This document shows positions 1-29,115 of a stretch of DNA of 29,115 nucleotides, in pieces (the stretch's first letter is position 1; every line of letters starts with the position of its first letter). Both the position numbers and the translations under genes were made by a program. The notes below the pieces were generated by a model that saw only the letters and a list, made by a program, of their open reading frames with translations, did not search any database and had not been told where the DNA came from. Source of the DNA: a virus; IMG/VR virus record IMGVR_UViG_3300037882_000568, positions 1-29,115 of that record; one strand, written 5' to 3'.

Positions 1-1
1 A

Positions 2-1240
2 AATGATTGGAATGAATTTCATAATTATGAAGATTCAGCTTTGTATGGCACTGCACAGCCTGAGATTCCATCTTTTGGAGAACCAAAAGTTATAACTTTG
101 AAATTTAAAACATCGGATCCTAATCTCCAAGATTTTGATAATCGGATTTTATTTTCTTTCATTGATGAAGTTACCTTTACAGGTGTGGGAAAAGTTGGAG
201 CAGTTAAGGGTGATTATTGGTTGACCACAGGATCTCCTATAACTTGGGATACATATTCAGTATCGAATTCTATTTCAGGATCGAATTCTATGAGTCTGAT
301 TAACATTTTTTGGCAAAAGGATTCAAATCAATATAAGAGACTAAGAATATATGGAGCACTTCATGAAAACTTCATTTATGGTGGGAAAGCTGTAATCACT
401 TCTGGTTCAGATGCTTTGGCTAAAACTGATGCCTCAGGATTTTTGATTCCACTGCATTACCCAAGTTTGAAAAAAGCTGGGATTGTTAGTGCAACTCAGC
501 TTTCTACAGCAAATACTTATATTGTTTTTAACTCATACAAAGTCTTTGAAAAGAAATGGTATGAGTCATTCTTCGCAATGTTGTTTATCATCGTTGCCAT
601 CGTGGTATTAAGCGCTGTGATAGCTCCTGGAGTTGTAAGTGTAGCATCAGGTGTTCTTGGTAGTAACGCTGCTGTAGGGGCTGCTCTGGGGCTTTCTGGT
701 GTAGGTGCAGTTGTTGCTGGTGCAGTTGCAAATGCGATTGCTGCTGTGCTGATTTCAACAGCATTAACTCAAGCTTCAACTTCTATATTTGGGCAGAAGT
801 GGGGTGCTTTGATTGGTGCGATTCTAAGCTTTGTTGTAAGCTTTGGTATGGTTAATGGATTCAGTAATCTATCAACCATTTTTCAACCACAAAATATTTT
901 GGCTTTAAGTTCTGCTTTAGCAAATGGATACCAAGGGTATGTCAAAGGATCTATTGAAGAAATGAATGATCAACTTTTCCAAATTGGAGAGGGTTACAAA
1001 ACTGAAATTGATCGTATTCAAGATCGTTTGTCAGAGCTTATGGGAAATGACTTGGCTTTTGATCCAATGTCTTTTACAGATAGTGTTAGAGGCAATGGAT
1101 CACGAACTGGAAGTTACACTCCAGAAAGTTTAGATGAATTCATCCAACGAACTACTCTTACTGGTTCAGATATCGTTGATATGACTTTATCTATAATCAG
1201 TGATTTTTCTGATCTAAGTCTTACCCTTCCAAAAACCTAA
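2..1240 (+). CDS. Internal virion protein with hydrophobic core, 5' partial
   Basis: The reading frame is open from the first bases of the window, so the true start lies upstream; the TTG at 41 is not a convincing start. About 413 residues are visible. The first half is soluble and beta-rich. It is followed by a long Ala/Gly/Val-rich hydrophobic stretch (roughly bases 560-870) able to form two or more membrane helices, and then a polar helical tail containing a heptad-like segment (EIDRIQDRLSEL). This layout, in the gene cluster just ahead of the virion RNA polymerase, matches the place of the N4 gp53/gp54 inner virion proteins, which are thought to be ejected and help pass DNA or polymerase through the envelope. 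That role is inferred from position and the membrane segment; I do not recognise a named domain. The stop lies in a small hairpin next to the following gene. Confidence 0.75.
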   Translation, partial: NDWNEFHNYEDSALYGTAQPEIPSFGEPKVITLKFKTSDPNLQDFDNRILFSFIDEVTFTGVGKVGAVKGDYWLTTGSPITWDTYSVSNSISGSNSMSLINIFWQKDSNQYKRLRIYGALHENFIYGGKAVITSGSDALAKTDASGFLIPLHYPSLKKAGIVSATQLSTANTYIVFNSYKVFEKKWYESFFAMLFIIVAIVVLSAVIAPGVVSVASGVLGSNAAVGAALGLSGVGAVVAGAVANAIAAVLISTALTQASTSIFGQKWGALIGAILSFVVSFGMVNGFSNLSTIFQPQNILALSSALANGYQGYVKGSIEEMNDQLFQIGEGYKTEIDRIQDRLSELMGNDLAFDPMSFTDSVRGNGSRTGSYTPESLDEFIQRTTLTGSDIVDMTLSIISDFSDLSLTLPKT

Positions 1241-1248
1241 AGAGGTTT
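1233..1248 (+). promoter_or_regulatory. Intercistronic hairpin covering a ribosome binding site
   Basis: AAACCT (1233-1238) pairs perfectly with AGGTTT (1243-1248) around the loop AAAG. The stem and loop contain the stop codon of the upstream gene and the AGAGG ribosome binding site of the gene starting at 1252. In the mRNA it would hide the site until ribosomes finishing the upstream gene open it, giving translational coupling. The stem is short and AU-rich, so it may be weak. Confidence 0.4.
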
Positions 1249-1251
1249 GAA

Positions 1252-1722
1252 ATGAGTTACACAGACATCTTCTCAAATGACCCATCAGGTCTTTCTATGG
1301 GTATGCCTACAGTCAGCCCATCAAATATGGCAGCGGTTCGAACTCCTATGACTTCAGGTGTGAACCCTCCAAGTCCTGCAACAGGTGCTCCTATGGTAAC
1401 TCCCCAAGGTCAGGGAATTGGCCAAGGTGTGGGTATGGCAAATAACACAGGTCAACCTGGATTCTTCAGCCAAAATGGAGCTGGTCAATTTGCTCTTGGA
1501 GCAATTCAGACTTTGGGTTCTTTGTGGAACAGCTTCCAACAAAACAAAATGGCAAAACAGTCTTTTGATTTTCAAAAGAAAGCTTATGAGACAAATCTTG
1601 CAAACCAAACACAGAACTACAACACTGAGCTTACAGATCGAATTCAAGCTCGATATGCGACTGAAGGTCGTTCAAATGCTGCTGCTGAGGCTGCTGCATA
1701 TGTTGAAAAGAACAAGCTATAA
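1252..1722 (+). CDS. Small virion protein (N4 gp52 position)
   Basis: A 156-residue protein starting at an ATG six bases after AGAGG. The first 80 residues are rich in Pro, Gly, Ser and Asn and are probably disordered. Around residues 75-90 there is a Gly/Ala-containing amphipathic stretch (FALGAIQTLGSLWNSF). From about 90 to the end the chain is Gln/Asn/Ala-rich and helical, ending in Lys-Asn-Lys-Leu. This combination is common in small inner-capsid or connector-associated proteins of podoviruses, and the gene sits two genes before the virion RNA polymerase, where N4 carries its 16-kDa virion protein gp52. There is no enzyme motif. The virion role is inferred from synteny and composition. 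Confidence 0.75.
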   Translation: MSYTDIFSNDPSGLSMGMPTVSPSNMAAVRTPMTSGVNPPSPATGAPMVTPQGQGIGQGVGMANNTGQPGFFSQNGAGQFALGAIQTLGSLWNSFQQNKMAKQSFDFQKKAYETNLANQTQNYNTELTDRIQARYATEGRSNAAAEAAAYVEKNKL

Positions 1723-1738
1723 TCCGAGGAGCTAAGCA

Positions 1739-3778
1739 ATGGCACGTCTGACAATTGAACAGGTTAAAGCCCCAGATTTCTCTGCTTCATCAGAGATGCT
1801 GGCTAGAGCTGGAGAAAGCTTCAATACAGGTGTTGAGAGTGCCAAAGGTATCTTGGATAAATACAACCAAGGCCAACAAGCCAAAGGGGATCAAGCCCTG
1901 ATTGGTGCTCTTGCTGGTTTGAAATCTGAAGATGAATTGTCAAACTTCCTTCAGACAACTGATCTTACATCAGTGAATATCTCAGACAAAATGAAAGAAA
2001 ACATTCTTGGTGCAAGAGCAACTATTCTTGGAAATAATTCAACCAGACAATCGACTCTAAACAATGCAGATTCAAACTCTCGTGCGAATGCTGCTGAAGG
2101 TCGAACTGCTGCTGAATACCTTGATGGTGTGGTAAAACGTGATGAAATGAGAGGTCTTACCTCTTCTTACATTGGTGCTCTTCAAGAAGGTCAACAGTAT
2201 GGTTCTGGTGGTGGTTTGAATGATCGTGAGATCTTGGCCAAAACCATTGAAGCTGAGGCTCGTGGTGAAGGTTACACTGGGAAACTTGCAGTTGGTGCTG
2301 TTGTTCGAAACAGAGCTGCTACAGGTAAATATGGTGGTTCAAGTATTACTGATGTGATCATGAAAGATGGTCAGTTTTCAGCATGGAATGGTGAAACAGG
2401 ATATGCTGGTGGTGAGGGTGCAGTTGATATGAGAAATCTGAGAGTATCAGATGAATCATACGCTGCCGCTGATGCTGTTTTGTCAGGTCAATATGAAGAT
2501 CCGACTGGTGGTGCAACTCATTACTACAACCCAGATAAAGCCACTCCTGCTTGGGGTAGAGGTCAAAATCCTTCAGCCAATCAATGGTCAACCATTGGGA
2601 ATCATGTGTTTGGGAATCCAGATGGAATTCGCCCTCCTGGATCAACTGGCCCTGTTCAAGGGTATGATCCAAGCCGGGTTACATCAAACAATGTTGGTGG
2701 ACAAAAAGCGAGTGACTTTCTTGCTGCTGTAAGTGCATCTACAAAAATGACTCCAGATGAGGCATCCAAACTTCTCACTTCTGTTTTGGATCAACAAAGA
2801 CAGGGTGATGCTGCTATTCAAGCAGCCAATACTGCCATCAAAGAGGCTGAAGCTGCTGGACAGGCACAGGCTTTGGCTGATGCAACCAGAAGTGCAATTT
2901 TGAATACAAACAATCTGTCTGGTGATGCTGTTACCAGAGAGATTCTCAGCTTTGGTGGGGCTTCTCCATCTGCCGTATTGGAAGCTGCTGGACAAAATCG
3001 TGATAAATTTGGTGGAGTTATTTCTCCAAATGTCCCACAAGATCAACAAGTTACAGATGCTCTTGGTAGAACTTCTGCAACTGATGCTACACAAGTTTCA
3101 AATGATCCTATTGTGAGATCTTTTGAAATGGCAAAATCTTTTGATTCATCAAAAGATCTAGGCAAAGATCTTATGAGTGAATTTAATGTTCCCACAGATT
3201 CTGGTCTTGATTCAGTATATGTGGAAAAAACAATCACTCGAATGGCAAATGACGCTGGTGTAACTCCAGGTCAAATGGCTGCAACTTTGTCTCAAACTTC
3301 TCAAGGAAATTTCCAACAATTTAATGATATGTTGGGTGCAGATCCAGGAACAGAGTTTTACTCATCTATCATGAGTTTGAGTAACAATAATTTTGGACAA
3401 GAAGCTTCAGCTTCATATGAAGCTATTCAGAGTGATGCTTCAAAAAGATCAACTGAGAGAGCCTCTGCTGAACTTCAATTGAGTGCAGCATCTTCAAGAG
3501 CTGTAAAGTTTCCTGTTGGTTCAGAGCAAAGAGTTGCTGCTGATGCAGAAGTTGCTGCTTTGAAAGACACTCTTTTGAAAGGTATGACTCCACAAGAAAG
3601 AGAACAAAATCTGAGAGATTATGTTGTCAAAACTGGTATGGGTTCACGTCTTCAAGGACTTGATCCCAACTCTCCTGAGTTTTTCCGAGCAATGGCTCAA
3701 CTTGAGGAAACAGTAAAAGCTGACACAAGTCTCACTCCAAATGAAAAAGAACTTCTCCTTCGAGATATTAGAGGATAA
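1739..3778 (+). CDS. Internal virion protein with SleB-like cell wall hydrolase domain
   Basis: A 679-residue protein; the ATG follows a GGAG ribosome binding site. Residues 1-150 are helical and low in complexity, like phage ejection proteins. Residues about 160-292 form a SleB/Hydrolase_2-type domain. The hallmarks are the IEAEARGEG segment, with Glu173 the likely catalytic acid, then AVGAVVRNRA, QFSAWN, TGGATHYYNP and IGNHVFG. This fold cleaves peptidoglycan in spore-cortex and cell-wall lytic enzymes. The remaining 390 residues are mostly helical, Ala/Ser/Gln-rich and without a known domain. The gene is directly ahead of the virion RNA polymerase, the N4 gp51 slot. The natural reading is a virion-associated murein hydrolase that opens the wall during DNA ejection, rather than the lysis enzyme. 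The domain call is strong; its use at entry is inferred. Confidence 0.85.
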   Translation: MARLTIEQVKAPDFSASSEMLARAGESFNTGVESAKGILDKYNQGQQAKGDQALIGALAGLKSEDELSNFLQTTDLTSVNISDKMKENILGARATILGNNSTRQSTLNNADSNSRANAAEGRTAAEYLDGVVKRDEMRGLTSSYIGALQEGQQYGSGGGLNDREILAKTIEAEARGEGYTGKLAVGAVVRNRAATGKYGGSSITDVIMKDGQFSAWNGETGYAGGEGAVDMRNLRVSDESYAAADAVLSGQYEDPTGGATHYYNPDKATPAWGRGQNPSANQWSTIGNHVFGNPDGIRPPGSTGPVQGYDPSRVTSNNVGGQKASDFLAAVSASTKMTPDEASKLLTSVLDQQRQGDAAIQAANTAIKEAEAAGQAQALADATRSAILNTNNLSGDAVTREILSFGGASPSAVLEAAGQNRDKFGGVISPNVPQDQQVTDALGRTSATDATQVSNDPIVRSFEMAKSFDSSKDLGKDLMSEFNVPTDSGLDSVYVEKTITRMANDAGVTPGQMAATLSQTSQGNFQQFNDMLGADPGTEFYSSIMSLSNNNFGQEASASYEAIQSDASKRSTERASAELQLSAASSRAVKFPVGSEQRVAADAEVAALKDTLLKGMTPQEREQNLRDYVVKTGMGSRLQGLDPNSPEFFRAMAQLEETVKADTSLTPNEKELLLRDIRG

Positions 3779-3784
3779 GAGTAA

Positions 3785-3799
3785 CTCAGTAACACTGAG
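3785..3799 (+). promoter_or_regulatory. Hairpin overlapping the RBS of the virion RNA polymerase gene
   Basis: CTCAGT (3785-3790) and ACTGAG (3794-3799) pair perfectly around a three-base AAC loop. The right arm contains the first bases of the GAGGA ribosome binding site, seven bases before the ATG at 3808. In the mRNA the hairpin would compete with ribosome loading. N4 particles carry only a few copies of this very large protein, so a translational brake would make sense; that purpose is inference. Confidence 0.45.
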
Positions 3800-3807
3800 G
3801 AACTCAC

Positions 3808-6800
3808 ATGGTTGATACACCCAATTACACCAACTCTCCTCTGGCAAATCCCAAATTCCTTGAAAACAGTAGTCTGACACCTAAAGTGTCAGATTACTCT
3901 TCATCAAAATTGGCTGATCCCAGGTTTCAAGCTGAAGTTGCTGCAAAAGAAGTTGCTCCAAAGCAACTTTCTCTTGAGGAACAGAAACTTGAGTTGCAGC
4001 GTGAAGCTGCTTCATTGGATGATCGTTCTGCTGGACAGATTCTTTCAGACTCTTTGATCTCTGGAACCAATGCTGCTGTGAGTGGTTTGCTGTCGATTGG
4101 TGGTATTATTGATAAAGGTATCGGTGCTGCTGTTGAATACTCAGCTCCCGAAGGATCTTTGACAAAGGATTTTGGTGGTCTTCTGAATGATAATGCCATG
4201 CGTGTTGCTTCAGAAATGACTGATAGCTTCACTGGTTTTACTGATTCATTCAAATCAGATACGGCAAAAAGAAGTGCTGAGATTCAAGGTGAAATCTCTG
4301 CAATCGACAATGAAGTAAACAAACAACAGTATGAACAAGATATTGCATCTGGTGACAGTGAGTTCATTTCCAGCCTAAGCTTGTATGGTCGTCAAGCTAT
4401 TGATTTCGCTGATCGAACTTTGAGTGATCCAGTCGCTTCAGGTGAATTGGTTTCCAATGCAGTTGGTTCTCTTGCTTCTGGTTCAGTGCTTTCCAAGATT
4501 GGGACCAAAATTGCAACAGGTGTTGCTGAACGTTTTGGTATTGAAGGTGTGAAACGTTTAGGCTTGGAGTATGGTGGTTCTGCTTTAGGTATGGGTGTGA
4601 CTGAAGCATCTTCTACTTACACGTCTACAGTCTCTGAAGTCATGGGTAGAACCCCTGAACAAATGACTTCATCTGATATGTATCAAGAGCTTATTGCTCT
4701 GGGTATGACCCATGAAGAAGCTCAAACAAAGGTAGCAGATTCTGCTGGTTTGGATGCTTTTGTAAATCAGCTTCCTGCTGCAATGACTGCTGGGCTTTTG
4801 AGTGCCAAATTCAACGCCAATCCTCTTTCTACAATGCGTGGTGAAAACCCTCTAGGAGTGTTTATCACTGCTGGGAAAGAAGCTATGGAAGAGGCTGCTC
4901 AAGGTGCTTCAGGCCAGTATAACCAAAACTATGCCATCAAAGATTATGTAGATCCTACACAAGATCTAAGTGAAGGTGTGGTTGATCAAGCTGTTGGTGG
5001 TTTGTTGGGTGGTTTTGCTTCATCTGGCATCATTGGTGCTCCTTCAGGTGTTATGAATGGTCTTCAAGAACAAACTGAAAGAATCAGATCAGAAGTAGCC
5101 TATGATCGTTTTGTCAAAGGTATAGGTGATCAGATTGCTGAGAGTCATCGTGTCAATGAATTGAATCGAATGACTCCAGGAGAACGTGATTCAAATCTTC
5201 GTTCTGCTTTTACACAAACCTCCCCTGGAGAGGATCTGTTCAACTCAGTCATTGGTAAAGGAGCTGAAGCTCTAAATGCCCTCAAAGAAGGTGCTCAGAC
5301 GCTCTCTGAGAGTGATGCACTGGGTAAGACTGTGGAAGGTATCAAAACAGGTGTGCAGGCTGTAAAACAGGCTGCTACGCCAATTGTGAATGAAGTCATC
5401 AAGACTGCCCAAAATTACGTGGATAAACCAAATCCTGTTATCCAAAATGAGATCATTACTGCTGCACAAGAAGTGTCTGTGGCTGTGAATGATCCTGCTG
5501 TGGAAACAGGAGATCTTGGAAAACCAGATGAATCAATCACAAAAGATATTGTTCCTGAGTTCTTCAAAGAAACTGTCACTGAAGGTTCGAACATTGCAGA
5601 TACTATGGTCAGTATTGTCCAGACCCTTGCTGACAAGAAAGTTCCAATTTCAGAGATGAAAGATGATGCTGTTTTGTTTGTGACTGAAAAGTTCAACCAA
5701 ATGCAAAATGCTGCATCAGCTTTGTCTCCTGAAGTGAAAGCCAAAGTGAAAAAGGTTTTGGCTTCTCCTGATCTTGAGCGCATTCGTAAACGTGCTGCTC
5801 GATTGGATTTGAACACATTTATCAGTCCAACGATTGAAAGAGTTTCATCTCTCGTCAAAGGAATGACTGTATCTATGAGCAGAGTGAATCCATCAAATGT
5901 AAATCCTGATGTGGTGGATAAAATCCTAAAACAGGAATATCGTGGTGATCTTTCTCCTCAAGATGTTAAATCATTGGAAGTAGCTGCAAGCGTTACTCGT
6001 CCAATGAATAACTACATCAAAAACATTGTCAAAATTCAAGATGACAAAAATGCTTTCTTGGTTTCAACAGGACAAGTTCCTGATAAAACTGAGAATTCAG
6101 TTGAAGCTGTGTCTCGTAAGATCCTTGAAGGTGGGAAAACAAACCAAGAAAAGCTTCCTTCTGTGAAAACTTTTGCAAACCAAATCATTGTTGGAATGCA
6201 GTCTTCAGACCAATCTATTGATACAGGTGATACTCGTATTCCTGTTAAACAAGTTGCCCAACAGTTTGGTAGGTTGGTTCAACATATGACCAACAAAGTG
6301 AATGCTTTGAATGCTTCATTTGACAAGAGAGATCAAAATGGGGTTGGCCCAGTAGTAGTGTTTGACACACTGGTCAATGGAAAATTCATTAAAGCTGGTA
6401 TGGCTGGATCGAAATCAGCAAATTACAGCACTCGTTCAATCAACAGCACATCGTTTGCAAAGACTGTAGCTGCTGATGCTACTGTCATGGGTGAAATTTA
6501 CAATGCCTTGGTTTCAGCTTACCCTGAACTATTTCCAAATGGGGTTGTGACCATTCCTGTTTTGAAAACGTTGGATGCACCTGTGCAAACAAATACTCAA
6601 GAAATTGAAGATCAAAAACAAAACACAACGGCAGACGAAGAGACTTTGGCGGCAGCCAAAGTCGATGAGTCTGCTGAAACAAACTCAAAAATGAAGACCC
6701 TATTTGATGATTTGCTTGAAGATGCAATGAAGACAATCGAAGAAGGTGATCCTGAAATCTCAATCAGAATCACATCATCAAATGAGTTTTTTGATTATGT

Positions 6801-9800
6801 ATCAAACAACCCACTCACACAAAGAGTAGGTGGAGATAGAGCATATTTCCTTCATGAAAAAGTGGTTCAGTATTTGGGAATTGAAACTCAAACTGAACAA
6901 ACAACAGAAGAAGCACCTCAAACAACGGCTGTCGAGGACACGACCCTGGTCGTGTCTGAGACGCCTGAATCAAATGAAACAAAACCATTATCAGATACAA
7001 AAGAAAATTCTTTGACCATTTCTACTGATGATTCTCAAATTACTGAATCAGTAAAAGAGAGAAAACCTGTTTCTGATAATCAAATCCAAGGTAAAGTCAG
7101 TGATCGCTTTGGTTCAGTATTCTATCCAAAGAAGACCCTAGCAAAATCTGCTGAAGAACTATTGGCTCAGATCTCAGAACAACCAGGTTCTGAGAACTAT
7201 GTCACATTCTCTGAAGTCCTTTTGGATCGAATTTCAAGAGCAATGAATGCACGTCTTCAATCTGTGTTGGTCAGCAAAGCTGATGGAAGAACTCTTGCTC
7301 AAGCTTTGAAAGAAACTCCAGATACTCTTATGGAAATAAGAGACTTCAAACCTTTGATGATCGTAGATCCTGATACAGGTATCTACGACCAAAAGCTTTT
7401 GAATCTGGCTTCAATGGCTGTCATCGACTGGATGACAACTGCAAGACCATATGGTGTTGATCGTGTAGATGATCTTTTGAAAGAACTTGGATTGGTTGGA
7501 AATGATCTGACCGAAGAACAAATTCGTCTGATGTTTTCCAGTGTTCCAACAAGAACAACAACTGAATCTTTGGCGAGAAAAGTCATCAAGCTTTGGAATG
7601 TTCAGCCAAACAAAATGGCTCAAATGGTAGACATTCGAGGCACAACAGAAGGTCTCGTAAAAGAAATCTTCACAGTCCTAAGTGAGATGGAAGATTCTCT
7701 CGTGAAAGTGAGAGAGATCAAAGTTGGTAAGGGTTATGCAACCACATTTGATATTTCTGCTCTAAAAGCAGAACAGACAGACATTGGTCTTGCTGCTCTT
7801 GGATCATTGGACAAACTGATGTTTCCTGAAGACAAAATTATGATCTCGTTTGGTGAGAAAATTTCTCATGTAGACTCAGCCCAAAACAACAAACCTGATG
7901 TTCGTTTGACTGAAATGGAACGTAAAGCTTTGAAGAACATGCAGGACATTCCCCATACTGAGGCAGTGCCTGTGGTTTCATTCTTCAAAGCTTTGGGATT
8001 GGAATCATGGTCTTCAATGGTTGGAAAAAGAGATTCTTCTAAACTGGCAAAGCGTCATTCTTTGAGACTCACGATTGAAGGTAAAAATCTATCAATCGAA
8101 CGTGACTTTGAAGATGCTTTGGAAGTAGTGAATACTGCTTCTGGGAAAGAAGTATTCTATCCATTTGGTATTACCAATGTTGGTCGTCACCAAATGAGAG
8201 GTATCAATCCTCAGAACAATAAAGTTCTGAGAGCAATGATGACACCTACTCATGCAAAATTGGATATGGTGAACAACCAAAAGCACAAAGATGCTTTCTG
8301 GCTGACTGTTGTTCAATCTTCTGAAATTGCAAAGGTTGAGAAGAAAGATCACACAAAGATCCTGTCAACTGTGCAAGAAGAATTCAACCAAAAATTTGGA
8401 GAAGCCACAGCCATTGCTGTGACTTTCTTTGAAACAGGTTCTCTTAACTCATCAGCCTTCGCTGAAGCGATGCTGAGAGCGTCTAAAGGTGCAGAAGTCA
8501 CTGTGGCTCAGGTAAACGCTGTGATCGCTGTAGCACGTCTCCAGCAGGCTCAGAAAGCAGGGACTGCTAACAGCTTTGAGACATCTCTTAGTTTTGAACT
8601 AGACGGTAAGACTGATGGTGCTGCCAATATGATGGCTGCCTTTGGTCAAGGCATTATGACTATGATGGAATACATGAACTTCAAACGTGTTGGTTTCTTC
8701 CTTGGATCCAATGGAGAAACTCTGAATACATTTCTAAGTGAAAACCAGGATTTGTATGAAGTAAACTCGTTTGTTGCGACAAGAGCTTTGAACAAAAGGA
8801 TAAGTGAAGCTACGGGTTTGGACAGAAAACGTCTGATTGCTCTTCAAAGATTTGCCTACCATTTTGGAGATCTGACGATCAACTCAAATGGTGAGATCGA
8901 ACTGAGTCGTGCTTCATCCAAAAATCCAATGACCAAAAAAGTTTATGGGTCTTTGGAAAAAGGTATCGCTGAAGGTATTTCTCAAGACATGGTAATTGAG
9001 TTTTACAATCAACTCACCAATCTTCCTGATGGGGTGACTGTAGAAGATCATTTGAATTACCAAGAGATTAATGAAGATCTCCAGTTTTTATTTGGAACAA
9101 AGCTTCCTGCAAAATTGGATGTGAATGATTTTATTCTACCTTGGTCTTCAATGGCTCCATTCTCAGACTTTGTGAAATCGACCTTTGGAGAAATTCTAAG
9201 TGACTCAATCAATGGTGTTATGAGTGAAAAAACCATTGGTGTGAATGATCTGTTGGTATTTACCACAGGTGTTCAAGGTGAATTCATGAAGCTGTATTTT
9301 GAACAGCGTCTGGCTGAAGCTATGGGAGAATTGACTGAAGAATTTGGTCAAAGTGAAAACCAGAAAAAAGGTAAACCCACTCTTCGGAAAATGAGTCAAG
9401 AAAGATACGATGCAATTGTCAAAGAGACTTTAGCTTTTGCTCCATACTTCTCAGATGGTCTTCAAAATCTTCGTATTGGTGATTTTACAGGTCAACAAGA
9501 TGACACTGAAATGAGTTCAAACCTGAATGGAAACATTCGGGCTAAATCTACCATGCAAAAGCCTGATGATATCGGGGTGAAAGGTATCCCATATGTGATC
9601 CAGGGTCGTGGTGATGCCATGATGATGAATCGTATCTTCAGTGCAGATAACTCACCTAAAAAAGCGATTCCAATCTTCGATGGTATTGACCTTTCAATTA
9701 CAGATTTCAGTGATTTGAGTAATCAAATCAACGAAGCTGTTTTGGAAAACTGGGATCATGATGTGCTTGGACCAGTAAAAGATAACTTTGACAGGTTCCT

Positions 9801-12800
9801 AAAACTGGTTCAAGATGAAGGTCTCGAAGACAAACTATTCTCTGCTTTTGCAGTGATGAAAAAGAACTCAAAAAACAAAAACCAAATCAGAGCATACAAG
9901 CCAAATGATTTGGTAGATCTGCTGGCTAATGCCAAAAAATTGAATCAAGCTCGTAAAGCTGTGTTCAAAAAGATCACTGTTTCTGTGGATCATATGGGTG
10001 GATCTGGTCAATCATTTGTAAGAAATGTTGATGGTAAAACTCTGTCATTTGAAGAAATCAATACGATGATTCAAAATGAATTGAGTGGTCAAAGTGATTT
10101 GATTGAATCAACAGTTGTGACTGAAGAGGTTCAAAAGGATCAGACTATTGAACCATCATTGGTAGTTACTGATGTTGCTACAATGACGGATTCTTTGATG
10201 AGAGAATCAAAACCATATCTTCGTGATGTTGTCAGATCCATTCGTGGAATGATGTCAACTGATGCTCTTATAGTTATGGGAACTGAAGAAGAGATCAATG
10301 CTTGGAGAGGTGAAAACCTCAATAAGTCAGGCAACAAACTGGAACAAAAAACCAGTGGATATTACGATGTTGAGAACAACATCATTTTCATTCTGAGTGA
10401 TAATCCTGAAACTATCGTCCATGAGATGATTCATATGGCAACTTTCCAAGCTGTGCTTGATCACTACAATAATGTGAAAAAGTCTACGGCTGTGAAGAAC
10501 CTTGAAGTGTTGATGGAAGAATTTCTGGCTTTGGATACATCGACCATGAGTGCAGAAGCTCAAGATGTGTATCTGAATGCTAAAGTAACCATTGTAAAAG
10601 GAAAATCTGAATCAACATCTATGGGTGATGCTATTGCTTTGAATGAGTTTATGGCTTGGTCTTTGGCCAATGAATCCCTGATGAAAGAGCTTAAACAGAC
10701 TCCAACATCTTTGATTGCTCGTCTTACAAAAGCTGCCAAAGCCTGGATCCAAAAAATCTTGAATGTTGTCCCTCAAGACATGTATTCGAACATTCTGTTC
10801 AACACAGAAATGCTTCATAATGATGAATTTCCTGGTGGGTTTGAAAATGTTTTTGAAAACGAAAACACATCTGGAGAAGTGACCCCTTCAGCAGATAAAT
10901 TCACCAATTTTTGGATTGATCTTCTGAAAGAAAAAATTGATGCAATTCAAACAACTTCTTCAGATAGAGTTGACACAATTCTCAAAGGTAAAGCACAAGA
11001 TCAAATTATCAGATACTCAAAGAATGCTGATAAAATTCTGACTCAGCTTGATTTTGCTGGGTTTGGTTTTAGTGAATACCAAAAGAAAACTTTCTCAGCT
11101 ATTCACATGGTCATTGCCATTGAACTACAACTGGAACCAATTACCCTTGTTCAACTGGGTAAAGTCTATGAACATGTGGTCAATAATTTGACTCCTGCAA
11201 TGTTTGGCAAAGGTCAGATTGCTCAAGACCGTTACTCAGCACTTATGAATTTGATGGGTTCAACCAAAAATGACCAAGGCATTTCTGATGCTATTGGTGT
11301 GCTTTTGGCAATGTCTCAGACTTCAACTTTGTTTAGGTCTGCTTTGGATCAAATTCCAAAACCAGATAACCAACAAGGAATTGAAACCACATCTTTGAAT
11401 GATGTTCTGTCATCTTCGACAAGTTTCTTGATGCAGAAACTGGTGGCTTCAACTGATTTGGAAAACAAAGGTGTCAAAAGTATTTTGGATGATTTGAGTG
11501 AAGGTATTCTTCGTCAAGACAATGATACTGAATTCAGAGCATTGAAAACTTTGATGGATACATTCTCCAAAGGAGACAAATTTGTAAATGGTATGCTGTC
11601 AAAACTTGCTCAAAAAACAAGAGAAACAAACCAAGAATTCCAAAGAACAGCCCAAAATGGTGTTCTGAAAACTGTTGCAAACTCAGTGACTTTGGCAACT
11701 CAATTCATGGATGCTAATCTTTCTGCATCAGCAGGTAAAGGAGCAAAAGAGTTCACCCATATGAATGGGATGTTGGATGGTGCTGTGGCAATCAGAGAAT
11801 TGGTGAATGAAATAATCGGTGCTGATTCAATCAATAACAACACCATTCAGATGTTGGACAAAGTGAATTATGTGGTTCAAGGGACTCGTCAAGCATACAG
11901 AGAAGAATTGCCTGTCATTCTTCAAAATGAGTTTGATAATCACCCAACAGCAGAACAATGGAAAAATCTTCACCATGTTTTGGGTAAAACAGATTTTGCT
12001 AGTTTGTTCGATCTGAAAGATCCTGATGCTTCTTTTGATTTGATGAATGATGTTGTTTTTTTGGATCAACGAATTCGTGACCAAGAGAAAAAGATCATGA
12101 AAGCATACCCAAAACTGGGAAGATTGATGCTGACTAAAGCTCAGCAATTGGCAAACTATATGAATGGTAAGGGAGCTGGTTTCCAACTCTTCAAGAATGC
12201 CTATGCCATCCACAAGCTTGTGGGAGGTGATAAGAACGCTATGGTGAAGCAACTGGACATACTGATCAGTCTCTATGCTATATCAGGCTCAGACATCGCT
12301 CAGCGTGAGTCTGTGGCTCGTATGCAAGCAAGTGACCCAAAAGGTGTCCATAATCTTCTGGTTTACATCCAGGCTTTGAACAAAGAGGAAGATCAGAAAG
12401 TTGTTTCTGAGGCTGCCAGAATGAATGGTTACAAAGGATACATTCCTGATCATTCAAAAGGTGAGATCAGTTTGATCATTGCAAAAGACTCAGACAAAGA
12501 GAATCTTTTGAGACGTGGTTACAAACGTATTGAAGACGACACCACATACACTGGTTCCTTGGTTTCTCGTGGGTATTACATGTCCACGGCTAAACAGGCT
12601 GGGAACTACTCTCAGGGCGTCCTTCAACAGGTTCAGGACACCTATAGAGGTGTGAATGCTGTGACTGGTCTTACAGTGAATGGAACCACTTCAGGGGTCA
12701 TCTCAGGCTCTGCTGTGATCACTATTACTGAAGCTTTGAATAATGAGCTTTCAGTGGTTGATGATAAGAATGTTTTGATTCCTGTTTATGATGAAGATGG

Positions 12801-14163
12801 TGGGGTTCTTTACTACGAAAGAGCTTTGAACCCTGACATGATTCAGAAATATCTGGAACCAGAATCAAACATGGCTTTGATGGTTGGTGTTTGGGCTGGT
12901 CGTCAAGTTGAAGAGAAATTTTCTTATGAATACAACAAAGCTCTGGTCACAGAGTTGAAAAAGATTTGGGACAAACGTGAGAAAAACTCTGATGGAATGT
13001 TTGTTCGCATGGATCAGGCTGAGGACAAAATCTATGCTGAGAGTTGGAATGTTATTCCTCCTCAACTAAAGGAACATATCCTAAGTGTATTTGGTGAAGA
13101 GACTGGTTTCATGGTTCGTAAAGACATGATTAACCTGGCTCTCGGATACAGAGATGCTTCAATTACCGATGTTTGGACTGGAAATCATCGTCTTCCTGAA
13201 GGTGTTGAACTGGCTGTAAAAACAATCAGCAAACGCTTCATGGGTGATAAAGGTTTCAGTTGGTTGGGTAATGTTGAGACTTTTGCTATGGACACTATTT
13301 CAGGTGCAAAAGATCTTATTGTTGTGAGATCTTTGGTGGTTCCATTTATGAACACTCAATCGAATGTGTTCCAGCTCGTAAATCGTGGCATTGGAACCAA
13401 AGCAATCATGAAAGGTTACAGAGATAAATTTGTAGAAATTGATCAACTGAATGAGAACCTGAAGAAGATTATGGGTCTTGAGGCTCGTATTCGTTTGGCT
13501 GCCAATGACAAAAACAAGGTAGCCATTTTGAAGCAGCAAATGCAAGTTCTTAAGGATGAGAACAAACGTTTCTCTGTAGCTCCTTTGGTTGAAGCTGGTG
13601 CTTACAAATCAATCTCTGAAGGTATCACTGAACTTGATGTGGCAATCACAAATGGGAGACTTGGGGATTGGTTTGAATCAAAAGTGAGCAAACTTCCTTC
13701 AGGTCTACAAACCACTGTGAAATATGGTTTGTTAAGCAAAGACACTGCCATCTACAAAGGTGCAAACAAAGCTGTTCAGTATGGGGATTTTGTGGCCAAG
13801 AGCATCTATTATGATGATCTTGTATTCAAAGGACTTACCCATGATCAGGCAATGTCAAAAGTGAACGAAGAATTCGTCAACTTTTCTTTGTTGCCTGGAA
13901 GAGCAAGAACATATCTTGAGTCTATGGGTGCTACATGGTTCCTGACTTTCAAAATCAGATCCATGAAAGTGGCTCTTCAAATGATCAGGGATAACCCTGT
14001 TCGATCATTGGCTATGATGAATGTGGTTGGAATTGAGTCAGGGCCAATTACAGATAACGTTCTTTCAAAGTTGGCTGAAGGAACTCTACCATATTCACTG
14101 GGTTGGGATATGCTGTGGGATGCTCCAGGAATGAATCCTTGGGTCACTCTGACATCTGGTTAA
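3808..14163 (+). CDS. Giant virion-encapsidated RNA polymerase (N4 gp50-like) with metallopeptidase-like region
   Basis: At 3451 residues this is close to the N4 virion RNA polymerase (about 3500), which is packaged, injected with the DNA and transcribes early genes from hairpin promoters. The catalytic set is complete. TxxGR is at Thr1456-Arg1460. Motif A is ELDGKTDG with Asp1599. Motif B runs Arg1701, Lys1705, Tyr1713, Gly1714, with the same spacing as T7 Arg627, Lys631, Tyr639. Motif C is IFDGID with Asp1958. Residues 1-900 form an N-terminal region with Gly/Ala-rich hydrophobic patches. An acidic Thr/Glu-rich linker (about 920-1090) precedes the polymerase core. After the core, His2205-Glu-Met-Ile-His2209, followed by NEFMAW about 80 residues on, resembles a zincin metallopeptidase. 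Residues 2300-3451 have no recognised domain; in N4 this part serves packaging or ejection. The start has a GAGGA ribosome binding site. Confidence 0.95.
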   Translation: MVDTPNYTNSPLANPKFLENSSLTPKVSDYSSSKLADPRFQAEVAAKEVAPKQLSLEEQKLELQREAASLDDRSAGQILSDSLISGTNAAVSGLLSIGGIIDKGIGAAVEYSAPEGSLTKDFGGLLNDNAMRVASEMTDSFTGFTDSFKSDTAKRSAEIQGEISAIDNEVNKQQYEQDIASGDSEFISSLSLYGRQAIDFADRTLSDPVASGELVSNAVGSLASGSVLSKIGTKIATGVAERFGIEGVKRLGLEYGGSALGMGVTEASSTYTSTVSEVMGRTPEQMTSSDMYQELIALGMTHEEAQTKVADSAGLDAFVNQLPAAMTAGLLSAKFNANPLSTMRGENPLGVFITAGKEAMEEAAQGASGQYNQNYAIKDYVDPTQDLSEGVVDQAVGGLLGGFASSGIIGAPSGVMNGLQEQTERIRSEVAYDRFVKGIGDQIAESHRVNELNRMTPGERDSNLRSAFTQTSPGEDLFNSVIGKGAEALNALKEGAQTLSESDALGKTVEGIKTGVQAVKQAATPIVNEVIKTAQNYVDKPNPVIQNEIITAAQEVSVAVNDPAVETGDLGKPDESITKDIVPEFFKETVTEGSNIADTMVSIVQTLADKKVPISEMKDDAVLFVTEKFNQMQNAASALSPEVKAKVKKVLASPDLERIRKRAARLDLNTFISPTIERVSSLVKGMTVSMSRVNPSNVNPDVVDKILKQEYRGDLSPQDVKSLEVAASVTRPMNNYIKNIVKIQDDKNAFLVSTGQVPDKTENSVEAVSRKILEGGKTNQEKLPSVKTFANQIIVGMQSSDQSIDTGDTRIPVKQVAQQFGRLVQHMTNKVNALNASFDKRDQNGVGPVVVFDTLVNGKFIKAGMAGSKSANYSTRSINSTSFAKTVAADATVMGEIYNALVSAYPELFPNGVVTIPVLKTLDAPVQTNTQEIEDQKQNTTADEETLAAAKVDESAETNSKMKTLFDDLLEDAMKTIEEGDPEISIRITSSNEFFDYVSNNPLTQRVGGDRAYFLHEKVVQYLGIETQTEQTTEEAPQTTAVEDTTLVVSETPESNETKPLSDTKENSLTISTDDSQITESVKERKPVSDNQIQGKVSDRFGSVFYPKKTLAKSAEELLAQISEQPGSENYVTFSEVLLDRISRAMNARLQSVLVSKADGRTLAQALKETPDTLMEIRDFKPLMIVDPDTGIYDQKLLNLASMAVIDWMTTARPYGVDRVDDLLKELGLVGNDLTEEQIRLMFSSVPTRTTTESLARKVIKLWNVQPNKMAQMVDIRGTTEGLVKEIFTVLSEMEDSLVKVREIKVGKGYATTFDISALKAEQTDIGLAALGSLDKLMFPEDKIMISFGEKISHVDSAQNNKPDVRLTEMERKALKNMQDIPHTEAVPVVSFFKALGLESWSSMVGKRDSSKLAKRHSLRLTIEGKNLSIERDFEDALEVVNTASGKEVFYPFGITNVGRHQMRGINPQNNKVLRAMMTPTHAKLDMVNNQKHKDAFWLTVVQSSEIAKVEKKDHTKILSTVQEEFNQKFGEATAIAVTFFETGSLNSSAFAEAMLRASKGAEVTVAQVNAVIAVARLQQAQKAGTANSFETSLSFELDGKTDGAANMMAAFGQGIMTMMEYMNFKRVGFFLGSNGETLNTFLSENQDLYEVNSFVATRALNKRISEATGLDRKRLIALQRFAYHFGDLTINSNGEIELSRASSKNPMTKKVYGSLEKGIAEGISQDMVIEFYNQLTNLPDGVTVEDHLNYQEINEDLQFLFGTKLPAKLDVNDFILPWSSMAPFSDFVKSTFGEILSDSINGVMSEKTIGVNDLLVFTTGVQGEFMKLYFEQRLAEAMGELTEEFGQSENQKKGKPTLRKMSQERYDAIVKETLAFAPYFSDGLQNLRIGDFTGQQDDTEMSSNLNGNIRAKSTMQKPDDIGVKGIPYVIQGRGDAMMMNRIFSADNSPKKAIPIFDGIDLSITDFSDLSNQINEAVLENWDHDVLGPVKDNFDRFLKLVQDEGLEDKLFSAFAVMKKNSKNKNQIRAYKPNDLVDLLANAKKLNQARKAVFKKITVSVDHMGGSGQSFVRNVDGKTLSFEEINTMIQNELSGQSDLIESTVVTEEVQKDQTIEPSLVVTDVATMTDSLMRESKPYLRDVVRSIRGMMSTDALIVMGTEEEINAWRGENLNKSGNKLEQKTSGYYDVENNIIFILSDNPETIVHEMIHMATFQAVLDHYNNVKKSTAVKNLEVLMEEFLALDTSTMSAEAQDVYLNAKVTIVKGKSESTSMGDAIALNEFMAWSLANESLMKELKQTPTSLIARLTKAAKAWIQKILNVVPQDMYSNILFNTEMLHNDEFPGGFENVFENENTSGEVTPSADKFTNFWIDLLKEKIDAIQTTSSDRVDTILKGKAQDQIIRYSKNADKILTQLDFAGFGFSEYQKKTFSAIHMVIAIELQLEPITLVQLGKVYEHVVNNLTPAMFGKGQIAQDRYSALMNLMGSTKNDQGISDAIGVLLAMSQTSTLFRSALDQIPKPDNQQGIETTSLNDVLSSSTSFLMQKLVASTDLENKGVKSILDDLSEGILRQDNDTEFRALKTLMDTFSKGDKFVNGMLSKLAQKTRETNQEFQRTAQNGVLKTVANSVTLATQFMDANLSASAGKGAKEFTHMNGMLDGAVAIRELVNEIIGADSINNNTIQMLDKVNYVVQGTRQAYREELPVILQNEFDNHPTAEQWKNLHHVLGKTDFASLFDLKDPDASFDLMNDVVFLDQRIRDQEKKIMKAYPKLGRLMLTKAQQLANYMNGKGAGFQLFKNAYAIHKLVGGDKNAMVKQLDILISLYAISGSDIAQRESVARMQASDPKGVHNLLVYIQALNKEEDQKVVSEAARMNGYKGYIPDHSKGEISLIIAKDSDKENLLRRGYKRIEDDTTYTGSLVSRGYYMSTAKQAGNYSQGVLQQVQDTYRGVNAVTGLTVNGTTSGVISGSAVITITEALNNELSVVDDKNVLIPVYDEDGGVLYYERALNPDMIQKYLEPESNMALMVGVWAGRQVEEKFSYEYNKALVTELKKIWDKREKNSDGMFVRMDQAEDKIYAESWNVIPPQLKEHILSVFGEETGFMVRKDMINLALGYRDASITDVWTGNHRLPEGVELAVKTISKRFMGDKGFSWLGNVETFAMDTISGAKDLIVVRSLVVPFMNTQSNVFQLVNRGIGTKAIMKGYRDKFVEIDQLNENLKKIMGLEARIRLAANDKNKVAILKQQMQVLKDENKRFSVAPLVEAGAYKSISEGITELDVAITNGRLGDWFESKVSKLPSGLQTTVKYGLLSKDTAIYKGANKAVQYGDFVAKSIYYDDLVFKGLTHDQAMSKVNEEFVNFSLLPGRARTYLESMGATWFLTFKIRSMKVALQMIRDNPVRSLAMMNVVGIESGPITDNVLSKLAEGTLPYSLGWDMLWDAPGMNPWVTLTSG
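6642..6663. repeat. Perfect 9-bp inverted repeat in the polymerase linker
   Basis: GACTTTGGC (6642-6650) and GCCAAAGTC (6655-6663) are perfect inverted copies around a GGCA loop. They lie inside the virion RNA polymerase gene, where it encodes the acidic linker near residue 945. The surrounding DNA is A-rich, so the GC-rich stem stands out. Confidence 0.6.
6937..6956. repeat. Second perfect 9-bp inverted repeat in the polymerase linker
   Basis: GACACGACC (6937-6945) and GGTCGTGTC (6948-6956) are perfect inverted copies separated by two bases; in practice an 8-bp stem with a CCTG loop. It encodes part of the same acidic linker, near residue 1045, about 290 bases after the previous inverted repeat. 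Confidence 0.6.
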
Positions 14164-14171
14164 AAAGAAAA

Positions 14172-14205
14172 GGAGAGAGCATCTGGTTTCCCAATAGCTC
14201 TCTCC
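14172..14205. terminator. Bidirectional terminator after the virion RNA polymerase gene
   Basis: GGAGAGAGC (14172-14180) pairs perfectly with GCTCTCTCC (14197-14205) around a 16-base loop, starting eight bases after the stop of the polymerase gene. On the minus strand the stem is followed directly by TTTTCTTTTT, a classic intrinsic terminator tail. On the plus strand the tail is AATCTCTTTTCT, which is weaker. It probably ends late rightward transcripts and also stops leftward transcription from entering the polymerase gene. Confidence 0.8.
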
Positions 14206-14356
14206 AATCTCTTTTCTGGATACCAATGTGATGTGCCACTAGGATCTTTCCAGAATTGATAACCTTTCTGTCTGACTTACACAGACCAATCTAGGCTAAG
14301 CCTCATTCCTGTCTAATGTTTAAGGAGTTATTCTGAATGAGTAGAAACGTTCTCCA
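14206..14356. other. Spacer between converging operons
   Basis: No convincing gene lies between the two terminator hairpins. The stretch holds a minor inverted repeat, GTCTG/CAGAC, around 14270-14285, and a 4-bp hairpin with a three-base loop, AGGC-TAA-GCCT (14293-14303). A plus-strand AAGGAG followed by ATG at 14337 opens a 49-codon frame that runs antisense into the next gene, so it is probably not expressed. Confidence 0.4.
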
Positions 14357-14394
14357 AAAAGAAAAAGGGAACCAGATTACTCTGATTCCCTTTT
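14357..14394 (-). terminator. Terminator of the leftward replication operon
   Basis: Read on the minus strand, GGGAATCAGA and TCTGGTTCCC form a 10-bp stem (14381-14390 with 14367-14376; one U-G wobble) with a GTAA tetraloop, followed by TTTTTCTTTTT. This is a strong intrinsic terminator directly downstream of the small membrane protein gene. On the plus strand the same position has a C-A mismatch, so it favours leftward transcripts, although the TTTT tail at 14391 could let it work as a back-up for rightward ones. Confidence 0.85.
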
Positions 14395-14415
14395 ATCCTG
14401 ATAGCCCACGATGTT

Positions 14416-14613
14416 TCATGGCTTCTTGTCAGTTTCCTCTTTCGAGAAATCTTTGGCCAAAAACCAAATCAACCCTATTCCCGTGAAAAATAGAGCTACT
14501 GGCACTAGCACTGAAAGAACGATTCCAAGAATCGCACCTGCAACGAAGATTGCTATAGTCAGGATTCCAATAACAAGGCAAAACCCTGTTACTGCTAAGA
14601 TGAGTTGAAGCAT
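14416..14613 (-). CDS. Small membrane protein
   Basis: I place the start at the ATG at 14613, six bases after a GAGG that overlaps the stop of the upstream gene; an upstream TTG at 14625 is less likely. The 65-residue product is almost all hydrophobic from residue 1 to about 52, enough for two membrane helices, and ends in a charged tail (KDFSKEETDKKP). It is the last gene of the leftward operon, just before the terminator. Holin-like or superinfection-exclusion roles are possible for such a protein, but nothing in the sequence decides this and I do not recognise a family. Confidence 0.65.
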   Translation of the reverse strand: MLQLILAVTGFCLVIGILTIAIFVAGAILGIVLSVLVPVALFFTGIGLIWFLAKDFSKEETDKKP

Positions 14614-14621
14614 TTTATGCC

Positions 14622-15599
14622 TCAATCAGCATCAAAGATTGAAGGTCGTTTTCCTGGCGTGGTCACTGATCCTGTTGATTCGTTGGAATCACCACCTTCT
14701 TCGTCACGGGGATCGTTACCCTCGGAGGATTGGTCGTCCGAGTCCGCGAAAAGGTTTCCCCGACTGGGACTCCCAGAGGAGGGTTTAGACGACGATTCGG
14801 TGGATTCAGACCCGTCAGTATCTTCGTCACCGTCTTGATCTTGGTCTTCATCCGAATCTGTGGTTTGGGCAGAAGAACCTTTTTCCTCTGTTCCTTCAAC
14901 AGTTCCTGAGCCACTGAGATCATCACCAGTTTGAGCATCTGTTGCCACATTGTTGTTGTCCTTTGGCTTGTTTTTAGAACCAGGGACACGACCACGTTTG
15001 CGAGGTTGATCTTCCTCTGTATCGGTGGAAGTTGTGGAGATGACATCATTCATAATGATCTCAGCTTGAATTTCCTCACCTAAGACGATGAGTTTGACAC
15101 CAGAAGCACCAGGTAAACCCATTGTTTGAACAAAGGATTCAAGGGCTTTCTGGATTTCATTTTGATCCAGTAGGATACGCATAGGCGTTACTTTCCTTGG
15201 TTGAGTTTCAGTTATTGTCACGAGGACATGAGGATTCTCTGGATGAAAAGATCCAAAAGAGAAAGAGATTCCCACTACATGTTTGTAATCATCATCAGGT
15301 ATGACCTTGTTGTGAACCAAAGCGTCTGAAAAGAATTTGTCCACAATAGATCCGACATTCATAATGTCGAGTCTTGATCCACCTTTTGGATTGATTTCAT
15401 AATGTAGGGAGATTGATTCCATTGAAGGAATCCCAGAAAGAAGAGGTTTCACAAAGTCTTGGAATGCTCTCTTTTGGTGGTTCAATTTGAAGTAATGGAG
15501 ATTGCGATACACATTCAGATTGAGACTTTCCTGGTCTCCTCCTTTGTTGACTTGCATCTTCATTGGAAGTTTGACTTGAAAGACTCTATCTTCAGGCAT
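14622..15599 (-). CDS. RusA-like resolvase-family protein with AT-hook-like motif and acidic tail
   Basis: The start at ATG 15599 has GGAG six bases ahead; ATG 15611 has none. The product has 325 residues. Residues 1-135 resemble the RusA Holliday-junction resolvase fold. The key block is RLDIMNVGSIVDKFFSDAL followed by VIPDDD (Asp78, Asp87, Asp92, Asp102-104) and a closing beta strand HVLVTIT. RusA uses clustered aspartates here, but the usual D-x-D-N is changed to D-x-x-N, so activity is uncertain. Residues about 199-212 (PRKRGRVPGSKNKP) resemble an AT-hook. From there to the end the chain is disordered, Ser/Asp/Glu-rich, and ends SIFDAD, much like the acidic tip of the SSB encoded just upstream. 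It may process branched DNA late in replication. The tail-encoding DNA is more GC-rich than its neighbours. The domain call is moderate. Confidence 0.6.
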   Translation of the reverse strand: MPEDRVFQVKLPMKMQVNKGGDQESLNLNVYRNLHYFKLNHQKRAFQDFVKPLLSGIPSMESISLHYEINPKGGSRLDIMNVGSIVDKFFSDALVHNKVIPDDDYKHVVGISFSFGSFHPENPHVLVTITETQPRKVTPMRILLDQNEIQKALESFVQTMGLPGASGVKLIVLGEEIQAEIIMNDVISTTSTDTEEDQPRKRGRVPGSKNKPKDNNNVATDAQTGDDLSGSGTVEGTEEKGSSAQTTDSDEDQDQDGDEDTDGSESTESSSKPSSGSPSRGNLFADSDDQSSEGNDPRDEEGGDSNESTGSVTTPGKRPSIFDAD

Positions 15600-15634
15600 C
15601 GCAATCTCCATTCATTTGACGAACTTTATAGAGA

Positions 15635-16462
15635 TCAATCGTCAAACAAGTTAGAAGTTTTTTTCGAACCACCCTGAGCTGCACTCGAATCAGCTTTAGA
15701 ACTGAACGATTTGCCAACAGCTTTTTGGCCACTGGATTTGTCGTAGGTTTCACCTTGGTTCATCTCAAGCCATTTTTGAGCATAGCCATTTGGATCTTCA
15801 GGAACTTTTTTGATGGCTTTCAGAAGAAGACCTTCTCGCACCACTTCGTCAAAGTTTTCACCCAACGATTTGATGAACTGAGAAACTTCAGAAATTGTCA
15901 CTGCTTTCTCAGCAGCAAAAAATTTCACGATTTCATTCTGATCACGGGTTTCACCCGTTGGCTCATATTCACCCGTGCTGTCATTCTTTTTGGTTTTGTC
16001 CACTTTTTGACGTTGGACAGCAACCTTGATTGGTTGACCATGAAGCTGAGAAAAACATGATACAGATTGTGGAAGTTCTTTCTTTGCATCAAAGTCATAT
16101 AGTTTGACAGTGAGGTTTTCTGCATCCAGATCGCCCAAGTTTTTGCCAACTGCCAGAAGAGCAAGACTGTTCATTTGGTTGAAACCTGGGAGGTTTTTCA
16201 CTTCATTGGTTTTTTTGTCTTTGTAGGTGACATCACCAGCTTTGTTCGAAACCCAGGTTTGAGAACGAAGTTCACGACCACCCATGTCCAGCAATAAAGT
16301 GACATTGCGAGCTTGGGAATTTTGAGCAGACCCAATGAATGCAACTTTGATCACGGCATCATAAATGTCCGAATCAAAAATTCCACCAGATGGGACATAA
16401 TCTTCATCAATGGTATCTTTGGCAATTTGCTTGCCTGCAAACACGTTTCCTGACATGTGCAT
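15635..16462 (-). CDS. Single-stranded DNA-binding protein (N4 gp45-like)
   Basis: A 275-residue protein with the features of the N4-type SSB. There is a beta-rich core (residues about 30-150; note the GGRELRSQTWVSNKAG and VKLYDFDAKKELP segments), a charged middle region, and a disordered Ser/Lys-rich end terminating in SNLFDD, the acidic tip typical of SSBs that recruit partners. In N4 the equivalent protein coats replication intermediates, helps the virion RNA polymerase open promoters, and activates host RNA polymerase at late promoters. Position agrees: it follows the RecA-like ATPase gene. The start is ATG 16462, with AAGG close by, or ATG 16456, with better spacing; the two differ by two residues. 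Confidence 0.8.
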   Translation of the reverse strand: MHMSGNVFAGKQIAKDTIDEDYVPSGGIFDSDIYDAVIKVAFIGSAQNSQARNVTLLLDMGGRELRSQTWVSNKAGDVTYKDKKTNEVKNLPGFNQMNSLALLAVGKNLGDLDAENLTVKLYDFDAKKELPQSVSCFSQLHGQPIKVAVQRQKVDKTKKNDSTGEYEPTGETRDQNEIVKFFAAEKAVTISEVSQFIKSLGENFDEVVREGLLLKAIKKVPEDPNGYAQKWLEMNQGETYDKSSGQKAVGKSFSSKADSSAAQGGSKKTSNLFDD

Positions 16463-16484
16463 TTTCCTTTTCTTTTGTTGAAGA

Positions 16485-16508
16485 ATTACGAAGATTACTC
16501 TTCGTAAT
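16485..16508 (-). promoter_or_regulatory. Hairpin at the end of the RecA-like gene
   Basis: Perfect 10-bp stem, ATTACGAAGA/TCTTCGTAAT, with a four-base loop that reads GTAA on the coding strand, a GNRA tetraloop containing the stop codon of the upstream gene. No U-run follows, so it is more likely an mRNA-stabilising or processing element, or a translational switch before ssb, than a terminator. Confidence 0.5.
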
Positions 16509-17220
16509 AGGTTTTCAGTCGATCAAGAACGAGCTGTGCATCATTTCCAATATACAGCTCATCATCTTGAAACAGACCCAAGGGAGAACGTATCCGATCC
16601 CCCACAGTCTGTTTGGTGGTTCGTGTCTGGAATACATGTTTGTATCCAATATCATCATCCCGTTCAGACACTTGTAATAGTGCGTTGGGTTTAAGATCTC
16701 GGATTTTCACTTTCTTACAGACGACAACAGTCGTGAAATATGCTTCCAGACCATTCTTTTTCAGAGAGCCTTTGACAGGCACACTGTATTTGTATTGACC
16801 AGATTCTTCTTGAAGCTCAGCATCAAGGTGTCCAAGCATGATGGAGTAAACATCAGCTTTTGCCACATAATCATACATGAGTTTTTTGAAGAAAGCACCA
16901 TAGTCACCCCAGGCTTTCATGGTGTTGGCAGAACCATTCACATGAACTGCTTCAAAACGTTCCATCATGAATGACACAGTGTCGATAACAACTGTGTGGA
17001 ATCGTTTACCTGGGTTGTCGATGATTGCTTGGTATAGATCAAAAATTTCAAGAGGGTCATCAATGTTGACACGCTTGAATTTGTTTTTGAATGGGAGAGG
17101 TTTACCACCTTCACAGTTGATGTAAAGAACACCTTCTTGACCACGAATATTGGCCAAACTCATGGACTTACCTGCCCCAGATTCACCAGCAATCAGAAGA
17201 CTCTTTGGATGTTCGCTCAT
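16495..17220 (-). CDS. RecA-like AAA ATPase (N4 gp43-like)
   Basis: I choose ATG 17220 (AAGGAAAACCAA before it, 10 bases after the upstream stop); the longer frame to 17316 would overlap the primase gene. The 242-residue product has Walker A GESGAGKS (12-19), a Walker B strand ending TVVIDT (Asp80), and a downstream strand IMLGHLDAE compatible with a RecA-type sensor segment. This single-domain form resembles phage Sak4/RecA-like ATPases that act with an SSB in strand annealing or replication, and ssb is the next gene downstream. Its gene position equals N4 gp43. The ATPase class is sure; the exact DNA role is inferred. Confidence 0.8.
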   Translation of the reverse strand: MSEHPKSLLIAGESGAGKSMSLANIRGQEGVLYINCEGGKPLPFKNKFKRVNIDDPLEIFDLYQAIIDNPGKRFHTVVIDTVSFMMERFEAVHVNGSANTMKAWGDYGAFFKKLMYDYVAKADVYSIMLGHLDAELQEESGQYKYSVPVKGSLKKNGLEAYFTTVVVCKKVKIRDLKPNALLQVSERDDDIGYKHVFQTRTTKQTVGDRIRSPLGLFQDDELYIGNDAQLVLDRLKTYYEE

Positions 17221-17230
17221 TTGGTTTTCC

Positions 17231-19396
17231 TTACTTCTTCGACATTTTCGAAGCGATTGATTTGAGAACAGTTTGTTGAATCTCATCTTTTTTGAGAGGA
17301 GAAACACACTGATCATTCAAGGTGAAGACTTTATGAGTAATCTCATTATAGCTGAGACCAGCATCCAACAACATCAAACCAAATCTGATGAGATTGTCGT
17401 TTCGATTTCCTTCATCCATGTTTGCCAAGAACCAACGTTCTAGATGATTCAAACGACCAAGATCAATGATAGAACTGCGATACTCGGTGTTTTGTTTTGT
17501 CTTTGGAATGAAAGGCAAAACATTAATAAGATTTGGCCCACGATGAAGTTTTATCAAAGATCCTTCAGTGGTCATCCACTTTTTAGATCTTTGGTTTGCA
17601 GTCGTATCAGATTTAAATGGAAGCCAAAGAAGAAAGCTATCCATAAAGTCTCTGTAATCAGCCTTATCCAGGTTCAGGACATAGTTTGTTGGCATGACCA
17701 GTCTGAAACGATTGGCATCATCAGAGTGACGTTTTGTGGTGCTTGTGATGTAGGTAAAATCCTTCATCAGTTCATGGACTGCATTCAGAGAAATGGTTCC
17801 ATCAACATCAACAACCAACATATTGAAACCTTCAATAACGTTCTCTTCTGCTCGATGTTCTTTCTCAAAATTATGGTTGCACCAATGAAGTCCTTTTGTT
17901 CCCAGAAGTGTAGGAAGTTTATCAAAGGGCTTCAAATATGGTGAGTAATTTTGAGCAAAATGATCTGAGAAACTGAAAGACATTTTTTGAAGATCAGTTT
18001 CTTGAAGAGTAGACCCAGAGAAGAATTCAACACTGGATACTATTGTTTTTTTAATCACCACATGGTTACCCACACCCCAAGCCATAGCCAAGTCCATGAT
18101 CTCTTTACGAGGCCCAGTGGACGTTGGATAGTAGGGTAGATCTTCAACCAAATCAGCATGAGTCAGTTCACCTGGAGAAGCAGCGATGTATTTTGCCAAA
18201 CGGACAAAATTTCGTTCACGTTTCAAAAGTGTTTGGAAGCTTGCTCCACTCTCTTCTGCAACTTTGATACCTTGAAGTAGGTTATCCATTGTCAGATTTT
18301 TGCTTCCATCAAGATAAGCATAAACACCCGCCAATTTCAAAGCTTTGAAGTATCTGTGACTCATCTCAGCTTTTCGTATGACTTCATGTTCTGCCATTTG
18401 GTTTGAGAGACCTTCACAGAAGAGTCGATATGAAACCAGTTTGACACCTACTTCACGAGGAACTTGAAGTTTGGTTCCATAGTAAGCTGGGTCAGCAAAA
18501 GCTTTGAGAAGCTTTTTCCATTTCACGAGATTCTGAGAACGATTCTTTGAAACTAAGCCATTATAAACATCTTCAGGGTTCACAGTGTTACTGTAGACTT
18601 CTGGTTTACCAAGACCAAAGAAGCAACGACGAGCATAACCAATTTCCAAGAAGCTGTAAAAATCTTCTTCTGTTCTGGCTCCATCAAAAAGTTTTGATGT
18701 AGTCCCAAACATGAGCATGTTTGCAGGAGTTGAACCATGAAGGTCAATACCACGTTCATTTTCAGTAGTGTTTTTGACCAGTTTGGTTTTGATACGACCA
18801 AGGTCATACAATTCCAATAACATATTGATGATTTCGGTTTGACCAGTAAGGTTAGAACCAATCTCATCCATTTGGAAGTTAATTGACCCTGCACGGGCCA
18901 AAAGAAGTTTATAGCGTAGCTGTTTCACAGCAGGCCCAGTGCCAGAGTCAAAGATGAATGGAGCATGTCCCTGACGCTTAAAATCGGCCTCTAAGATAGC
19001 CTGTTCAGCAGCTTGGTCTCCAGACTTTGCAGCAGCAATCTCAGTGGCAAGATCATAGATAGATTTCTCTGCAATGAATGGGAACACTTTTTGAACAAAG
19101 TCTTCACGAAAATCAGAGATGAGATCTTCCATCAAAGACACAGAATGACCTTTACCAAAGCCAGATGTTGCCAAAGCAATGGAGTAGATGTTGATAGGAA
19201 TTTTACCCCGTTCTGCACTTTCGATGGTTGCTCTCATAGCACTTGGGATGAGTCCCAGGAAATATGCAACTTCAGCTTGAAAGAAATCACGATTCACATT
19301 GCCTGTCCGATGGCAAAGCAAATCAACAATTTCTGACATTGCTGGATGATGGGGAACTGTTTTCAGCAGTTCCAAATCAAAGATTTTAGAAGACAT
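17231..19396 (-). CDS. Primase-helicase with N-terminal ATPase and C-terminal AEP-type primase
   Basis: A 721-residue protein starting at an ATG after AAGGA. The N-terminal part has a Walker A-like loop (TSGFGKGHS, 77-85), a Walker B-like strand (INFQMDEIG, Asp177-Glu178), a sensor-like strand (MLMFGTTSK) and an arginine pair in YARRCFFG (254-261), as in DUF3987-type phage ATPases. From about 500, after a WCNHNF segment, comes what looks like an archaeo-eukaryotic primase core. It has VVDVDG (Asp530, Asp532), TSTTKRH (His557), RFRLVMP (563-569) and later KLHRG, followed by a helical PriCT-like end (from about 665). It should unwind DNA and lay primers for the phage DNA polymerase. The order, ATPase first and primase second, is the reverse of the common phage arrangement. 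The N4 counterpart is gp42. The DNA-replication role is firm, the primase assignment moderate. Confidence 0.75.
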   Translation of the reverse strand: MSSKIFDLELLKTVPHHPAMSEIVDLLCHRTGNVNRDFFQAEVAYFLGLIPSAMRATIESAERGKIPINIYSIALATSGFGKGHSVSLMEDLISDFREDFVQKVFPFIAEKSIYDLATEIAAAKSGDQAAEQAILEADFKRQGHAPFIFDSGTGPAVKQLRYKLLLARAGSINFQMDEIGSNLTGQTEIINMLLELYDLGRIKTKLVKNTTENERGIDLHGSTPANMLMFGTTSKLFDGARTEEDFYSFLEIGYARRCFFGLGKPEVYSNTVNPEDVYNGLVSKNRSQNLVKWKKLLKAFADPAYYGTKLQVPREVGVKLVSYRLFCEGLSNQMAEHEVIRKAEMSHRYFKALKLAGVYAYLDGSKNLTMDNLLQGIKVAEESGASFQTLLKRERNFVRLAKYIAASPGELTHADLVEDLPYYPTSTGPRKEIMDLAMAWGVGNHVVIKKTIVSSVEFFSGSTLQETDLQKMSFSFSDHFAQNYSPYLKPFDKLPTLLGTKGLHWCNHNFEKEHRAEENVIEGFNMLVVDVDGTISLNAVHELMKDFTYITSTTKRHSDDANRFRLVMPTNYVLNLDKADYRDFMDSFLLWLPFKSDTTANQRSKKWMTTEGSLIKLHRGPNLINVLPFIPKTKQNTEYRSSIIDLGRLNHLERWFLANMDEGNRNDNLIRFGLMLLDAGLSYNEITHKVFTLNDQCVSPLKKDEIQQTVLKSIASKMSKK

Positions 19397-19420
19397 GAGG
19401 TGGTTCCTTATTATGATGAT

Positions 19421-20422
19421 TTATCGAGGAGATCCATCATCGTTGAAGTAATTTTTCCGTTGTTCACAGATGGAAAAAGCATTACAATACCCACAGGCTT
19501 TTGGTTCACCTGGTTGTTTGACAATGACACCTTTTCCCTTTTCTTGTTGATACAAGACAGCTTCACTCTCTTTATCAAATCGTTTGGTGCAACGACCACC
19601 AGCTTTTGCTGTTTCAAGATTTAAGTAGAACTTGAATGTGTCATCAGATCTCCAAAGCTGTTTGTCAGTGCATTCAATCATTTTGGATTGAGGAAGACGA
19701 GCATTCTTACGAATTTCTGCAAGTTTGGAGGAAAGCCAAAACTCTGTTTCTCTCAAACTCATGAGTGGAAACTCTTTATGAGCAACACGAGCTTGAGGGT
19801 ATTTTTTGTCTGTTTTGGCTCGGTAAGAAGCCCAATCAGTGAAGATGAATTCGATTCGCATCAAGTCATCACGAATTAGGTTTGGAAAGATAAACCGATA
19901 CAGAGAACCTTGAAGAGCATAATCTTCATCTTTGGATCCAGAGGTGTATGAGAATGTCGATGTGGATTTGAAATCTCGATATGAAGAGCCAATCAAGAAA
20001 TCCAATTGACCTGTGAGAATAATGTCTTCAAATTTCTTAAACCCACGTTGTTCAAGATAAATAGGAATCACACCATCTTCGAGTGGTTTGTCCATTGGTG
20101 GATTGATTCGAATTTTGTCAATGATCGACTGAGGATAATGAAGCTTTCTCATAGCTCCTTGCCAGTCACCTTTAGTCCATGATTGTTCAATGGAATCATG
20201 AAGACTATGACCCATACGAGAAGCAATCATCTCACTGACATCAATTGTTTCTTTTGAGTAGTCTACTTTACGTTGTAGAATGAGCTGACGAGTGGGTTTC
20301 ATCAATGTGGTGACTGATAGAAGCTCACCTGGGGGAGCATTTTCAGCACCCGATTTGTAACCATCCTGAAGCAGCCAAACTGCCAAAGGAAGATCAATTT
20401 GCATGTTGTTTGTGACTTTCAT
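19421..20422 (-). CDS. Cas4/RecB-like PD-(D/E)XK nuclease (N4 gp41-like)
   Basis: A 333-residue protein whose ATG overlaps the stop of the upstream gene (ATGA). The nuclease signature is clear: GHSLHDSIE (His72, His75), ILTGQLDFLIG with Asp141, YRDFKST with Asp150 and Lys152, and a Gln171 in YALQGSLYRFI. Four cysteines, 278, 310, 313 and 319, occur in a C...CxxCxxxxxC pattern, as in Cas4 and AddB nucleases that carry an iron-sulphur cluster. Such enzymes trim DNA ends for recombination or degrade host DNA. The gene lies between the polymerase and primase genes, the N4 gp41 slot. The nuclease call is strong; the metal cluster is inferred from the cysteines. Confidence 0.85.
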   Translation of the reverse strand: MKVTNNMQIDLPLAVWLLQDGYKSGAENAPPGELLSVTTLMKPTRQLILQRKVDYSKETIDVSEMIASRMGHSLHDSIEQSWTKGDWQGAMRKLHYPQSIIDKIRINPPMDKPLEDGVIPIYLEQRGFKKFEDIILTGQLDFLIGSSYRDFKSTSTFSYTSGSKDEDYALQGSLYRFIFPNLIRDDLMRIEFIFTDWASYRAKTDKKYPQARVAHKEFPLMSLRETEFWLSSKLAEIRKNARLPQSKMIECTDKQLWRSDDTFKFYLNLETAKAGGRCTKRFDKESEAVLYQQEKGKGVIVKQPGEPKACGYCNAFSICEQRKNYFNDDGSPR

Positions 20423-20769
20423 GGGTGTTCATACCTCTTGGATTGTTTGATGAGATCAAGAAAATCTTGATACATGTTGATATTGATTTTTTCAAAGGCA
20501 CGATGATCATGAATAATGCTAGCTCTGTGTCCTCTGAAAGAGTCAATTGGACTCATGACACTTCTGAAGTAAAGTATTCCTGATCCTTTTCCATATCGAA
20601 TAACACGTTGAGGAAGGCTGAAGTATTTATGTCTAAAAAGCCAAGCCATAAGCCTCATATGATACTGAGATTGCTGAGCATCACCTGATAAGTAGATACA
20701 AGAAACTCCTTGATCTATCAGAACATTTTTCATCCAAAAAAGTCTTTTGGTAGAACTATGATCTGGCAT
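20419..20769 (-). CDS. Small conserved-looking replication-operon protein, unknown
   Basis: A 116-residue protein, translationally coupled on both sides: its ATG shares one base with the stop of the polymerase C-terminal fragment (TAATG), and its stop overlaps the nuclease ATG (ATGA). It has a strand-rich centre (GSGILYFRSV) followed by DSFRGHRASIIHDHRAFEKI, which recalls the segment around motif II of large ATPases (RGHR followed by a hydrophobic strand ending in acidic or His residues), but there is no Walker A. I do not recognise a family. The position matches the small gene between polymerase and exonuclease genes in N4 (gp40). Confidence 0.7.
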   Translation of the reverse strand: MPDHSSTKRLFWMKNVLIDQGVSCIYLSGDAQQSQYHMRLMAWLFRHKYFSLPQRVIRYGKGSGILYFRSVMSPIDSFRGHRASIIHDHRAFEKININMYQDFLDLIKQSKRYEHP

Positions 20770-21518
20770 TATGCAGCTTCCAATTTTGTTAGATGTTTTT
20801 TGATCAATGCTTTTACTGTTGGTTCATCAGCATCATTGGGGATGTCAAAGCTCTTTGACCAATTGGGGTAAAAGATAGCCAAAGCTCCACTCATTTTGAT
20901 GTGAGGATTTTGAATCAATGGATCTTCCTGCCAAGCAACCTCTTTAGAGAGGTGTTTGTTTGTGAACAGGAGAGCTTCCATATCATCTCGAATCATGTAG
21001 TAGGAAGCATCATGTATCTGAGAACATGGCTTGATGTTGAGTCTGTGTTTGCTTTTTCTGACTATTTTCATGAATCCAGAGACAGCACGAGAATTCAACA
21101 TACACCAGCTTTGACCAAGAGCATTGCCAGCCGTCCTACCTTCAGCAGCAGCCTCATACGGGGTCTTACTGGTGTTCAGCACTACCTGTTTAAGTAGAGG
21201 GGTTCTGAGCCTCAAGCCAAAGGCTAGAGTGACATATCCATCTTTACAGGCTTGGTTCAATCTTTCCTCAACCCACTTGTCAGACACAACGTAAAGCTCA
21301 TGATAACGAGCTTCCACAGTGGTTGCGAGTTGCTTCGAGAATCCACAGTTTGTCATCAAAGTGATGTATGTCCCTTGATAGGTCAAAGCAAAAGTTGGAG
21401 CTTTGGAATCCTGACGAAATGTGGGGTAACTCACTTTGATGCTATTGATTCGGGAGACATCATGTTCTCCCGAATCAACAACTTGTATCTCGGAAATTGG
21501 AGATCCGATTTTTAACAT
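20769..21518 (-). CDS. DNA polymerase, C-terminal fragment (motifs B and C)
   Basis: The start at ATG 21518 overlaps the stop of the Tad2-like gene by one base (TAATG); the upstream TTG at 21533 is unlikely. The 249 residues hold the second half of a family A palm/fingers domain. Motif B reads RQDSKAPTFALTYQG and motif C reads QIHDAS, followed by the usual end with YPNWSKSF. On its own it cannot polymerise: motif A and the exonuclease are in the separate gene at 22032-24098. The first 28 residues, before the conserved RINSIK...RQDSK part, are not recognisable polymerase sequence and may be an adapted joint. A perfect 13-bp inverted repeat lies in this first stretch. No in-frame stops or frameshifts are seen, so it should be made as a separate subunit. 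Confidence 0.9.
   Translation of the reverse strand: MLKIGSPISEIQVVDSGEHDVSRINSIKVSYPTFRQDSKAPTFALTYQGTYITLMTNCGFSKQLATTVEARYHELYVVSDKWVEERLNQACKDGYVTLAFGLRLRTPLLKQVVLNTSKTPYEAAAEGRTAGNALGQSWCMLNSRAVSGFMKIVRKSKHRLNIKPCSQIHDASYYMIRDDMEALLFTNKHLSKEVAWQEDPLIQNPHIKMSGALAIFYPNWSKSFDIPNDADEPTVKALIKKHLTKLEAA
21445..21478 (-). repeat. 13-bp perfect inverted repeat at the start of the polymerase C-terminal fragment
   Basis: TTGATTCGGGAGA (21445-21457) and TCTCCCGAATCAA (21466-21478) are perfect inverted copies around an 8-base loop, 40-73 bases after the start codon of the C-terminal polymerase fragment. It is the strongest stem-loop inside any coding region that I found in the window. It could affect translation of the fragment or mark the breakpoint of the insertion that split the gene. 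Confidence 0.7.
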
Positions 21519-22024
21519 TAGACAAATGTCCAATCATCAGTGTTCATGTCAATTTGAGAAGGGTTCCAGACCATAATTCGACCATCAGCAAGCTTCATGT
21601 CGATATGACCACAGTAGGAAACTTCTTTTCCTTCACCAATGATAGAGTTCAAAGGTGGACGATTCACAGTAAACTGAGAACCAGGAACAAAGAAGATAAA
21701 CATGCTCTTACCATTCCAACCCTTACGAGTTGCACGAGCACCATGATTTTTGATCTGATCAAGAACGTATTCAAAGGGTAGACCTTGTTTGCACTCAAGG
21801 TAAGAACCTTCAAACACAGCTTTGGGAGACCAGCTCACATAGCCTGCATGTCCTTCGACATTGATTGGTTCACCTTCTTTTGGTTCGTATTCAACGAGGT
21901 ATCCCTCATCATCACCATTTTCATTTTCAGGCAGATCCCATTTGCGATAAATATTGTAATCTGCACGAGTCATTGGAATGGCAAAGACAAGCTTTGTTCC
22001 AATGAATTGTTTCATATCTTTCAT
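21518..22024 (-). CDS. tad2: Tad2-like (DUF2829) anti-Thoeris protein inserted in the polymerase locus
   Basis: A 168-residue protein. Residues about 82-168 carry the DUF2829/Tad2 signature: FEYVLDQIKNHGARATRKGWNG, then MFIFFVPGS, and the closing GRIMVWNPSQIDMNTDDW. Phage Tad2 proteins bind and sequester the cyclic ADP-ribose-type signal of Thoeris, so the defence effector stays off. Residues 1-80 are a second domain often seen in phage accessory proteins (TKLVFAIPMTRADYN, DDEGYLVEY, HAGYVSWSPKAVFE), of unknown role. The gene lies exactly between the two polymerase fragments: 7 bases after the first stop, and sharing one base with the second start. The ribosome binding site is weak (GTGAG), so it is probably translated by coupling. 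The family call is strong; activity against Thoeris in this phage is inferred. Confidence 0.85.
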   Translation of the reverse strand: MKDMKQFIGTKLVFAIPMTRADYNIYRKWDLPENENGDDEGYLVEYEPKEGEPINVEGHAGYVSWSPKAVFEGSYLECKQGLPFEYVLDQIKNHGARATRKGWNGKSMFIFFVPGSQFTVNRPPLNSIIGEGKEVSYCGHIDMKLADGRIMVWNPSQIDMNTDDWTFV

Positions 22025-22031
22025 GATTGTC

Positions 22032-24098
22032 TCACTTCTTTAAGAGTTCAAAAAGCTCAGATCCGAGATAATCTTTTCCGAGGTATTCTACCTTCTCTTC
22101 CGAATGAAAATAGAAGGTATTGTCACCCACTGTAGCCTTGTAAGCTGTGGCTGTGGGAGGACAACTTTGGATATCAGGCATATGCTCACCAAAGTAAGCA
22201 AAAGCTCTGAGACAGTGACCATCATATCCATCAGTGTAGACCTTGATTTTTTCTGGGTCACGAGTGGTAACTGCTGAGATTTTGTCTTCAAGAGAGTCAA
22301 AATCAAGACCACAAAATAACCATCCTGGGGGTGCTTCAAAGCACTCCTTGATCATTTTGGCAAGACGTTGTTTTGCTTTGGTTGAACCAGAAGAAGGAAT
22401 GTTCTGAAGGTTTGGATTGTTTGAAGACAATCGACCAGAAGCTGTCCCACCAAGCCTAAAATTACCAAAAAGGTAATGCCAACCATCATCTCCTTTTTGA
22501 GCTTGTAAGAATGCTGGAAGAAATGTTGATAAGATGATTGCTGATGCTTTGTATTCGATCAAAATGTTCAAGAACAAGATGATCTCAGGATCAGTAGTGT
22601 GATGGATCAATTTCTCAAGAGTTTCAGCTCCTGTAGCTGGGAGCTTGGTATCTGTGTAATCCAAAACTGGAAGACCCAAAAAATCTTCAGAATACAGAAA
22701 ATCCTGAAGCTGCTTTGGTGAACCAGGATTGAAGAATATCACTCCAGGTTTGACATCTGCTTTGGTGATGACTTTCTTTTTGTATTCAGAGTTCTTTTTT
22801 TTCACATATTCTTCAAGCATGTAGTCGATGAAGCTTTGAACAATACCGATATTATTCATCAAACGGATGTGATTTTCAGATTCTTTTTCGAGTATTTTAT
22901 TCAAAGCAATCACTTTTACCATATTGATTGGCATACCTGTGAGCTGCATTTGAATGATGTCTACAACAGCAGGTCTGAAGATTTGGTGATAAACACCGAC
23001 CTGATCATCAGCTACCATGATAGGCTTATTTTTGTTGAAAACATGCCAGGTAGATAAACCATCTGTTAGGTTATATTTGAGAAGATCTTTCAGAGGAATT
23101 TTTCTGATGTCATGAATGTCTGACTGAGCATAGTTCCCTGCAAATTCTTGAGCTTGGACTTTGAGACCAAGTTCATTTCCTGAACAGGAATTCGTAGCCA
23201 AATATGTGATGATCTGAGAACAATCCCAATTTTTCAACAGAACATCTAGACCATACAATAGACCTTCCTGATCTAAGAGATGATCCATAAACAATTGATA
23301 AACAAGGACATAAACATCAAAACAGATGTTATGGTAGATCATCTTGCGACGAAATACTTCAAAGAATCTTTTCAAGGCTTCTCTAATTCTGTGATTTTTG
23401 ATTTGGATCCCAAATACCCCTGGTTCATCTGGATTTGAAACAGGAACATAATCAATTGCAAAGGCTATACCTTCATTTTCGTTCCAACAAAACGTGATGG
23501 TTCCGACACCAGCATCATAGTGTTTCAAACTGAAACCTTCGATGTCACATGTCAGATCACAGTCCATCTTATAAAGTTTTTCCAACCATTCAAGAATTTC
23601 TTTCTCAGTGGATGGGTAAGCTTCAAATTTGATGATTGACTGTCCAATAGGAGTCTTATCTCCATTGAACCATCTGATGATGGAAGAAATACCAATGTCA
23701 ATTTTGGCAGAGGTTTTTTCTGGGTCGTAGAAAATACGACTGTAATTTGGAAGGTAAGCAACATTCAATTCAGGATAGATGCTTGGATAGATGTCACCAA
23801 TCGTAGCATCAGTTTTTGATTGTTTTGAGAGCACCTTAAAGTAATCAGGTTGGGTGACTACCAAGAATGTAATACCCATACGAATCAAATGAGGAATCAG
23901 ATCACTCAAATATTCTTTGATGGAATCATTGCTTGTCTTTTTCTTGGTTTGATCTTGATAAAGGTCGCAAACCATCAGTTGTGATCCGAGTTGGAGAAGT
24001 TCCCCGTAGTGTTTCTCAATCTCTTTTGGTTGTAACCTGGGGCATAGGATCGCTATTTTTGCTGGATCTCCTGTCCCGACAAGCTCGTATTTCATCAT
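22032..24098 (-). CDS. DNA polymerase, N-terminal fragment (3'-5' exonuclease, thumb, motif A)
   Basis: ATG 24098 (or 24095) follows AAGGA; ATG 24149 has no such site. Counted from 24098 the product has 688 residues. A complete proofreading exonuclease is visible: CDIEGF (Asp185, Glu187), YHNICFDVY (Asn257, Asp261) and YNLTDGLSTWHV (Tyr342, Asp346). Then comes the family A signature TASGRLSSNNPNLQNIP (552-568) and motif A, GLDFDSLEDKI (Asp599, Glu604). The conserved region continues to YDGHCLRAFAYFGEHMPDI, then a unique tail of about 45 residues ends in ELFELLKK and a stop. Motifs B and C are missing here and are encoded downstream, after the Tad2-like gene. Together the fragments add up to about 937 residues, in the range of whole N4-like polymerases (gp39) plus extra joint sequence. 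Confidence 0.9.
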   Translation of the reverse strand: MMKYELVGTGDPAKIAILCPRLQPKEIEKHYGELLQLGSQLMVCDLYQDQTKKKTSNDSIKEYLSDLIPHLIRMGITFLVVTQPDYFKVLSKQSKTDATIGDIYPSIYPELNVAYLPNYSRIFYDPEKTSAKIDIGISSIIRWFNGDKTPIGQSIIKFEAYPSTEKEILEWLEKLYKMDCDLTCDIEGFSLKHYDAGVGTITFCWNENEGIAFAIDYVPVSNPDEPGVFGIQIKNHRIREALKRFFEVFRRKMIYHNICFDVYVLVYQLFMDHLLDQEGLLYGLDVLLKNWDCSQIITYLATNSCSGNELGLKVQAQEFAGNYAQSDIHDIRKIPLKDLLKYNLTDGLSTWHVFNKNKPIMVADDQVGVYHQIFRPAVVDIIQMQLTGMPINMVKVIALNKILEKESENHIRLMNNIGIVQSFIDYMLEEYVKKKNSEYKKKVITKADVKPGVIFFNPGSPKQLQDFLYSEDFLGLPVLDYTDTKLPATGAETLEKLIHHTTDPEIILFLNILIEYKASAIILSTFLPAFLQAQKGDDGWHYLFGNFRLGGTASGRLSSNNPNLQNIPSSGSTKAKQRLAKMIKECFEAPPGWLFCGLDFDSLEDKISAVTTRDPEKIKVYTDGYDGHCLRAFAYFGEHMPDIQSCPPTATAYKATVGDNTFYFHSEEKVEYLGKDYLGSELFELLKK

Positions 24099-24189
24099 AA
24101 TGATCCTTTGCTTTTTCTTTAGAGATTCCCCATCCAAAAATGGATCCATCTTCGGTTACACAGCAACCTGCTGGAGTGCAAAGATACAT
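24016..24189 (-). CDS. Possible small coupled gene between helicase and polymerase
   Basis: A 57-codon frame whose ATG shares one base with the helicase stop (TGATG) and which fills the 90-base gap before the polymerase start, then overlaps that gene by about 83 bases in another frame. The product begins MYLCTPAGCCVTEDGSI and has a helical KEKAKDHYDEIRACRDRR segment. The tight coupling and the otherwise unexplained gap support it; the overlap and lack of a ribosome binding site argue for caution. The family is not recognised. Confidence 0.4.
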   Translation of the reverse strand: MYLCTPAGCCVTEDGSIFGWGISKEKAKDHYDEIRACRDRRSSKNSDPMPQVTTKRD

Positions 24190-25463
24190 CATGGAAAGTA
24201 TCTTGCAGGAAGTTGACCACGGATGAAGAGTCTGTTTTTTGGGCGACTCAAGGCGACATAAACCATTCGAGCTGTCTGATCCATGTTAGTGCAAGTCCCA
24301 ATATCAGCCAAGTCTACAATGACAGAATTGTAGGTAGAACCTTGAGCTTTATGGGCTGTAGATGCAGCAACTGGACGAAGATCAGGGAAATTGTTCTTTA
24401 CTTTGAAATACTTATCCCAGTTTTTTCTGGAACTGAAATACTTGATAGCTGCGTCTCGATCAGCAGGATATGCAAAAGCTGTCACTTCATACATAGCGAG
24501 ATTCATCACATCTTGGACTCGAAGAGTCACTGTAGGGATAATATGACCTGGAACAATACCAGGGTCTTCTTGTTCTGACACAATACTTTTTACTTGAACC
24601 ACTTGATCAGTGTAGAGTCGTTCTTTTGCAAGAAGCTCTACTGGACTGTTGTTTGAGAGAATCTCTCCAACTTGGTATGGTTTTGTGTATCCACGAATTT
24701 GACGGATGTATTCATTGTATTGAATGACTCGTTTGTTTGTGTAGGAGATCACACGTTTACCTGGATCTTCTTTATGGAACTCTCGTTCAAGAATTCCTTG
24801 AAGAGTTGTCCCATCAACAAAGTCAATGACACCAGGAACTTCTGCGATTGGAGTAAAGACTCCAGTCAAAACTGTTTGTTTGGCTTGTTCACAAAGAGCC
24901 ATCAATGCAGGTTGACTCGCATTTCGAACTGGTTGAGTCAGAAAACTGATTGGGAAATTCTGTGTGTAGATAGGTGAAATCACTTCTTTCACAGGAGCCA
25001 ATTGATTCTTGTCACCAACAAAGAGAACTTTGCAGGTATGGTCTAGACCCATATCCAGATACTTATATAATTCTCTGGTTGTCATTGAAGCTTCGTCAAT
25101 GATCAAAAACACATAGGAGTGAACTATCCAATTTCGAGTCGGAGTGATTGCAGTTTCCCCAGTGGAGAAATTTTCAGTGACTCTCAAATTCATGAATGAA
25201 TAGATAGTTTGAATCTCTCCAGCTCTTTGAGGCATAGCATCAGAAATGACAGCAGCAGCCTTATTTGTGGTAGCTGTAATAGCTACAGTTTTAAGGGGAG
25301 ATGATGGATCTTTGTGTTTCAAAATATTGTCAGCAATTTGACCAATGAAGTAAGTTTTTCCTGTCCCTGCACCACCTGAAATGTGCATGTATTTTTGTTT
25401 TGGATCATTGATGAACTTGATAACATCAAGGAATCCAGCCTGTTGGCCTTGATTCAAGCCCAT
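24189..25463 (-). CDS. SF1B DNA helicase, RecD/Dda-like
   Basis: A 424-residue protein starting at ATG 25463 with AGGA eight bases ahead. All helicase landmarks are present. Walker A is GGAGTGKT (30-37), motif Ia ATTNKAA (64-70), Walker B LIIDEAS (Asp123-Glu124), motif III FVGDKNQLAPV (148-158). Near the end come STAHKAQGSTYNSVIVDL (motif V type) and MVYVALSRPKNRLFI (motif VI with the arginine finger). The length and motif forms fit the phage Dda/RecD group, 5'-3' helicases that clear proteins and restart forks. It is upstream of the DNA polymerase gene in the replication operon, as in N4. The start follows an intercistronic hairpin after the ribonucleotide reductase gene. Confidence 0.92.
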   Translation of the reverse strand: MGLNQGQQAGFLDVIKFINDPKQKYMHISGGAGTGKTYFIGQIADNILKHKDPSSPLKTVAITATTNKAAAVISDAMPQRAGEIQTIYSFMNLRVTENFSTGETAITPTRNWIVHSYVFLIIDEASMTTRELYKYLDMGLDHTCKVLFVGDKNQLAPVKEVISPIYTQNFPISFLTQPVRNASQPALMALCEQAKQTVLTGVFTPIAEVPGVIDFVDGTTLQGILEREFHKEDPGKRVISYTNKRVIQYNEYIRQIRGYTKPYQVGEILSNNSPVELLAKERLYTDQVVQVKSIVSEQEDPGIVPGHIIPTVTLRVQDVMNLAMYEVTAFAYPADRDAAIKYFSSRKNWDKYFKVKNNFPDLRPVAASTAHKAQGSTYNSVIVDLADIGTCTNMDQTARMVYVALSRPKNRLFIRGQLPARYFP

Positions 25464-25486
25464 AGTCTATTCCTTTTCTTGGTTTT

Positions 25487-25508
25487 AGGGAGGAGTTTCC
25501 CCCTCCCT
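25487..25508. other. Hairpin between ribonucleotide reductase and helicase genes
   Basis: AGGGAGG (25487-25493) and CCTCCCT (25502-25508) pair perfectly around an 8-base loop. On the coding (minus) strand it is followed by AAAACC, not a U-run, so it should not stop the operon transcript; on the plus strand the tail is TTTGTTTGG. It may stabilise or process the mRNA, or stop antisense transcription. Confidence 0.5.
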
Positions 25509-25518
25509 TTTGTTTGGT

Positions 25519-27870
25519 TTAACCACACTTAGAATGGCCACAGTCCAGACAAGCTGAACAACCTGATTCATTTTTCAGATTTGAGCTGTGACACTTGGGA
25601 CAAAGATCAACTTTATCAGAGATCTTTTCTGGTTTTGTGTCTGTGATAACCACTGAAGCATCAGAAGGAATGTAACCAATGTCCTTCATGAATTGTTCAA
25701 TGACACCACCAATGGCAGCTGCATCAGAAGGGACATAACGACCCTTCATCCAGTAGCCTCCTCTTGGATCAAACACAGCTTTAAGTTCTTCGACCACAAA
25801 GGAAACGTCACCCCCACGTCTGAAGATTGCTGAGATCATTCGAGTCAAAGCAACAGTCCAAGCAAAGTGTTCCAAGTTCTTAGAATTCATGAACACTTCA
25901 TATGGACGTTTCTGTCCATTTTCTTCTATGTAGTTCAATCCGATATACATCGCATGGTTGCTTCCAGGTTTGACCTTATAGGTCATACCTTGAAGGGTCT
26001 CAGGACGCTCAGGAGGAGGCCCAAAGAGGGTGTTACGATGTTCAGCGTCAATGAGGACTGGAGGAGTGTTAGGCGCATCCACAAGCTTTGTTTCCACGCT
26101 TAGAATGGATCCTGTGACATCATTAGGTCGATATGTGGTGCAACCCTTACAACCCATATCATAAGCCATGAAATACACCTTTTCAAAGTCTTCAAAAGGA
26201 ATGTCTTCAGGCAGGTTGATGGTTTTGCTGATTGAACTATCAATCCATCTTTGGGCAGCAGCTTGCATCTTCAAATGGCTCAGAGGATCCAATGTTTGAG
26301 CAGACACATAATTTGGAATTGGATTGTTTGTGTTTGAGTCAATTGTCTCACGATACAGTTTCACTGCATAGTCTTGGACTTTTTCAAAGCGATGTGATCC
26401 ATCAGGATTCAACACTTTGCGAGTGTATTCATCAGAGAATATTGGTTCGATACCACTGGAAATGTTTCCAGCATAAAGGCTGATAGTTCCAGTTGGAGCA
26501 ATTGACATGAGCAAAGCATTTCGAATACCATATTTGACAATATCATCTTTGATGAAATCAGGCATTCGTTGCATGAAACCACTCATGATGAATTTTTGAC
26601 GTTGTTCCAGGGTTTCAGTTGCTGGACATGGGCCAAAGAGTTTTGCCAGTTCAATTGATTCTTGATAAGCTGCGATGGTCAAAGTTTTCATAACTTCTTC
26701 AAGCATCACAACAGATTCATCTGAACCATAGACACAGTTCATCATCAAAAGCATGTCTGCGAGACCTGTGATTCCAAGTCCCATTCGACGTTTGAATTTG
26801 GCTTCAGCCAATTGTTGAGGAATCGGGAACAGTGAAATGTCGATCACTGAGTCAAGAAGTCGAACAGCAATTTCAATATCACGCTGAAGACCCTCATAAT
26901 TGATGTAGGCTTTTTTGGTGAAAGCATCTACGACATACTTGGTGAGGTTGATTGAACCAAGCAAACAAGCACCATAAGGTGGAAGAGGTTGCTCACCACA
27001 TGGATTGGTCGCTGAGATAGTTTCTAGAAACCAAAGATTGTTCTGTTTATTGATTCGATCAATGAAAATCACACCAGGTTCTGCATAATTGTAGGTATTG
27101 TGCATGATCTTGTTCCAAAGATCACGAGCTTTTACTGTTTTTTCAGAGATGGTTTGTCCATGACGATTTTCAAAATGAAGTCTCCAGTCAAGATCATCTT
27201 TGACAGCTTCCATGAATTCATCAGTTACAAGAACTGATAGATTGAACATGCGAAGACGTAGAGGATCACGTTTTGCTTCAATAAAAGCTTCAATGTCAGG
27301 ATGATCACAACGCATTGTGGCCATCATAGCACCTCGACGTGAACCAGCACTCATGACTGTTCGACACATTGAATCCCAAACATCCATAAAAGTGAGTGGG
27401 CCAGAAGCATCTGCATCTACACCTTTTACAGGAGATCCTTTGGGTCTGAGAGTGCTGAAATCATATCCGATACCACCACCTTGTTGCATGGTGAGAGCTG
27501 CTTCTCGGAGCATATCAAAGATACCTCCCATAGCATCAGGAACAGTTCCCATGACATAGCAATTGAAAAGTGTGACGTTTCGTCCTGAACCAGCACCAGC
27601 AGTTACACGACCAGCAGGAAGAAATTTGAAATCTTCTAAAACACTGTAAAATGCTTCAAAAGCATTTTTCTGATATTTTTTCAGATCTTCTGGGCCTTTT
27701 ACATCACCATAGATTTGGTTTTCAGCTTCAGAACATGCCTTTGCAACACGAGTCCAAGTATCTTGGACAGTGAGATCATCAGGAACAACCTTAGTAAAGG
27801 TTTCCAGTCGATATTTTTGATGCCAAATCTGTTCAGATATTGGCTGTGGGAATGGATTTGATTGAGTCAT
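25519..27870 (-). CDS. nrdJ: Adenosylcobalamin-dependent (class II) ribonucleotide reductase
   Basis: A 783-residue enzyme that makes deoxyribonucleotides for phage DNA synthesis, using vitamin B12 as the radical source and needing no oxygen or second subunit. The start ATG has AAGGA six bases ahead. Diagnostic sequence includes FNCY (Cys104), QGGGIGYDFSTLRPKGS, and the active-site loop NPCGEQ (289-294), with radical Cys291 and Cys302 eleven residues later as in class II enzymes; Cys104 and Cys302 would be the redox pair. A further signature is SIAPTGTISLYAG. The last 30 residues form a four- to six-cysteine tail (CPKCHSSNL...CSACLDCGHSKCG) typical of this class and used for reactivation or zinc binding. 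The gene is the first of the leftward replication block and sits 27 bases after a strong terminator hairpin, so its expression may depend on read-through. Confidence 0.95.
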   Translation of the reverse strand: MTQSNPFPQPISEQIWHQKYRLETFTKVVPDDLTVQDTWTRVAKACSEAENQIYGDVKGPEDLKKYQKNAFEAFYSVLEDFKFLPAGRVTAGAGSGRNVTLFNCYVMGTVPDAMGGIFDMLREAALTMQQGGGIGYDFSTLRPKGSPVKGVDADASGPLTFMDVWDSMCRTVMSAGSRRGAMMATMRCDHPDIEAFIEAKRDPLRLRMFNLSVLVTDEFMEAVKDDLDWRLHFENRHGQTISEKTVKARDLWNKIMHNTYNYAEPGVIFIDRINKQNNLWFLETISATNPCGEQPLPPYGACLLGSINLTKYVVDAFTKKAYINYEGLQRDIEIAVRLLDSVIDISLFPIPQQLAEAKFKRRMGLGITGLADMLLMMNCVYGSDESVVMLEEVMKTLTIAAYQESIELAKLFGPCPATETLEQRQKFIMSGFMQRMPDFIKDDIVKYGIRNALLMSIAPTGTISLYAGNISSGIEPIFSDEYTRKVLNPDGSHRFEKVQDYAVKLYRETIDSNTNNPIPNYVSAQTLDPLSHLKMQAAAQRWIDSSISKTINLPEDIPFEDFEKVYFMAYDMGCKGCTTYRPNDVTGSILSVETKLVDAPNTPPVLIDAEHRNTLFGPPPERPETLQGMTYKVKPGSNHAMYIGLNYIEENGQKRPYEVFMNSKNLEHFAWTVALTRMISAIFRRGGDVSFVVEELKAVFDPRGGYWMKGRYVPSDAAAIGGVIEQFMKDIGYIPSDASVVITDTKPEKISDKVDLCPKCHSSNLKNESGCSACLDCGHSKCG

Positions 27871-27885
27871 TATGGTTCCTTTTGT

Positions 27886-27935
27886 GGTTAAAAAACAGAG
27901 GCCGTCACTGGTTCAGACCAACCAATGACGGCCTC
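27886..27935 (-). terminator. Strong leftward terminator ahead of the ribonucleotide reductase gene
   Basis: GAGGCCGTCA (27898-27907) and TGACGGCCTC (27926-27935) pair perfectly; inside, TGGTT and AACCA extend the stem, so on the minus strand it has about 16 pairs including one U-G. Reading leftward it is followed by TGTTTTTTAACC. It closes the block of small genes at 27977-29115. Only 27 bases separate it from the ribonucleotide reductase start codon, too few for a separate promoter, so some transcripts must pass through it. Confidence 0.9.
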
Positions 27936-27976
27936 ACTGTCCAAAGAATTGATGCAAGCAATTCGATGGTCAGGAT

Positions 27977-28378
27977 TCAGAACGACCCCCAAAATTGGGC
28001 AGTCGTAGGAAGAAGAGATTTCCACATTTGATCGAAGTAGCAGTTCTTAGGTGCGAATTCGAACATTGGAGCAATGTCTTCTTTCGTAAAACCTCCAAGA
28101 CCACAGCCAACCTGGGTTACTTGGAATACTTGATGTGGGTTTTCTCTTGCATAGGAGATAAACTCCTGTACATGAGCTTCAACTTCGTCAAGAGTCATTT
28201 GTGTGATATTGAAGCCTTTTGTAGGAAGAGCGTAGCAACCTCCTGTTGGGCCTTCACCAACACCATACTTAGCACCCTTATGGACAGCAGCAAAGCGTGC
28301 TGCACCAGCTCCGTGGATGCCTGAGCGATTACTTCCAAAGACAAAAATCATCTTCGAAGTATCCATATTCTCTGTCAT
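27977..28378 (-). CDS. Macro-like (A1S_2505-type) phage protein
   Basis: I choose ATG 28378, seven bases after AAGGG; longer starts upstream lack a site. The 133-residue product begins its fold with MIFVFGSNRSGIHGAGAARFA and continues with GPTGGCYALPTK and FQVTQVGCGLGGFTKEDIAPMF. This Gly-rich pattern is typical of small macro-like proteins common in phages and bacteria (often named A1S_2505-like), related to folds that bind ADP-ribose. The enzymatic role is not known. Possible jobs are removing or binding ADP-ribose or NAD-derived molecules, in metabolism or against host defences. The gene is followed by a strong terminator. Confidence 0.8.
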   Translation of the reverse strand: MTENMDTSKMIFVFGSNRSGIHGAGAARFAAVHKGAKYGVGEGPTGGCYALPTKGFNITQMTLDEVEAHVQEFISYARENPHQVFQVTQVGCGLGGFTKEDIAPMFEFAPKNCYFDQMWKSLLPTTAQFWGSF

Positions 28379-28418
28379 TTCATTCCCTTTCAATGGATTT
28401 GAAAACCAAAAAGACATA

Positions 28419-28661
28419 TTATTTTCCGTCTTCAATTTTTCCAGAGAGTGTTCTCAATGAAACAACAAGAACATACTCATTTGCTAAAGCAATTGGGTCT
28501 AACCCATTGTCTGTGATGAATCGAGATGCTTCAGATCTTGAAGGAATATCATTCCTCATTCGAATGAGATCACAGGTATATTTATGAGGAAATCTACAAG
28601 AAGCTTTGTTTTGTTCAATCCACTCTTCCAATTGAGCCATTACGGATGACAAAGAAATCAT
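28419..28661 (-). CDS. Small unknown protein
   Basis: An 80-residue protein whose ATG overlaps the stop of the gene upstream (ATGA at 28658-28661), which suggests translational coupling; a second possible start is ATG 28640. It is mixed helical/strand, soluble, with two cysteines (CRFPHKYTC) and a segment SEASRFITDNGLDPIALANEYV that could be a short helix-turn-helix-like stretch, though too weak to call. No family is recognised. It belongs to a short row of small leftward accessory genes ahead of the terminator at 27898. Confidence 0.65.
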   Translation of the reverse strand: MISLSSVMAQLEEWIEQNKASCRFPHKYTCDLIRMRNDIPSRSEASRFITDNGLDPIALANEYVLVVSLRTLSGKIEDGK

Positions 28662-28900
28662 AGTGTGACTTCACTTTCATCCAAGGTCTGAGGACGAATT
28701 CGATGGTAACGGGAGAACATTGGCAGTTGTTTCCCAAAACGCATGGTCTGGGAGATAACGACCATCGTAGCCATCTTCTGTTGATGCTTCTGCATCTTCA
28801 GGTAATTCTCGGATGAGTAGAATTTTTGTTCTTCCTCCATCATGAATGGAAGTGTCATTGCTGCATAGCTGACTGACATCAAGAGAATTCGAAGCATCAT
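28658..28900 (-). CDS. Small unknown protein overlapping the HNH gene
   Basis: An 80-codon frame starting ATGATG after AAAGG; its stop overlaps the next start by four bases, a sign of a real coupled pair. The first 20 residues are hydrophobic (LRILLMSVSYAAMTLPF) and the rest is charged, rich in Lys, Gln and Met. It overlaps the 3' end of the HNH frame by more than 200 bases, so either the HNH tail or this N-terminus is not under normal selection. If the true start is the internal ATG pair near 28841-28844, the product is about 60 residues and soluble. The family is not recognised. Confidence 0.5.
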   Translation of the reverse strand: MMLRILLMSVSYAAMTLPFMMEEEQKFYSSENYLKMQKHQQKMATMVVISQTMRFGKQLPMFSRYHRIRPQTLDESEVTL

Positions 28901-29115
28901 CTGCCTTTCTGGATCTTTTGATCCTGAGTTTTTGGTTTTGTTTGTGAGTGACCATTTGAAGATGGTCAGGATTTACACACATGCGATTATTACACATGTG
29001 GTCAATCTGTTTCTTTCCTGGAACAAATCCGTTTTTATTGGTGAAAGCGACTATATGAACAGCCACTGTTTGACCATCAAGAGACATTCGAGGATAACCT
29101 CCTCCACGTCCATTT
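28677..29115 (-). CDS. HNH homing endonuclease, 5' end outside the window
   Basis: The frame is open to the window edge (NGRGGGYPRMSLDG...), so the start is beyond 29115. The HNH_3-type nuclease core is clear: VAVHIVAF, then KKQIDHMCNNRMCVNPDHLQ, with the metal-binding DH, the paired cysteines and the NPDHL helix. It continues THKQNQKLRIKRSRK. The remaining 70 residues are Ser/Asp/Glu-rich with no known domain and overlap the small gene at 28658-28900 in another frame, so the real protein may once have ended earlier. Such free-standing endonucleases spread by cutting phage genomes lacking them. The family is certain; the true C-terminus is not. Confidence 0.85.
   Translation of the reverse strand, partial: NGRGGGYPRMSLDGQTVAVHIVAFTNKNGFVPGKKQIDHMCNNRMCVNPDHLQMVTHKQNQKLRIKRSRKADDASNSLDVSQLCSNDTSIHDGGRTKILLIRELPEDAEASTEDGYDGRYLPDHAFWETTANVLPLPSNSSSDLG

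Follow-up and report, generated by a model that had tools for sequence, protein, structure and literature searches.

We found that the virion RNA polymerase (vRNAP) of an N4-like phage carries, behind its polymerase part, a domain with an HExxH motif and a distant glutamate, and its predicted fold, its motif and its conservation mark it as a zincin-type metallopeptidase domain. The gene lies in the window, by which we mean the whole 29,115-base virus record analyzed here, which comes from a member of the Schitoviridae. The metallopeptidase domain probably works during infection, and we lean toward the reading that it is a zinc endopeptidase that is packaged without processing and acts after ejection, in which zinc binding, proteolysis and their timing are what we infer. 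Since the domain was published by Iyer et al. in 2017, who joined a strongly conserved HEXXH stretch of the N4 vRNAP, aa 2130 to 2448, to zincin-like metallopeptidases (PMC5512222), and by Bellis et al. in 2025, who solved the N4 C1 structure (residues 2124 to 2375) and noted its conserved HExxH (PMC12633501), the finding itself is not new. New here are the homologous domain in the phiKMV/LUZ19 ejection protein gp37, the low cysteine content of the carriers, and a point about EDTA in the purification of the N4 vRNAP.

The vRNAP gene and the domain behind its polymerase part

Matches of the window to a phage DNA collection, from which records very near to it may have been left out, were short, with one in each of seven records. 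The long open reading frame of the window matched PHROG 2206, virion RNA polymerase, with 2111 bits over aa 131 to 3449, and in its product three Pfam domains of the vRNAP or N4 RNAP kind passed the cut-off. A scan for relatives with the polymerase domain of this one protein gave only three loci. This full-length similarity and these polymerase domains place the protein in the family of N4 gp50, the Schitoviridae vRNAP, as does the gene order, in which the vRNAP gene adjoins ejection genes of the gp51 and gp52 types whose products have no cysteine (Table 1). The cell wall hydrolase domain of the gp51-position protein is PF07486 (E 8.5e-23; window 2264 to 2611, plus strand), whereas no Pfam domain was found at E 0.01 in N4 gp51 or LIT1 gp72. 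Public records name several vRNAPs as metallopeptidase, DNA polymerase, translation initiation factor 2 or gram positive anchor domain protein.

Table 1. Positions of the features discussed in the text
Feature	Record	Positions	Strand	Evidence or remark
N4 gp52-position protein, 156 aa, no cysteine	window	1252..1722	+	position; PHROG 2646, uncharacterized family
N4 gp51-position protein, 679 aa, no cysteine	window	1739..3778	+	cell wall hydrolase domain, aa 176-291
Virion RNA polymerase (vRNAP) gene	window	3808..14163	+	3,451 aa, without internal stop, no cysteine; ORF and translation, PHROG, Pfam
Pfam vRNAP_dom_2, polymerase part	window	7918..8238 (aa 1371-1477)	+	E 1.5e-9
Pfam vRNAP_dom, end of polymerase part	window	9577..9999 (aa 1924-2064)	+	E 6e-35
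Polymerase-to-zincin stretch, including probable linker	window	10000..10167 (aa 2065-2120)	+	end of Pfam domain to start of confident model
Zincin-type metallopeptidase domain, equivalent of N4 vRNAP C1	window	10168..10821 (aa 2121-2338)	+	AlphaFold2, PDB profile match, fold match
E2201, four residues before HExxH	window	10408..10410	+	near-universal in vRNAPs, variable in other carriers
HEMIH (aa 2205-2209): predicted zinc ligands H2205 and H2209, predicted general base E2206	window	10420..10434	+	helix aa 2200-2220 of model
NEFMAW (aa 2279-2284): predicted third zinc ligand E2280	window	10642..10659	+	helix aa 2271-2287 of model
N2288, Asn eight residues past the Glu	window	10669..10671	+	invariant in 14 divergent vRNAPs
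LUZ19 gp37	L140	3259-7272		HExxH...Glu domain; sequence in solved chain 9sfn_G

An earlier note on this DNA had reported HEMIH at aa 2205 to 2209, a hydrophobic strand ahead of it and NEFMAW about 80 residues on, within window positions 10381 to 10680, and had read these as a zincin domain behind the polymerase, of the kind found in phage polyvalent proteins. The observation is confirmed. HEMIH is present at that place and is the sole HExxH in the window vRNAP, for which 0.019 would be expected from composition; the strand is at aa 2192 to 2195 of the predicted model; E2280 of NEFMAW is 75 residues past the first His; and HEMIH and E2280 both lie inside that interval. Fold, profile comparison and conservation back the zincin-type assignment, so the interpretation as a whole is partly supported; in its functional part, a putative protease might process the giant protein during ejection or cut host proteins.

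The AlphaFold2 model of aa 2101 to 2345, built with 64 relatives, had a pLDDT of 89.8 and a pTM of 0.86. As in zincins, a strand is followed by the HExxH helix, and E2280, at a position where Glu is conserved, sits on a later helix, the place that Iyer et al. describe for the third-ligand glutamate of these peptidases (PMC5512222). When we compared the model with solved structures using VIA-align, the best matches were the N4 vRNAP entries 9pnt (Z 11.2) and 9pnr (Z 11.1), followed by anthrax lethal factor (Z 8.4, rmsd 6.5, 170 residues aligned, about 10% identity) and PPEP-3 (Z 5.9, 154 aligned). The zincin scores outside the phages are moderate, and a VIA-align Z below 8 may reflect a common arrangement, so the peptidase fold match is credible because the motif agrees with it. 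The lethal factor matches are repeated entries of a single protein, one of which, 1jky, was aligned elsewhere, at residues 59 to 261; some of the peptidase entries in the VIA-align list hold zinc or inhibitors. Foldseek gave the two N4 vRNAP entries at E 2e-6 and 4e-6, whereas lethal factor reached only E 0.05. Searched against the predicted viral structures of BFVD, the model hit vRNAPs and, with E 1.8e-4, a large polyvalent protein; weaker hits were to internal core proteins (E 1.9e-3 and 2.4e-2) and to crAss-like proteins (E 3.2e-3 and weaker).

The profile of the 65-row alignment A2 matched the N4 vRNAP in the PDB at E 2e-80. In the structure comparison, which the earlier note had proposed along with the profile comparison, N4 C1 came first, with lethal factor and PPEP next. 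The N4 and window domains are alike in their place behind the polymerase, fold, HExxH and NEFMAW, and differ in position (HELVH at 2228 and NEFMAW at 2309 in N4 gp50, with H2228 and E2229 as the equivalents of the window residues, versus 2205 and 2279 in the window) and in sequence, with about 30% identity over the domain in the N4 comparison row (L032, an N4-sized contig). For the window's domain, all Pfam and NCBIfam models stayed below their cut-offs. The HExxH stretch has a weak SprT-like match (E 0.06 in the window; 0.1 or better in 17 of 65 members), DUF5700, a putative zinc peptidase, was matched by three members (best E 9e-5), PHROG 87, metallo-protease, was also matched by three, and the uncharacterized families PHROG 1365 and PHROG 1233 matched the domain weakly.

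The nearest folds outside phages are thus zinc peptidases of the lethal-factor/PPEP type (family M34), which have a catalytic Tyr seven residues before the Glu. No M34 chain was found up to E 10 with the A2 profile against the PDB, the likeness to M34 being one of fold match. In the window vRNAP, this Tyr position is occupied by G2273; Tyr is missing there in at least 63 of 65 A2 rows and in all 8 rows of alignments A5 and A6, and is present in 8 of 15 rows of alignment A4. A larger gap between HExxH and Glu also separates the vRNAP domain from these enzymes. Because the M34-type Tyr is missing in most vRNAPs, we do not file the domain in M34, and a non-catalytic role keeps some weight.

Iyer et al. 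defined 12 clades of MPTase domains and named the N4 vRNAP domain among those of polyvalent proteins (PMC5512222), and a 2021 review repeats the N4 assignment and finds the domain in Cbunavirus (PMC8472413). Related carriers found in this work hold LPD38, LPD39, SLT or DarB-like regions. By analogy, the window vRNAP may be a multidomain MPTase protein delivered with phage DNA, the domain being seen here beside the polymerase and delivery being taken from the N4 papers.

Conservation of the active-site residues among vRNAPs

Loss of the motif in relatives had been named beforehand as the evidence that would speak against the proposal. We found that HExxH is kept in every vRNAP that covers the domain and was recruited without use of the motif. 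According to Iyer et al., N4-like RNAPs are "always," and elsewhere in the same paper "almost always," fused to such a metallopeptidase domain (PMC5512222).

In the first search of IMG/VR, 73 of 74 loci had one HExxH within the domain, and the exception, L074, starts inside the domain at a contig end. The search word ALNEFMAW is present in all 74 loci, so HExxH alone is independent evidence there, and we discarded the conservation of NEFMAW among them as circular. A tblastn search with the polymerase part matched 298 phage records, of which 60 were listed, and from these we took 11 divergent vRNAPs (LIT1, LUZ7, ZC03, Pantoea G19, Vibrio 1.026, Pylas, Salmonella UTK0002, pVa5, phi50-12, VBP47 and EK8). 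All 11 have exactly one HExxH and also carry Glu in a similar second motif, and 6 of them were missed at E 10 by the sequence profile of the loci gathered by then. Among 49 IMG/VR loci recruited by polymerase alignment, 31 of whose contigs are also among the first 74 loci by comparison of the listings, HExxH was at the expected place in 48, and the remaining locus, L130, ends before the domain. The Glu is kept in 47 of these loci, as NEF, NEY, DEF or GEF, and lies 70 to 93 residues past the first His where measured. Shigella phage pSb-1 is represented by L106, in which the frame is lost soon after HExxH; its vRNAP (L090, 649-11437) is annotated as three ORFs, through either a sequencing error or a real loss of frame.

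We aligned 14 vRNAPs, namely, that of the window, the 11 divergent ones, and those of EcP1 and Littlefix, which came from the tblastn search with the gp37 stretch described below. Only 5 of 202 columns were invariant, and these were the H, E and H of the motif, the distant Glu and the Asn eight residues after it, so that the active-site quartet outlasts almost all other columns. Since the segments were cut around HExxH, the H, E and H columns are fixed by construction, while the distant Glu and the Asn are not. N2288 is also kept in 64 of 65 A2 rows. E2201 is kept in all 65 A2 rows and in 10 of the 11 divergent vRNAPs (not in ZC03); outside the vRNAPs, its counterpart is absent in LUZ19, Parlo and LIMElight and present in Xanthomonas S3 and SonariX. 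Ahead of the domain, aa 2101 to 2127 face gaps in most A2 rows, a variable length that is shown only in part because the rows are cut nearby.

A homologous domain in gp37 and the cysteine content of the carriers

Searching the PDB with the A2 profile also found chain 9sfn_G, a 1,337-aa "Internal virion protein," at E 3.1e-5, with the motifs HEAVH and VKELVAWGLT. The corresponding stretch of 9sfn_G matched 164 phage records by tblastn, 65 of them at 99% or more, including phiKMV-like phages such as LUZ19, where the protein is gp37; among the 50 matches listed, those of lower identity included vRNAPs of schitoviruses, internal virion proteins from Xanthomonas and Pantoea records, and a DarB-like protein. 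In single pairwise profile comparisons, A2 scored 98.4% against the gp37-type group (hhalign), 97.6% against LIT1-type vRNAPs and 90.4% against Vibrio-type vRNAPs. The model of the gp37 domain (pLDDT 78.6) had the N4 vRNAP as its best PDB match (Z 8.1, 193 aligned), followed by lethal factor (Z 7.2) and PPEP-3 (Z 6.0). Entry 9sfn did not appear among the best rows of the fold comparisons, whose structure library has a different cut-off date from that of the sequence set. Thus, the phiKMV/LUZ19 ejection protein gp37 carries a domain homologous to that of the vRNAP. The two proteins share the HExxH...Glu domain, the absence of cysteine and a place in an ejection operon, whereas gp37 is shorter, has no polymerase part and has low sequence identity to the vRNAP.

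A review of ejection proteins equates phiKMV gp37 (1,337 aa) with gp16, and its main text holds no words starting with protease, peptidase, zinc or cysteine (PMC8954989). Among the papers listed by a search mostly outside subscription journals, titles and openings of abstracts named no metallopeptidase in phiKMV gp37, and no Pfam family was found in gp37 at E 0.001.

We also gathered 57 IMG/VR loci with gp37-type carriers (L147 to L203), whose open frames are 1,095 to 2,932 aa long, some of them cut by contig ends. HEAVHAAT was the search word, so only the Glu and the cysteine content of these loci count; we rejected their HExxH as circular evidence (HEAVH in 57 of 57; HEAVHAAT invariant in alignment A7). 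The distant Glu is present in 35 of 35 rows of A7, which holds 35 of 37 non-redundant segments, L190 and L203 having been left out. Four of the 57 carriers were scanned for domains, and these look like polyvalent proteins, with LPD38 or LPD39 in all four and DarB-like regions in three. The DarB-like protein of Serratia phage Parlo (L141, 5431-16725) has 3,764 aa, no cysteine and HExxH at aa 1195 and 2557; past the first of these it has DELLAYGLTD, a sequence of the vRNAP type. A hypothetical protein of Enterobacter phage SonariX (L143, 1-8921; a record of 248,734 bases, of jumbo size), of which 2,972 aa were read, has no cysteine and a domain very like that of the Escherichia phage EK8 vRNAP.

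Cysteine is absent from the 11 divergent vRNAPs, from those of the window, EcP1 and Littlefix, and from the first 3,342 residues of N4 gp50, an absence already described in N4 and in two roseophages (PMC2784036). Judged by eleven neighboring virion proteins (22 cysteines in 5,168 residues), about 191 would be expected in the 44,777 aa of vRNAP in which we counted none, and about 20 in the 14 gp51- and gp52-position proteins (4,621 aa), which also have none. The word "cysteine" is absent from the main text of Iyer et al. (PMC5512222). LUZ19 gp35, gp36 and gp37 have no cysteine, nor do 53 of the 57 IMG/VR gp37-type carriers, with 6 cysteines in 113,850 aa overall; other mechanical ORFs of at least 200 aa in the same loci have 549 in 53,622 aa, a control that includes non-gene ORFs and in which 55 of 138 ORFs also lack cysteine. 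Proteins not known as ejected can be cysteine-free as well (the partial gp53-position ORF of the window, 412 aa; a hypothetical protein of S3, 581 aa; and three smaller Parlo proteins), and virion proteins are generally cysteine-poor, which speaks against a special meaning of the absence. For this reason, and because the related sequences are not independent, we treat the cysteine counts as descriptive.

A predicted protease and its possible role in phage entry

Among the other explanations of these data, we give most thought to an inactive or purely structural zincin fold, which might serve packaging or hold the C-terminal domain on the polymerase; the metal site would then be no more than a structural clasp. 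The vRNAP C-terminal region is cited as required for encapsidation, which needs no catalysis (PMC5512222); in N4, C1 touches the polymerase in a tight complex, and the whole C-terminal domain inhibits transcription, its role in early transcription being called unknown in the 2025 structural preprint (PMC12633501). The missing lethal-factor/PPEP-type Tyr points the same way. On the other hand, the Glu of a zincin HExxH is the general base and not a metal ligand (PMC5512222), so its retention in every covering vRNAP recruited independently of the motif favors catalysis over a structural metal site, as does the endurance of the whole H, E, H and E quartet among the 14 divergent sequences, and we regard a structural role as possible but unlikely. 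That the HExxH is a chance occurrence has only the length of the 3,451-aa protein in its favor and is excluded by the expectation from composition, the conservation and the fold; we give it practically no credence.

Autoproteolysis was proposed by Iyer et al. for the MPTase domains of polyvalent proteins generally and for phage P1 DdrB in particular (PMC5512222), and the domain might accordingly cut the vRNAP before or during packaging. However, by the account of the same authors, the N4 vRNAP enters the virion unprocessed (PMC5512222), which argues against processing before packaging, and plain inspection of our alignments showed no conserved self-cleavage site beside the domain; we consider this explanation improbable. 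Marginally less probable still is other chemistry on an HExxH scaffold, such as that of the hydroxylase cited by Bellis et al. beside zincins. Radical SAM enzymes are mentioned together with zincins where those authors note the motif (PMC12633501), but the nearest folds besides the N4 vRNAP are peptidases, some with zinc or inhibitors bound, and the third residue is a Glu in a later helix at the measured spacing from the first His, as in the peptidases of Iyer et al. (PMC5512222).

Recombinant full-length N4 vRNAP showed no degradation, and its preparation is described with 0.5 to 1 mM EDTA in lysis, wash, elution and gel filtration (PMC12633501). With EDTA at every purification step described there, the undegraded protein does not test a zinc protease. 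The literature that we covered holds no report of proteolysis or zinc for any vRNAP.

For the reading that we prefer, a zinc endopeptidase acting after ejection, we propose the following sequence of events. The residues from about aa 2121 to 2338 would form a zinc metallopeptidase of the zincin superfamily, with an HExxH helix and a later helix bearing the third-ligand Glu; by established zincin chemistry (PMC5512222), two His and this Glu would hold zinc, and the HExxH Glu would activate water. The vRNAP would be packaged uncut and ejected through the tail; the domain would take up zinc and make a limited cut once the protein had refolded, either in the cytoplasm or at the inner membrane. As targets, the ejected protein (its flexible linkers included) or entry-site partners would be likeliest, with a host protein nearly as likely; Iyer et al. 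had proposed self-processing or host cleavage (PMC5512222). The domain stands behind the polymerase in vRNAPs, at aa 423 of 1,337 in gp37 and at aa 1195 in the Parlo protein. With carrier architectures this different, we would not expect the carriers to have a self-cleavage site in common, and the simplest role for all of them would be to cut flexible linkers close by or partners at the entry site. In N4, the 23-residue linker between the polymerase and C1 is invisible, that is, disordered (PMC12633501), and since the C-terminal domain is inhibitory, a cut there could free the polymerase.

More broadly, we put forward as a speculative and rather doubtful model that different short-tailed phage families share a single metalloprotease module in their entry machinery. 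It would sit in the largest ejected protein (the vRNAP in schitoviruses and the gp16 equivalent in phiKMV-like phages), a protein free of cysteine so as to cross the envelope, and would become active only once refolded with host zinc. The schitovirus module might cut the linker between the polymerase and its inhibitory C-terminal domain, or entry-site proteins, so that proteolysis would control early transcription or channel closure. The value of the present findings lies mainly in the conservation across divergent vRNAPs, the link to phiKMV and the EDTA point. A conserved predicted active site that recurs in the phiKMV-like gp16 equivalent would let a single residue probe whether proteolysis is part of phage entry.
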